In this document: piece by piece, positions 1 through 42,909 of the stretch
Layout: the number at the start of each line of letters is the position of its first letter
How positions within the stretch are numbered: the stretch's first letter is position 1
Origin: a virus
Strand: one strand, 5' to 3'
Virus record (IMG/VR): IMGVR_UViG_3300042923_000363
Span: 1 to 42,909 of that record
DNA: 42,909 bases
Made by a program: the position numbers and the translations under genes
Notes under the pieces: generated by a model
The model's input: the letters and a program-made list of their open reading frames with translations, nothing else
The model's database searches: none
Told to the model about the DNA's origin: nothing

Positions 1-127
1 CTTGTCGGCCTGAAATCAAGGAACCAATCCGCGTCATCTAGCCCCGGCTCAAAACTAAGCGTCGTAGGTATGCCGCCACGCAGTCTTAGAAAGGTTGACC
101 CTGGATACAAATACTCCATAAAGATCG
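1..127. repeat. 127-bp terminal direct repeat, left copy
   Basis: Bases 1-127 are identical to 42783-42909. A single exact overlap of 127 bp, lying inside one coding gene (Dit) that reads through the joined ends without interruption, is what a de Bruijn assembler leaves when it closes a circle. I read it as proof of circular (or circularly permuted/cohesive-ended) sequence and not as a biological terminal repeat. Confidence 0.95.
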
Positions 128-1679
128 CTCCGTTTTTATAGACCGTACGAGTTTCTGAATTAATCTTGATTTCTTCCCCCGCGTGAGCGATGACGACGGG
201 GACGTTATTGATCACCTGTGGCTTGTTACCACCATCAATAATTTCCCAAATCTTAACGTCACAGAGGCCCATGCCGTTGTTCGTGTAGTAATTACGCGGG
301 TTCGTTCCGTCTTCGGTAATCTTGTATTTCGCCGTGTAAAACGCGATACCGCCCAGTTGTCGCTGATACTGATTGCCGGTATCCGTAAAAGTGGCGGTAA
401 TCGGTTTATCCCATACCGGATTCGAGTCATCATCGAACTTCATAATACGCGTCGTAAACTTATTACCTATTTTTTCGATTTCAATGTAGCCGTAAAAGTT
501 GGTAAACGTTCCGGTACTCAAATCTACGGTTCTTTTTAGCGTTTTCCATTTCTGCTGCGTAGTGGTTTTGCCCTTTTTCTTAACCGTTACGGTACCGTCA
601 TTAACTTTAATCAATTTCTCTTCGGTGCCTCGGCTATCGACCTGCCCTTGACCATAATAAATATCCTGATGCGTGCCGTTTGAATCATAGCCGAGCTGTG
701 CTTGGGCGTAGACTGTTTCGCTGTTTCCATTGTCTTTGAGCATGATCTTACCAATGCGTACACCATTTTGATCGAGCAGGTAAAGTTCACACTTACCCAT
801 TGCGCGCGCGTAGTATTGATTGTTATAAATCCTTGCCCGTACTCGGTAGTCAGATAGTGGCGTGCTCAGCGTTTGCCGCCGACAAGCCCCATACCATTTT
901 CCCGTGACGTCTGTGCCAAAATCGGCATGACCGTTTTCATCCGTGCCAATCTTGATCGATTCACCCGTTGTTTGCATGGATGAGCCTTCACCAATCTGTC
1001 CATTCTCGATATTAAACGTCGGACTGGTGATCTCTTCCCACGGATCAAGGGTTTGGCACTGATCCCAAAAAACAAGCGGTTCCTTATCAACCGACGCAAT
1101 GGGAATTTCCGGGTCTACATCCGCACCGATATAGGCATAATGATTATCTTGATCGGTAACGGCAATCTTCGTCACATCGTGCTTGGGGATACAGGTCAAA
1201 ATGGGAAACGTTTCCGCTGCTCCGTCTATTTCTAGAGTATTGGGGTTCTCAGTTGCTTGTAGGCTCACCTGATCCCCATATGAACGCGGATCAGAGCAAA
1301 CAAAGCTGATCGTCCCGCTTGCGCTGCTATCAGTCTGTGATAGGCGCGTGAGCGCCGGTAAAGATGTAAAATGTCCATACAAGGTGTAAAGTGGATCGTC
1401 CGTGAAGACCATCGGAAACTCGCCGTCACCCGTCTGGATAAACAAGTCGGAAAGATCATGTAACTTCTGCACCCGCTCTTCTTCGCTTACTGCCGGCAAC
1501 GTCACATCAATGTCATATTGCTTCGATCCATAACTATTGCCCTGAAATAAATTTCCAATCATACCAGGGACGTTTTGTGTATTTTCCGTGATTGTCGGGC
1601 CGATAGGACGATGGATTTCATTAACAATGAGGTATAGGTCATCATAACTGTCTAGCCCACAAAAAATAAATTTAATCAT
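1..1679 (-). CDS. dit: Distal tail protein Dit, extended ('evolved') form; 3' end wraps to 42776
   Basis: Reading the minus strand from ATG at 1679 gives one open frame to base 1. It continues through the circular junction to TGA at 42776-42778, for 561 residues in total. The ATG overlaps the tape-measure stop as ATGA, and GGGGGT lies about nine bases upstream. Position directly after the tape measure and before the tail-tip protein, and an N-terminal part beginning MIKFIFCGLDSYDDLYLIVN, fit the siphophage Dit (Sipho_tail) family, whose hexamer is the hub of the baseplate. Classical Dits are about 250-300 residues. Here roughly 250 extra residues lie in the middle, rich in beta-type sequence (motifs such as KWYGACRR and GGIAFYTAKYK). 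This is the pattern of evolved Dits that carry carbohydrate-binding modules. The family call is firm from context; the binding role is inferred. Confidence 0.85.
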   Translation of the reverse strand, partial: MIKFIFCGLDSYDDLYLIVNEIHRPIGPTITENTQNVPGMIGNLFQGNSYGSKQYDIDVTLPAVSEEERVQKLHDLSDLFIQTGDGEFPMVFTDDPLYTLYGHFTSLPALTRLSQTDSSASGTISFVCSDPRSYGDQVSLQATENPNTLEIDGAAETFPILTCIPKHDVTKIAVTDQDNHYAYIGADVDPEIPIASVDKEPLVFWDQCQTLDPWEEITSPTFNIENGQIGEGSSMQTTGESIKIGTDENGHADFGTDVTGKWYGACRRQTLSTPLSDYRVRARIYNNQYYARAMGKCELYLLDQNGVRIGKIMLKDNGNSETVYAQAQLGYDSNGTHQDIYYGQGQVDSRGTEEKLIKVNDGTVTVKKKGKTTTQQKWKTLKRTVDLSTGTFTNFYGYIEIEKIGNKFTTRIMKFDDDSNPVWDKPITATFTDTGNQYQRQLGGIAFYTAKYKITEDGTNPRNYYTNNGMGLCDVKIWEIIDGGNKPQVINNVPVVIAHAGEEIKINSETRTVYKNGAIFMEYLYPGSTFLRLRGGIPTTLSFEPGLDDADWFLDFRPT

Positions 1680-4600
1680 AATGTCATTACCCCCATCGCC
1701 AGGTTTCTGTTACGCGTATTTTGATCAGCTACTTGCTTGTTCGCATTAAACACAGCTTGTGGCGTAATGCCTGTCGGCTTCTGATCAACAAGTTGCATAA
1801 ATGCAGCCATTAGCTGATTATTTTGTGCTAACAGTGTCTCAATGCGTCCAGTATCCATCATTGGTGCCACAGATGCAGTTCCCGACTGATTGTTACTCAT
1901 GTACCCCAACGCTTGTTGCATCAGTTGTATGGATCGTGCTTGATTCGTTAGCGGAAGAACCATTTCGGTCTTTCCGCCTTCACCGATTCGGGCAACCTGC
2001 TCATAGTTAACGAAGCCACCATCAGCATAACGACGACGTCCAGTTGGGCCCCATCCGCCAGGTGCACGAATATCTCGGTACCAGTTTGAGTCGTTAAACA
2101 TTGCGAGCAACTGTGCTAAACCGCTTTTAATATCGCCGTAACTTCCAACCTTCCAGGCATTAAAAGTCGATGGTATATACTGCAGAAGCCCCCGTGCTGG
2201 ATGTCCACGCAGGCTATTAATATCAACAACCTTTTGTAAAACGGTCGGATTTCCACCGGATTCCTTTTTAATTCTCGCAAGAATGGCATTCATCATGCTT
2301 CCGGTCAGCTTGACACCCATCATCCCAGCCGCTAACTGGATGGTCGGAACCCAGCGGCTCACGCCAGATCCGCCAGGAGATTGCGCAAGTTGCTTATTAA
2401 TCATGTTGTTGATTAGGTTTGATAGTTCATCGGTCAGCCCATTGATCGCATCAGGCAGCTGGTTTAACGACATACTGACCGTTCCGCCCTTACCTAACAG
2501 TTGATCAAAATAATTACCGACACCAGATGCAAACCCGGGAAGTTTAACACCCAAGGAGTCAAGCAAGCCCTTAGTCTTTGGTGCAGACAAAACACTAGAT
2601 CCAGCTGGAAGGTCATACACGCCCATCTGACTGACAATGCCCGTGCCTTTTCCCGGAATGTGTACCGCTTCAGGACCAGCCATAGAGCCAGTACCTTCGG
2701 CTAGCCAGGTTGCACCTCCGCGCCAGTTTGATGTACCGTTCGCATTATTACCTGGGTACATTAAGCCGTGTAACTGGATCTGCTTGTACGCTGGCATTTT
2801 AACGCCGACTTCCACAAACTTATGAACCTGTTTAGCCAAAGCCTGGTTAATACTTATAGCATCTTGTTTTGTATCGCCAGTAAACTTAATTTCTTTAAGA
2901 ATCTTTTTACTCAGCGTAGTATTAAGAACCTTGGCGCTACCGGTAATGTCAATAACCTTACCTTCAACGCCTTGAAGTTTTCTTATTTGGTCTTGAACAC
3001 TTTTAGTCGCAGCATTATATTCTGCGGTGTTTAATTTTCCGGCTGCGTGTTGTTCCCTCAAACGATCAAGAATGCTTTTCTGCTTGCCAATCTCAACTTC
3101 GACTGCGTATAGACCACTACGCTTGGCCGTATTGATCCCATTCTCTTGAAGCAAAATAGAAGTCATCTTATCTGCAATTTGACCTGCTAATTTAAGCTGA
3201 CTTTTATCGTGAGAAATAGTGGTTCTCAGGGCATTATTTTGTTTGTTCAGGTAGTCAAGCCTTTTATAAAGCAGTTCCCCGTGATTCTGGAGTAAGGAGA
3301 GAAGGTACTTCGCCTGGTCACTGTACTTTGACTCCTCCTCATATTTTTTGATTGTAACCTTCCAGCCTTTAGTATTTGCTTCATTAGCAAGATTACGATA
3401 GGTTGTTTCTTCTTTTACATTAGAGGTCAATCTTTGCTGACTATCGGTTAATTCGCGCTGAACCTTAACCTCATTTGCCCTCGCCGCATCATACTTCTGC
3501 TGATACGTATTCATGGCTTGATCAAGCTTAGCCTTGTTATAAGACTTTATCTTATCCGTTGTATAGGCGAAAGCTTTACCCTCTTTTGTAACAGCATCCG
3601 TACCCTCAGGCACTTTCTTGGCAAGGGTTTGGGATAAGTCAGCAACCTTTGTAAGCTCTTTTCGGGATAGCCCGGACTTTTCTTGCAACTTGTCCATCTG
3701 GTCTTTTAGTTTCTTGACCGCTTCAGGAGACTTTGCCTTAGACAATGCATCTTGCAAGTCGATATATTTACCTAGTTCAGATCTGGTTAAGTAGCATTTA
3801 TTCTTAAGACTATCAAATTCGTTGATCTGTTTTGCGAGGTCGTCGTGTTGCTTTACAAGTGATGCCGCATACTTGGTGTTCGTGTCTTCCAATCCATACA
3901 TGTACTTGTTGACGCCCCATGCTGCTAGTCCGACAGCACCCAAACTAAGGGTTAACACGCCCAGCGGACTGGCCAAAAGTGGGAGTACACTCGCCAGCAA
4001 TCCGGCTTTTGACGCTGTAGACGCTAAGCCAATAGCTGCCTCACCTTCAGCAGCAGCTCTGGTGCCCCTAAGCAATCGATTTAACGCCCCTACGCGCCCT
4101 GCAAGCTTGCCAGTAGCATCAATTCCCCCGCCAATGACTGTCATCATCGCTCCGAGACCAGTAGCAACACCGAGCCCGGCTGTTCCAACCGTTAAACTTC
4201 CAGCAATAAAGTGCTGCATCTCTGGCGACAAATGATTAAATCCATCCACCACACCCTGAATGTCCTTTGCCAGTGCTTTCAACATTGGTAAATCGGCTTC
4301 ACCAATAGTGATGCCGGCTGTTTCAAGCGACCCGCGAAGTTGTTCGAGTGTTCCCTTGAAGTTGTCCATCTTCTGCTTTGCGACGTCAGCAGCTTTGATC
4401 TTACCCATAGCCGATGCCATGGCGTCAACGCCTTTAGCACCCTCTCGGAAAAGGATATTGGCACCTCGAATGGCGTCGGATCCGAATATCGTATAGAGCG
4501 CCTGTTGCCGTTGTTCGCCATTTAGGTCGTGCAAGTGGGTTCGCAGGATTTGGGCAATGTCAGCCATGTTTTTCAGCTGGCCGTTATTTTTATAAAAGGC

Positions 4601-5875
4601 AGAGTGGACAGCCCCTGTCTGAGACGCAAGAATGTAAAACTCTTTTGTCGCTTTTGCGGAGCCCTCTTTTGAGTCGGACAGCTTAGCGGCAAGCTTATGC
4701 AATTGCTCGACCAAGTCGCCACTGTCCTTAGACATCGGCTTCACGCCGTTATCCCTCAGCGCCTTCATAGCAGCGGATGTGTCAACTGTCATTAAGCCTA
4801 ACCGCTCAAATTCATCATAGGCGGTGTTTGTCATCGGTGTCAGGCGTGATAGCATCGTTTTAAGCGACGTGCCCGCATCGGACCCTTTTAACCCGTTCTG
4901 GGCAAATACGGCCAGCGCGGTACTCGTGTCTTTAAAGCTTAAACCGACGCCAGCAGCAACAGCAGAAACCATAGAAAGTGAAAATTTCAACTCACTGACA
5001 TCCGTAGCTGAGGCGTTCGCTGCCCCCGCAAGAATATCCGCTGCTTTAGCCACAGACAAATGGTCATTACGAAACGCATTAAGGGCTGTGCTGGCGATCT
5101 CGGCGGCATCTTTCAGATCTAATTCGCCGGCTGTTGCCAAGCTTAGCGATCCTGCGAGAGCCCCATGCATGATGTCGGAAACTGAAACGCCCGCCTTAAC
5201 CAGCTCTTCTTCCGCCTGGGCTGCTTGTGTGGCTGAATACTTTGTTTTGGCTCCTTGGACAATGGCTAAGTGCTCCAAGGCACCACTGTACTTCTGAACG
5301 TCTGCTGGATCCATGACCGACTTAACACCGGACATCGTCTGCTCAAAATCTGCCGCGCTCTTTACGGCATAGCCTAAGCCAAGACCCATAGCCGCAGTCG
5401 CCGGTCCAAAAGCCTGTGTCATGTTTTGACCGGTATCCTTCATCTTCGACCCGATGTTCGTCAATTTATCGCGGAAAATGGTCGCGCTTGAAGATGCCTT
5501 GATATAGGCCTTGTTTGTCTGATCGATTTGCATCTTCAGCCTGGCTTGCTCTGACACCGATTTGTTGATTTGGTTCTGCAGCTTTGCAACAGTGGAGTTA
5601 TAATTTTTCCCGCCATTGCTCACTTCGTCGTATTTCTTTCTCAACAACATCATGTTTTTTTGTTCAAGTGTCAGGGTCTTAATCAGCCCGTCATGCTTCG
5701 CACGCATCGCATCAATATTCCTACCGGACGCACTAAAAACGCCCATCTGCGCCTTCATTTCGGCGGCAGATGAGCGAATCGAACGCTGTACTGATGTCAT
5801 GCTTTTCGTAAATTTACTATTGTCAAGGTCAATACCGATAATCATGCTGCCAAGCGGCTTAGTGGTTCCGACCAA
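1676..5875 (-). CDS. Tail tape measure protein with C-terminal lytic transglycosylase-like domain
   Basis: A protein of 1399 residues starting at TTG (5875), seven bases after a strong AAAGGAGGT that lies in the end of the frameshifted gpGT frame. Residues about 20-130 are coiled coil. About 150-450 match the TP901-type tape-measure core (AAQAEEELVKAGVS, FKDTSTALAVFAQNGLKGSDAG). Hydrophobic glycine/alanine-rich stretches at about 550-680 could enter the membrane, followed by a long charged helical region. Around residues 1180-1290 a soluble-transglycosylase-like segment carries KKESGGNP (probable catalytic Glu) and RGLLQYIPSTF. The protein sets tail length and is ejected at infection; the domain probably opens peptidoglycan locally. 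As longest gene between gpG/gpGT and Dit its identity is secure. Confidence 0.95.
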   Translation of the reverse strand: MVGTTKPLGSMIIGIDLDNSKFTKSMTSVQRSIRSSAAEMKAQMGVFSASGRNIDAMRAKHDGLIKTLTLEQKNMMLLRKKYDEVSNGGKNYNSTVAKLQNQINKSVSEQARLKMQIDQTNKAYIKASSSATIFRDKLTNIGSKMKDTGQNMTQAFGPATAAMGLGLGYAVKSAADFEQTMSGVKSVMDPADVQKYSGALEHLAIVQGAKTKYSATQAAQAEEELVKAGVSVSDIMHGALAGSLSLATAGELDLKDAAEIASTALNAFRNDHLSVAKAADILAGAANASATDVSELKFSLSMVSAVAAGVGLSFKDTSTALAVFAQNGLKGSDAGTSLKTMLSRLTPMTNTAYDEFERLGLMTVDTSAAMKALRDNGVKPMSKDSGDLVEQLHKLAAKLSDSKEGSAKATKEFYILASQTGAVHSAFYKNNGQLKNMADIAQILRTHLHDLNGEQRQQALYTIFGSDAIRGANILFREGAKGVDAMASAMGKIKAADVAKQKMDNFKGTLEQLRGSLETAGITIGEADLPMLKALAKDIQGVVDGFNHLSPEMQHFIAGSLTVGTAGLGVATGLGAMMTVIGGGIDATGKLAGRVGALNRLLRGTRAAAEGEAAIGLASTASKAGLLASVLPLLASPLGVLTLSLGAVGLAAWGVNKYMYGLEDTNTKYAASLVKQHDDLAKQINEFDSLKNKCYLTRSELGKYIDLQDALSKAKSPEAVKKLKDQMDKLQEKSGLSRKELTKVADLSQTLAKKVPEGTDAVTKEGKAFAYTTDKIKSYNKAKLDQAMNTYQQKYDAARANEVKVQRELTDSQQRLTSNVKEETTYRNLANEANTKGWKVTIKKYEEESKYSDQAKYLLSLLQNHGELLYKRLDYLNKQNNALRTTISHDKSQLKLAGQIADKMTSILLQENGINTAKRSGLYAVEVEIGKQKSILDRLREQHAAGKLNTAEYNAATKSVQDQIRKLQGVEGKVIDITGSAKVLNTTLSKKILKEIKFTGDTKQDAISINQALAKQVHKFVEVGVKMPAYKQIQLHGLMYPGNNANGTSNWRGGATWLAEGTGSMAGPEAVHIPGKGTGIVSQMGVYDLPAGSSVLSAPKTKGLLDSLGVKLPGFASGVGNYFDQLLGKGGTVSMSLNQLPDAINGLTDELSNLINNMINKQLAQSPGGSGVSRWVPTIQLAAGMMGVKLTGSMMNAILARIKKESGGNPTVLQKVVDINSLRGHPARGLLQYIPSTFNAWKVGSYGDIKSGLAQLLAMFNDSNWYRDIRAPGGWGPTGRRRYADGGFVNYEQVARIGEGGKTEMVLPLTNQARSIQLMQQALGYMSNNQSGTASVAPMMDTGRIETLLAQNNQLMAAFMQLVDQKPTGITPQAVFNANKQVADQNTRNRNLAMGVMTL

Positions 5876-5876
5876 C

Positions 5877-6373
5877 TTATTTACCTCCTTTCCCTGTTAA
5901 TTTGTAGAAGAATTCAGCCCCCGACATCTTCTTCTGTTCGTCCGATTTGTTCAGCACACGCATCATATGGTAAAAGTCCATATCATCAATGTCGCTGTAG
6001 GACCAACCCGCTTTTAACAGATCACGATAAACCTCGTCGATTCTGTCCAGCGCTTCGCGGGCAGTTACTTTTTTGCCGCTGCATCTTCCTTACCTAACCC
6101 GAGAACGCCTTTTTGGCGAATATCCGTCAACGTCGGAAGGAGTTCCTCTGATTTCAAACCGTCAAGGATCATTTCTTCAGTGACGCCCTTATCTTCAAAG
6201 AGGTGGACTACAAACGATAGAGAGGCATTGTACCATTCTGTTGCCTTTCGAGTTGGATCTTCGGCAATTTCTTGTATTTCAAGCGCTTTTCGCACATTTC
6301 GTGCAGAAACATAATCCTTTTCAAAAACTTCTTTACGCTTTGTTTTCGGATTAAAAAGTTCAAGTCTGATCAT
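5877..6373 (-). CDS. Tail assembly chaperone gpGT, -1 frameshift product
   Basis: At the end of gpG the zero frame reads GCA AAA AAG TAA. Slipping one base back on A AAA AAG avoids the stop and opens a frame that continues GTA ACT GCC CGC GAA and so on to TAA at 5877-5879, adding about 64 residues (for example AGWSYSDIDDMDFYHMMRVL and EFFYKLTGKGGK). This second frame has no start of its own and ends three bases before the tape-measure start, exactly as in lambda G/GT and its Gram-positive counterparts. The G part binds tail tube subunits and the T part is thought to coat the tape measure. The fusion is inferred from sequence alone but the geometry is textbook. Confidence 0.85.
6065..6373 (-). 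CDS. Tail assembly chaperone gpG
   Basis: A protein of 102 residues if started at ATG 6373 (AAGGGGTG lies six bases upstream). A GTG at 6382 would overlap that ribosome site and is less likely. The acidic, helical sequence (EKDYVSARNVRKALEIQEIAE, LLPTLTDIRQKGVLGLGK) and its place between the tail tube gene and the tape measure fit the small tail-assembly chaperones of Gram-positive siphophages. It ends with AAKK-stop on the slippery heptamer that yields gpGT. A terminator hairpin lies just upstream (6391-6420), so its mRNA level may be lowered relative to the tube protein. Confidence 0.85.
   Translation of the reverse strand: MIRLELFNPKTKRKEVFEKDYVSARNVRKALEIQEIAEDPTRKATEWYNASLSFVVHLFEDKGVTEEMILDGLKSEELLPTLTDIRQKGVLGLGKEDAAAKK
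6068..6074 (-). promoter_or_regulatory. Programmed -1 ribosomal frameshift heptamer A AAA AAG
   Basis: On the minus strand A AAA AAG (plus CTTTTTT) sits one base before the gpG stop codon, in phase X XXY YYZ with the gpG frame. This is the same heptamer as in E. coli dnaX and several tail-chaperone genes. The open -1 frame downstream supports function. Confidence 0.85.
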
Positions 6374-6390
6374 GAGTTTCACCCCTTATT

Positions 6391-6420
6391 AAAATAAAAA
6401 AGACTAGGGAAACCCTAGCC
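6391..6420 (-). terminator. Rho-independent terminator after the major tail protein gene
   Basis: The minus-strand RNA folds as GGCUAGGG, loop UUU, CCCUAGUC (one G-U pair), followed by UUUUUAUUUU. It lies 11 bases after the major tail protein stop and just ahead of gpG. A terminator inside the late operon probably acts partially, giving much tube protein and little tape measure. Confidence 0.85.
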
Positions 6421-6431
6421 AATTGTAAAGA

Positions 6432-6995
6432 TTAAGCTGCTGGTGGGAAGATAAAGGCATTGAATGCCGTTGACGTAAAGCCTGTATCCCCCTCGGACAC
6501 AACATAATACACTAACCCGTCACTGTTACGCCCAACAAAAGAGCCTTGCAACTGATCGGTCGAAGGAACAGCACCGTTGTTATCGCTTGTCTTAATATCA
6601 TCACCATCGAAAGCAAATTTTCCTTTAAGTAAAACAATGTGCCCAGTGTTACCATCCGGTAGATCTACCTGGCAATCAACCACTACATAAGGAGGATTAG
6701 TCGCCGATCCTACTGCGTATCCTGCCGTCTGTGAAGCCCAGCCAAGAATTTTGCTCTTAACATCTGCGGTTAAATCAAACAGCGAAAAAGTAGCTTTGAC
6801 ATCGCCGGTACCAAGCTGGGACACGTAAACAGCAATGTTTGACGCATAAACCTTATTTTGCTGTGCGGCAAGACCGCTGATATTCATTTCGATGGTGCCG
6901 TTTTTAGTCGTTGGATCAATAATGACCTGCTGAGTTACTTTCTCATTTTCGTCATAAATACCGACAACGGCTCTTTTAAAACCAATTGTTGACAT
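6432..6995 (-). CDS. Major tail tube protein (phi13-type)
   Basis: A protein of 187 residues with ATG at 6995 and GAGGAGATGG upstream. It begins with the typical FKRAVVGIYDENEKV and contains QNKVYASNIAVYVSQLGTGDVKATFSLFDL and KGKFAFDGDDIKTSDNN, the beta-rich pattern of the phi13-family phage major tail protein (TIGR01603-like). It polymerises into the tail tube around the tape measure. Its neighbours are the tail completion genes upstream and gpG downstream. A strong terminator right after the stop codon favours high expression of this gene over the downstream ones. Confidence 0.92.
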   Translation of the reverse strand: MSTIGFKRAVVGIYDENEKVTQQVIIDPTTKNGTIEMNISGLAAQQNKVYASNIAVYVSQLGTGDVKATFSLFDLTADVKSKILGWASQTAGYAVGSATNPPYVVVDCQVDLPDGNTGHIVLLKGKFAFDGDDIKTSDNNGAVPSTDQLQGSFVGRNSDGLVYYVVSEGDTGFTSTAFNAFIFPPAA

Positions 6996-7020
6996 GCTTC
7001 CATCTCCTCAAAAAAATTAA

Positions 7021-7404
7021 TCACCGGGGGATACGTAAGTGCTTCACATATCTCCGGGTGATTTCAAAAAGTTCATAAGTTGTATCCATAAAATCAAAAC
7101 TGTAATTCGAGTACCAACCTTGCTTTTCTAGTGCATCATCCATGGCCTGCTCAATCACGTCAACATTGTCCTGATTAGGCGGTACCCAAATAGACACCTG
7201 TGCCTTAACCAGTCGTGCGACGCTTTGATTGCTGGCATGCTTATCATTGCCACCAGGAAGATCAGTCACAATTCCCCAAGGCGTAACATTCTGCTTATCG
7301 AGCGTGTCAGGAGTGTCACGACTGTACAGATTGGTGGTACTGATCAAGGCATTAAGACCGGGATCAGCAGATAAGATCTGATAGACTTCATCTGATCCCG
7401 TCAT
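7021..7404 (-). CDS. Tail terminator-like protein (DUF806-like)
   Basis: 127 residues. The start ATG at 7404 overlaps the stop of the gp10-like gene as ATGA, so the two are translationally coupled. The sequence (YQILSADPGLNALISTTNLY, KAQVSIWVPPNQDNVDVIEQAMDDALEKQGW) resembles the DUF806/tail-terminator proteins that occupy this position directly before the major tail protein in Lactobacillales siphophages. The role, capping the tail tube at the neck, is inferred from position and fold class. No catalytic motif is seen. Confidence 0.75.
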   Translation of the reverse strand: MTGSDEVYQILSADPGLNALISTTNLYSRDTPDTLDKQNVTPWGIVTDLPGGNDKHASNQSVARLVKAQVSIWVPPNQDNVDVIEQAMDDALEKQGWYSNYSFDFMDTTYELFEITRRYVKHLRIPR

Positions 7405-7835
7405 AGCCCCAGCCCCTTTCGGATCACCGCTTCCATGATTAAGCGCGTACCCTCAGCCGTCTCATTCATCGTTTTTTCAATAAATGGATTGGTAGGTTGG
7501 TTAGCCGTACCTAACTCAACAAAATGCGCACGCCAGTAGGTATCGTGACCAAATCCAACAAGATAGGTTCCGTCCTGATCCTTACCGATAGTGACGTCAT
7601 CACGAAGATGTTTAAAAGTCGTCTTTTTTCCATATTTCTTATCCATCTGACGCTGGGCATGCCAACTACGCGTCGAATTTTTACCTTCGTAGGGCGTGTT
7701 ATGCTGCAGGGCTTCAGCCACAAAAAAAGCTGCTGCCTTTTCAGCGGTAAAACGAACTTTTTCATTAGCAAGGGCCAGCTTTTTCAAATTCTGGTCGATG
7801 CCATTCAAAGTGATCTTGACCTCATTTGCCATCAT
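7401..7835 (-). CDS. HK97 gp10-like neck/tail-completion protein
   Basis: I place the start at ATG 7835 (144 residues; AAGAAGGTG just upstream; overlaps the stop of the preceding gene). The ATG pair at 7835/7832 is ambiguous, and an upstream in-frame start at 7865 lies inside the preceding gene. The motif RAHFVELGTANQPTNPFIEKTMNE is the hallmark of the HK97-gp10-like family (phage minor neck protein). It follows the head-tail joining protein and overlaps the tail-terminator gene, the usual order in these phages. Confidence 0.88.
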   Translation of the reverse strand: MMANEVKITLNGIDQNLKKLALANEKVRFTAEKAAAFFVAEALQHNTPYEGKNSTRSWHAQRQMDKKYGKKTTFKHLRDDVTIGKDQDGTYLVGFGHDTYWRAHFVELGTANQPTNPFIEKTMNETAEGTRLIMEAVIRKGLGL

Positions 7836-8167
7836 GACACCTTCTTTGCCAGGATCGTATCCCATTCTTTCCGTATGCTATCCGGATTCAGGGCGATGAT
7901 CTTGTACGTATCGCCACGCCATTCGATGGTCATATCATTTGTAATGACGTATTCCCGTTGATAGCGGACGATCATACGCAAGCTGTCAGCAAGTTCGGTA
8001 CCGTAGTTTTTTACGACCTCAGACAGATACTGTGTTCGAACGGCAGCCCAGCATGAATAAAAGGGTTGTCCATTCTTTACCGGATGACCGTTTGCGTCTT
8101 TGCTTGATACCGGCTTGTAAAAGCTGATCCGTTCCGTCAGGTCGCTTGTACGTGCAATTTTTGGCAT
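7832..8167 (-). CDS. Head-tail joining (stopper) protein
   Basis: 111 residues, ATG at 8167 immediately after the connector stop. The pattern LTERISFYKPVSSKDANGH, then QREYVITNDMTIEWRGDTYKI and ending near EWDTILAKK, matches the SPP1 gp16 / phage head-tail joining protein family, a small beta-barrel that plugs the portal-connector channel. It is packed between the gp6-like connector and the gp10-like gene with no spacing, as a translationally coupled neck-protein set. Confidence 0.88.
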   Translation of the reverse strand: MPKIARTSDLTERISFYKPVSSKDANGHPVKNGQPFYSCWAAVRTQYLSEVVKNYGTELADSLRMIVRYQREYVITNDMTIEWRGDTYKIIALNPDSIRKEWDTILAKKVS

Positions 8168-8557
8168 TTAATACCACCCCAGACGTACAGACCTTGAAGT
8201 TAAATCAGTTGCAGCGAGTCCTTTAGGACTAGCAGGTGGCCTGTGGGACAGTTCCAGCAGATAAGATCCTTTTAGCTTCCAAATCATACTGGTGACGCCT
8301 AATGGATACTCAACAACCTGCTGGCGGTTTGATGCCTCGGTCGTCGCTGATCGGTTCTTGTAAGATGCATCAGCGAGCATGATAACAGCCGTGTCAAAAG
8401 TGGAATTGTTATCCCAAAAATCGACCATATTGTCATCGGTACCCACACTCGATTTTATTCGATCAATGGCGTCATTCAAAAACGTCGTTAATAAGGCATC
8501 ATGACCGCTGTAATCAATACTCAAAGCCGCTTTAAGCGAATCAAGAGTGACTGTCAA
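8168..8557 (-). CDS. Head-tail connector (gp6-like) with an N-terminal FN3 half-domain at its C-terminus
   Basis: 129 residues starting at TTG 8557, which overlaps the previous stop (TTTTGA) and has AGGTGATGG six bases upstream. Residues 1-100 (LKAALSIDYSGHDALLTTFLNDAIDRIKSS, DTAVIMLADASYKNRS) are the helical gp6-like head-tail connector. The last about 25 residues (PPASPKGLAATDLTSRSVRL then GWY-stop) look like strands A and B of a fibronectin type III domain and stop abruptly after the conserved Trp. The missing C-G strands match the product of the gene just upstream (8554-8757). The two pieces lie in reversed order, so simple readthrough cannot join them. Confidence 0.85.
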   Translation of the reverse strand: MTVTLDSLKAALSIDYSGHDALLTTFLNDAIDRIKSSVGTDDNMVDFWDNNSTFDTAVIMLADASYKNRSATTEASNRQQVVEYPLGVTSMIWKLKGSYLLELSHRPPASPKGLAATDLTSRSVRLGWY

Positions 8558-8757
8558 AATCCATCACCTACCAACGGATCTGTTAGTGGAAAATTAACCG
8601 CCAGCGGATCGCTTAATGGCGACTCACCGAGATTGTTCTGAGCAGACACCTGATACTGATGCGTTGACCCAGGCTGCACGTTTTCAACGGCGAAAACTGG
8701 ATCCTTCAAACCGGACTTAATCTTAACCCCGTCCTGGTAGATGTTATAAGTGTTCAT
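8554..8757 (-). CDS. Small FN3 half-domain protein (strands C-G)
   Basis: 67 residues, ATG at 8757 with GAGGTGG four bases upstream. The sequence (YNIYQDGVKIKSGL, PGSTHQYQVSAQNNLGESPL, SDPLAV) is the C-terminal two-thirds of a fibronectin type III domain without its first two strands. It lies between the capsid gene and the connector gene. The connector ends in the complementary N-terminal strands, so the two proteins could complete one fold between them on the head or neck. That is inference; the split itself is visible in the translations. Confidence 0.8.
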   Translation of the reverse strand: MNTYNIYQDGVKIKSGLKDPVFAVENVQPGSTHQYQVSAQNNLGESPLSDPLAVNFPLTDPLVGDGF

Positions 8758-8769
8758 AAAACCACCTCA

Positions 8770-10026
8770 TTACGGAGCAGTAGTCGTTGTAAACTTACCT
8801 TCTTGATCCGCAATACCCGTAAACGTAGCAGCAATCATCGCTTCGGTGTCCCAAAGTCGTGTATCGAATCGGTCAATCGCACGGATTTTCGTTTGATCCG
8901 TTTCAAACGCGCCGCCGCCAATGTTCGTTGCCATCAAGCTTAACTGCTCACGGTCAAACAGCTTGACGGTTTCTTTCATGTCCCCAACATACAGTGGGAA
9001 GATAGGTGCAGCCTGAGTGCCACCGTTCGGCATCCAACGGTCAGAAATAACCTTAACTGGACGGCCTAGTAGCATCGGGGCCTCAGAAAGAACCTTGCCC
9101 TCCATGATCGGAGTTTCTGAATTGCAGCAAACCATTTTCTGAAGCAAGTACTGACCAGTAGCCGTCTTTACCTTGTCCAGCACGTTAAATCCAGATTGAT
9201 TCGTAAACCAAGTCGCGGTCGCATGCAGGGCTGGATCAAGCATCGTGTTGAAAATATCTTTGAGCCCGTCAAAAGTGGTAATGGTCTTTTGCTGAGCTGC
9301 CGGCAGTGTAGCAAGCAGCGCCAGGATTTTCTTATTCCGAGTCACAACTTCTTTCTTCGCCAGCCACTGCGTAATGTAAGCCACTACGTTCTCCGGAGAA
9401 TCTTTCAGAAGCGTATTTGTCAGCGAGGAAATACCGGCGTGACGGTGGATGGACCAGCTGATTTTTTGTACGTTCGGATCATCGTTGGCTGGAATCGTTG
9501 CTGTTTCGTCATCAAGGTCAACAAATTCAGTAATATCTTTCCATTTTTCAAGGTTCATAGATCCTGTTTTCAGGGTAACAGGGCGAACATCCACATATTC
9601 TTGCAGCGCATCGTACTGACGAATTAGGCTATAAACCTGAACCTGAATATCAGGAGGAATCGTCAGCCCTAATCCTTCATCGTTACCATCAGGATCTGAA
9701 ATAACTAAGTCCTTATACTGCATTTCCTGACCACGAATTAGCTGTTTCAGATTAGTCACGAATCGGTCATGAACGGTAGGTTCGTTCACCTGAACATGTT
9801 TATTCTGTTCTGCACGCTGCGCACCAGCTGCTTTTGCTTCATCCAGCTGATCCTTAAGTGTGTCACGTTTGGCCTTTGCGGCTTCCATCTTGTCTTTATA
9901 GTCCTTCAACTGTACAACAGTAACAGAATCGTCGATCGCCGACTGCTGTACTTTTGCCTGAGCTTCAGCATATTTCTGGCCAGCTTCAATCCAGGCATCT
10001 TTCAGATCTTCAACGGTCATTGCCAT
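8770..10026 (-). CDS. Major capsid protein, HK97 fold, with N-terminal scaffold (delta) domain
   Basis: I choose ATG 10026 (418 residues; GAGGTG six bases upstream). A GTG at 10035 would overlap the ribosome site. Residues about 1-95 form a charged coiled coil (delta domain), probably removed by the adjacent ClpP-like protease. The rest shows HK97-family features: TIPPDIQVQVYSLIRQYDALQEYVDV, TATWFTNQSGFNVLDKVKTATGQYLL, the G-loop-like GRPVKVISDRWMPNG and a C-terminal segment ending in TFTGIADQEGKF. The order protease-capsid-connector is standard for this head type. Confidence 0.95.
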   Translation of the reverse strand: MAMTVEDLKDAWIEAGQKYAEAQAKVQQSAIDDSVTVVQLKDYKDKMEAAKAKRDTLKDQLDEAKAAGAQRAEQNKHVQVNEPTVHDRFVTNLKQLIRGQEMQYKDLVISDPDGNDEGLGLTIPPDIQVQVYSLIRQYDALQEYVDVRPVTLKTGSMNLEKWKDITEFVDLDDETATIPANDDPNVQKISWSIHRHAGISSLTNTLLKDSPENVVAYITQWLAKKEVVTRNKKILALLATLPAAQQKTITTFDGLKDIFNTMLDPALHATATWFTNQSGFNVLDKVKTATGQYLLQKMVCCNSETPIMEGKVLSEAPMLLGRPVKVISDRWMPNGGTQAAPIFPLYVGDMKETVKLFDREQLSLMATNIGGGAFETDQTKIRAIDRFDTRLWDTEAMIAATFTGIADQEGKFTTTTAP

Positions 10027-10027
10027 T

Positions 10028-10765
10028 TCATTCACCTCGTATAATTTTTAATTTCTGTAACAGTAGCGATGGTTGACTAGGTTCCTGGGGTGTTGGCCCA
10101 GGTCGATTCACTGGATCACCTCCGCCGGCAAGTGCTGCCGGCACGTGTTTGTATTTGGCAAACAACTTTTCAGAGACACAGGCTGCCGCCTGATTGGGTT
10201 CAAGAACCTCATCAGCGAGACCGTAGGAGACAGCTTCGTCTGCGCTCAACCAAGTCTCGGAATCCATCAGAGTGCTCAGTGTTTCAAGATCAAGCTTGTC
10301 TCCTGCTTTACCTAGATAGGATTGCTTCATGCTCTCGTTGATATGGTCTAGATCGTCTGCTGCTTTTCTCAAATCTGCTGCATTACCCCATAAACCTGTT
10401 AGGGGATTATGAATCATTAGCATCGCGTTTTTCGGCATAGAAATAGTGTCACCGCTCATGGCAATGACACTAGCAATACTTGCCGCAAGTCCATCAACAA
10501 AACAATGGACTTGCGCTTTATGCTGTTTAAGCATGTTTCCAATTGCGACGCCTTCAAAAACGGATCCTCCTGGGCTATTGATGTGTAGATTAATGGTTGA
10601 AACATCACCCATAGCATCAAGATTTTTTTTAAACGATGCTGCCGATTGATCAGTGTCATCCCATTCCCAACCTGCTGGGACAATTTCGCCAAACAAAAAA
10701 ACATCAGCCGATTGACCATCGGTCGATGCTTCCATTCGGTAAAACTTAAATTTTTGCTGGGTCAC
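10028..10765 (-). CDS. Prohead maturation protease, ClpP-like (S14)
   Basis: Start GTG 10765 is chosen because AAAGGAGGTG lies upstream and longer starts run deep into the portal gene; 245 residues. LHINSPGGSVFEG, the nucleophile-region DGLAASIASVIAMSG (Ser), MLMIHNPLTG (His) and the later ETWLSADEAVSYGLADEV are those of phage ClpP-like proteases. It overlaps the end of the portal gene and ends two bases from the capsid start. It is expected to cut the capsid delta domain during prohead maturation. The tail after about residue 200 is proline-rich and variable. Confidence 0.93.
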   Translation of the reverse strand: MTQQKFKFYRMEASTDGQSADVFLFGEIVPAGWEWDDTDQSAASFKKNLDAMGDVSTINLHINSPGGSVFEGVAIGNMLKQHKAQVHCFVDGLAASIASVIAMSGDTISMPKNAMLMIHNPLTGLWGNAADLRKAADDLDHINESMKQSYLGKAGDKLDLETLSTLMDSETWLSADEAVSYGLADEVLEPNQAAACVSEKLFAKYKHVPAALAGGGDPVNRPGPTPQEPSQPSLLLQKLKIIRGE

Positions 10766-11996
10766 TTTCTGATCCACCTCCTTTCTTGGCATTGCGTTCA
10801 GCAATCGGTGTATCAATCGGGTAAAGATCGCCGCTGACATACAGCTTGTTTGCATTCGGATCTGGATCCGGCGGAAGACCTTCCCAAATTCGGATCTCAT
10901 TCGGACGGAACAGCATGTTTCGTATGCCAATTTGGTAGAACTCACCGCGCGTAGCCGTATCGGCTCTCAGAAGACCCCGTGTATCAAACTTAAAATGATA
11001 GCCCTTCTGGCGCTGAGATTGCGTCAAGAGCTTCCTGTCGAGTTCCTGCTCATACTGCGTAAGCGTCGGAACTAGGTTTCCAGTAACGTATTCGAGGTTC
11101 ATCTGTTCAAGCGTCGCAAAACTGGATCCGGTATCTCCTAAGAAGTGTTCAGGAAGGTTAAAAACCATCGCTACACGGGATCGCGTCACTTTGTCGACCT
11201 CAATCAAATTTGTATCAACCAGGGTGCGTTCGAATCGCTTGATTTCAGATCCGTTTTCCTCGACAAGCAAACCGCCATTGTCCTTGTAAAAGTTTGCGAC
11301 GGAATCAATGACCGCTTCTTTCTCCGACTTCTGCATATTCCCATCAAAGTGGACGATAATCCCTTCATTCGTACCAAACAACTGACTAAGTGATATTCTC
11401 CGAATCTGCTGGTCATAATCCAGCGATCCACTGAGAACTTTCATGGGGTTGATACTTTTGGTTTGCCCAAATCGTGTGTAACCAAAGTCTAGTATCTCGC
11501 TACAATGCACGTACATCGTCTGCTGAAGCAGTCTATTATCGACTGCAGTCACGGCATAATATAACTCGCCAGAGTCTAGATCAATCAATGGCTCACTACA
11601 TCCTGGACGGATCAAACCGAAATCAACGATCTGGCCATTATAATCACGAAAAATCTGATAGCGACCGTTTCCGGTCAAGTGCCGAAGCACGTCCACGTCT
11701 TTAAAAAAGCTAAACGGAGTGAAATACCGGAATCCGTACTTGATCAGGTTATATCCGCTACAGTCTGCCGGCTCCTGATAATTTTGATCGTAAAGTGTGA
11801 AGGGAAGGCTCGCGATCATGTTTGACATGCGATTAACGGCGCTGAAAATGGATTCGTGCATCTCCGCGGCCGACCGGTAATGCTGATCGCCCAGCAAATT
11901 GACAAAATGTATATTTGAGCCAACGCCGACCCGGATCGCATCGACAAATCGTTTCACACCGGTTTTAAACCGTGCCCATAAACTCGTTATCCTCAC
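10746..11996 (-). CDS. Portal protein, HK97 family
   Basis: 416 residues from GTG 11996, which overlaps the terminase stop as GTGA. The ribosome site AAGGGGGTGAGG abuts this codon, so a slightly later GTG (about codon 14) is an alternative. Recognisable blocks are SIFSAVNRMSNMIASLPFTLY, the wing/clip region, VFNLPEHFLGDTGSSFATLE and NMLFRPNEIRIWEGLPPDPD, all characteristic of HK97/lambda-type portals of Gram-positive phages. Twelve copies form the DNA channel at the capsid vertex. It lies between TerL and the protease and overlaps both. Confidence 0.95.
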   Translation of the reverse strand: MRITSLWARFKTGVKRFVDAIRVGVGSNIHFVNLLGDQHYRSAAEMHESIFSAVNRMSNMIASLPFTLYDQNYQEPADCSGYNLIKYGFRYFTPFSFFKDVDVLRHLTGNGRYQIFRDYNGQIVDFGLIRPGCSEPLIDLDSGELYYAVTAVDNRLLQQTMYVHCSEILDFGYTRFGQTKSINPMKVLSGSLDYDQQIRRISLSQLFGTNEGIIVHFDGNMQKSEKEAVIDSVANFYKDNGGLLVEENGSEIKRFERTLVDTNLIEVDKVTRSRVAMVFNLPEHFLGDTGSSFATLEQMNLEYVTGNLVPTLTQYEQELDRKLLTQSQRQKGYHFKFDTRGLLRADTATRGEFYQIGIRNMLFRPNEIRIWEGLPPDPDPNANKLYVSGDLYPIDTPIAERNAKKGGGSESDPAKI

Positions 11997-13804
11997 CCCC
12001 TTACACGCTTGATCAGATCAGCAACTGATACATAAGTCACCTTTGACGGTCCCTGTGGCTGAACAAGTAGCGGAATCGTCAACGTATGTGCGTTAAGCGC
12101 CGCCGCGAAACCGTCAATCTTCCGGTTTTTATTCTGTTTCGTTGGTAGCCAGTTGTTATTGCGGTCTGTGACCAGCTTGACGTTGTTCAAATACCAGCGA
12201 AACATACGATTATTATTAAAAATAACCTTGCCATCAAGCAAAAATTCTTTGAAACTCTGAAGCGGACCGCCCAGAGTGGTGAAACCCTGACGAACAATCT
12301 CTGTTTCAAATCCGTATTTTTCAAGCGCTCCATTAAGGAAAAGTGCCTTTGCCTTGTCATAGGCGATCTGGCGAATACGATAGAGCTTTGATTGAGCTAC
12401 GAACCAGTCGTATACGTACTCATAATTGACATATTCGCCCGGAATGATCGTCAAATAGCCCTTCGCTTCCCACTCTTTCAGCCGTTCCTGATGCCCGTCG
12501 CGCTCATATCTGGCTAAGGGTATCCACGAGTGCGACAGGATAAAAACCTCTCCCGTTTCAAGTGGGAATTCCAAGCAAGCCGACGTAAAATCCTCTGTTT
12601 CAGAAAGATCATATCCGCCAATGCACTCACGCCCCTTCAGTGTTTCGATATCTAGCGTTTTGTTATTCTTGTTGATTGTCGCGACATCGACAAACGACAT
12701 CTCGTCAACATCTGAGAAGATGTTGAACTGCTTCGTCATCCAGTCAGCGCGCTGCTGAAGGCTTTTCTTGTCCTTTTTCCAGTCGTTGACTAGATTGACA
12801 AAGTCCATCAGGCAGATGTTCGGGTTCGCCTTGATCCATAACTCTGGATGGTCAGCTTCCTCGGGACTATCCAGTTTAGCCAAGAAGTAAAATGTCCGAT
12901 CATCAACCTCGATGCCGTTGACCACGTTCTTCCCAGACTCATAAAAGTCCATCAATGGGCCATCCAGCACGTAACCGGCTGTTGTAATGTAGATGATCAG
13001 CGGCTGTTTACGGGCGCCACGGCTCTTTTTGATGACGTTGATCAGCTTGAAATCCTTAAATTCATGAATTTCATCAAAGATCCCAAGGTGTGTGTTCAAC
13101 CCATCAAGCCGTTTACTGTCGGATGCACGGGCTTCAATGCGAGAAAAGGTTTCATCATAACGGATAACCGACCGCTGCGGCTTAAATTTTTTGAGCAAAT
13201 ACGGTGATTTCTCCACCATTGCCTTGGCTTCATCGAAGAGTTCGTGCGCCTGCTGTTCTGCATTGGCAAGAACATAGACACGAGCACCATTTTCATCATC
13301 AAACCCGACCATGTAGTTCGACACGCCTGAAATCAGCGTCGTCTTCCCGTTTTTACGAGCGACGAACACCAGGCCCTCACGAAAACGCCGGACGCCGGTA
13401 TCTTTATGCACCCAACCGAACAATGAACCAATCACAAAGTGCTGCCAGGGCTGTAAGACCAGCTGATCAAAGTCACCTTTACTCGGTTTACATTTTTTTT
13501 CGATAAATCGGATCGCTCGGTGCGCCTTTTCCTCGTCAAAAACCCACGGAAACGCATCTGTTCCCTGCCGTTCCAAGTCTCGAAGATGTCGTTTTGCCGC
13601 TGCAATGTTCTCTTTAGATGCCGGAATTGATCCATCTACGAGCCGCTCCGCATACCAGGTCGTGAGTAGTTCGGGGTATGGTTCTTTCAGAAACGCCCCC
13701 CAGGACGCCTGTTCTTCCCGGTAATTAGCCCACCACTGAGTCAATTCCGTGTAATTCATGTCAAGAAGTGGCTTAGAAGTCATCGTCATCATTACCTTTG
13801 TCAT
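11993..13804 (-). CDS. terL: Terminase large subunit (Terminase_1/HK97 type)
   Basis: 603 residues. The ATPase has a variant Walker A VFVARKNGKTT (residues about 148-157) and Walker B HLGIFDEIHE (about 240). The nuclease half shows GGYDLSETEDFTSACLEF (first acidic cluster), IAYDKAKALFLNGALEKYG and a late RKIDGFAAALNAH. It packages DNA into proheads and cuts genome ends. It overlaps TerS by 32 bases. Several ATGs lie at 13804, 13792, 13789 and 13783, and AAAGG precedes the later ones, so the true start may be a few codons downstream. The P27-type small subunit, HNH neighbour and HK97-type head suggest cohesive-end packaging. Confidence 0.95.
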   Translation of the reverse strand: MTKVMMTMTSKPLLDMNYTELTQWWANYREEQASWGAFLKEPYPELLTTWYAERLVDGSIPASKENIAAAKRHLRDLERQGTDAFPWVFDEEKAHRAIRFIEKKCKPSKGDFDQLVLQPWQHFVIGSLFGWVHKDTGVRRFREGLVFVARKNGKTTLISGVSNYMVGFDDENGARVYVLANAEQQAHELFDEAKAMVEKSPYLLKKFKPQRSVIRYDETFSRIEARASDSKRLDGLNTHLGIFDEIHEFKDFKLINVIKKSRGARKQPLIIYITTAGYVLDGPLMDFYESGKNVVNGIEVDDRTFYFLAKLDSPEEADHPELWIKANPNICLMDFVNLVNDWKKDKKSLQQRADWMTKQFNIFSDVDEMSFVDVATINKNNKTLDIETLKGRECIGGYDLSETEDFTSACLEFPLETGEVFILSHSWIPLARYERDGHQERLKEWEAKGYLTIIPGEYVNYEYVYDWFVAQSKLYRIRQIAYDKAKALFLNGALEKYGFETEIVRQGFTTLGGPLQSFKEFLLDGKVIFNNNRMFRWYLNNVKLVTDRNNNWLPTKQNKNRKIDGFAAALNAHTLTIPLLVQPQGPSKVTYVSVADLIKRVRG

Positions 13805-14249
13805 CGCCGTTTAACTTTATGGCGAGCCGTGCCCGAGCGGATGGAGATAAACCGAGATCAGAACCAAACGTCCGCATCTGTGCTGCGGCGTCCTTCTTTC
13901 GCATGATCATCGGATTAGGTTTCATACCCTGCGGTGTTTCAACCCACAAGCCAGTATCCTTGATTTCTTTCGTATACTGGACGTACTGAGCGTAAGCATC
14001 ACAAAACGCCGCCAGATGGTCAATATCGGCTTCGTTTATCAATTCGACTTCAAGCAGAAGCTGAGCCAGCCGCTTAAACTCTTTCTTACCAGCGGTAGGC
14101 AGCCAGGACGGCGGTTTAATATTATCTGGCCGTGCCTGCATCTGCAGCTTCTTCTCGTTCTCGACGCGCTTATTAAGTTGTTCTTTGGTTCTACGGTTCG
14201 GATTTCCCTGAACGAGCTGCAATCTTGCTGATTTTGCCGGTGTTGGCAT
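13773..14249 (-). CDS. terS: Terminase small subunit, P27 family
   Basis: 158 residues from ATG 14249; GGAGGTG stands seven bases upstream, while the GTG at 14258 overlaps it. The motif set LVQGNPNRRTKEQLNKR, PSWLPTAGKKEFKRLAQLL, ADIDHLAAFCDAYAQY and LGLSPSARARLAIK identifies the P27/Terminase_4 family. It binds the packaging start site and loads TerL. The C-terminus is strongly acidic (GDDKGNDDDDF). The about 290-bp noncoding stretch upstream contains a candidate cos/pac site. Confidence 0.93.
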   Translation of the reverse strand: MPTPAKSARLQLVQGNPNRRTKEQLNKRVENEKKLQMQARPDNIKPPSWLPTAGKKEFKRLAQLLLEVELINEADIDHLAAFCDAYAQYVQYTKEIKDTGLWVETPQGMKPNPMIMRKKDAAAQMRTFGSDLGLSPSARARLAIKLNGDDKGNDDDDF

Positions 14250-14354
14250 GCCTACCACCTCCTCAATTAAAAAATTTGACCGGTTCAGAAATGTTGATCA
14301 GCGAATTTATTGTGAAGGCAGGTCCGCACCGTTAAAAATTAGGGACGCCTATCA

Positions 14355-14385
14355 CATTTGGAGACCCCGGGGGGATATCCAATAA
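14355..14385. other. Candidate cos site in the TerS leader
   Basis: Between HNH and TerS the otherwise AT-rich, gene-free sequence contains GGAGACCCCGGGGGGATATC (14360-14379). Comparable GC blocks between an HNH gene and P27-type terS are common in cos-type phages of Gram-positive hosts. Placement and composition suggest the packaging site; the actual nick positions cannot be read from sequence. Confidence 0.4.
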
Positions 14386-14480
14386 TTTTTTTTTAATTAA
14401 AAACGAACCGCTCGCCAGTCAGGATCAGTACCTAACGTGTGAACGATTCGTGGTTGTTACAACTATGTGAACTAAAAACG

Positions 14481-14531
14481 ATTAAACAAATAAAGATATT
14501 AATTGTAAATAAATAACAATTAATATCTTTA
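14481..14531 (-). terminator. Perfect 16-bp inverted repeat downstream of HNH, possible terminator
   Basis: TAAAGATATTAATTGT (14491-14506) and its exact complement ACAATTAATATCTTTA (14516-14531) flank a 9-base loop. On the minus strand the hairpin begins 13 bases after the HNH stop and is followed by TTTGTTTAAT. The stem is AT-only apart from two pairs, so termination strength is uncertain. It could equally be a protein-binding palindrome near the packaging site. Confidence 0.5.
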
Positions 14532-14544
14532 ATGCATTAATCTA

Positions 14545-14868
14545 TTAACTTGTTTCGTTGTTTGAATAAAACTTATAAACATCTTTCTTTGGTTTGATCA
14601 TAGGTTTTCCACCTGAACGCTCAGGATGATCACGGTTGTGGCATGCGTCACATGATGACTCAAGATTATCCAGGTCAAAGAACTTGGCAAGATTAATCCG
14701 TGCCTCTTCTTTATGGTGTACCAATGTTGCAGGTGTGATCAGTCCACGTCGCTTACACTCCTGACACAGATAGTCATCACGGATCAGTACAACACGTCTG
14801 CACTTCTGCCATCGCGTCGTGTGGTAGAGTGCGTCGATCGCATCACGTTGTCTAGGCATCATGATCAC
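14545..14868 (-). CDS. HNH endonuclease, terminase-associated
   Basis: 107 residues from GTG 14868 (ATG 14862/14859 equally possible; no clear ribosome site). The core motif reads LCQECKRRGLITPATLVHHK, then NLESSCDACHNRDHPERSGG: two Cys-X2-Cys zinc knuckles and the HH/N catalytic set. Small HNH nucleases immediately upstream of TerS/TerL are needed for efficient cos cleavage in HK97-like phages (known for HK97 gp74). I infer the same role here, given the candidate cos site just downstream. Confidence 0.9.
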   Translation of the reverse strand: MIMMPRQRDAIDALYHTTRWQKCRRVVLIRDDYLCQECKRRGLITPATLVHHKEEARINLAKFFDLDNLESSCDACHNRDHPERSGGKPMIKPKKDVYKFYSNNETS

Positions 14869-14965
14869 GTCTTAGGGTCCGATAGCAACGATACGTGTTG
14901 ATCAGTGATTGAATCACAGAAGCACGCTTACGATTCGATTGATAGATCTTCCAGTATCGTATCAT
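14852..14965 (-). CDS. Small basic hypothetical protein (37 aa)
   Basis: An open frame from ATG 14965, overlapping the upstream stop as TAATG, to TAG 14852-14854. The product begins MIRYWKIYQSNRKRASV and is strongly basic (ten Arg/Lys) with no acidic residue before the last few positions. AAGGGAG is about 11 bases upstream. It overlaps the HNH start by 17 bases, which is usual for coupled phage genes. The function is unknown. The support is coupling and composition only. Confidence 0.45.
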   Translation of the reverse strand: MIRYWKIYQSNRKRASVIQSLINTYRCYRTLRRDHDA

Positions 14966-15189
14966 TATCCCAATCGCTCCCTTTTGATCGTCCTTATTTC
15001 TGATACACCATCGTCATGATCCTTAACATACTCAAGACTAACGACATGTTTACCTAATCCAGTTTCATCACGTGTCCGCCAGTCATAACCAATATGGATC
15101 AATGCGTTAGGTAATTGTTTGCCTTTGTAATAAACAACAGGAACAGAATCAAGATCATCAACACGTATCTCAAGCAATGGCTTAGCCAT
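14965..15189 (-). CDS. Conserved hypothetical phage protein (74 aa)
   Basis: ATG at 15189 with GAAGGTGATG upstream, overlapping the end of the zinc-ribbon gene. The 74 residues (LLEIRVDDLDSVPVVYYKG, HIGYDWRTRDETGLGKHVVS) look like a small beta-rich domain. I recognise it only as a type often seen between the late regulator and terminase genes of Lactobacillales phages. No membrane segment or catalytic motif is visible, and I assign no function. Confidence 0.75.
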   Translation of the reverse strand: MAKPLLEIRVDDLDSVPVVYYKGKQLPNALIHIGYDWRTRDETGLGKHVVSLEYVKDHDDGVSEIRTIKRERLG

Positions 15190-15562
15190 GGCTCATCACC
15201 TTCAATGAGTCAGCAATCTCTTGTGAAGTAATGCCCGTGTGAATGCCGCCTTGCTTTGCTACGTCAGCCATCGTGCTTTGCAGATCCTTGAAACTCACTA
15301 CCGTTTTTCTTATCTCACGCTGCACTGCCTTCAATCCCTTGAGTGCATCGCTACAATCGATATTAACTTTGACAGTTAGCTCGCTAATTGGTTTGCTCTT
15401 TTCAGTAACTGGTGTCTTCGGTGGGTTGATAGGACTTATTGGACCTCCACATTCTTCACATGTTGCTCCGTCAAAGAATCTAGCTTTCTGCCTTGAGATA
15501 TGGATTACATGACCACACCGCATACATTTCCAATTAAGCTTAGGTCTGCTCTGATCTGCCAT
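15182..15562 (-). CDS. Zinc-ribbon hypothetical protein (126 aa)
   Basis: The start at ATG 15562 follows GGAGG at a suitable distance. An open frame extends further upstream to 15664, but through a terminator hairpin, so that extension is rejected. Residues about 12-45 carry CMRCGH and CEECGG, a four-Cys zinc ribbon, followed by a proline-rich linker and a helical C-terminus (DCSDALKGLKAVQREIRKTV). It lies directly after the terminator of the late-regulator gene and is the first gene of the following block, so it may open the late transcript. Function unknown. Confidence 0.75.
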   Translation of the reverse strand: MADQSRPKLNWKCMRCGHVIHISRQKARFFDGATCEECGGPISPINPPKTPVTEKSKPISELTVKVNIDCSDALKGLKAVQREIRKTVVSFKDLQSTMADVAKQGGIHTGITSQEIADSLKVMSHG

Positions 15563-15580
15563 CTCTGCACAACCTCCAAT

Positions 15581-15614
15581 AAAGTAAAAGAGAACCGGAC
15601 GCATCCAGTTCTCT
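15581..15614 (-). terminator. Rho-independent terminator after the late-regulator gene
   Basis: Minus-strand RNA forms an 11-bp stem AGAGAACUGGA / UCCGGUUCUCU (one G-U) with a UGCG loop, then UUUACUUU. It lies 12 bases after the stop of the sigma-like gene (15627). It separates early from late transcription, so the late promoter or antitermination point should be close by. Confidence 0.85.
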
Positions 15615-15626
15615 AAAAATACCCTC

Positions 15627-16133
15627 TCACTTATAGTTGGCAGATGGACGTAAAGTGGACGCATTTTTGAATTTTTCTTTTGCCGATTTAATACAATCTT
15701 GGACTCGTCGTCTTGATAGATTTAACTCAGCCGCAATCTGCCTTTGACTCAACCCATAACCTTCAGCCAGGATAAACACTTGCCGTTCTCGTATACTTAA
15801 CTGCATCAATGCATCAACAATCCGCTGCTTGTCCTCGTCACTTACTGGCTTAGACTCTGGTAATATTTCCAAGCACGGATACAAATCCATATCCGGCTCA
15901 AACGTTGTCATCTGATAAGACGATAGAGACCCGAAATCTTTTTTATTACCTGGCTCCTTACCTGTCCGCATCCAAGTTAGGCTATACGATAGATTCGAGA
16001 TTAGCCGATTCACAGCTTCACGTTCAACCTTATCTTCTTCATCCACCTTACCATGATAGTCTCGTAGTTCACGTATCGTCGTGCTGTATTCGTCTATAAG
16101 TTTGCCAACCCATGGCATCCTGCTAATGGTCAT
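15627..16133 (-). CDS. Late-gene regulator with sigma-70 region-4-like HTH
   Basis: 168 residues, ATG at 16133. The N-terminal half is helical and charged (GKLIDEYSTTIRELRDYHGK). The C-terminal part, about 105-155, reads ALMQLSIRERQVFILAEGYG, LSQRQIAAELNLSRRRVQDC, a sigma region 4 helix-turn-helix. Proteins of this type (ArpU/RinA-like or sigma-like) stand at the end of the early region, right before the terminase block, and switch on packaging, head, tail and lysis genes. Assignment as late activator rests on that position and the HTH. It overlaps the preceding gene by four bases. Confidence 0.82.
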   Translation of the reverse strand: MTISRMPWVGKLIDEYSTTIRELRDYHGKVDEEDKVEREAVNRLISNLSYSLTWMRTGKEPGNKKDFGSLSSYQMTTFEPDMDLYPCLEILPESKPVSDEDKQRIVDALMQLSIRERQVFILAEGYGLSQRQIAAELNLSRRRVQDCIKSAKEKFKNASTLRPSANYK

Positions 16134-16366
16134 CCTGCTGCCTCCTTCTTGCTTTGCATCTCGCTGTATATGTCTTGTACCCAGTCAACAAGCATCACCA
16201 TCTGATTGATTACGAGTTTGTTATTGCCATATTGCTCACAAATATCTGTCGATGACTGCACGATCCATTTCCAAAACGGATCGCTATCCATGCCATACTT
16301 TACAGCTTGCTTATTTACTTCAAGTACCCAAGCAGCAACCTCAGCAAAAAACTTTTGGTAATCCAT
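16130..16366 (-). CDS. Hypothetical phage protein (78 aa)
   Basis: I take ATG 16366, preceded by AGAGGTG at seven bases; the longer frame to 16426 overlaps RusA. The product starts MDYQKFFAEVAAWVLEVNKQ and is helical and rich in Trp and aromatic residues, without motifs I recognise. It sits between RusA and the late regulator with four-base overlaps, so it belongs to the same early transcript. Confidence 0.7.
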   Translation of the reverse strand: MDYQKFFAEVAAWVLEVNKQAVKYGMDSDPFWKWIVQSSTDICEQYGNNKLVINQMVMLVDWVQDIYSEMQSKKEAAG

Positions 16367-16370
16367 AGGC

Positions 16371-16766
16371 TTACACCTCTTCGATTTTGATGTAAATGCC
16401 TGGCATGTCTGCCCAATACTTTTCAATCACTTCGCTTGCTACTAACGCGTCATCTGTCCAATAGCCTAGCGATGTCATGCAATCCTTAAGCAATTTCACC
16501 AGGTTATCGGTATCGGGTTTCGTTGTCTTATAGGTTCCGTCTTGATGATCGCCTGTCTTTTCAAAGCACCACCAGCTCGTCAGCCGAATTGCCTTTGTAT
16601 ATTTTTTCTCCGGAACATGTTGTCCAAGATAGGCTTTTAACTTCGACCGAGCGGCGTGCAAGTCATCTGGTTCATAAAATACTGGCTTACCCTTTACAAC
16701 ATGAACTTGTTTATGCTGGTGTGTTGTAGTCGGCGGATGCATTGGCATAAAAAATTCAGTTACCAT
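16371..16766 (-). CDS. rusA: RusA-family Holliday junction resolvase
   Basis: 131 residues, ATG 16766, with AAAAGGA about ten bases upstream. The signature KTTKPDTDNLVKLLKDCMTS, then LGYWTDDALVASEVIEKYW, contains the conserved Asp residues of RusA. These dimeric nucleases cut branched DNA, resolving recombination or replication joints before packaging. It is the first gene after the gene-free repeat region and the primase-helicase. Confidence 0.92.
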   Translation of the reverse strand: MVTEFFMPMHPPTTTHQHKQVHVVKGKPVFYEPDDLHAARSKLKAYLGQHVPEKKYTKAIRLTSWWCFEKTGDHQDGTYKTTKPDTDNLVKLLKDCMTSLGYWTDDALVASEVIEKYWADMPGIYIKIEEV

Positions 16767-16801
16767 ATTTTGTCAATCCTTTTATTTTTAGTTTCGCCTT
16801 A

Positions 16802-16866
16802 GTGTCTGTATCGTCTGTTGTATGTCGTCGTGCTCGCTCACGCACGACTACACAACGGACAGACAC
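16802..16866. repeat. Large imperfect inverted repeat between primase-helicase and RusA
   Basis: GTGTCTGT (16802-16809) pairs with ACAGACAC (16859-16866). Inside, TCTGTTGT pairs imperfectly with ACAACGGA and TCGTGC pairs exactly with GCACGA around a TCGCTCAC loop. The fold is GC-richer than its surroundings and is not followed by a T-run in either direction. It lies beside the tandem repeat cluster, so it may be part of an origin or a transcript-stabilising hairpin. Confidence 0.5.
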
Positions 16867-16875
16867 ACGCAAGTG

Positions 16876-17105
16876 TGACGACAAATAAATGTATATTTAT
16901 ATAGTGTTTTTGTCGTCATGTGACAAATACGTAAAATTATGTTTTTGTCATACATTATTGTCATGTGACGACAAATACGTTATTTATGTTTTTGTCACAC
17001 TTAATTTTGTTCTATGACACGTGACAAATTACGTTTTTGTCATACTGTGACAAACAACTGTGACATGACAAAACACGTTTTTGTCACACTTCGTTTTTTG
17101 TGACA
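16876..17105. repeat. Cluster of TGACAAA/TTTGTCA repeats: putative replication origin
   Basis: Within 230 bp the heptamer TGACAAA occurs in direct orientation at 16921, 17022, 17048 and 17066 and inverted (TTTGTCA) at 16944, 16991, 17036 and 17080. Spaced forms TGACGACAAA lie at 16876 and 16966 and TTTGTCGTCA at 16909. Several units share the longer context (TG)TGACAAATACGT or ACGTTTTTGTCA. The region is AT-rich, gene-free except for the 3' end of the primase-helicase gene (17084), and adjacent to replication genes. This is the organisation of an iteron-type origin. The binding protein is unknown; the primase-helicase, with its C-terminal HTH, is the obvious candidate. Confidence 0.6.
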
Positions 17106-19321
17106 ATACTCTGCTTGTCTTCGCCTTTTTCAGTTTTGAATCCACCATGATCATTAATTCGACGCCAAACAGAGCGGTCAGATATGCCCATGTACTCAGC
17201 AATGCTTTTAATTGTTACCGGGTTAGTACCGTCGTCTAGTGCAGAAAAAGCGACTTCTAGTGCTTCATTACGTTCCTTCTGCTTCTGATCTTTCGGCTTT
17301 CGTTTACTTGCTGCTCGCTGCCACGCTGGCTGTTCAGATTCAGGCTGAATGTCTTTGAGCACGCCCACATTGTCCAGTTGATGGACTGGATATCCGAACC
17401 ATATATTGACTGGATCAAACTTAGGAAACTCACGCAGCGTCCCTTCCACGCGCCATGCTGTACGTATCTTAACCTTCTGAATAGCTTCCTTGATCGCAAA
17501 CTTAACCTCTGCCATATGCTGTTTTAAACCGGTATCAGCATGTTTCTTCATCTGCGCGACACTGAGCAGATCGTCTTGTGAGACGTGCTCTTCCAAATAA
17601 TCAGGATCGAACTTCTTAAAGAAAGATTCATAGACTTTGCATACAGCACGATCCTCTTGTTGCTTCTTTAAATTGTCATTTAGGTCGAGTTCCACCAAGT
17701 CAAGTAGCGCGTCCGGGTCACGGGCGAATACTCCTGATCCACTAGCACGATCCATAGACCGCTTATTTCCTTGCGTCCCCTTGCTGTGGTGATGGCAGTA
17801 GATAACTGAGCATCCTAATTCAGTCGCTATCTTGTCGAATTGGTTCGTAAAGTGAGCCATCTGATCGGCACTGTTTTCGTCACCAGTCAACACTTTGTAA
17901 ATTGGGTCGATAATAACCGCAATGTAATTTTTCTTGATGGCACGTCGAATTAGCTTAGGAGCAAGCTTATCCATCGGTACCGATTTACCACGTAGGTTCC
18001 AAATGTCGACGTTGTCAAGATGGTCCGGCTCTAAGCCAAGCTGCATGTACACGTCTTTAAATCGGTGCAAACAGCTGGCACGGTCTAGTTCCAGGTTGAC
18101 GTACAAGACTTTCCCCTGTGCGCATTTCCATCCAAGCCATTTCGTACCTTCAGCAATGGCAATGGAGAGCTCGATCAGAGCAAATGACTTACCGGCTTTC
18201 GATGGACCAGCCATCAGCATTTTATGACCTTGACGAAGCACACCTTCAATCAACGCAGGTGCAAGCTCCGGCATATGATCCCAGTAGTCGGATAACCCTT
18301 CCGGATCCGGAAGATCATCGTTGACGCCTTCTATCCATTCATGCCATTCTTCCCATGTGTTTTTGCCAATGTTCGTGTCGATAATAAATTGCTTCTTGCC
18401 GTTTCGATCGACGCCTGGCATCCTGGATAGCCGAGACGGGTTCCGATTTTGCTTATCAATATTGATACCGTTCTTCTTGCAGACGTTGTATAGGTAATCC
18501 ACGCGCTTTCGATATTCGTCATAGTCTGGAGCATCAACTTTGATGATTGCATGAATGCTTTTGCCACCACTATATACAAGGCAAGCAATCGGTAACTCGA
18601 GTTCGCGCATGATGGCGTTCTGCTTCTCCAAGTCCATCGTGTCGGATTCGACTAACGCATAGCGGAAGTCCGTTACGTTGTCGTTTTTCACGCCATTACC
18701 ATCGAGCGGATTGAATCGAATCCATGCGCCTGCTTCTGAGTTGTAGTCACCAAGTACAGCACCGATGTCACCATTACACTGGTTGAGAGCCTGGATCAAT
18801 TCTCCGGCTGTCCGGTCGTAGCTGCCTTTAGTAGGCATGTATTTATCTTTCTCGTCGTCATGCCATACTTCCGTTACATAGCCTACATTCTCAGTCGACT
18901 CGAACAATGTTTCTAAGTATCGAGTAATTTCACGTACCGGATTCCAATTGACTGGCTCTTGAATTTCCTGTCCCTCAATCCAGTTTTTATCGACGACGAG
19001 ATAATCATCATCACTGTTGATTTCATCATCCCAACCAAGTGCACGATCCTCTGTATGGCGATGTGGTTCCCACCCGTTATCCTTGGCCATCTGAGTAATC
19101 GTTGCACCAGTGATGCCGTTACCTTCGAACGTTGCCCACTTCTTGAAGCATTCGCCTGGATGATAGCGTGAGTCAGACTTTGACCAGTTGTCCCAGTCAG
19201 ATGCTGTGTATCCTTCCGACTTGAGCGCCATACCAACGTCAACCCATTCCTGGTAGTCGAGCGTCGACGGGTCGATGTATTCCAGCAGCTTGATGATGTC
19301 GACTTTATTTTTCGGTTCCAT
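17084..19321 (-). CDS. Primase-helicase replication protein (PriCT-2, AEP-like, RepA-type ATPase, HTH)
   Basis: 745 residues, ATG 19321, AAAGGA upstream. Residues 5-85 (LLEYIDPSTLDYQEWVDVGM, ATFEGNGITGATI) form a PriCT-2 domain. About 130-330 resemble an archaeo-eukaryotic-type primase region (YNSEAGAWIRFNPLDGNG, YSGGKSIHAIIKVDA, NPSRLSRMPGV). About 355-580 are a RecA/RepA-like ATPase with Walker A LMAGPSKAGKSFA, Walker B VIIDPIYKVLTG and VIYCHHHSKG. The last 60 residues carry an HTH (SIAEYMGISDRSVWRRINDH). The domain order differs from common phages, where the PriCT domain follows the primase. It should both unwind and prime DNA at the adjacent repeat cluster. Confidence 0.88.
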   Translation of the reverse strand: MEPKNKVDIIKLLEYIDPSTLDYQEWVDVGMALKSEGYTASDWDNWSKSDSRYHPGECFKKWATFEGNGITGATITQMAKDNGWEPHRHTEDRALGWDDEINSDDDYLVVDKNWIEGQEIQEPVNWNPVREITRYLETLFESTENVGYVTEVWHDDEKDKYMPTKGSYDRTAGELIQALNQCNGDIGAVLGDYNSEAGAWIRFNPLDGNGVKNDNVTDFRYALVESDTMDLEKQNAIMRELELPIACLVYSGGKSIHAIIKVDAPDYDEYRKRVDYLYNVCKKNGINIDKQNRNPSRLSRMPGVDRNGKKQFIIDTNIGKNTWEEWHEWIEGVNDDLPDPEGLSDYWDHMPELAPALIEGVLRQGHKMLMAGPSKAGKSFALIELSIAIAEGTKWLGWKCAQGKVLYVNLELDRASCLHRFKDVYMQLGLEPDHLDNVDIWNLRGKSVPMDKLAPKLIRRAIKKNYIAVIIDPIYKVLTGDENSADQMAHFTNQFDKIATELGCSVIYCHHHSKGTQGNKRSMDRASGSGVFARDPDALLDLVELDLNDNLKKQQEDRAVCKVYESFFKKFDPDYLEEHVSQDDLLSVAQMKKHADTGLKQHMAEVKFAIKEAIQKVKIRTAWRVEGTLREFPKFDPVNIWFGYPVHQLDNVGVLKDIQPESEQPAWQRAASKRKPKDQKQKERNEALEVAFSALDDGTNPVTIKSIAEYMGISDRSVWRRINDHGGFKTEKGEDKQSIVTKNEV

Positions 19322-19338
19322 AGGCTTGTCCTTTCTTA

Positions 19339-19644
19339 CTACAGTGTCGTACTTAGATCGTTGAGAATGAACTTTTTAATTTTTTCAACCTCGCTCTTAT
19401 CTATGAAAAACTTATCTTCGGTTGTTGCAAAGAAATCGATTGTTTCATAAATAAAATCATTGACAACAGAATCAAAATCATCATCATTTGCAATAATTGC
19501 TTTCCAATTTACCCAATTATTTATAGATTCTTTAGTAAACTCAAATTCTTTAATCTCGCTTGTTTTTGGTGTTAGTAATTTCTGATTACAGCAAGGACAA
19601 TATTCTCTCCGTGTTTTATATTTAACAACAACTGAGTCGCTCAA
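19339..19644 (-). CDS. Hypothetical protein with CPCC motif (101 aa)
   Basis: I prefer TTG 19644 (AAGGAG eight bases upstream) to GTG 19653, which touches that ribosome site. Near the N-terminus YCPCCNQKLL suggests half of a zinc ribbon, but no second Cys pair is present, so a dimeric or degenerate site is possible. The remainder is acidic and rich in Phe, Asp and Glu. It is notably lower in GC than its helicase and primase neighbours, hinting at later insertion. I do not recognise the family. Confidence 0.7.
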   Translation of the reverse strand: MSDSVVVKYKTRREYCPCCNQKLLTPKTSEIKEFEFTKESINNWVNWKAIIANDDDFDSVVNDFIYETIDFFATTEDKFFIDKSEVEKIKKFILNDLSTTL

Positions 19645-19680
19645 AATTTTCACTCCTTTTTAGCTGTCTACTGCTCACTG

Positions 19681-21285
19681 TCATCCCATCGGTTCGCTTG
19701 CTTCAGCTTTCGGCTTGTATTCTTTCGGATTGATGTCTGCCGGTGTATGCCAACCGCTAGCGGCAATGCGGTCAATCAGCTTACGTGCACCTTCAAACGG
19801 CCATGTACCGACATGCTGAAAGCCGCGTCCTTCGAGAAAACGGATCTGCTTTGGCGTGGTTAAGCCTTCCGTACGGCGCTTGTCGAGACGATCCAGCAGC
19901 TTAGTTGCTTTACCGGCGTTGTCAATTTCGTCTGGCAGTATGCCTAGCTTTTCCAACTTATTGACTTGCTGCTTGCTTGGCGGTTCCATTTCCCATCCGA
20001 AACTTGGGACATAGCTTGATAAGTCCTCACCTTGGATACTCATTTCAAACTGCAGCGGATCGACCAGCTTGCGCTTACGGCGTTTCATTTCAGCTAGTTG
20101 TTTGGCTAGTGCTTCCTCACGCTGAGCGATGACATCTTCTGCAGCTGTCTTTTCTGCTTCTTCAAGATCAACCGGTGCGCCTGCTTCTTCAATCTGCTTC
20201 GTCATCGCCTGAGCAATTTCATCATTCGATGCAATAAGGTGTGCAGGATGGCAGAGGTCGTGTCGTTCCGTCATCCATAGAAAATCAAGCAGAAATAATT
20301 CTTTTTTACCAGGATAAAGTCGGGTACCACGCCCGACCATCTGGCTATATAAACCGCGTACCTTTGTTGGTCTTAAGACAACTACGCAATCGACGCTAGG
20401 GCAATCCCATCCCTCTGTAAGCAGCATCGAGTTGCATAAGACGTTGTATCGCCCCTGGTCAAAGTCTTGCAAAACTTCTGCTCGGTCTTGTGACTCACCG
20501 TTCACTTCGGCAGCCTTAAAGCCAACTTCATTAAGCAACTCAGTAAACTTTTGACTCGTCTTGACAAGCGGCAGGAATACGACGATCTTGCGATCTTTTG
20601 CCACTTTCCACATTTCAGCCGCAATCTGTTCAAGGTACGGATCTAGTGCCGTTCCTAAGTCACTTGTTTTAAAGTCACCGTTCTGCTGTCCTACGGATGA
20701 CAAGTCCAGTTTTAATGGAATCGTCAGCGCCTTAATTGGCGTTAAATATCCTTCTTTAATCGCCTGTGGCAGCGAATATTCATATGCTAAGCTTTCAAAA
20801 TACGCGCCCAGATTCTTCATATCGCCACGGTCTGGCGTTGCTGTCACGCCCAATACATGGGCCTGGTCAAAGTGTTGTAAGACACGCTGATAGCTGTCAG
20901 AAATACAGTGATGGGCTTCGTCGATGATAATCGTGTCGAAGAAGTCGTGATCAAACTGGCTTAACCGTTTCTCACGCATCATCGTCTGTACGCTTCCCAC
21001 GACGACACGGAACCAGCTTCCGATCGATGTTTGTTCCGCTTTCTCTGTTGCACATTTCAATCCGGTAGACTTGGCAAGCTTGTCCGCTGCCTGATCAAGT
21101 AACTCACCTCGGTGCGCCAGAACAAGTACACGCTCACCTAGCTTGACACGGTCGTTAATGACCATGCTGAATACGATCGTCTTGCCACATCCTGTGGGGA
21201 GGACAAGAAGTGTTCGTTTTACGCCATTATTCCATTCCTTTTGAATCGCTTCACGTGATTCTTGTTGATAAGGTCGTAATTTCAT
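19681..21285 (-). CDS. SF2 DEAD/DEAH-box helicase
   Basis: 534 residues, ATG 21285 with AAAGGAG upstream. Motifs in order: RPYQQESREAIQ (Q-like), LVLPTGCGKTIVF (I), VLAHRGELLDQA (Ia), TIIIDEAHHC (II, DEAH), VLGVTATPDRGD (III), then NVLCNSMLLTEGWDCPSVDC (V) and YSQMVGRGTRLYPGK (VI). The C-terminal about 130 residues, with KRRKRKLVDPLQFEMS and helical Q- and K-rich repeats, form a phage-specific tail. It is the RecG/RadD-like replication-recombination helicase usual in this module. Catalytic motifs are intact. Confidence 0.93.
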   Translation of the reverse strand: MKLRPYQQESREAIQKEWNNGVKRTLLVLPTGCGKTIVFSMVINDRVKLGERVLVLAHRGELLDQAADKLAKSTGLKCATEKAEQTSIGSWFRVVVGSVQTMMREKRLSQFDHDFFDTIIIDEAHHCISDSYQRVLQHFDQAHVLGVTATPDRGDMKNLGAYFESLAYEYSLPQAIKEGYLTPIKALTIPLKLDLSSVGQQNGDFKTSDLGTALDPYLEQIAAEMWKVAKDRKIVVFLPLVKTSQKFTELLNEVGFKAAEVNGESQDRAEVLQDFDQGRYNVLCNSMLLTEGWDCPSVDCVVVLRPTKVRGLYSQMVGRGTRLYPGKKELFLLDFLWMTERHDLCHPAHLIASNDEIAQAMTKQIEEAGAPVDLEEAEKTAAEDVIAQREEALAKQLAEMKRRKRKLVDPLQFEMSIQGEDLSSYVPSFGWEMEPPSKQQVNKLEKLGILPDEIDNAGKATKLLDRLDKRRTEGLTTPKQIRFLEGRGFQHVGTWPFEGARKLIDRIAASGWHTPADINPKEYKPKAEASEPMG

Positions 21286-21364
21286 AGTGTTTCTCCTTTC
21301 ACATTGCGTCTTTCGTCTGCTTACTAACCATCGTGGCTACTATTTCCAAGTCGAGTCGAACTGT

Positions 21365-21637
21365 TCACTTAGAGAATTCAGGCGTAATGAATTTATCATT
21401 TATGTGAAGTAATACAACGGCTCCAAAATCTGTAATAGCCGAACTATCCTTAAATGCATCTAAAGGTAACTCTACTTCGAGCTTTATCTTGTGGGTTTTA
21501 CGCTTTGTCGTTGGTGCAAACGTTTGAAATTTAAGAGGTTTAGATAACACGACCGTTCTATCTTCATAGCGTTTATTCATTTCCTCAATAATTGATTTAA
21601 CTGCTTCAGGTGACACATTTACAAATGTATTTGCCAT
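21365..21637 (-). CDS. Hypothetical phage protein (90 aa)
   Basis: ATG 21637, preceded by AAAAAGGAG. Residues 1-30 are helical (VSPEAVKSIIEEMNKRYEDR). The rest is beta-type with basic patches (TTKRKTHKIKLEVELPLDAF). No family recognised, no membrane segment. It lies in the early transcript between the helicase and the 77-residue gene with short untranslated gaps. Confidence 0.65.
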   Translation of the reverse strand: MANTFVNVSPEAVKSIIEEMNKRYEDRTVVLSKPLKFQTFAPTTKRKTHKIKLEVELPLDAFKDSSAITDFGAVVLLHINDKFITPEFSK

Positions 21638-21685
21638 TTTCTTTTTCTCCTTTTTGCTTCATATTTGTTGTCTACTGAGAATTAT

Positions 21686-21919
21686 TTAAATATGACCAGT
21701 TTCAGCATTACCAACAACTGTCCATACGCCATCTGGATAAACATCTAACCAATCACCTATACCAATAATCTTATTTCTCACTGCCAAACCGTGAACCCCA
21801 CACTTATTTTTAGCAGCAATAACTAAAGCCATTTCTCCTGTTTCATCATCCCGAAGAACATCAAACAATTTAATTAATTTTCCAGCAGAATCGTAGCGTG
21901 GTTCAATTGTTTTATTCAT
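21686..21919 (-). CDS. Hypothetical phage protein (77 aa)
   Basis: ATG 21919, with AAGGGTGAT upstream. The predicted small beta-protein reads RYDSAGKLIKLFDVLRDDET, GEMALVIAAKNKCGVHGLAV, IGIGDWLDVYPDGVWTVVG. It has one Cys and no clear motif. It is sandwiched between the 90-residue gene and the Cys-cluster/HTH protein in the early operon. Function unknown. Confidence 0.65.
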   Translation of the reverse strand: MNKTIEPRYDSAGKLIKLFDVLRDDETGEMALVIAAKNKCGVHGLAVRNKIIGIGDWLDVYPDGVWTVVGNAETGHI

Positions 21920-21949
21920 TGTTTATCACCCTTCCTTCGTATTTGATGT

Positions 21950-22573
21950 CTACCTCGCAATACCATGATCTCGTGCTATCCGCCTAATACGGTCATGAGA
22001 GACACCGTAGTGCTTATTTATCCACCAGTTTGATCGATTGTCTAAGATTAATTTAAGAATCTGATCATCCGTATATTTTGGTTTAGAACTGTGACCATCA
22101 AGCAGTCCGTTTTCTATACGCCAACGCCTAAACGTGCTTTCTGTCGCTCCAACTTCCTTGCGGATCTGCTTCACTGACTTTCCTTCAGCACGTAACTTGT
22201 TAAATTCCTCAACTGTTAAATTAACCGGCTTCTTTAATCTTTGAGAGTGGATATTGTACTTCCGCTTCCAGTTGCCCAGTGTCGCATAGCTTACATTTTT
22301 CAGAACGGCAATTTCATCATCAATCAATCCCTGACGATGCAACTTCTGATACTCAGCGATCGTCATCTCAAGTGTGGTTCTTGGTTTATATGGTTTCTTT
22401 TCAACCGTTTCAGCAGCGATCAGCCTGTCACCTTCGGCACGTATCTGATGATACAGCGGGCAATGCCCATGCACGTTGTCCGGGTTGCCGTAGTTATCCG
22501 CATACCGTAGCGGACAATCGCCGCACTGATCGAGCAGATCGTTGATGATCCGCAGTTGTTTACGTTTGTCCAT
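21950..22573 (-). CDS. Cys-cluster plus repeated HTH protein
   Basis: 207 residues, ATG 22573. The N-terminus has a zinc-type cluster (LLDQCGDCPL ... HGHCPLYHQIRAEGD). This is followed by three helix-turn-helix-like units at about 65-105 (MTIAEYQKLHRQGLIDDEIA, LKNVSYATLGNWKRKYNI), 112-152 (LTVEEFNKLRAEGKSVKQIR, GATESTFRRWRIENG) and 162-205 (YTDDQILKLILDN, GVSHDRIRRIARDHG). The next gene upstream (22580-23539) shares the first two elements, so the two look like diverged duplicates. DNA binding is likely; the target is unknown. Confidence 0.75.
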   Translation of the reverse strand: MDKRKQLRIINDLLDQCGDCPLRYADNYGNPDNVHGHCPLYHQIRAEGDRLIAAETVEKKPYKPRTTLEMTIAEYQKLHRQGLIDDEIAVLKNVSYATLGNWKRKYNIHSQRLKKPVNLTVEEFNKLRAEGKSVKQIRKEVGATESTFRRWRIENGLLDGHSSKPKYTDDQILKLILDNRSNWWINKHYGVSHDRIRRIARDHGIAR

Positions 22574-22579
22574 AGCGGA

Positions 22580-23539
22580 TCACTTCGCTGGCTCAAGGAT
22601 AGTCAGGACATAGGCTTCAAGTGCACGCAGTTGGCTTTCGAAACGAATACTTAAGCTTTGAAAATGGTCACGCTCACGAGCAATGTAGGTTAGCTGATGT
22701 TCAAGATCGGTCTTATCGTTACGCAGAGAAATAATCTGCGCTTCATGATCCGCTGCAGCTGCGTTTAGGCTATCGTTTAGCTCCTTAGCTTTAAACGCAT
22801 TTTCTTCAAGTATCGCTACCCGATTTTGATAATGGTCAATTGTATCCGCTTGATTCTGTATCGATTTGAGCAGATCTTGCTGTTCATGACCAAGATTATT
22901 GAGCTGTTCGAGATAGAGTTTTACCTTACCGTTTGCTTCACCCAATTTAGCGTTAAGTTCTTCGATCGTTTGATCGAGCAGGTCTCTATTTTGGTGACTA
23001 GCCGTCTCCAGTTTTTTCATTAATGATTTTTTATCTTCGACAAGCGCATTAACTTGTCGCACAGTTGCCGCCAAGTCTCCTTGAATCTTGCTGATTTCTT
23101 TCTCCTGTTCTTTCACTTTCGCACTTAATTTCGCTTGAACTTCTTGCTTTGCCGTTTTTTCACTCTCGGGCGATTTTGTGCCGCTTTTAACTGTTTTTGT
23201 ATCGTTTTTAGCCGATTTCAGCTCATTTTCGTGCTTTTTCTTCCAGTTGTATAAAGTCTGCTGAGATACATTTTTGACTATGGCGATCTTGGTATCTGTC
23301 TTGTGTTCAGCTTTGAGTTGATGATATTCTTTAACGGTCATCTTCATTTTCTTATCCCCCTTGATCAGCAGCGTATCGCCAAGCTGACGTAGTTTTTTAT
23401 AGTGCGGGCAAGTTTGGCATTCGTCTACAAATTTTGAAGTCGTATTTCCTGTTTGTGATCTCACTGACCCATAAGGGCATCTATTACACTCACGATCCAG
23501 TAGATTGTTAATTTCGATACGGATCGCATGCTTGTTCAT
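22580..23539 (-). CDS. Cys-cluster/HTH protein with long coiled coil
   Basis: 319 residues, ATG 23539. Residues about 10-58 repeat the paralogue's zinc-type pattern (NNLLDRECNRCPYGS ... CQTCPHYKKLRQLGDTL). About 65-100 form an HTH (MTVKEYHQLKAEHKTDTKIA, KNVSQQTLYNWKKKHE). A K/T/S-rich linker leads into about 190 residues of heptad coiled coil (KVKEQEKEISKIQGDLAATV and onward). Such a protein would dimerise and bind DNA, perhaps acting as a nucleoid- or replication-associated scaffold. That is inference; only the modules are visible. It lies just below the HNH gene in the early operon. Confidence 0.75.
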   Translation of the reverse strand: MNKHAIRIEINNLLDRECNRCPYGSVRSQTGNTTSKFVDECQTCPHYKKLRQLGDTLLIKGDKKMKMTVKEYHQLKAEHKTDTKIAIVKNVSQQTLYNWKKKHENELKSAKNDTKTVKSGTKSPESEKTAKQEVQAKLSAKVKEQEKEISKIQGDLAATVRQVNALVEDKKSLMKKLETASHQNRDLLDQTIEELNAKLGEANGKVKLYLEQLNNLGHEQQDLLKSIQNQADTIDHYQNRVAILEENAFKAKELNDSLNAAAADHEAQIISLRNDKTDLEHQLTYIARERDHFQSLSIRFESQLRALEAYVLTILEPAK

Positions 23540-23556
23540 AGCGAATCATCCTACTT

Positions 23557-24135
23557 TCATTTCCGTTTCCGATCCCGCAGCTTGGAGTAAATATCTGCAA
23601 TAATCAGGCTTGATCGCGTTAAATCGGCATTATTTTGTCGCAGACCCTTTTTGTTAAGTACAGCCATTTGCCGATCCGTGACGAGGATTAGATTGTCTAA
23701 GTCAAAATTTCGGTTATCACCGTCTCCAAAAAGGACTTTGTGTCCCTTCGGGATAGGCCCGTTGGCTTCTTCCCAGATGATCCGATGCTTCTGGCGCCAC
23801 TTGTGTGGGTCTGCAATTTTTATCCAAACATAGCCATCCGCTTTTTCTTTTTCAGTGCCGATGGGATCATAGTTGTGCGGACGATGCCCCTTTTTAAACT
23901 GAGTCGGCTCCCACCCACCGTTATGCGTGCCCTTGTTTACGGGCACATGTCCCTTTTTAAAATGACCTTTCAGTCCGCTGCTTAATTTGTGATTTTTCTT
24001 ATATGCACGGAGCTGAGATAGCTTTAAATCAAGATCAAATGTGCGATTGATCAGTTCGAGTAGCTCAACATTTCCCTTTCCTACGACATGATTTTTGAGA
24101 AACTGGTCCTGTTCTGGAGTAAGCAACCGTGGCAT
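23557..24135 (-). CDS. HNH homing-type endonuclease (HNH_3-like)
   Basis: I choose ATG 24135 (192 residues; GGAGGGGTGACT upstream). The centre carries the paired KKGHVPVNKGTHNGGWEPTQ / FKKGHRPHNYDPIGTE motifs, then DGYVWIKIADPHKWRQKHRI, WEEANGPIPKGHKVLFGDGD and NRNFDLDNLILVT, the HNH_3 fold (His, Asn, His) of free-standing phage homing endonucleases. N- and C-termini are helical DNA-binding regions. It has probably inserted between early genes as a selfish element; overlaps and spacing are still tidy. Confidence 0.9.
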   Translation of the reverse strand: MPRLLTPEQDQFLKNHVVGKGNVELLELINRTFDLDLKLSQLRAYKKNHKLSSGLKGHFKKGHVPVNKGTHNGGWEPTQFKKGHRPHNYDPIGTEKEKADGYVWIKIADPHKWRQKHRIIWEEANGPIPKGHKVLFGDGDNRNFDLDNLILVTDRQMAVLNKKGLRQNNADLTRSSLIIADIYSKLRDRKRK

Positions 24136-24137
24136 AG

Positions 24138-24368
24138 TCACCCCTCCAACATTTTAGGTATCTCTGCATTGGCGCTGAAGCTGTTATCCGTTACTTTTTT
24201 AGCTTCGAGGACCAGTGCGCCATTTGCGATGATTTGAGTAGCCACACTGGTGATGGATTTTGCTCTTCTCATCTCTTCTTCAAGCTTCTCGCCGCTCAAC
24301 TCTTCATCACTCAAACGTTCAAGTTGCGCGAATAAATGGTTGTTTAGATCGCCTAATGTATTTTTCAT
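24138..24368 (-). CDS. Conserved hypothetical phage protein (76 aa)
   Basis: I take ATG 24368, with AAAGGATG six bases upstream (ATG 24377 would lie within it). The product is helical and acidic (NTLGDLNNHLFAQLERLSDE, AKSITSVATQIIANGALVLE). This pattern recurs in small early proteins of many Bacillota phages; its function is not known to me. It is placed between the sigma-like factor and the HNH gene. Confidence 0.75.
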   Translation of the reverse strand: MKNTLGDLNNHLFAQLERLSDEELSGEKLEEEMRRAKSITSVATQIIANGALVLEAKKVTDNSFSANAEIPKMLEG

Positions 24369-24391
24369 TCCAAACATCCTTTCACATTTTA

Positions 24392-24988
24392 TTAATAGCC
24401 CTGACGCTTTGCTTCTTGTCTAACTGCGGCATAAAACTTCGCCATAACACGTGATACTTGGATTTGAGAGACTCCGTATTTATCGCCGATTTCACACTGT
24501 GTCCCATCGCCATTAAGCATCGCAGTGATAATTGGCTTATACCTGTCTTTAAATAGACCAATAACTGTTTTTGCAATTTTAAGTGCTTCATTTTTCATCT
24601 GATGATCTTGCTCCGGAGCCGCTAACGTATCAAGCAAGGTAAATTCCTTACCAGCTGAATCGCCCAATGGTGCATTCAGGCTTACGACAACACCTTGTCT
24701 TTTTTTAGCATTCTGCATTTTGTAAAAATGGCCAAATGCACCAAAAACGTTTGTATAAGCGTAAGTAGAAAATTTGATCTTCCGATCGGGTTCAAAGTTT
24801 TCGATCGTTTTGGCAAAAGCTATCATAACCGTGCTGACAGCATCCTCATATTCCATATCGTGAGGTTTGAGCTTTTTAGCTAAAAAGTGTACCAGTGGCA
24901 TATTAAGTTTAATAATTTCATTGCGTGTATCTTCTTCGCCATTTTGATATTGGCGGATTAATTCGATTGTTTTTTCGTTTTTATTCAC
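24392..24988 (-). CDS. Sigma-70 family RNA polymerase sigma factor
   Basis: 198 residues from GTG 24988 (weak ribosome site). Region 2 is at about 28-95 (KLNMPLVHFLAKKLKPHDME, YEDAVSTVMIAFAKTIENFE, KIKFSTYAYTNVFGAF). Region 4 is at about 150-195 (GDGTQCEIGDKYGVSQIQVS). Region 3 is replaced by a shorter, unlike linker. It resembles the SigB/SigF-like group of Bacillota. An early phage sigma factor would redirect host polymerase to phage promoters; the later-placed region-4-only protein at 15627-16133 is a second, distinct regulator. Confidence 0.85.
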   Translation of the reverse strand: MNKNEKTIELIRQYQNGEEDTRNEIIKLNMPLVHFLAKKLKPHDMEYEDAVSTVMIAFAKTIENFEPDRKIKFSTYAYTNVFGAFGHFYKMQNAKKRQGVVVSLNAPLGDSAGKEFTLLDTLAAPEQDHQMKNEALKIAKTVIGLFKDRYKPIITAMLNGDGTQCEIGDKYGVSQIQVSRVMAKFYAAVRQEAKRQGY

Positions 24989-24994
24989 TCTGCA

Positions 24995-25144
24995 TCACCG
25001 CGCAATGTATGGCGTTGTCAATACAGCGACTAGGGCAGCTAAGGCGATCAGTGCAAAGACTGTACGCATTTGTGGTCCTTCATTTCGACTGCATGCACCG
25101 AGTACACCGGCAAGAACAATTGTCCATAAGAGGAAAATGATCAT
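24995..25144 (-). CDS. Small two-helix membrane protein (49 aa)
   Basis: Read directly: ATG 25144 overlaps the previous stop as ATGA, stop TGA 24995-24997. The product is MIIFLLWTIVLAGVLGAC, a short polar SRNEGPQ segment, then RTVFALIALAALVAVLTTPY and IAR. Two hydrophobic stretches predict a hairpin in the membrane. LGAC resembles a lipobox, but the n-region lacks positive charge. Small membrane proteins in early operons often interfere with the host envelope or superinfecting phage; no specific function can be given. Confidence 0.7.
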   Translation of the reverse strand: MIIFLLWTIVLAGVLGACSRNEGPQMRTVFALIALAALVAVLTTPYIAR

Positions 25145-25458
25145 GAGTGGTAACCGTCCAATCCATGATCCTTTCGATACTGAGCTTCCATCGCATTAAG
25201 TTCGATATCTTCCAAGTGATGCAATTCCTTTCTCAGCCGATCATTCTCATTTGCAAAATGCACCGCTCGTTTTTCGTACATTTTCATACGACGCATGTGG
25301 TAGCCATTTTCTTTTTCGAGGCGTTCAACTTTGTCAATCAGATCATCCATAGCTAATTTAGCATCCCATGGATACTGCTCAACCATGCCCTGGTATACCC
25401 CGGGATAAGGAGCATATTTATAAAATTTATCTTTGATTTCTTGGAGCCAATTACTCAT
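25141..25458 (-). CDS. Coiled-coil hypothetical protein (105 aa)
   Basis: I choose ATG 25458, which overlaps the DUF3310-like gene's end, with GGGAAG upstream. The start MSNWLQEIKDKFYKYAPYPG is followed by about 70 residues of charged heptad sequence (LIDKVERLEKENGYHMRRMK). Coiled-coil proteins of this size sit beside DUF3310-like genes in several phages. No enzymatic motif. Confidence 0.7.
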   Translation of the reverse strand: MSNWLQEIKDKFYKYAPYPGVYQGMVEQYPWDAKLAMDDLIDKVERLEKENGYHMRRMKMYEKRAVHFANENDRLRKELHHLEDIELNAMEAQYRKDHGLDGYHS

Positions 25459-25780
25459 TTTTCTTCCCTGCCTCCTCAATAAGCTTGTCCAGATACACGC
25501 GTGCCTTCTTCAAATCCTCGACACCGTTCTTCTCACGCCAACGGGTTACATACTTGATGACGTTTCCCTCGAGGAAGTTCATGCCTTTATCAAGGATGAA
25601 ATCCCACGTTTCGATCGTGCCGTGTGTGTAGTAGGATGGTGCGGTTACTGTTAACTTTTCAATTTCTTTCTTAACTTCGCGTTCGCCTTCTTTGCCAAAA
25701 TAAGCAGGATCACAGCCTAATTTTTCACCAGCACGTTTGATAGCTTCATCAACTGTTTCTTTCTTGATCACGTTACTCAT
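25451..25780 (-). CDS. DUF3310-like protein
   Basis: 109 residues from ATG 25780 (GAGGTG seven bases upstream; ATG 25786 is too close to it). The C-terminal half reads YYTHGTIETWDFILDKGMNF, LEGNVIKYVTRWREKNGVED, LKKARVYLDKLIEE, the diagnostic DUF3310 sequence widespread in phages and often annotated as a nucleotide-kinase-like or MazG-like small protein. No Walker motif is present, so kinase activity is doubtful. Role in nucleotide metabolism is unproven. Confidence 0.85.
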   Translation of the reverse strand: MSNVIKKETVDEAIKRAGEKLGCDPAYFGKEGEREVKKEIEKLTVTAPSYYTHGTIETWDFILDKGMNFLEGNVIKYVTRWREKNGVEDLKKARVYLDKLIEEAGKKNE

Positions 25781-25791
25781 TTGCATTCACC

Positions 25792-26415
25792 TCAAAACAC
25801 GCGTACTGGCAAAACCAAAGCCAGTAAATTTTCTTGGCGAAACACGAGTGGTCTCATTTGACCACTGTACTCAGCTGTTAAGTCATCAAATCCGCAATCT
25901 TGAAATAGTTCAAGTGCATCAAATAGATAGTTAGCACGAACCGATAATTTAATTTCTTGATCTGATAATCCGATCTGAACGCTGCCATTCATTGCCTTGT
26001 TCTCCGGAAGCTCGAGCCAAACCTTGCCTTCACGTTGATTGATCTTAAGTAGCACAGATTGTTTAGCTTCAAGTTTTTGTTCTGAATCTTCCGGGTATCG
26101 TGCAGCTTCCCAAAGTATTTTTGTAAGCTTAGATAGTTTGCCAACTTTTGAAATTTTAAATTGTGCTTTTGACTCTGACGGAATTGCTTGATTCGTATCT
26201 GGATAAACACCTTCGATAAGTTCTCCTGATACCGGATTAATAATTTGATCTTTGGAACCAAAGTAAAGTCCTTCAGCTTGATAAAGCTGATGGCTGTCTG
26301 TTGCAATGAGTGTGCCATCTGATCGATGGTAAACTCCCTTTAGCGTTGGTCGTAATTCCGATGACGCTTTAGTTATTTTGCTCGCATGTCTCATAAAGGT
26401 TAGATATGAAATCAT
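25792..26415 (-). CDS. Sliding clamp-like (DnaN-related) protein, short form
   Basis: 207 residues, ATG 26415 with AAAGGTG upstream. LRPTLKGVYHRSDGTLIATD, SHQLYQAEG, the distal ANYLFDALELFQDCGFDDLT and the C-terminal QENLLALVLPVRVF recall beta-clamp domains: the one with a conserved TDSHRL-like motif and the final one ending in (M/L)P(V/M)R. Host clamps are about 370-380 residues with three domains, so this would be a two-domain version. It may recruit or compete for polymerase-associated proteins at phage forks. The resemblance is clear in motifs but not verified by alignment. Confidence 0.65.
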   Translation of the reverse strand: MISYLTFMRHASKITKASSELRPTLKGVYHRSDGTLIATDSHQLYQAEGLYFGSKDQIINPVSGELIEGVYPDTNQAIPSESKAQFKISKVGKLSKLTKILWEAARYPEDSEQKLEAKQSVLLKINQREGKVWLELPENKAMNGSVQIGLSDQEIKLSVRANYLFDALELFQDCGFDDLTAEYSGQMRPLVFRQENLLALVLPVRVF

Positions 26416-26451
26416 CTATTAATCACCTTTCTTTCACAATATTCAATCTAT

Positions 26452-26480
26452 AAAAATTAGGGAGACACCACTGCCTCCCT
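26452..26480 (-). terminator. Rho-independent terminator after the DUF669 gene
   Basis: Minus-strand RNA: AGGGAGGCA, loop GUGG, UGUCUCCCU (one G-U), then AAUUUUUA. It starts seven bases after the stop of the DUF669-like gene. It probably attenuates the early operon so that recombination proteins exceed replication and regulatory ones. Confidence 0.8.
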
Positions 26481-26486
26481 GTTTAG

Positions 26487-26993
26487 TTAAAATTGTCCTG
26501 GTGTGAATCCGCCTTGTTGATGCCCTGTCGGAAACGGTGCTTGATACTGACCCTGTGTCTGCGTCTGTGGTTTTGCTTCATCAGCAGGAATGAACGCTTT
26601 GACTTCGTTATTTTTCTTAGGCTGACCGTCATTGCCTGTCCATTCATGGACTACTAGTTTCACACGTCCGGTTGAACCGACGACCGTTGACCAATTCATC
26701 CGTAACTTTTCACCCTTCCTCTTCTGGCCAATGCCGGCGAAGAAGTTGGACAGTAGTCCTTCTGTTTTCGTATGCAGATACAGATTGTCAAAAACATCAA
26801 CATCTCCGTATTCAGGTGAATGTATGGTTAAAGTTAACTTCGCTTGATTGCATGCCGGAAGCTTGGCACTTCCTGCAAACCGTCCACGTTCAAATTTTGT
26901 GACTGTGAAGTCGTATTCTCCTGCTGGCAAGACGATAAATTCCCCACCGTCTTTTTCAATTTCATCATCCCAGCCTAGTTCACGTTCTGCCAT
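26487..26993 (-). CDS. DUF669 family, probable ssDNA-binding recombination partner
   Basis: 168 residues, ATG 26993. The start ERELGWDDEIEKDGGEFIVL, PAGEYDFTVTKFERGRFAG, then SFFAGIGQKRKGEKL-like text matches DUF669 (PF05037), found next to Sak4-type recombinases. The proline/glutamine-rich end (QTQTQGQYQAPFPTGHQQGG) resembles disordered SSB tails that recruit partners. The first residues (ELGWDDEI) also recur in the primase-helicase (ALGWDDEINSD), a shared short motif. The ssDNA-binding role is inferred from genomic association. Confidence 0.85.
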   Translation of the reverse strand: MAERELGWDDEIEKDGGEFIVLPAGEYDFTVTKFERGRFAGSAKLPACNQAKLTLTIHSPEYGDVDVFDNLYLHTKTEGLLSNFFAGIGQKRKGEKLRMNWSTVVGSTGRVKLVVHEWTGNDGQPKKNNEVKAFIPADEAKPQTQTQGQYQAPFPTGHQQGGFTPGQF

Positions 26994-27009
26994 GCTTCAT
27001 CACTCCTGA

Positions 27010-28092
27010 TTAATTAAATGGTATTGTCTTTCTGAATGATTTGATCATGCCAAATACCTGCTCCCATGCTCCAACGAGTACGCCGTTAACAAAGCCAGGA
27101 TCATAGTTGGTAATAGGCGTGTCTTGTGGGTAGTAGCCTTTTTGTGCGACAACAATTTGGATCTCTTCTTCTGAAACCTGGTTAGTGATCATGAGATCAC
27201 GAAGCGCCTGCGGGATGGCTGCGTTTAATTTGCTTGAATCATAGTCGTCCATCGTTGCTTGTTTGGTTTCCGGTTCAGCTTGTTTCGGCGATTTCACTAC
27301 CGGTGCCGGTGTAGGTTGCTGTCGAGTCTGTGCGACAGCGACAGGCGTCTTATTAAAGATTGGTGCTAGGTATTTTTCATAAGCGCCTTCAAGTGGAAAC
27401 TCGTCAGGCAAGCCATGGCGATTCTTCGCGTCCCATGCCGGGCTATGCGTGGCATAGACTGTGCGCTTCCCGCCCTGTGCCTTGTGCTTTGTTGCATTTC
27501 CTTTGCTGTCTACTGCAGACGCCACGCTTAACGTTTTGTAGTTGATGAACAGCACCATGTCTGCCCATTCCTTGACAAGCGCTGATGTACGGGCGGATGT
27601 TTTCTTTCCTAGTTTTAACTCGTACCGGTCATAGGCACCCATTTCATCCGGCTGTTCAAACTTACGGATCTGAGCGTGAGCAGTCAGAACAACGTTAATG
27701 CCGCTGTCAACAACGTCCTGCAGTTTATTAAGGAAACGTCCCAATTCTTCTTCGAGCTTGATGTAGCCACTACCATAACCAAAATCTTCAATTGATGTTT
27801 TTTGAGCATCCGAGCATATTTTTTCAATTGCCATTCGTTCTGCCCAGTCAACGGTGTCAATCGTAAGCGTCTTGCACAATTTGTCCCTTTTGACCTCATC
27901 AACAGTTTGATTCAGCATCGTCCAACTTGACACTTTAGGAGTCCGTGCAACATCCATATTGGCGGTGCTTCCTTCCGTGTCGATAAATAGAGGATCGGGA
28001 AATTTTGCAGCTAGTGACGACTTACCGATTCCCTCCATACCATACAAAATGCACTTTTGCGCTTTAGCTACTTTTCCACGTGATATTTCCAT
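27010..28092 (-). CDS. Sak4-like RecA-fold recombinase / ATPase (AAA_24)
   Basis: 360 residues, ATG 28092. Walker A CILYGMEGIGKSSLAAKFP is at residues about 14-32, followed by PLFIDTEGST (about 35-44), Walker B LTIDTVDWAE (about 76-85) and VLTAHAQIRKFE (about 135). These are the Sak4 / phage nucleotide-binding AAA_24 features. Sak4 proteins anneal ssDNA, usually with an SSB-like partner, here the DUF669 gene just downstream. The C-terminal 130 residues are less conserved, with a P/Q-rich linker (RQQPTPAPVVKSPKQAEPET). Confidence 0.88.
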   Translation of the reverse strand: MEISRGKVAKAQKCILYGMEGIGKSSLAAKFPDPLFIDTEGSTANMDVARTPKVSSWTMLNQTVDEVKRDKLCKTLTIDTVDWAERMAIEKICSDAQKTSIEDFGYGSGYIKLEEELGRFLNKLQDVVDSGINVVLTAHAQIRKFEQPDEMGAYDRYELKLGKKTSARTSALVKEWADMVLFINYKTLSVASAVDSKGNATKHKAQGGKRTVYATHSPAWDAKNRHGLPDEFPLEGAYEKYLAPIFNKTPVAVAQTRQQPTPAPVVKSPKQAEPETKQATMDDYDSSKLNAAIPQALRDLMITNQVSEEEIQIVVAQKGYYPQDTPITNYDPGFVNGVLVGAWEQVFGMIKSFRKTIPFN

Positions 28093-28094
28093 TT

Positions 28095-29396
28095 TTAAAA
28101 TTCACCTGGCTTCCATGTTTTAGTTTGTGCTTTAGGCTGTTCTGCCGGCTTTTCGTCGCCAACAACATAGCCATCTTCGATGATGATCGAGCATTCTTCT
28201 CCGGTGCTAACGCGTGTCGCAATGGCTTGCAGTCCTTCTTGTTTCAGCCATTCGCCAAATTCGTTGAGCGTGTCCATATCCATCTGCTCGAGCTTGTCCA
28301 GCAAGATAAAGCCACAGTCTGGCTTAAGCTTACGAACGATTGCCGTGGATACTTTCAGCTGGTCAGAGCCGCTCATGTTGTCCCATTTTTGCCCTTCATA
28401 AATCAACTCGCCATCTTCGACAGACAGTCCAGGTAATGGCAGGTTGGCATTTGTCAGTAGGTCTGATTTTTGTTGGCGTACGCGGTCGATTTCTACAGAC
28501 AGTTTCTGATACTGTGCTCCGTACTCGCGTGCATCATCTTCGGCTTTATCCTTGTCGAGATTGGCACGTACCTTGCGGTTGATCTCATCGATCTGTTGGA
28601 TATTGGCTTCGAGTTCATCCGTTGATTGGTCGACCAGGTCAAGAGCATCAGTTTGTGCAATACTTAAATCTTCCTGTAGTTGCGTGTACTTCTTTTGAGC
28701 CGCGTTTAGCAAAGCCGTTAGCCGGTTAACTTCGCGTCCTTGTGATTCAAACTCACACTGGATTTGTTTGACACGCTCACGTTTTCGCTGATTATCACCG
28801 TTCTTGGCGAGAATGGCTTGTTGCTGTTGAATGAGCTCTGAAGCCGACACAGGCTCTTTAGGAGCGTCAGGAAAGTATGGCTGCTCCTTAGCGAACTTGG
28901 CTTTCTGGTCGGAAATCTGACCAATGGCACGACGCCGGTTGTATACTTCGTTTTCCTGCTGTTCGAGTTCATGTAGCTTGTTGCCCACGCCGATGATCTG
29001 CAGCAGAATATTGGCTTTTTCCTTACTTGTGGAATTTATGAATTTTGGTAGATTAATTGCCAGTTCTTCCACGAAGCTGTCAAGAAGCTGCTGTCCGGCT
29101 TTCTGACCGTTTGGGTCAATAACCTTCAAGTCGCTGTTCTTTCCTTTTCGTTCGACAATTAATCCATTGGAGAGGACAATATGCAGGTATGGATCGGTAA
29201 CTGATCCATCACGATGTGCTTCGGAAGGACGGTATTTGTTTCCGCCTAATCCCCATGCGATGGCATCAAGAATGCTTGTCTTTCCTTGCTTATTTTTACC
29301 GCCGACAACAGTTAAACCGCTTGGTGCCGGTTCAACCTTAACGGCTTTGACACGCTTGACGTTTTCGATTTCAAGCTTGTTAATTGTGATAGGCAT
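28095..29396 (-). CDS. SMC/RecF-like ATPase (AAA_23)
   Basis: 433 residues, ATG 29396. It has Walker A VVGGKNKQGKTSILDAIAWG at about 30-50, a central antiparallel coiled coil (about 150-300), an ABC signature NMSGSDQLKVSTAIV and Walker B GFILLDKLEQMD. SbcC/RecF-like single proteins with a short coiled coil accompany Sak4-type recombinases in Lactobacillales phages. It may process ends or load the recombinase. It ends two bases before the Sak4-like start, showing coupling. Confidence 0.85.
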   Translation of the reverse strand: MPITINKLEIENVKRVKAVKVEPAPSGLTVVGGKNKQGKTSILDAIAWGLGGNKYRPSEAHRDGSVTDPYLHIVLSNGLIVERKGKNSDLKVIDPNGQKAGQQLLDSFVEELAINLPKFINSTSKEKANILLQIIGVGNKLHELEQQENEVYNRRRAIGQISDQKAKFAKEQPYFPDAPKEPVSASELIQQQQAILAKNGDNQRKRERVKQIQCEFESQGREVNRLTALLNAAQKKYTQLQEDLSIAQTDALDLVDQSTDELEANIQQIDEINRKVRANLDKDKAEDDAREYGAQYQKLSVEIDRVRQQKSDLLTNANLPLPGLSVEDGELIYEGQKWDNMSGSDQLKVSTAIVRKLKPDCGFILLDKLEQMDMDTLNEFGEWLKQEGLQAIATRVSTGEECSIIIEDGYVVGDEKPAEQPKAQTKTWKPGEF

Positions 29397-29439
29397 TTAT
29401 GAATCAGTCCTTTCGTGCTATACTAAGCACAGGTATGTT

Positions 29440-29991
29440 TTACTTAGTCGCTTTTGCAGAAGCGGCTTTTTCATTTTTTCTGCGTTCTTGCTCTTTGAGC
29501 AGGTTCGTATACGTTTCCGCGTATTCCAGTTCGCTCATTTCAGTAAGTGAATGTTTAGCACCACTCGGAATAAAGTTGCAGCGCATGTAAATACGCCCAT
29601 CAAAGTCTCGGTAGGATTGAGACTCCTGTTTCGGTGACGACTTGAACATTCCATATGAAAAACGCAATCTAGATAACGATTGATAGTTTTTTAGATTGAA
29701 TTTTTCAAGAATGGATTCATAAAATTTTATTAATTGTTTAGCTTCTTTGCTTGTTTTCTTGATTAAACCGTCTTGTTTAAAAAGTTTCTTGTTATCCGGC
29801 TTGAATTTATCTAACTCATCAGCTGGAAAACCAAGTTCTGTTATTGTGTAGATTGATTTGATCTTTTCGCCCATGTGGACAGCCATTGCAGTGATGACCT
29901 TTTCCCAATCATCTTGTTGTTGCCATTCCTTGCGGACAGCTTTGTCATAGTCCGATCCTTCTTTTGACACGTAGCAGTGGAATTCACTCAC
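29440..29991 (-). CDS. Hypothetical early phage protein (183 aa)
   Basis: GTG 29991 overlaps the preceding stop; AGGAGCG lies upstream. The product (EFHCYVSKEGSDYDKAVRKE, NNKKLFKQDGL-like helical middle, SLSRLRFSYGMFKSSPKQES, YRDFDGRIYMRCNFIPSG, Lys/Ala-rich tail) gives no domain I can name. Its place just upstream of the SMC-like and Sak4-like genes suggests a recombination accessory role, which is only positional inference. A 5-bp stem (29415-29430) lies between this gene and the next. Confidence 0.75.
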   Translation of the reverse strand: MSEFHCYVSKEGSDYDKAVRKEWQQQDDWEKVITAMAVHMGEKIKSIYTITELGFPADELDKFKPDNKKLFKQDGLIKKTSKEAKQLIKFYESILEKFNLKNYQSLSRLRFSYGMFKSSPKQESQSYRDFDGRIYMRCNFIPSGAKHSLTEMSELEYAETYTNLLKEQERRKNEKAASAKATK

Positions 29992-30155
29992 TTCTTCTCA
30001 CGCTCCTTTCTCGCCTTTTCAACATTTTCCTTACGTTCTTTATTCGTGACGTACGCGCCATTGTAATAACGCTTGTCCGTCAAGTGCTTACGTTCAGCAC
30101 GGCATAGGATTTGACCGAAGTCTTGTTTGATTGCAGTTGATACTGCAGATAGCAT
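29988..30155 (-). CDS. Small basic protein (55 aa)
   Basis: Read directly: ATG 30155 to TGA 29988, with GGGAGGTG seven bases upstream. It begins MLSAVSTAIKQDFGQILCRA and continues with basic helical sequence (ERKHLTDKRYYNGAYVTNKE, KARKEREKK). A strong ribosome site and coupling to both neighbours support it. Its Lys/Arg-rich tail suggests nucleic-acid binding. No family known to me. Confidence 0.7.
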   Translation of the reverse strand: MLSAVSTAIKQDFGQILCRAERKHLTDKRYYNGAYVTNKERKENVEKARKEREKK

Positions 30156-30156
30156 G

Positions 30157-30465
30157 TTAGTCACCTCCCTTCAGGGCTTTCTCAGCCAACTTTATTAATC
30201 GCCCTGCATCATTTGGCCATATAGCTGACTTTCCTTTCAGACGCTTGATAAACTCTTCATCTGTTTCGGGGTTCAATACTAGGCGACCATCGTAAATTGC
30301 GTCGATTAATTCTTTAAGTCCTTCCCTGCCGATTGCGTCAGTTTGTCTTTCACTGGTCGCTCCGAGAAAATTCCATAGCTTAGAAGGTTTGTCTTTTCCA
30401 ACGTTGCTAAGTGCTAAAAGCGCTACATCTGATACCCGAACAGGTAATCTTAACGGTTCCGTCAT
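30157..30465 (-). CDS. Hypothetical early phage protein (102 aa)
   Basis: ATG 30465 overlaps the preceding stop as ATGA. The text (PVRVSDVALLALSNVGKDKP, KLWNFLGATSERQTDAIGRE, GLKELIDAIYDGRLVLNPET) is mainly helical. It is not recognised. It stands in a run of tightly coupled short genes between the Cro-like gene and the recombination block. Confidence 0.7.
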   Translation of the reverse strand: MTEPLRLPVRVSDVALLALSNVGKDKPSKLWNFLGATSERQTDAIGREGLKELIDAIYDGRLVLNPETDEEFIKRLKGKSAIWPNDAGRLIKLAEKALKGGD

Positions 30466-30635
30466 TTTGTTTCGCCTCCCTTCAAGTTCTCTTTTGCAAC
30501 ACGTACAAACTTGACCATGTCCTTACCCTTCAGTAGCGGCGAACAGAACCATACGAACGGTTTCGGCTGCTGATTGTGACGATTCATGGTATTGACGATT
30601 ACTGCTGCTTGTTCAGCTGCTGCGATTGCTCTCAT
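30462..30635 (-). CDS. Hypothetical early protein (57 aa)
   Basis: Read directly: ATG 30635 with GAGGAGG seven bases upstream, stop TGA 30462-30464 overlapping the next start. The product MRAIAAAEQAAVIVNTMNRH continues with QQPKPFVWFCSPLLKGKDMV and KFVRVAKENLKGGETK. It has no motif I know. The ribosome site and four-base overlap make it a real gene. Confidence 0.75.
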   Translation of the reverse strand: MRAIAAAEQAAVIVNTMNRHNQQPKPFVWFCSPLLKGKDMVKFVRVAKENLKGGETK

Positions 30636-30638
30636 GGG

Positions 30639-30956
30639 TCAATCCTCCTCTTTGATTTTGATGTTCATTCGTCCGGTTCCGTTCATTTCAACGACGCCCT
30701 TTATTTTCTTTTCAAATTTAGATGCTTTGCTGTTATCACCATCAAAGCCACCTGGAAACATTTCATTTGCTACATTGGCCAACTGGATCATCACTTTCAA
30801 ACTATTCAAGTCGGCTTCCGTTAAGAGGTTTTCTCCACACGTTGGGCACGGTTTGTTTAGCCATTTGTCGTAATCCTCAAATTTCACATTTAGTTCTTTG
30901 TAATCACAATGATCACACTTGATGCCTTTAATATTTAGTTCAACTGCCTTTGGCAT
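30639..30956 (-). CDS. Zinc-ribbon early protein (105 aa)
   Basis: ATG 30956, AAGGAGGTG upstream. Residues about 14-45 contain CDHCDY and CPTCGE, a classical four-Cys zinc ribbon. The C-terminal half (SLKVMIQLANVANEMFPG, KKIKGVVEMNGTGRMNIKIK) is helical then beta. Small zinc ribbons in early phage operons often target transcription or DNA metabolism proteins; the target here is unknown. Confidence 0.75.
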   Translation of the reverse strand: MPKAVELNIKGIKCDHCDYKELNVKFEDYDKWLNKPCPTCGENLLTEADLNSLKVMIQLANVANEMFPGGFDGDNSKASKFEKKIKGVVEMNGTGRMNIKIKEED

Positions 30957-31088
30957 TTATCTCACCTCCTTCAAAGCCGTGTAATAGTGCATCTTCTGGC
31001 TACGTGCCCATGCTCCTGAACAACCTTGCGTGATCATCCGTGTCTCAAGATCGGCGAAGTAGTAATAGAGTGATAGATTACGATTCAT
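30957..31088 (-). CDS. Small aromatic-rich protein (43 aa)
   Basis: Read directly: ATG 31088 overlaps the upstream stop as ATGA; stop TAA at 30957-30959 abuts the next start. The product is MNRNLSLYYYFADLETRMIT, then QGCSGAWARSQKMHYYTALK. Such sequences (YYYFADxET) recur as very small proteins after the excisionase-like gene in Lactobacillales phages. No function known. Coupling supports translation. Confidence 0.65.
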   Translation of the reverse strand: MNRNLSLYYYFADLETRMITQGCSGAWARSQKMHYYTALKEVR

Positions 31089-31282
31089 TTGACGATGCCC
31101 TCACAGCTTGTTCCCAGCCAGGCGTCGATCTCGTCAAGGTCGAAGATAAGGACGTGAGGAGCAGGACGGCTGAACGGAATATCCTTTGTCTTCATTAGCT
31201 TAAAAATTAGCCAACGCGACATTGGGCATTTAATCGACTCTAGATACTCGACTAGGGCATCAGCTCCGCGAATTTTACGCAT
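31085..31282 (-). CDS. Excisionase/MerR-like small HTH protein
   Basis: 65 residues from ATG 31282 with AGGAGG seven bases upstream. It contains ALVEYLESIKCPMSRWLIFK, LMKTKDIPF, then HVLIFDLDEIDAWL, the winged-helix layout (helix-turn-helix, short wing, DxxEIDxWL ending) of excisionase/helix-turn-helix_17 proteins. It is the second gene of the leftward early operon. It may help excise the prophage together with the integrase at 32466, or regulate. Confidence 0.7.
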   Translation of the reverse strand: MRKIRGADALVEYLESIKCPMSRWLIFKLMKTKDIPFSRPAPHVLIFDLDEIDAWLGTSCEGIVK

Positions 31283-31303
31283 CTTCAATCCTCCTTTCTT
31301 CTA

Positions 31304-31552
31304 TTAACATACCTTCTTTCGTTCCTTAATAGGAACATCAAGATCAAAAAAATAAGCAATCGGAATACCAAACTTTTCATTTAGCCGCTTGACCTCACTA
31401 AGAGTGAAGTCTGCACCGAATCCGTTTAGCTTTTTGCTTACCGTATTTCGTTTAACATCAAGGATTGAAGCAAGATCGTTATGCTTGATCTCTTTCTCAA
31501 CTAGAAAAGCTTTAACTTTCAAGTAAGGTTGCCTTTTTCTCCCATCATGCAT
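31304..31552 (-). CDS. Cro-like XRE-family repressor
   Basis: I choose ATG 31552 (82 residues) because GGAGGTG lies just upstream; the frame extends to 31603 through the promoter. Residues about 15-65 form an XRE HTH (KVKAFLVEKEIKHNDLASIL, DVKRNTVSKKLNGFGAD, TLSEVKRLNEKFGIPIAYFF). It is divergent from the CI-like gene and first in the early operon, the place of Cro. A fifth operator-type palindrome GTTCCT-N4-AGGAAC lies inside its 3' end (31321-31336). Confidence 0.85.
   Translation of the reverse strand: MHDGRKRQPYLKVKAFLVEKEIKHNDLASILDVKRNTVSKKLNGFGADFTLSEVKRLNEKFGIPIAYFFDLDVPIKERKKVC
31321..31336. promoter_or_regulatory. CI/Cro-type operator inside the 3' end of the cro-like gene
   Basis: GTTCCTTAATAGGAAC is a perfect GTTCCT-N4-AGGAAC dyad, identical in arms to the operator at 31570. 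It lies about 235 bp inside the transcribed region. A distal operator could serve repressor looping or block elongation. Confidence 0.7.
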
Positions 31553-31569
31553 CTCTCTCACCTCCGTCC

Positions 31570-31585
31570 GTTCCTCATAAGGAAC
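31570..31585. promoter_or_regulatory. Operator at the transcription start of the leftward early promoter
   Basis: GTTCCTCATAAGGAAC, a perfect dyad, lies just downstream of the -10 of the leftward promoter (31592-31597), covering the expected +1. Binding here would block early transcription. Confidence 0.8.
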
Positions 31586-31591
31586 ATTTTT

Positions 31592-31620
31592 AGAATAAAC
31601 CAATCCCAGTTTTGTGTCAA
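31592..31620 (-). promoter_or_regulatory. Leftward early promoter
   Basis: Minus strand TTGACA (plus 31615-31620), 17-base spacer, TATTCT (plus 31592-31597). It is bracketed by operators at 31570-31585 and 31629-31644 and drives the cro-like gene and the early operon. The consensus -35 and ideal spacing make it the strongest promoter seen in the switch. Confidence 0.85.
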
Positions 31621-31628
31621 CAAAAAAA

Positions 31629-31644
31629 GTTCCTAAAAAGGAAT
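31629..31644. promoter_or_regulatory. Operator upstream of the leftward promoter
   Basis: GTTCCTAAAAAGGAAT matches the dyad with one end-base change. It sits nine bases upstream of the -35 of the leftward early promoter. Its centre is 59 bp from that of the 31570 operator. Confidence 0.75.
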
Positions 31645-31661
31645 TATTTCATTCCCCGAGT

Positions 31662-31677
31662 GTTGCATTTAAGGAAC
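31662..31677. promoter_or_regulatory. Degenerate operator overlapping the repressor promoter
   Basis: GTTGCATTTAAGGAAC keeps the right arm AGGAAC, while the left arm is GTTGCA. It overlaps the -35 (TTGCAT) of the rightward repressor promoter, as expected of a weaker autoregulatory site. Confidence 0.55.
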
Positions 31678-31691
31678 GTTTCTGATATTAT
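31663..31691 (+). promoter_or_regulatory. Rightward promoter of the CI-like repressor
   Basis: TTGCAT (31663-31668), 17-base spacer, TATTAT (31686-31691), about 55 bases upstream of the TTG start at 31752. A variant palindrome ATTCCC-N5-GGGAAT (31692-31708) covers the start point and may be a further operator. Confidence 0.7.
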
Positions 31692-31708
31692 ATTCCCATA
31701 GAGGGAAT
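31692..31708. promoter_or_regulatory. Variant operator palindrome at the repressor transcription start
   Basis: ATTCCCATAGAGGGAAT is a perfect odd-centred dyad resembling the other operators but with CCC/GGG cores. It lies directly after the -10 of the repressor promoter, so binding would silence the repressor gene, a plausible Cro target. Confidence 0.55.
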
Positions 31709-31751
31709 ACTTAAAGAATTAAATTAATCAGGTATAGGGAGAGCTAAAACA

Positions 31752-32387
31752 TTGGAAACATTTGGTGATAAGCTAAAATCTTTAAGAATGGGCAGAAAGT
31801 TAAGCCTTGACGGTATGGTAGACCAACTTAAAGAAAAGTATGAAACTAACATTAGTAAATCGATGCTTTCTAGGTACGAAAACAATAAAGCGGACGTTAC
31901 TCTTGATAATGTTAGAATGCTCACCGACTTTTTTAATGTTCCAGATGATTATTTTGTAAAAGACAATATCGTTCATGAGGAACAAACTCCATATGAGGAG
32001 GAATCACCTCTTGTCAATTTACCTATTGTGGGACGTATCTCTTGCGGTAATGGCATCATTGCGATAGAGGATGTAGAAGGATATGAGCCAGCTCCTAAGT
32101 CTTGGTTAAATGGTGGAACCTATTTCTATCTACGTGCAAAAGGAAACAGCATGACCGGCGCTCGCATCAATGACGGAGACCTCCTCCTCATCCGTCAGCA
32201 AGAAGATGTGGAAGATGGCGAAATAGCTGCTGTATACGTAGACGGAGAAGCTAAATTAAAGAGGGTTTTCAAACGTGACGGAAGCCTAATTCTCCAATCT
32301 GAAAATACAAATTACCCACCGCAGATTATAAAAAGTGGTGACGTTAAAATCATCGGTAAGTTGGAGAAGTCAGTAATCGCATTTTAA
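31752..32387 (+). CDS. CI-like phage repressor (XRE HTH + S24 peptidase)
   Basis: 211 residues from TTG 31752 (AGGGAGAG eight bases upstream). The HTH is at residues 5-70 (KLKSLRMGRKLSLDGMVDQL, NISKSMLSRYENNKADVTLD). The S24 LexA-like domain, about 95-208, carries GNSMTGARINDGD (catalytic Ser) and GEAKLKRVF (Lys). The scissile position reads VGRISCGNGI, so Cys-Gly replaces the usual Ala-Gly. RecA-stimulated self-cleavage probably triggers induction, perhaps with altered rate. It is divergent from the Cro-like gene with operators between them, and followed by integrase. Confidence 0.92.
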   Translation: METFGDKLKSLRMGRKLSLDGMVDQLKEKYETNISKSMLSRYENNKADVTLDNVRMLTDFFNVPDDYFVKDNIVHEEQTPYEEESPLVNLPIVGRISCGNGIIAIEDVEGYEPAPKSWLNGGTYFYLRAKGNSMTGARINDGDLLLIRQQEDVEDGEIAAVYVDGEAKLKRVFKRDGSLILQSENTNYPPQIIKSGDVKIIGKLEKSVIAF

Positions 32388-32395
32388 GAGGCAGA

Positions 32396-32415
32396 AGAGT
32401 CATTTTTATGGCTCT
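32396..32415 (+). terminator. Hairpin after the repressor gene, weak terminator candidate
   Basis: AGAGTCAT, loop TTTT, ATGGCTCT (one G-U on RNA), nine bases after the repressor stop. An outer AGGC/GCCT pair extends it. No T-run follows, so it may only dampen readthrough into integrase. Confidence 0.4.
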
Positions 32416-32431
32416 CCTCAGCCTTTAAATA

Positions 32432-32443
32432 GAACATACATTC
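32432..32443. promoter_or_regulatory. SOS (LexA)-box-like sequence before integrase
   Basis: GAACATACATTC differs by one base from GAAC-RNRY-GTTC, the LexA/DinR box of Bacillota. It lies 22 bases upstream of the integrase start codon. Weak on its own, but it is one of three such sequences in this lysogeny region. Confidence 0.4.
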
Positions 32444-32465
32444 TCTTTGAAAGGAGGTGAGACAT

Positions 32466-33632
32466 ATGGCATCATATCAATTTGTTACACCAACTAAAGT
32501 AAAACTTTATGTAGAGCGAGGGTACCGCGACGATGGATCGAGAGCGCGTAAAACTAAAACGGTAACCATAAAGACACCGAATAGTGAACGTGCCGCCCAG
32601 CGAGCACTAGACGCATTTATTGCAGAGGCATCTAAATTTGATGACAAGGACTTAAAAAGTGTTCGCTTCGCGACCTTTTCACAAGGTATGTGGTGGGAAT
32701 CGCACGCAAGCAAGCTGCACATGAAGACACGTCAGGAGTATAAACGCAAATTGCCTCGCCTTATTGCTGGATTCGGCAAGATGAAAATGGCTTCCATACG
32801 CCCTTACCACATTGTGAATTTTTTTAGAGCAGAACAAGAAGCCGGCAGAAGTGATCTCCGTGGTCTATACACTTTGCTCGGCAGTATCTTTTCACGCGCC
32901 GAAAAATGGGAAATCATAAAAGATAACCCTGTTACCCACGTTGACCGTCCGACAGTCAATTCATACAAACGGCCAAGAAAATTTTATACGAGAGAGCAAA
33001 TGCGTGAAGCCTTATATAAACTCGATCACAATCGCCGTGTATCCTACAAGAATAGGATCAGAATCAAACTCGGTTTGTTAATGGGATTACGCGAAGGCGA
33101 AATTGCCGGAATTTTAAAAAACAAAGTAGACTTTAATAGACACGGGATTTGGATTGATCGGCAGATGCAATGGGATCGCGAAAATAAACGGTTTCGCCTT
33201 AATCCGATAAAAAACGAAAAGCCGCGTTTTGCATTCTTTCCTAGAAAACTCGAGGAGGAACTTCGTGATTATATCGAACGCCACGAGAAACAAATGGATC
33301 TACTGGGCGACGCAAAGTATAAGTTTATCGATCCTGATATTTCGGATGAGCCCCTCGATCTTTTATTTACTTCGAGCATCGGCCGACCTATACACGTAGA
33401 AACTATTTCCACAGCTTGGCGCGACTTTTGTTCAAAAAATGGACTTCCTGAACTTAATTTTCATGGACTGCGCCATAGTTGTTTATCGTACATGCTTAAC
33501 CGCGGTGCCCCAATCAAAGACGTTCAGGAACAGGCTGGGCATAGTAATGCAAAAATAACGCTCAACACCTACGGCCACGGAGAACTTGAAAGCCGAGCTG
33601 AGAGCGTTAATTTGATGGACGAGCTTCTTTAA
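32466..33632 (+). CDS. int: Tyrosine integrase
   Basis: 388 residues from ATG 32466 (GGAGGTG six bases upstream; the GTG at 32457 overlaps it). N-terminal part with arm-binding and SAM-like core-binding domains (FATFSQGMWWESHASKLHMK; RPYHIVNFFRAEQEAG). Catalytic domain with GLLMGLREGEI (Arg I), LNFHGLRHSCLSYM (His-X-X-Arg), AGHSNAKITLNTYGH (His and Tyr nucleophile). It is followed within eight bases by repeats GTCACTTTTTGGTCACT that probably are its arm sites. Standard phage integrase, complete. Confidence 0.95.
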   Translation: MASYQFVTPTKVKLYVERGYRDDGSRARKTKTVTIKTPNSERAAQRALDAFIAEASKFDDKDLKSVRFATFSQGMWWESHASKLHMKTRQEYKRKLPRLIAGFGKMKMASIRPYHIVNFFRAEQEAGRSDLRGLYTLLGSIFSRAEKWEIIKDNPVTHVDRPTVNSYKRPRKFYTREQMREALYKLDHNRRVSYKNRIRIKLGLLMGLREGEIAGILKNKVDFNRHGIWIDRQMQWDRENKRFRLNPIKNEKPRFAFFPRKLEEELRDYIERHEKQMDLLGDAKYKFIDPDISDEPLDLLFTSSIGRPIHVETISTAWRDFCSKNGLPELNFHGLRHSCLSYMLNRGAPIKDVQEQAGHSNAKITLNTYGHGELESRAESVNLMDELL

Positions 33633-33639
33633 AGTTTAG

Positions 33640-33656
33640 TCACTTTTTGGTCACTC
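33640..33656 (+). repeat. Integrase arm-type direct repeat, left copy
   Basis: GTCACTTTTTGGTCACT, exact copy at 33863-33879. It is itself two GTCACT units separated by TTTTG. Confidence 0.7.
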
Positions 33657-33825
33657 GCATTAATTTTAAGCTGAAAACACTTCAAAAAAGGCTTAACAGC
33701 AAGGGGATAAAGCACTTCTGCAAAGATTAATCCCATTTCTGATTTTTAGTAAGACTATGTTATACAAGGTTTGAAAATGCCTGTACTAGTGGGTCTGCGG
33801 CGCTTGAAAGTTTGTTCTAGTTAGA

Positions 33826-33837
33826 GAACGTCCGTTC
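33826..33837. promoter_or_regulatory. SOS-box-like dyad in the attP region
   Basis: GAACGTCCGTTC, extended to AGAACG-TC-CGTTCT, fits GAAC-N4-GTTC with one deviation from RNRY. Another GTTCT half-site lies at 33814, making three alternating half-sites. It could be a LexA site or an integrase/excisionase core-type repeat. Confidence 0.4.
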
Positions 33838-33862
33838 TAAATTGTGTTAATTTGGTCACTTG

Positions 33863-33879
33863 GTCACTTTTTGGTCACT
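33863..33879 (+). repeat. Integrase arm-type direct repeat, right copy
   Basis: Exact copy of 33640-33656, preceded by a further GGTCACT and followed by AAGTGAC in inverse orientation. Confidence 0.7.
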
Positions 33880-33890
33880 AAGTGACAACA

Positions 33891-33915
33891 ATAAAAACGC
33901 ACAACTAAATGTGCG
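33891..33915 (-). terminator. Rho-independent terminator of the zinc-ribbon gene
   Basis: Minus-strand RNA CGCACA, loop UUUAGU, UGUGCG, then UUUUUAU. It lies eight bases after the stop of the minus-strand gene 33924-34094 and stops that transcript before attP. The stem is short but the U-run is good. Confidence 0.7.
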
Positions 33916-33923
33916 CTTTCTCA

Positions 33924-34094
33924 TCATTGAAGCCCTTTCGCAGGGTTTCTTTTTTTGCTTTCCCATACAGTTGCTTTCTGACAGTGAAAGCACTCTCTGA
34001 TGATTTTCTCCTCATTATTATTGTAATCAATCATCCTTCTTATTTTTACCTCGTGTCCACAAAATCGGCAATACTTATTTTCTATCTCATCCAT
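33924..34094 (-). CDS. Zinc-ribbon small protein in the distal cassette (56 aa)
   Basis: Read directly: ATG 34094, TGA 33924-33926. MDEIENKYCRFCGHEVKI then about 18 residues and ECFHCQKATVWESKKR give CxxC...CxxC, a zinc ribbon, followed by a basic tail. No strong ribosome site is seen (GGGGGCG only). It is divergently arranged with the XRE gene at 34151 and closed by its own terminator, so it is an independent unit, probably expressed from the prophage. Function unknown. Confidence 0.65.
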   Translation of the reverse strand: MDEIENKYCRFCGHEVKIRRMIDYNNNEEKIIRECFHCQKATVWESKKRNPAKGLQ

Positions 34095-34114
34095 ATCGCG
34101 CCCCCGCTTTCGTC

Positions 34115-34123
34115 TGCTATAAT
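34115..34123 (+). promoter_or_regulatory. Extended -10 promoter for the XRE regulator
   Basis: TGCTATAAT (TGn plus consensus TATAAT), 27 bases upstream of the XRE start codon at 34151. No good -35 at 17 bases, as usual for extended -10 promoters. The reverse strand (TATTATAGCA) may serve the divergent gene. Confidence 0.65.
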
Positions 34124-34150
34124 ATTGTTATGTAGTTGAGGAGGTAAAAA

Positions 34151-34363
34151 ATGGCTCTCCGTAAAGGGAGATGTCGTTTAAGTGATCTACTCAATATTCC
34201 TCAGTCTGAATTTGCGCGAAAGATGGAAGTTACAGAATCAACCGTGTCACACTGGATAACTGGCAAGCAAAAAATGAGTTTGGACAATGCAGTCTTTGCT
34301 GCCAGGCTTCTCCATTGCACAGTTGAAGACTTATATGAGTGGATCGAGTTTAAACGATCGTAG
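34151..34363 (+). CDS. XRE-family HTH regulator (70 aa)
   Basis: ATG 34151 with GAGGAGG upstream. LNIPQSEFARKMEVTESTVS, HWITGKQKMSLDNAVFAARL, LHCTVEDLYEW is a compact Cro/CI-type HTH with no extra domain. It sits in the cassette beside attP, apart from the main switch. It may regulate its neighbours here (the zinc-ribbon gene or the exported protein) or host genes. A GGCGG/CCGCC stem lies just after the stop without a T-run. Confidence 0.8.
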   Translation: MALRKGRCRLSDLLNIPQSEFARKMEVTESTVSHWITGKQKMSLDNAVFAARLLHCTVEDLYEWIEFKRS

Positions 34364-34555
34364 GCGGTTTTTATCCGCCCTCCCTGCCGGATACTTGGTC
34401 AATGCCCAACTTATGTGATCAGTATAAAATTTATCTGTTTATTTTGAAATGGTAATTATTAGCAATTAATATTATGGTTACTGATTTAAAATGTATCGCT
34501 TTACAGTGTAAAAATTAGTATAATTTAGGAAAAATGTACCAGGGGGATCAATTGA
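34364..34555 (+). promoter_or_regulatory. AT-rich leader of the exported protein gene
   Basis: There is no gene in this 192-bp stretch. A consensus TATAAT at 34519-34524 lies about 30 bases before the start codon at 34556, without a good -35. AGGGGGATC is the ribosome site. Nothing else distinctive was seen apart from AT-rich short dyads around 34455-34475. Confidence 0.5.
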
Positions 34556-35149
34556 ATGAATAAAAAGCTGATCATCATTTTTGGAAGTCTCATTTCTGCG
34601 CTTTTAATTATTATCATCGCCATCTTCGGGTACAATCAGTACCAACAAGTTAAAGCGCATAATGCTAAGGTTGCTGCTCAGAAAAAAGCGGAGGCTGCTA
34701 AGATAGTCAAAGAAAAAACTTTTGACATCGTCTATGAATCATTTGTCCTTGATTCAAAAGATTTAGCAACGGCAGCCGAGGATATTGGCAGTAAATACGT
34801 TGATGTTTGGAATAAGGTAATTTTTGACGGTAGCGTAACAGTAAGCGGCGTAAAATTAACTGATTTTAATGATGCCCTCTCTGCACAATCGTTGGCGTTT
34901 AGTACTCATGGCAACTTAGATAAGATTAGTAAAAAAGAAGATGATGTACGTAACGACTTTAAAGACCTGAAAAGTAATGTTACGGACAAAAATAGAGATA
35001 AATTTAATATTGCCAAATCTGTTTATAATGCATTACTTAAATTTGATAGCTTAGCAACCAGCCCCTCGGGCAGTTTACAAACATACTCGGAGCAATTCAA
35101 TTCTTCGGATACTGATATAGCTGGTAAAATTAGTTCATTAGATCAATAA
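34556..35149 (+). CDS. Membrane-anchored exported protein, candidate lysogenic conversion / superinfection factor
   Basis: 197 residues, ATG 34556. N-terminal MNKKLIIIFGSLISALLIII then IAIFGY is a signal anchor (positive n-region, about 20 hydrophobic residues, no lipobox or clear signal-peptidase site). An A/K-rich helix follows (HNAKVAAQKKAEAAKIVKEK), then a soluble helical domain outside the cell. The gene stands alone with its own promoter and terminator in the region that becomes the prophage end opposite integrase, where conversion and superinfection-exclusion genes cluster. Exclusion is a hypothesis from position and topology. Confidence 0.75.
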   Translation: MNKKLIIIFGSLISALLIIIIAIFGYNQYQQVKAHNAKVAAQKKAEAAKIVKEKTFDIVYESFVLDSKDLATAAEDIGSKYVDVWNKVIFDGSVTVSGVKLTDFNDALSAQSLAFSTHGNLDKISKKEDDVRNDFKDLKSNVTDKNRDKFNIAKSVYNALLKFDSLATSPSGSLQTYSEQFNSSDTDIAGKISSLDQ

Positions 35150-35183
35150 GTTGTGTTATATCCTTTTACATTAAACTGACTGA

Positions 35184-35220
35184 TGCCCATCTATTTACAG
35201 TGGATGGGTATTTTATTTTC
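35184..35220 (+). terminator. Rho-independent terminator of the exported protein gene
   Basis: TGCCCATC ... GATGGGTA, an 8-bp stem (one G-T) with an 11-base loop, then TTTTATTTT, 34 bases after the stop. The T-run abuts the promoter of the next gene. Confidence 0.8.
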
Positions 35221-35223
35221 GGT

Positions 35224-35242
35224 TATAATAGAACAAACGTTC
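35224..35242 (+). promoter_or_regulatory. TATAAT promoter element with a perfect SOS (LexA) box
   Basis: TATAAT (35224-35229) is followed after one base by GAACAAACGTTC (35231-35242). This fits GAAC-RNRY-GTTC, the core of the Bacillota LexA/DinR box, exactly, and extends to AGAAC...GTTCT. The box covers the expected transcription start, so LexA binding would repress and DNA damage would derepress the gene at 35263. The -35 region (TGGATG) is weak. Confidence 0.75.
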
Positions 35243-35262
35243 TTATTTACGAGGTGAAACGT

Positions 35263-35652
35263 ATGGTCAATCTTTATTTTCCTGAATCTGAAATGACCGA
35301 TGATGAGCGAATCATCATAACCAATTATATGTTCCTTCCCTACATCAAACGCGCCTTAGAAGTTGACCGTAAGGCTATATTTGCATCTGGGCTTAAATTT
35401 AAAACCTACTATGTTGAGCAGCTGACTGATGCAATCGATAAGGTGGCAAATGACATACGGATAAATAAGAAACAATTGTTTGACCATAACGTCAGGCTTA
35501 CCCGAAAATCTTGGCTAGAATACGAAGTCTACACACGTGGCCGACTATTTAACTTTTTGTACCATAAGAGCAATGCTGTAGACTGGATAAACTTGCATGT
35601 TAAGGATTACTTTCCACAAGAGTTGGATATAAGTTTGGAACCCCCTATGTAG
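35263..35652 (+). CDS. SOS-controlled hypothetical protein, candidate antirepressor
   Basis: 129 residues from ATG 35263 (GAGGTG six bases upstream). The product begins MVNLYFPESEMTDDERIIIT and continues helical and rich in Tyr, Lys and Asp (YIKRALEVDRKAIFASGLKF, RLTRKSWLEYEVYTRGRLFN). I do not recognise the family. The only regulatory clue is the LexA box at its promoter. Prophage genes under LexA are typically antirepressors (as Tum of phage 186), DNA-damage tolerance or cell-division factors. An antirepressor acting on the CI-like protein is an attractive but unproven reading. A terminator overlaps its stop codon. Confidence 0.8.
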   Translation: MVNLYFPESEMTDDERIIITNYMFLPYIKRALEVDRKAIFASGLKFKTYYVEQLTDAIDKVANDIRINKKQLFDHNVRLTRKSWLEYEVYTRGRLFNFLYHKSNAVDWINLHVKDYFPQELDISLEPPM

Positions 35653-35664
35653 GGGATTTTTTTT
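35642..35664 (+). terminator. Strong terminator overlapping the stop of the SOS gene
   Basis: CCCCT-ATGT-AGGGG stem-loop whose right arm includes the TAG stop, followed after one base by eight T. The stop codon is embedded in the hairpin. Confidence 0.85.
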
Positions 35665-35686
35665 CTATAAAAACTCAATAAAACCG

Positions 35687-35714
35687 TTGACTTATATAAC
35701 ACATGTGTTATAAT
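35687..35714 (+). promoter_or_regulatory. Strong promoter with a perfect 18-bp palindromic operator
   Basis: TTGACT (35687-35692), 16-base spacer, TATAAT (35709-35714). The spacer and -10 contain TATAACACATGTGTTATA (35695-35712), a perfect 18-bp palindrome between the boxes. This is where a dimeric repressor, such as the ribbon-helix-helix-like protein 260 bases downstream or the XRE protein, would block polymerase. It drives the toxin-like peptide. Confidence 0.8.
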
Positions 35715-35738
35715 AAAAACATGGAAGGAGGTGAGAAA

Positions 35739-35855
35739 GTGGTTGGTAAAATAATTGATGAGGTTAAAGACATTGTGATGACGCTGGCAACGATAATCAC
35801 AACCTTCTACCTCATCAAGGAACACCGGAAGCCTCGAAAGAAGCGCCGGAAATGA
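35739..35855 (+). CDS. Toxin-like membrane peptide (38 aa)
   Basis: Read directly: GTG 35739 with GGAGGTG five bases upstream, TGA 35853-35855. An in-frame ATG at 35721 lies at the expected transcription start and would add six residues. KIIDEVKDIVMTLATIITTF, YLIKEHRKPRKKRRK: one short membrane helix and a polybasic tail. The form (strong promoter, very short one-helix peptide, charged C-terminus, hairpin right after the stop) is that of type I toxins or holin-like toxins of Bacillota. An antisense promoter faces it at 35886-35894. Toxicity is untested. Confidence 0.6.
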   Translation: MVGKIIDEVKDIVMTLATIITTFYLIKEHRKPRKKRRK

Positions 35856-35861
35856 TTTGTC

Positions 35862-35877
35862 GGGGGAGCAATCCCCC
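35862..35877. repeat. GGGGGA/TCCCCC hairpin at the 3' end of the toxin-like gene
   Basis: A 6-bp GC stem with a GCAA loop, seven bases after the stop. No T-run follows in either direction. In the antisense direction it would form the first stem-loop of the RNA starting near 35879. Confidence 0.6.
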
Positions 35878-35885
35878 ACATATTA

Positions 35886-35894
35886 ATTATATCA
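35886..35894 (-). promoter_or_regulatory. Extended -10 promoter on the antisense strand, toward the toxin-like gene
   Basis: Minus strand reads TGATATAAT (TGn plus TATAAT). With a weak -35 (TTCATG) 17 bases upstream it would start RNA near 35879, running leftward through the hairpin and the complement of the toxin-like mRNA. This is the arrangement of antisense antitoxin RNAs overlapping toxin 3' ends. No clear terminator was found for such an RNA. Confidence 0.45.
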
Positions 35895-35909
35895 TAACCA
35901 CTTCAAATC

Positions 35910-36074
35910 ATGAAAAAACTTAAAACTGTTGATTATCTTTTCATTATTTTGGTTTTGTCCTGGCTATCGGACATTGACTTTTCACACTTAACCATTTTAA
36001 AAATTGTTGGTCTGATTGCAATCAGTGTCTGGCTTGTTCTGTTTCTGCTCAAATTATTTAAAAAGGACTGGTGA
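35910..36074 (+). CDS. Small two-helix membrane protein (54 aa)
   Basis: Read directly: ATG 35910, TGA 36072-36074. MKKLKTVDYLFIILVLSWLS, a polar DIDFSHLT turn, then KIVGLIAISVWLVLFLLKLF and KKDW give two membrane helices with positive ends. No convincing ribosome site precedes it, which lowers confidence. Its stop lies four bases from the start of the next gene. It could be an accessory or holin-like protein; its role is unknown. Confidence 0.55.
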   Translation: MKKLKTVDYLFIILVLSWLSDIDFSHLTILKIVGLIAISVWLVLFLLKLFKKDW

Positions 36075-36078
36075 TACT

Positions 36079-36270
36079 GTGGAAAAGAAAACCAGTGACG
36101 CCCAGATACGCGCATCGCGAAACTGGGAAGACAAAAACAGAGAGCGTAAACGCTACATGTCGAAAAAATCGACTGCCAAGTCGTTTATAAGGCTTGACGC
36201 TACCCTTCAGGACTTAGATGAACTTGAACAGTTAATCGCCGATCGTCGTCATGATATCGAACAAAAATAG
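36079..36270 (+). CDS. Ribbon-helix-helix-like small protein (63 aa)
   Basis: I choose GTG 36079 (AAGGACTGG upstream); longer readings run through the preceding gene. It reads KKTSDAQIRASRNWEDKNRE, RKRYMSKKSTAKSFIRLDAT, LQDLDELEQLIADRR. This very common small prophage protein (AQIRASRxWExKNRE...STAKSFIRL) has the beta-strand plus two helices of Arc/MetJ-type repressors. It may bind the 18-bp palindrome at 35695 and so control the toxin-like gene; inference only. A terminator follows 10 bases after the stop. Confidence 0.75.
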   Translation: MEKKTSDAQIRASRNWEDKNRERKRYMSKKSTAKSFIRLDATLQDLDELEQLIADRRHDIEQK

Positions 36271-36280
36271 ATTATGTACG

Positions 36281-36306
36281 CCCGCCCTCTCGGCGGGTTC
36301 TTTCAT
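36281..36306 (+). terminator. Rho-independent terminator closing the plus-strand cassette
   Basis: CCCGCC, loop CTCTC, GGCGGG, then TTCTTTCATT. It lies between the ribbon-helix-helix-like gene and the convergent holin gene, and may also slow leftward transcription after holin. Confidence 0.8.
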
Positions 36307-36312
36307 TATGTC

Positions 36313-36531
36313 TTACTTGTTTTCAGGCTGTTTCTTCTCATGGCTCTTGACGATTCCGACAATGTTAATGCCGAGGATAATCAACGTTGATATGCCAGAA
36401 ATCACGCCGTTCAGTGCATCTGAAAGTTGACTTTGTTGAGCCGTGTCCAATCCAATAAATAAACCGACTGCAGAAACAACAGCCGGCACAGAGTACAAAG
36501 CAATTTTTTTAATGTCTTTTCCGTTTAACAT
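36313..36531 (-). CDS. Holin
   Basis: 72 residues, ATG 36531 with AGGAGG upstream. KIALYSVPAVVSAVGLFIGL and a second hydrophobic segment VISGISTLIILGINIVGIV are joined by a short polar loop, with a charged tail HEKKQPENK: a class II holin topology. It is the last gene of the leftward late operon, directly after endolysin. It would make membrane lesions that release the endolysin. Family membership was not confirmed, but topology and position are clear. Confidence 0.85.
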   Translation of the reverse strand: MLNGKDIKKIALYSVPAVVSAVGLFIGLDTAQQSQLSDALNGVISGISTLIILGINIVGIVKSHEKKQPENK

Positions 36532-36554
36532 AGATGATTCCTCCTAAAGTTTGA

Positions 36555-37250
36555 TTAAAACATCACAGACCAAGTCTTCTGTCCAACAACGCCATCTGCT
36601 ACAAGGTTGTGCCGCTTCTGGTAGGATCTTACTGCCGCTGCTGTCTTAGAACCATACACGCCGTCAGCTTTAAGACCCACGGCGTTCTGAACGCGCTGAA
36701 CGTCTTTACCTTTGCTTCCTACCTGCAGGACGTGTCCTGGATACTTAACCGTGGACACCTTAGACACTACTTTCTTAACAATCTTCTTGACCTTGCTTAC
36801 CGGCTTAGCGTCAAAACGTTCCAAGTCATTCGCTTTGATGGTTGCAATCAGCTTGTCCGCATAGGCTGGATCCGTGGCATAGCCCGCTGCCTGAATCGCG
36901 TTTGCTGCTTTTACATAGTCAGACTGACCAAGTACAGCTTTATATCTGGGCAGCTTGTACAGCACCACAAGGTCAAGAATCGACTCATAATAGGTTGGGT
37001 ACTTGCGGAATTTGGCGACAATCTTGTACCATCCCTTAACAGAGTGCTCTGAGGTGGTCATAGCCACCGACTGACCTCGATAAGCACCTTTGACGCCAAA
37101 TAGGTTATCACCCTTCTCAGCAAGCCCTGACGTGCCCCATGCAGATTCTAAAGCAGCTTGGGCGATAATAATGGACGGTAGCACCTTATTGGCATTACCG
37201 GCTTTCTGTGCATAGCCACTGATTGCCTTGATAAATGAATCTTTACTCAA
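36555..37250 (-). CDS. Endolysin: GH73-type glucosaminidase with peptidoglycan-binding domain
   Basis: 231 residues from TTG 37250 (GAGGAGGGG upstream; no better start). Residues 5-145 are a GH73/FlgJ-like domain: PSIIIAQAALESAWGTSGLA (catalytic Glu), DNLFGVKGAYRGQSV, FRKYPTYYESILD, AAGYATDPAYADKL. A basic Val/Lys linker leads to a PG_binding_1 domain at about 172-231 (LQVGSKGKDVQRVQNAVGLK, DGVYGSKTAAAVRSYQKRHN, DGVVGQKTWSVMF). No signal peptide, so release needs the holin. It cuts beta-1,4 bonds of host peptidoglycan. Confidence 0.93.
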   Translation of the reverse strand: MSKDSFIKAISGYAQKAGNANKVLPSIIIAQAALESAWGTSGLAEKGDNLFGVKGAYRGQSVAMTTSEHSVKGWYKIVAKFRKYPTYYESILDLVVLYKLPRYKAVLGQSDYVKAANAIQAAGYATDPAYADKLIATIKANDLERFDAKPVSKVKKIVKKVVSKVSTVKYPGHVLQVGSKGKDVQRVQNAVGLKADGVYGSKTAAAVRSYQKRHNLVADGVVGQKTWSVMF

Positions 37251-37274
37251 ATGAATCCCCTCCTCAACATAAAT

Positions 37275-37299
37275 AGCGCCTACCTATGTGGTAAGCGCT
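37275..37299 (-). repeat. 10-bp hairpin across the stop of the BhlA/UviB-like gene
   Basis: Minus-strand RNA AGCGCUUACC, loop ACAUA, GGUAGGCGCU (one G-U), containing the TAG stop. AUUUAUG follows, a poor U-run. It may be a partial terminator or processing signal setting endolysin level. Confidence 0.5.
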
Positions 37300-37498
37300 C
37301 CTCAATCCCATCCAGTTTAGATATAACAATGTCATATTTCTCACCGAACTCTGAAAGCATCTTCGACTGGTCTGTGATGACCTGATTCAATTTTCCTTCT
37401 CGAATACTGGCTTCCTTACGTGACGAATATAGAAGCCACACAAAAAGGACCGCAAACGGCCCCTGCGTTATGAAGTATTGAATTGTACTCGTGTCCAC
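37280..37498 (-). CDS. BhlA/UviB-like holin-like protein
   Basis: 72 residues from GTG 37498 (AGGGG adjoining). TIQYFITQGPFAVLFVWLLY is a single N-terminal membrane helix beginning with the family's xQGPFAxLFxWLL pattern. The rest is a charged coiled coil (IREGKLNQVITDQSKMLSEF, DIVISKLDGIEERL). BhlA/UviB proteins are holin-like or bacteriocin-associated. It lies immediately before endolysin, giving this phage two holin candidates, one on each side of the lysin. Confidence 0.85.
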   Translation of the reverse strand: MDTSTIQYFITQGPFAVLFVWLLYSSRKEASIREGKLNQVITDQSKMLSEFGEKYDIVISKLDGIEERLPHR

Positions 37499-37513
37499 CC
37501 CTATATCACCGCC

Positions 37514-37693
37514 TTACTTAGTGCTCGTTTTCGGTTTGTTCTCTTTACCTTTCAGCTTGGTTTCTAATTCGTCAATCTGTTTATTTGCCCCGTTTACGAT
37601 TGCACTTAACCGAGCGTTTTCCGCTTCACTGGCCGCGAGTTTATTCGCGAGTATCTGCACTTGCACATTTACGTCGTAATTGATCTTTGCCAT
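37514..37693 (-). CDS. Small coiled-coil protein in the lysis region (59 aa)
   Basis: ATG 37693 to TAA 37514-37516. MAKINYDVNVQVQILANKLA, ASEAENARLSAIVNGANKQI, DELETKLKGKENKPKTSTK: a single coiled coil with a basic tail. Similar short proteins (often with a XkdX-like gene) stand between fibre/baseplate and lysis genes in Bacillota phages. The reading frame is clean and has GGGGCTGATACT upstream. It may be a virion accessory or chaperone; no function known. Confidence 0.75.
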   Translation of the reverse strand: MAKINYDVNVQVQILANKLAASEAENARLSAIVNGANKQIDELETKLKGKENKPKTSTK

Positions 37694-37715
37694 AGTATCA
37701 GCCCCTTTTGGTAGA

Positions 37716-38144
37716 TTATGAGAATTCAGCGACTAGCTTATCCAGTACAAGTTTCTGAACACCAGTGATGCCGCTTGCGAGTGCCGTATCGAGTTCCTCT
37801 TTAGACGGTATGATCGACGCATCAAGCGCAACCGTGTTTTTTACGTCCGTGTCAGCCGTCCGAAAAGAAATTACTGGGCCGCCATAGTTAATATTCAAAA
37901 GATGCACATAGATTGCGCCGCTTGTGATTCGGTCTTTGATCTTACTTTTGACGAGAGTCAAAAGCGCATCCGGCGCGATGTTCGCGTTGTATTCGCTTGA
38001 AAGTATTGTGATCGTCACTTCTTTAGGTGAGCTTTGCGCGTTTCCGAATAGCTCGGTGATCTGCGCTGTCACCGTTACATTGATAACCGTATTCGGGTCG
38101 TTTTGGTCATAGTTCAGTCTTGCCGATGGGTTACTTATTATCAT
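37716..38144 (-). CDS. Hypothetical structural/baseplate accessory protein (142 aa)
   Basis: ATG 38144 overlaps the stop of the tail fibre gene as ATGA, so it is translated with it. The sequence (VINVTVTAQITELFGNAQSS, EVTITILSSEYNANIAPDAL, SGAIYVHLLNINYGGPVISF) is beta-rich with a helical end. Its place after the tail-tip protein suggests a baseplate accessory or fibre-assembly protein. I do not recognise a family. Confidence 0.7.
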   Translation of the reverse strand: MIISNPSARLNYDQNDPNTVINVTVTAQITELFGNAQSSPKEVTITILSSEYNANIAPDALLTLVKSKIKDRITSGAIYVHLLNINYGGPVISFRTADTDVKNTVALDASIIPSKEELDTALASGITGVQKLVLDKLVAEFS

Positions 38145-41100
38145 GATTGAACACTTCCCTTTTGTAGTTTCGCGATCTCGACGAGCGCATTATCGAGCGC
38201 CGTTCTCATCGCTTCTTTATCATTACGCAATAACGCGAGTTCTCCCGATAGGCTCTTTATTGCATCCTTAATGATCGGAATTAGGAGGACCCATAGACGG
38301 TCATATTCAAGCCCCTCGATTTCACGCTCGCCGAAAATATCCGGCGCGCCGTGTTCGACGAAACGCTCGAGCCCATTCGCGGCGACTTCCTCGGCGATAA
38401 GTCCGATATGGCGTTGCAAACGACGATCGTCGGCGTCTGTATGTCCATTTTCATAATGACGGGCGAGCGCCTCAGATTCGGCCTTATCGTACCAAGTTGC
38501 GGGCGACAAATTGAGAAGCTGTTTCGCATAATCAACCGATATGTCATGGTCGATGTTGAGTTTGTACTTTGTCGCTGAGGTCGAGCGGCCAATCGTTCCG
38601 GATGACGTGACATACATGTTAGCGGCTGACCCATATGTCCGATCATAGATGTGGTCACCCCATGTACGTGAACCGGTACTATCATAACCAACACAAAAAC
38701 CCGCCCGCCAATTACCGGATGTATCAAATGCGCCAATTCGTGCGCCACCATATTGAGTATCGGCGCCGCCGCCGCCTGAGTCCCCATTTTCACCTAGCAA
38801 TTGACCTAGCCCATTATAATTTCGTGCTTGGTTGAAGTTATTAATCGAATGGCCCCCAACATCGAAATTACTGCCCGCTTGAATATATGCGAAGTCGTTT
38901 GCGTAATTAATAACTAATACGTTTCCGCTATTTTGCACAAGTGCGCGTCCGCCATTTCCGCGTCCCGTAGAGGCAGACCCTAGAGAAAAATCTGTGCCAT
39001 TCGCGCGCAATGCACCATTAGAAATGATGCCGCCACCCGTGATATTTCCCGATCCGGTAATACTCCCTGCCCCGGATATATTCCCGTACCCGTCTATCGT
39101 AACCAACATCGTTTGAATACTATTTGACGCAAATATATTTCCATCGGACATCGTAATCACGTCGTCATTTGAATCTCGTAACTCGATGCTTCCAGCCATG
39201 ATTTCCGTCTGTTCTGTTTTTCCATTACCATCGGCATTCGCCATATACGCCTTAAATAGATCGGACGTCATATAAGTAACGTTCCCTCTCGGGTCGCCTA
39301 TTGCCGTACATGATATGGGCGAGCCGGTCGCGGATGGCGCGATTTTAATTTGTGCCGTATAAGCGCCGTCGGATGACTTGCCCGACACGGTCACGGTTCC
39401 GGTAATATTGGCATTCGTCGTCGTGAGCGTGCCGTCGCTTGCTATTTGTGTGTTTGGTAGATTGAGAGAGCCCTTTGAAATTGCGATGCCGCTAGAATTA
39501 AGCACGACCCCACCTGATGCCGCCGAGATAGCACCTGTGACAGCCAACGTGCCGGCCAGCGTCAAGCTTTCTCCGCTAAAATTGACGCCGCTTATATCTC
39601 CGGCGACGATGTTCCCGCGCATCGTAAGATTTCCGGCTGTGTCGACTTGAAATTTTGTCGTTGCGCCGTTCACGATCTTAAAGCCGTTTGTCGAATCGAG
39701 ATCGACGATCGTTGTACCTGCTACGGCTGTGATACCGTTTGAATCAATCGTGACGCCTTTATATGATTGTGTCGTTTTAACTGCTTGATACGAATCGGTT
39801 ACGTCGATAACGACAACATCGTCAAAATAGAATACGTTTCCCGAGGTCACATCATTTCGAACTGATAATCGCACTGTGAATTGATCGTAGCCGTCGGGAA
39901 CTGTTACATATCCGGACAACTTGGTCCATGCTTGTGCTCCGTTTGCCGGAAGGTTTTGGACCGACGGCCACGCGTTCGCCCCGGTGTTTGTATTATGTTC
40001 ACTAATTTGTAGGCCGACCGTACCGGACCATGTTGTCTGACCGGCGAGTACCCACGCTTCACAATAATAGGTACGGCCGATACTTGTTTTCACCGTGCAA
40101 ACGTTAATATCTTGCACGCCGCCGTTTGCTGTTACTTTTCGAGATTGTTTTCCCGAATGGTATTGACTTGTATCATAGCCCTGCCCCGTCGCTTCGAAGC
40201 CGCTATCTTGTACAAGATTGTTTCCCGATGCTATCAACGTGTTTAGATTTGTTTGGACCGTATTCGCCGCATTCGTAGCCGCGGTGTTCCACGCCGCTGA
40301 TACACCGGGGTCGAGTGAACCGATGACGATCTTTTGCAAAGTCCAATCGCTCGCCGTATATGCGCCGCTCGCTCTCGCAACCGTACAATAATAAGTCGAC
40401 CCGCTTTGTGTCCATGTATCGCCGACGTCATATGGCGTGAACGGCGTCGAAGTAAAATTGCGTTTTTTCGATGCATCATAGAGCCGCGCCCATTGATAGT
40501 CGGAATACGTCGTCGATTCGGTCGCGCTCAGTTTATTGTAAGCGAGGCCGATGTATTGTTTGCCCGTCGGGTCGTCGCTCATGCCGGTTGTTGGTGTGTC
40601 GGCGTATTTTATCCATGTGTAAACGGTTGGACCTTGCGGTCCGGTTGCGCCTGTCGAACCCGTGGCCCCGGTATCACCTTGAGGCCCTTGTACACCTTGC
40701 GGGCCTTGATAGAGCGCCCACTGATAGTCAGCCGCATTTGTCGATTCGGTTTGCGTCGTTTTGTTGTAGGCGAGGCCGATGTACGTTTTCCCTGTCGGGT
40801 CATCGCTCATATTTGCGCCCGCCGAGCTTGTCGCGTACTTGACCCATGTATAAGTGGGCTGTCCATCGACCCCAGCTGGGCCCGGAACACCTTGCGGCCC
40901 TTGCAAGCCTTTGATTGGCTCCCATACGCCGTTAATCATCTGTTTCACAGCCACAGAATCATCCGTCGTGTTCGTCTGATTCCATACGTCGCCATTCTTC
41001 GCACCGGTTGGTGTTGCAGTGCCATAATAAATGTTCGGCTTGCTGTCTGCTGCCTCTTGAGCACTTTGGGCGACCTCGGCCGCTTGCTGTGCCGTGCTGT

Positions 41101-42769
41101 CGAAAACGTCGACCCACGCGCCACCGGTGAGCTTATGCGGCTCATAAACGGTTTTACCATCAACGACGCTTGTCTCATACCATGTCGAACCATCAGCGAG
41201 ACCGTCGGTGCTTGGCTCTGTATCGGAATAGATCGCACGTGGCAGATTAGCAATCGCATCATTGACCTCTTGCACCGCTTGCTCTTTATGATCGACCCAT
41301 TTCGTGCCATCGTATTGCAAGAGTGTGCTGGTTCCGTCTTGATTGTCGCGATACCATAAGTCATTCGTGATCGGATAGTTCGGCTCCTGAACGCTCAGCC
41401 CAAAAACCGTGTTCTTGGAATAGGTGATGACTTCAATATTATTGTTGATCTCATCATAGTTGACGGTTTCTTTCCAACCATCGGCCGTGTACGTAAACTC
41501 GGCAATGACATGGCCGTCGTCAGCGATCTTTTTCCATGTGTCATTAACGTCCGCCTCGGCTGGCGCATCCGGAGACCGATAAGTGGTACTTTTACCGTCC
41601 GCCTTTGCCTCGGCAGCGCTCGCCCGATTTTTTGCATCAACGGCGATTTGATTAATGGCAGCGGCTTGCGTTTGCAGACGTGTAATATCATCCGGTGTCA
41701 CCACACGAATTTCCACGAACTCGCCGATGACCACTTGATTATTTGTCGGGTTCGCTTCGCTTGTCTGTTTTTGAATGATCCGCGCTTCCAGATAAAGTTG
41801 CGGCTGCATATCCGTATCGATAATATAGCCCTGATCACCTAGATTGGCTTCAAAGCTGAGCGAAGCTGTCGTGACCGTGTAATTGTATTTCGGATGATTA
41901 TATAGGGCTAACTGCTGCTCGCCCCAGTTGAGCAACTCTGCGGCATTGGTCATGGCTGTATTTTGCGTAAAGCCTTCAAGATAGCGGCCACCAAAATTGT
42001 AAAGATCGTTCGCGGCGTCATCGACTATATAGTCTTTCCCGCCGTTGGCACCGGCAATGGAGATCGGATTGCTCGATCCGCTTGGTGTGCCGCCATAGAC
42101 ATATAACTTGGTAAAAAGTTGGTCGTCCACCATTTCACGGGTAATGTCGAGTAGGTTATGCCCGTATTCAATACGAAAGTTCTTTTCTTCGCCGAGCTTG
42201 TCAACGATATCCATCAAGCGAGACACAACACGGCCATTGTAGATTTCTACGTAAGCCCGGATTTCACAGCTATATAAAGTGTTAATCGCTTGCAAGGACG
42301 CTTGAGCCGTATCTCCTTGATTAAACGTGACATTTTGCGTGCTGCCGGTAAAGCCATTTTCAAAGATGCCCCAGTCCGTTTTCTGTAAACAGTGGGAAAA
42401 CGCATCTTTAATACTGCAGCTGTTAAACGTTCCCGCTTCGACCTGAGTATGCGCCAGTTCCCAGATCGCCAGATTGACGGCAGATACCTGTTTCACATGA
42501 ACCTGACCGACAATACCATCCGTGACGTTATTAATGCGATAGCAGTACCAACGGCCATCATCGCCTTGGTGCAAAAGGGAATACCCTTCCGCCATTTTCT
42601 CAGTCTCTGGATACCCGTATGGGACTTTGATCGATAACGTATCGTTCCAAAGTTTGCCACTATCATCCGCGATCTGCGTGGTGATCAGGTCATCATAAAA
42701 CGGGCAGCCGGACCCCTCAAGATCCAGCATGCCCGCCATTTTTAAATCTTGGTCAAGGATTGCATACAT
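38141..42769 (-). CDS. Tail-tip/fibre protein: endopeptidase-tail N-domain, collagen-like repeats, CBM-like domain, S74 chaperone C-domain
   Basis: 1542 residues, ATG 42769; AGAAGGTGA lies upstream within the end of Dit. Residues 1-370 form a prophage endopeptidase tail (Tal) region (YGYPETEKMAEGYSLLHQGD, GGTPSGSSNPISIAGANGGK). About 390-640 hold three related small modules ending in W-type motifs. About 640-800 hold collagen-like Gly-X-Y (GPQGVPGPAGVDGQP; GPQGDTGATGSTGATGPQG) around two similar modules (SDDPTGKTYIGLAYN and SDDPTGKQYIGLAYN). About 870-1000 hold a CBM_4_9-like jelly roll (NLVQDSGFEATGQGYDTSQY). The final about 150 residues match the S74 intramolecular chaperone (ATKYKLNIDHDISVDYAKQL, RHIGLIAEEVAANGLERF). 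It is the receptor-binding tip; the C-domain should cleave itself after trimer folding. Confidence 0.9.
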   Translation of the reverse strand: MYAILDQDLKMAGMLDLEGSGCPFYDDLITTQIADDSGKLWNDTLSIKVPYGYPETEKMAEGYSLLHQGDDGRWYCYRINNVTDGIVGQVHVKQVSAVNLAIWELAHTQVEAGTFNSCSIKDAFSHCLQKTDWGIFENGFTGSTQNVTFNQGDTAQASLQAINTLYSCEIRAYVEIYNGRVVSRLMDIVDKLGEEKNFRIEYGHNLLDITREMVDDQLFTKLYVYGGTPSGSSNPISIAGANGGKDYIVDDAANDLYNFGGRYLEGFTQNTAMTNAAELLNWGEQQLALYNHPKYNYTVTTASLSFEANLGDQGYIIDTDMQPQLYLEARIIQKQTSEANPTNNQVVIGEFVEIRVVTPDDITRLQTQAAAINQIAVDAKNRASAAEAKADGKSTTYRSPDAPAEADVNDTWKKIADDGHVIAEFTYTADGWKETVNYDEINNNIEVITYSKNTVFGLSVQEPNYPITNDLWYRDNQDGTSTLLQYDGTKWVDHKEQAVQEVNDAIANLPRAIYSDTEPSTDGLADGSTWYETSVVDGKTVYEPHKLTGGAWVDVFDSTAQQAAEVAQSAQEAADSKPNIYYGTATPTGAKNGDVWNQTNTTDDSVAVKQMINGVWEPIKGLQGPQGVPGPAGVDGQPTYTWVKYATSSAGANMSDDPTGKTYIGLAYNKTTQTESTNAADYQWALYQGPQGVQGPQGDTGATGSTGATGPQGPTVYTWIKYADTPTTGMSDDPTGKQYIGLAYNKLSATESTTYSDYQWARLYDASKKRNFTSTPFTPYDVGDTWTQSGSTYYCTVARASGAYTASDWTLQKIVIGSLDPGVSAAWNTAATNAANTVQTNLNTLIASGNNLVQDSGFEATGQGYDTSQYHSGKQSRKVTANGGVQDINVCTVKTSIGRTYYCEAWVLAGQTTWSGTVGLQISEHNTNTGANAWPSVQNLPANGAQAWTKLSGYVTVPDGYDQFTVRLSVRNDVTSGNVFYFDDVVVIDVTDSYQAVKTTQSYKGVTIDSNGITAVAGTTIVDLDSTNGFKIVNGATTKFQVDTAGNLTMRGNIVAGDISGVNFSGESLTLAGTLAVTGAISAASGGVVLNSSGIAISKGSLNLPNTQIASDGTLTTTNANITGTVTVSGKSSDGAYTAQIKIAPSATGSPISCTAIGDPRGNVTYMTSDLFKAYMANADGNGKTEQTEIMAGSIELRDSNDDVITMSDGNIFASNSIQTMLVTIDGYGNISGAGSITGSGNITGGGIISNGALRANGTDFSLGSASTGRGNGGRALVQNSGNVLVINYANDFAYIQAGSNFDVGGHSINNFNQARNYNGLGQLLGENGDSGGGGADTQYGGARIGAFDTSGNWRAGFCVGYDSTGSRTWGDHIYDRTYGSAANMYVTSSGTIGRSTSATKYKLNIDHDISVDYAKQLLNLSPATWYDKAESEALARHYENGHTDADDRRLQRHIGLIAEEVAANGLERFVEHGAPDIFGEREIEGLEYDRLWVLLIPIIKDAIKSLSGELALLRNDKEAMRTALDNALVEIAKLQKGSVQS

Positions 42770-42775
42770 CGTTTG

Positions 42776-42909
42776 TCACCTTCTTGTCGGCCTGAAATCA
42801 AGGAACCAATCCGCGTCATCTAGCCCCGGCTCAAAACTAAGCGTCGTAGGTATGCCGCCACGCAGTCTTAGAAAGGTTGACCCTGGATACAAATACTCCA
42901 TAAAGATCG
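42776..42909 (-). CDS. dit: Dit 3' end (continuation of the gene at 1-1679)
   Basis: This right-edge segment is the last part of the Dit gene. Positions 42783-42909 repeat 1-127, then AGA AGG TGA follow, with the stop at 42776-42778. Only seven bases beyond the repeat (42776-42782) are unique. It ends six bases before the tail-tip start at 42769 and supplies that gene's ribosome site. Confidence 0.92.
   Translation of the reverse strand, partial: IFMEYLYPGSTFLRLRGGIPTTLSFEPGLDDADWFLDFRPTRR
42783..42909. repeat. 127-bp terminal direct repeat, right copy
   Basis: Exact copy of 1-127. Removing one copy gives a circular map of 42,782 bp and an unbroken Dit gene. Confidence 0.95.

Follow-up and report, generated by a model that had tools for sequence, protein, structure and literature searches.

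A fibronectin type III domain divided between the head-tail connector and a small neighboring protein of a phage, and its likely completion between chains

A fibronectin type III (FN3) fold is divided between two adjacent genes in the phage DNA analyzed here, IMG/VR record IMGVR_UViG_3300042923_000363 (positions 1 to 42,909; this whole 42,909-nucleotide stretch is referred to as the window). The head-tail connector ends in FN3 strands A-B, and a separate 67-amino-acid (aa) protein encoded upstream begins with the complementary strands C-G. The split is conserved, its two halves co-occur, a single adaptor gene accompanies two tags in several genomes, and a homologous pair has a crystal structure as precedent. 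We consider it likely that the connector A-B hairpin and the 67-aa protein together form one FN3 domain, completed between chains by β-strand complementation; the complex in the window's phage is inferred.

The genes of the locus lie on the minus strand in the order major capsid protein (MCP), C-G gene, connector, head closure. The features used below are as follows:

8770..10035, minus strand: MCP (PF05065, 124 bits), ending ...TTTTAP followed by TAA TGA
8762..8767, minus strand: Shine-Dalgarno-like AGGTGG, 5′ of the C-G gene ATG, read directly in TAATGAGGTGGTTTTATG
8554..8757, minus strand: small C-G gene, 67 aa, FN3 strands C-G (MNTYNIYQDGVKIKSGL...VSAQNNLGESPLSDPLAV) plus a 13-residue tail
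8563..8569, minus strand: Shine-Dalgarno-like AGGTGAT, within the C-G gene, 5 nt 5′ of the connector TTG
8168..8557, minus strand: head-tail connector (gp6-like, Ad1), 129 aa, TTG start, PF05135 and phrog_40
8171..8233, minus strand: A-B tail, connector residues 109-129, ASPKGLAATDLTSRSVRLGWY, directly 5′ of the stop, assigned by the A-B HMM
7832..8167, minus strand: head closure
6432..6995, minus strand: major tail protein (PF04630), ending ...FIFPPAA before its stop

The connector meets the requirement for membership of PF05135 (43.7 bits; cutoff, 21.2) and matches phrog_40 at E 3.7e-20. Because PF05135 spans residues 3-92 only, residues from about 105 to 129 constitute an appendage. This appendage carries FN3 strands A-B and ends ...SPKGLAATDLTSRSVRLGWY, with the stop directly after GWY; it is in frame with the connector, and no frameshift is used. 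The first residues of the 67-aa protein already form strand C, strand G is followed by the 13-residue tail, and the Big2 Ig domain added by most relatives is absent (the C-G protein of phage vB_BpsS-140 is likewise short, at 66 aa). The stop of the C-G gene overlaps the connector start (TTGA), and each gene has its own ribosome-binding-like site, suggesting that their translation is coupled. The internal Shine-Dalgarno arrangement is repeated in L009, a contig of Sporolactobacillus shoreae, as GGGTGAT before the connector GTG. Unlike in relatives, no A-B tail was found on the window's MCP by the A-B HMM in six frames, and a search for a second tag on the major tail protein likewise found none in any frame. 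Readthrough from the MCP gene into the C-G gene was considered and rejected: although the two share a frame, TAA TGA intervenes, and L009 has them in different frames, which means that such a fusion is not conserved. Elsewhere in the window, a minus-strand gene at 6065-6382, between the major tail protein and the tape measure, occupies the position of a tail assembly chaperone, and 38141-42769 (minus strand) encodes a 1542-aa tail fiber-like protein with collagen-like GPQG stretches, whose C terminus resembles an intramolecular chaperone domain.

Profile searches support the assignment of both pieces to one fold. With the window left out, an A-B HMM was trained on 23 tails from other phages and then run over 1385 segments of the window's six-frame translation. 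The connector tail gave the sole significant match (E 0.0015; HMM positions 2-19), which ends 1 residue short of the stop; the next-best match had an E value of 0.41. The C-G profile matched the 67-aa gene at E 4.5e-28, its sole match in the record. Pfam fn3 (PF00041) did not match the window's A-B half alone and gave 16.0 bits for C-G alone. Joined as A-B + C-G, the halves scored 24.4 bits over profile positions 2-83 of 84, compared to 16.6 bits for a control in which A-B was shuffled. The joined score falls slightly under the Pfam cutoff of 25, which is a point against the one-domain reading; the joined halves of L009 exceed the cutoff (33.2 bits), and other joined pairs reach 40-45 bits. 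A preliminary description, made from the sequence alone, had claimed that the connector ends in FN3 strands A-B followed by GWY-stop, that the upstream small gene begins with strands C-G, and that this reversed order rules out fusion by readthrough or frameshift. All three claims held: the first by coordinates, minus strand orientation and the A-B HMM, the second by the C-G profile and Pfam fn3, and the third by gene order.

Structural modeling led to a precedent. When A-B and C-G of locus L015 were read through the intervening stop, a full seven-strand FN3 model was obtained (pLDDT 89.8, pTM 0.81), with 308 PDB matches at E ≤0.001, those listed being mostly FN3-containing chains. The AlphaFold model of the window's C-G alone contained four strands only (pLDDT 86), and the fair confidence of this prediction leaves it possible that C-G is stable unpaired. 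In Foldseek, the only match of this C-G model below 1e-3 was 5e7t_B, BppA of Lactococcus phage Tuc2009 (E 2.4e-4, 1.3 Å, 34% identity). In the 5E7T crystal structure, the C-terminal extension of Tuc2009 BppU and a 50-aa half of BppA make up one titin-like (Ig-type) domain. BppU ends in KPPTNLIVSDVTSTSAKISWENGG directly before its stop and is matched by the A-B HMM at E 5e-7; the C-G HMM matches BppA residues 231-282 (26 bits). A solved structure is therefore available for a homologous pair, with the domain completed between two virion proteins, a reading of 5E7T that is based on the wording of a review together with sequence, not on coordinates. No split structure was recognized in the PDB by sequence alone; the precedent surfaced through the fold search.

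A close relative of the window, L009, has the same layout and a connector ending in PPAQPQGLATTDLTSRSVHLGWY before the stop. The pN/pS ratio was 0.19 for both the A-B tail and the connector core and 0.16 for C-G, with dS saturated; within that limit, both halves are under purifying selection. Because both are conserved in the window and L009, a decaying relic is unlikely. Another Sporolactobacillaceae prophage, L055, has its A-B half behind the MCP and a homologous connector without A-B, and L056 and L103-L106 have neither C-G nor an A-B tag, so the acceptor tag appears on the connector only in the window/L009 lineage. Neither viral nor genome contigs yielded a match when scanned with only the connector. 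A competing explanation is that the halves are nonfunctional remnants of a connector-FN3 or capsid-FN3 fusion that underwent tandem duplication and permutation. In its favor are the permuted order, the differing carriers of A-B among relatives, and related Bacillus subtilis phages (L090-L092) with an unsplit FN3 behind the tail tube, A-B and C-G lying in one frame (a single open reading frame also holds both in L095 and L096). Against it stand the purifying selection on both halves in L009, the sharp conserved stop after tryptophan, the ribosome-binding sites and overlapping genes, and the joint absence of both halves elsewhere. We regard this explanation as improbable.

The same split, which the preliminary description had proposed looking for in relatives, is widespread. 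Each of the 22 loci surveyed in which a gene starts with C-G has at least one A-B tail, giving 34 tails in total that end 0-6 residues before a stop, and no A-B tails were found on the reverse strand or in the reversed sequence of these loci. A few of the 22 are near relatives of each other, and many of the 34 tails trained the A-B HMM; several did not, including those of the window and BppU. Tails were also present in eight of eight later loci with a gene-initial C-G (L108, L109, L116, L118, and L120-L123), the MCP tail of L122 being under the HMM threshold yet readable. In Carnobacterium cd4, Enterococcus VD13, and many IMG/VR phages, the C-G gene lies 3′ of the MCP gene and usually continues into a Big2 Ig domain; the A-B half sits past the MCP stop in a different frame and ends W-x-stop, and a second A-B half is often found behind the tail-tube gene. 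A +1 shift at CCC-stop, the site used for SPP1 gp17.1*, reaches 26 of the 33 tails outside the window. The author of the preliminary description could not see that gene order is incidental: elsewhere A-B sits on the capsid or tail tube, usually by +1 frameshift, and only the carrier differs.

Completion in trans is supported by genomes with two tags. Exactly one C-G was found in each of 13 records searched whole, and 9 of the 13 carry A-B tails behind both the MCP and the major tail protein, the tail-tube tag having no C-G after it. With one C-G and two A-B tails per record, completion, if any, must therefore be between chains; the tail-tube tag could be completed only by the protein of the gene behind the capsid, and gene order is therefore irrelevant. 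These genomes also argue against synthesis of the halves as a single chain by readthrough, frameshift, or ribosome bypass. That explanation draws support from phages such as SPP1 that use frameshifting to add FN3 or Ig domains to their tail tube, and from L015, L016, and L019, in which A-B directly neighbors C-G and shares its frame. The window's gene order, with C-G before A-B, makes it impossible there, and it conflicts with the two-tag genomes, in which only one C-G is present, and with C-G genes that have their own start. We consider it all but excluded.

The survey also yielded several unusual arrangements. In L121 (5995-6250) and L122 (6001-6250), the C terminus of the C-G protein is itself a second A-B tail, TDEPHEPPEEPGGLSSTGNTDTTVDLGWN followed by the stop; such a permuted C-G/A-B protein may chain head to tail into FN3 fibers or close on itself. 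L116 (5573-5932) has two successive A-B tails in different frames upstream of a single C-G gene. In L055 (898-1500), a threonine-rich linker connects the C-G half to a second, complete FN3 domain, apparently a decoration displayed via the split joint. L037 (CP121460.1), titled a Prescottella defluvii plasmid, carries the A-B tail found on the capsid side in Enterococcus VD13-like phages, along with their C-G gene, and is probably a phage contig listed under the wrong host. Enterococcus phage C-G genes in H25, H32, H40, H128, and H151 carry the annotation chitinase or major tail protein, which apparently stems from FN3 similarity and looks misleading.

The preliminary description had left strand complementation and permutation leftovers as alternatives, and had named relatives with one piece degenerate or missing as refuting; such relatives were looked for and this was not met. 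Complementation is favored because the halves are intact and under purifying selection in a relative, are jointly absent in related phages, must act in trans in two-tag genomes, and have the BppU/BppA crystal pair as precedent. We propose that the C-G protein would snap onto the connector A-B hairpin and, anchored on the connector ring, form a small, minimal FN3 decoration at the neck, with at most 12 copies should the ring be dodecameric, as in other siphophages (the Douge adaptor ring is a dodecamer). More generally, A-B would be a movable acceptor tag at the extreme C terminus of a virion protein and C-G its adaptor, with the tag carried by capsid or tail-tube proteins (usually via +1 at CCC-stop), by the connector in the window, and by BppU in Tuc2009. 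The window's pair would be one member of a split-FN3 docking system that is widespread in phages of Gram-positive hosts. The complex in the window's phage is inferred without direct evidence, as are its copy number, exposure, and function. By analogy with SPP1 gp17.1* and BppA, weak binding of the completed FN3 to the cell surface is likely; since the window's protein is without the Ig domain found in most relatives, its role at the neck could also be purely structural. A point against our proposal is that the tag occurs on the connector in two phages only, the window and the Sporolactobacillus prophage L009. In addition, the connector C-arm of Douge packs against the portal, so the window's connector tail might be partly buried. 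Both pieces could instead be used separately, A-B packing on the portal or neck and C-G dimerizing or binding elsewhere. The Douge C-arm contacts and the fair confidence of the C-G model alone favor this reading, which we nevertheless find unlikely: the A-B tail is specifically FN3-like, of the same type as the tail with which BppU engages the C-G of BppA, and complementary halves of one fold that are jointly present or absent are hard to explain otherwise.

Head and tail decorations are usually viewed in one of two ways: as independent proteins that have a binding site of their own, or as fusion domains produced by frameshifting. Complementation of a split FN3 would be a third route across many phages, in which the frame stops after two strands and a separate protein gives the remainder. 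Such a split would account for short frameshift extensions that seemingly encode nothing, for small genes labeled chitinase or major tail protein, and for one decoration on several virion parts. The joint itself was already known from one baseplate; what is new is a widespread, movable docking tag, to which the window contributes a new carrier, the neck connector, and shows gene order to be irrelevant. A bolder reading, which we think likely, is a general split-FN3 tag-and-catcher of Gram-positive phages with a noncovalent joint, in which one C-G would serve several A-B carriers (capsid, tail tube, connector, and baseplate), the dose would be set by +1 frameshifting, and fibers could form in L121/L122, where C-G ends in its own A-B tag. 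If functional in vitro, it would provide a compact pairing tag of about 20 residues. No description of split FN3 as a general system on capsids, tail tubes, or connectors was found in the open-access literature searched, although absence there is not proof.

Among known systems, two Listeria phages were rejected as proteomic precedents, as the PSA extensions are not A-B and A118 adds a Big2 domain to its tail protein. The Ig-like and FN3 folds that decorate capsid and tail proteins of phages (Fraser et al. 2006; review, PMC8718954) are likewise small β-sandwich domains on virion surfaces, mobile between proteins, but they are a covalent part of one chain, whereas the split tag is inferred to be noncovalent. 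In SPP1, gp17.1* is an FN3 extension of the tail tube made via +1 frameshift at CCCUAA (PMC6316719). It resembles the present system in placing FN3 on a virion protein, and the window's relatives use the identical CCC-stop +1 site; in contrast, SPP1 has a complete FN3 in one chain, and in split phages the frame stops after strand B. The window meets neither criterion of the SPP1 type, having no +1 CCC-stop access and no complete FN3 in one chain. By general analogy, in chaperone-usher pili an incomplete Ig fold is completed by another protein's strands (donor-strand complementation), with one donated strand compared to a two-strand hairpin in split FN3. The closest likeness is to Tuc2009 BppU-BppA, where an A-B tail on one virion protein and C-G on another are both matched by HMMs from other phages and the structural search with the window's C-G ranks BppA first. 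The window meets the sequence criteria for this type of split, with an extreme C-terminal A-B, a stop after strand B, and a separate C-G protein without A-B; that its halves physically complete one domain is inferred from homology to 5E7T. In Tuc2009 the pair belongs to the baseplate, C-G lies at the C terminus of a protein with a carbohydrate-binding domain, and the A-B gene comes before the C-G gene, whereas in the window the head-tail connector carries A-B, C-G stands alone as a 67-aa protein, and the gene order is reversed.

Follow-up and report, generated by a model that had tools for sequence, protein, structure and literature searches.

A prophage gene under predicted LexA control belongs to a widespread SOS family associated with translesion polymerases in Bacilli

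Background

YolD/YqjX (PF08863) is LexA-controlled and has been proposed as an analogue of UmuD; the YolD fold is an SH3-like barrel (PMC6511836). A third small-subunit variant of the YqjW-type mutasome has been reported under the name Cohnella abietis YhjD (PMC12926913). The PolY2-YqjX mutasome of Gram-positive bacteria is contested: loss of yqjX had little effect, an interaction went undetected, and B. subtilis genetics questions whether PolY2 needs YqjX (PMC13335488). The same source links SPbeta-carrying strains with a higher mutation frequency. SPbeta has SOS mutagenesis genes of its own, UvrX-YolD, and LexA binds its yolC promoter in vitro (3.9 nM for the promoter; PMC8270828 Table 1). 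HumD of phage P1 is described as UmuD'-like and as facilitating SOS mutagenesis (McLenigan 1999, as cited in PMC4713147), which by that citation makes it a phage-borne homologue of a mutasome small subunit without its own polymerase.

We examined a 129-codon gene in 42.9 kb of viral DNA (the whole stretch analysed, hereafter the window). This gene is best explained as a lysogenic-conversion gene, repressed by LexA and situated near one end of a Sporolactobacillus prophage. The more interesting result, however, is the family to which its product P0001 belongs: an SOS family that is widespread, lacks a Pfam or NCBIfam model, has ties to translesion polymerases and is carried alone by phages.

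Results

The gene and its immediate surroundings comprise the following features.

34556-35149, + strand: preceding gene, probably membrane-anchored, phrog_24226 (unknown function)
35182-35212, + strand: terminator of the upstream gene
35224-35229, + strand: -10 hexamer TATAAT of the gene's promoter
35231-35242, no strand: LexA box GAACAAACGTTC over the expected start point
35251-35256, + strand: Shine-Dalgarno sequence GAGGTG
35263-35652, + strand: 129-aa protein P0001, of the YhjD-domain, polymerase-associated family
35642-35655, + strand: intrinsic terminator, stem CCCCTATGTAGGGG followed by T8, overlapping the stop codon of the P0001 gene

The initial annotation had placed the box one base past a TATAAT and before a terminator-closed gene of 129 codons, and the coordinates confirm this: the spacer is a single A at 35230, and the gene runs from an ATG at 35263 to a stop codon at 35650-35652. 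The upstream terminator at 35182-35212 isolates the P0001 gene as its own transcription unit; terminator-like sites in the region numbered 10, compared with 1.4 in shuffles. A -35 hexamer was sought at 16-18 nt from the -10 and was not detected.

We considered whether the box might be a chance match, with the gene being expressed in some other way. Exact copies of GAACRNRYGTTC numbered two in the window where 0.21 were expected, and at least two arose in 6 of 100 shuffles of the window, which, like the absence of a -35 element, is what a fortuitous match has in its favor. With one mismatch allowed the window was not enriched (8 vs. 6.1). By itself the exact motif is moderately unlikely, and therefore the case for LexA rests on comparison among homologues. 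The box sits on the start point, the window 14-mer AGAACAAACGTTCT is identical to an SOS box in the LexA-bound yolC promoter of SPbeta, and homologues with different promoter DNA also carry boxes; against these observations, a chance match is extremely improbable.

Among 62 non-redundant members of the family (<80% identity), 31 had an exact box within the 225-bp promoter window that was scanned, compared with 0 of 62 for a reversed-pattern control, and the remaining promoters mostly had one-mismatch boxes. Only 4 exact boxes were found in 246 kb of other flanking DNA. The window gene thus has the properties of an SOS-regulon member, namely a GAACN4GTTC-type box overlapping its promoter and conservation of that box across homologues above the control frequency. 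All four lexA promoters examined in the Sporolactobacillus group contain an exact GAACN4GTTC. The promoters of three homologues, L003, L004 and L015, have tandem boxes 30-31 bp apart and upstream of the -10 (exact in L003 and L015, with one mismatch in L004), whereas the window promoter has a single box downstream of the -10. The promoter DNA of the window looks unrelated to that of these homologues, and SOS control has thus persisted through promoter exchange. The earlier proposal that LexA controls this stand-alone prophage gene is supported by the conservation of the box, the motif of the host lexA promoters and the yolC 14-mer, which together make LexA control of the P0001 gene a well-supported prediction. 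SPbeta resembles the window phage in having prophage-borne SOS mutagenesis genes behind LexA-bound boxes at its yolC/yolD promoter, one of them identical to the window's (PMC8270828), but SPbeta brings the polymerase itself and the window phage does not.

P0001 matched no family model in Pfam, NCBIfam or PADLOC, and a reading of the gene as a defence gene was rejected. Its one clear PHROG match was to phrog_34234, of unknown function, which was matched by 24 of the 25 phage-borne family members. The label of unknown family given at first is therefore accurate with regard to these models, but the protein can be placed in a family linked to Y-family polymerases. Of 120 relatives of S. laevolacticus, 72 gave a profile match to this family, as did 138 of 350 genomes in a sample of the class Bacilli (about 39%); within Sporolactobacillaceae the E-values ran from 1.6e-67 to 1e-30. 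The closest homologue of P0001 (89% identical) is in S. laevolacticus; homologues in Sporolactobacillus prophage regions are 89% and 72% identical, and one on a viral contig is 68% identical. Homology of the family to YolD was also considered and rejected, as an hhalign profile comparison gave nothing, and a Pfam scan of P0001 found no YolD domain (PF08863).

On seven Sporolactobacillus chromosomes the gene for a Y-family polymerase of the UvrX/YqjW type ends in an ATGA overlap with a family member, which is, to judge from this overlap, translationally coupled behind the polymerase. An exact SOS box precedes 6 of these 7 loci, and the remaining one (L013) has one-mismatch boxes. Six other sampled genomes instead have YolD in this position behind the orthologous polymerase. 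Paenibacillaceae have operons in the order PolY-YolD-family (L165-L172) or SOS box-family-PolY-YolD (L174-L177), and 10 Paenibacillaceae genomes encode a protein in which a YolD-like arm is fused to the family domain, its gene overlapping the end of PolY. These fusion proteins match the YolD HMM over residues 7-53 (E down to 8e-9) and the family HMM over the rest of the protein (E 5e-14 to 6e-21); an example of the N-terminal arm is RWESSRMMLPEH. Profile E-values establish that P0001 is homologous to the domain behind PolY. We judged linkage by adjacency, fusion and slot exchange; co-occurrence of polymerase and family per genome was not used because the polymerase family is too common and phylogeny confounds the comparison.

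The Paenibacillaceae fusions, with the family domain after a YolD-like arm and directly behind PolY, match the architecture reported for Cohnella abietis YhjD (PMC12926913), with which we provisionally equate the family by described architecture and name. Unlike that protein, P0001 is phage-borne, stands alone behind its own LexA box and lacks a YolD-type N-terminal arm of the Cohnella type. The family also resembles YolD/YqjX in being LexA-controlled, in standing behind a polymerase whose orthologue in sister species has YolD there instead, and in adjoining YolD in phages, but sequence homology between the two is absent.

Many chromosomal members stand alone, each with an SOS box of its own, and a separate role for the domain in the SOS response is therefore possible. 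An SOS protein that works independently of Y-family polymerases, for example a checkpoint, nucleoid or replication-fork factor that operons merely group with other SOS genes, would also suit the position of the phage copies away from any polymerase. Such a function would not account for the repeated linkage to polymerases in varied arrangements, the translational coupling, or the exchange with YolD and fusion to its arm, and we regard it as unlikely. This independent SOS role and an inhibitory decoy, taken up below, are the main rivals of the reading that P0001 is an accessory polymerase subunit.

The family occurs at about 26 phage or prophage loci, none of them with a polymerase nearby. Alignment-based scans of IMG/VR detected the phage copies, and besides the window some two dozen IMG/VR contigs encode the family, although not every such locus need be phage-borne since UViG ends may include host flank; the window gene and those of L140, L155 and L156 are internal to their contigs. 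A single-sequence scan of IMG/VR with P0001 found nothing, and tblastn of P0001 and its Paenibacillus and Bacillus relatives against annotated phage records gave no match. There was no Y-family polymerase next to the window gene, nor within up to 8 kb on each side (often less on one side) of the other phage copies. YolD lies immediately upstream of the family gene in 6 phage loci. At nearly all phage loci, SOS boxes are found close to the family gene or to the one preceding it, mostly in a tandem arrangement with a spacing of about 30 bp. In the phage loci inspected the family gene is near lysis genes and often near a recombinase, and on a Paenibacillus phage-like plasmid it occupies the same place, adjoining holin and amidase genes.

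Genes for ATP-dependent DNA ligases are also present near the family gene in several prophages (L003, 10721-11683; L137, 692-1534; L005, 1784-2746; L139, 14153-14992; identity confirmed by Pfam for L003 and L137), which suggests a DNA-damage cargo region by the lysis genes. At 9517-9896 in L003, a gene opposite the family gene, with which it has its SOS boxes in common, encodes a 66-aa protein consisting only of a LexA DNA-binding domain; next comes a 69-aa protein that is WYL/SH3-like in appearance. The 66-aa protein is possibly a phage-borne competitor for LexA boxes.

In a maximum-likelihood tree P0001 forms a clade with L003, L004 and L015 (100/99), and this clade is sister (99/92) to the 7 polymerase-coupled copies (100/98); the stand-alone chromosomal copies fall apart from both. 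The phage and coupled copies have in common an N-terminal [YF][FL]PxSE[ML] segment, mostly absent from the stand-alone copies. The short N-terminus of P0001 reads YFPESEMT, and the coupled Sporolactobacillus copies share this segment and likewise have no YolD arm. An AlphaFold2 model built from 25 phage or prophage sequences (pLDDT 83) predicts disorder for residues 1-12, helices at 13-41 and 47-74, strands within 77-99 and a helix at 102-116. The predicted fold is thus a helical hairpin, a three-stranded sheet and a helix, in contrast to the SH3-like barrel of YolD (PMC6511836). Foldseek of the model against the PDB and BFVD returned nothing at E<0.001, a sequence search of the PDB gave matches at chance level only, and no solved structural analogue of the model fold was found.

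These results also bear on whether the phage copy, with the same family membership and LexA control, is an inhibitor or decoy. An arm-less domain might compete with the resident small subunit, damping host mutagenesis or protecting phage DNA, and a dominant-negative partner could well lack the YolD-type arm and be carried without a polymerase, as P0001 is. However, the polymerase-coupled Sporolactobacillus copies are just as arm-less, and a whole YolD beside the gene in 6 phages fits the supply of subunits better than their blocking. We therefore consider a decoy distinctly unlikely.

The wider map of the window includes the following features.

31752-32387, + strand: CI-like repressor (S24) with a Ser/Lys dyad and with Cys-Gly where LexA is cleaved
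32466-33632, + strand: tyrosine integrase
33706-33737, no strand: attP core of 32 bp, from identity to an S. laevolacticus gene
33806-33837, no strand: two SOS-like sites, GAAAGTTTGTTC and GAACGTCCGTTC, 20 bp apart, one of them exact
36555-37250, - strand: endolysin (glucosaminidase and peptidoglycan-binding domain)

All 32 bp of the attP core recur in the 3' part of a Sporolactobacillus laevolacticus gene resembling threonine/serine exporters; because of this match and the 89% homologue in the same species, Sporolactobacillus is the apparent host. A terminal repeat of 127 bp makes the map of the window circular. Since the attP core lies between int and the P0001 gene, the gene would be near one end of the prophage, between attP and the lysis module and adjoining the lysis genes, with CI and int at the other. 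Its assignment to the same lysogeny region as the repressor therefore holds on the circular map only; integration separates the gene from CI and int by the length of the prophage.

Two looser SOS-like sites had been noted at 32432 and 33826. The first does have one mismatch, but the second is an exact GAACN4GTTC. The one-mismatch site, GAACATACATTC at 32432-32443, lies just upstream of the integrase gene, and the same 12-mer also precedes the gene of an integrase with 41% identity in a second genome of the Sporolactobacillus group (L217); LexA may therefore control int as well. A search for relatives of the integrase in IMG/VR found none. The pair at 33806-33837 lies in a non-coding stretch, some 70-100 bp away from the attP core, and no gene that it might control is apparent. 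Contig C39 of genome G012 has a related integrase next to a LexA-like CI (L201, L217) and, at 8384-8662, a YolD match; this may be a related prophage in which YolD takes the place of the window's gene.

Other small elements occur near the gene. A small XRE-type HTH protein is encoded at 34151-34363, between attP and the SOS gene and away from the CI/Cro region. At 35687-35855 there is a strong promoter (TTGACT-16-TATAAT, extended -10) overlain by an 18-bp perfect palindrome, TATAACACATGTGTTATA (35695-35712), with a tiny basic/hydrophobic ORF and a G-rich stem downstream; the ORF may encode a small peptide that is toxin-like or regulates its own gene.

The initial annotation had suggested that the gene may encode an antirepressor providing a second, LexA-driven induction route, and had called the CI cleavage site atypical. 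The cleavage region of CI, NLPIVGRISCGNGII, was compared with that of the host LexA, NIPVIGKVTAGLPIS: the Cys-Gly of CI aligns exactly with the Ala-Gly of LexA, and the catalytic Ser and Lys are present. Cys-Gly is also the cleavage site of UmuD and of P22 c2, so ordinary RecA-dependent induction is expected and the site is not atypical. Tum of phage 186 is a precedent for a LexA-controlled antirepressor and, like P0001, the product of a LexA-controlled gene of a temperate phage, but we found no sequence or contextual relation between the two, and the relatives of P0001 are linked to translesion polymerases. No homology to a known antirepressor family was found for P0001 among Pfam, NCBIfam and PADLOC models or through its sole clear PHROG. 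The window phage is already equipped with an S24 repressor whose cleavage site is normal, CI and the P0001 gene occupy opposite ends of the prophage, and the carrier phages differ in their recombinases and repressors. The suggestion is unsupported because the family is mainly chromosomal, kept in cells independently of prophages, and is fused or coupled to polymerases; a Tum-like function is very improbable.

Discussion

We favor, as somewhat probable, the reading that P0001, a stand-alone relative of the small subunit that accompanies UvrX/YqjW-type Y-family polymerases in Gram-positive bacteria, is a LexA-induced accessory subunit acting in trans on a host translesion polymerase. Judging from the box, DNA damage would lead to RecA-stimulated cleavage of LexA and free the P0001 promoter. 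P0001 may then act in trans on the polymerase that the host itself induces in its SOS response, either alongside or in place of the small subunit already present (YolD or a coupled family member), and the outcome would be altered lesion bypass and mutagenesis, either in the lysogen or on replicating phage DNA. That P0001 binds the polymerase, and in which direction it would affect it, we infer. Against the proposal, P0001 is without the YolD-type arm thought to mediate docking to the polymerase, and the contested standing of the PolY2-YqjX mutasome (PMC13335488) also speaks against it.

HumD appears to be the closest functional precedent. P0001 would work like HumD, also being phage-borne without its own polymerase, yet it is not homologous to UmuD or YolD; it comes from an unrelated protein family and host, and its role is a prediction.

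A broader proposal is that a LexA-controlled and polymerase-less "mutasome adaptor" module, made up of a YhjD-domain protein with or without YolD, is a recurrent cargo of Bacilli prophages in the interval from attP to the lysis genes, and that this module reprograms the host translesion polymerase in trans. This would be a Gram-positive counterpart of HumD from an unrelated and unnamed family, and we hold the proposal to be evenly poised between right and wrong. If it is true, lysogeny can alter the damage-induced mutagenesis of the host without importing a polymerase, and the phage may thereby tune how its host copies over damaged DNA. The existence of a Pol V-like mutasome in Gram-positive bacteria is disputed. 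The exchange of the family with YolD in one slot, its fusion to the YolD arm, its LexA control across Bacilli and its repeated uptake by phages all bear on that dispute, and the family offers a direct test of it.
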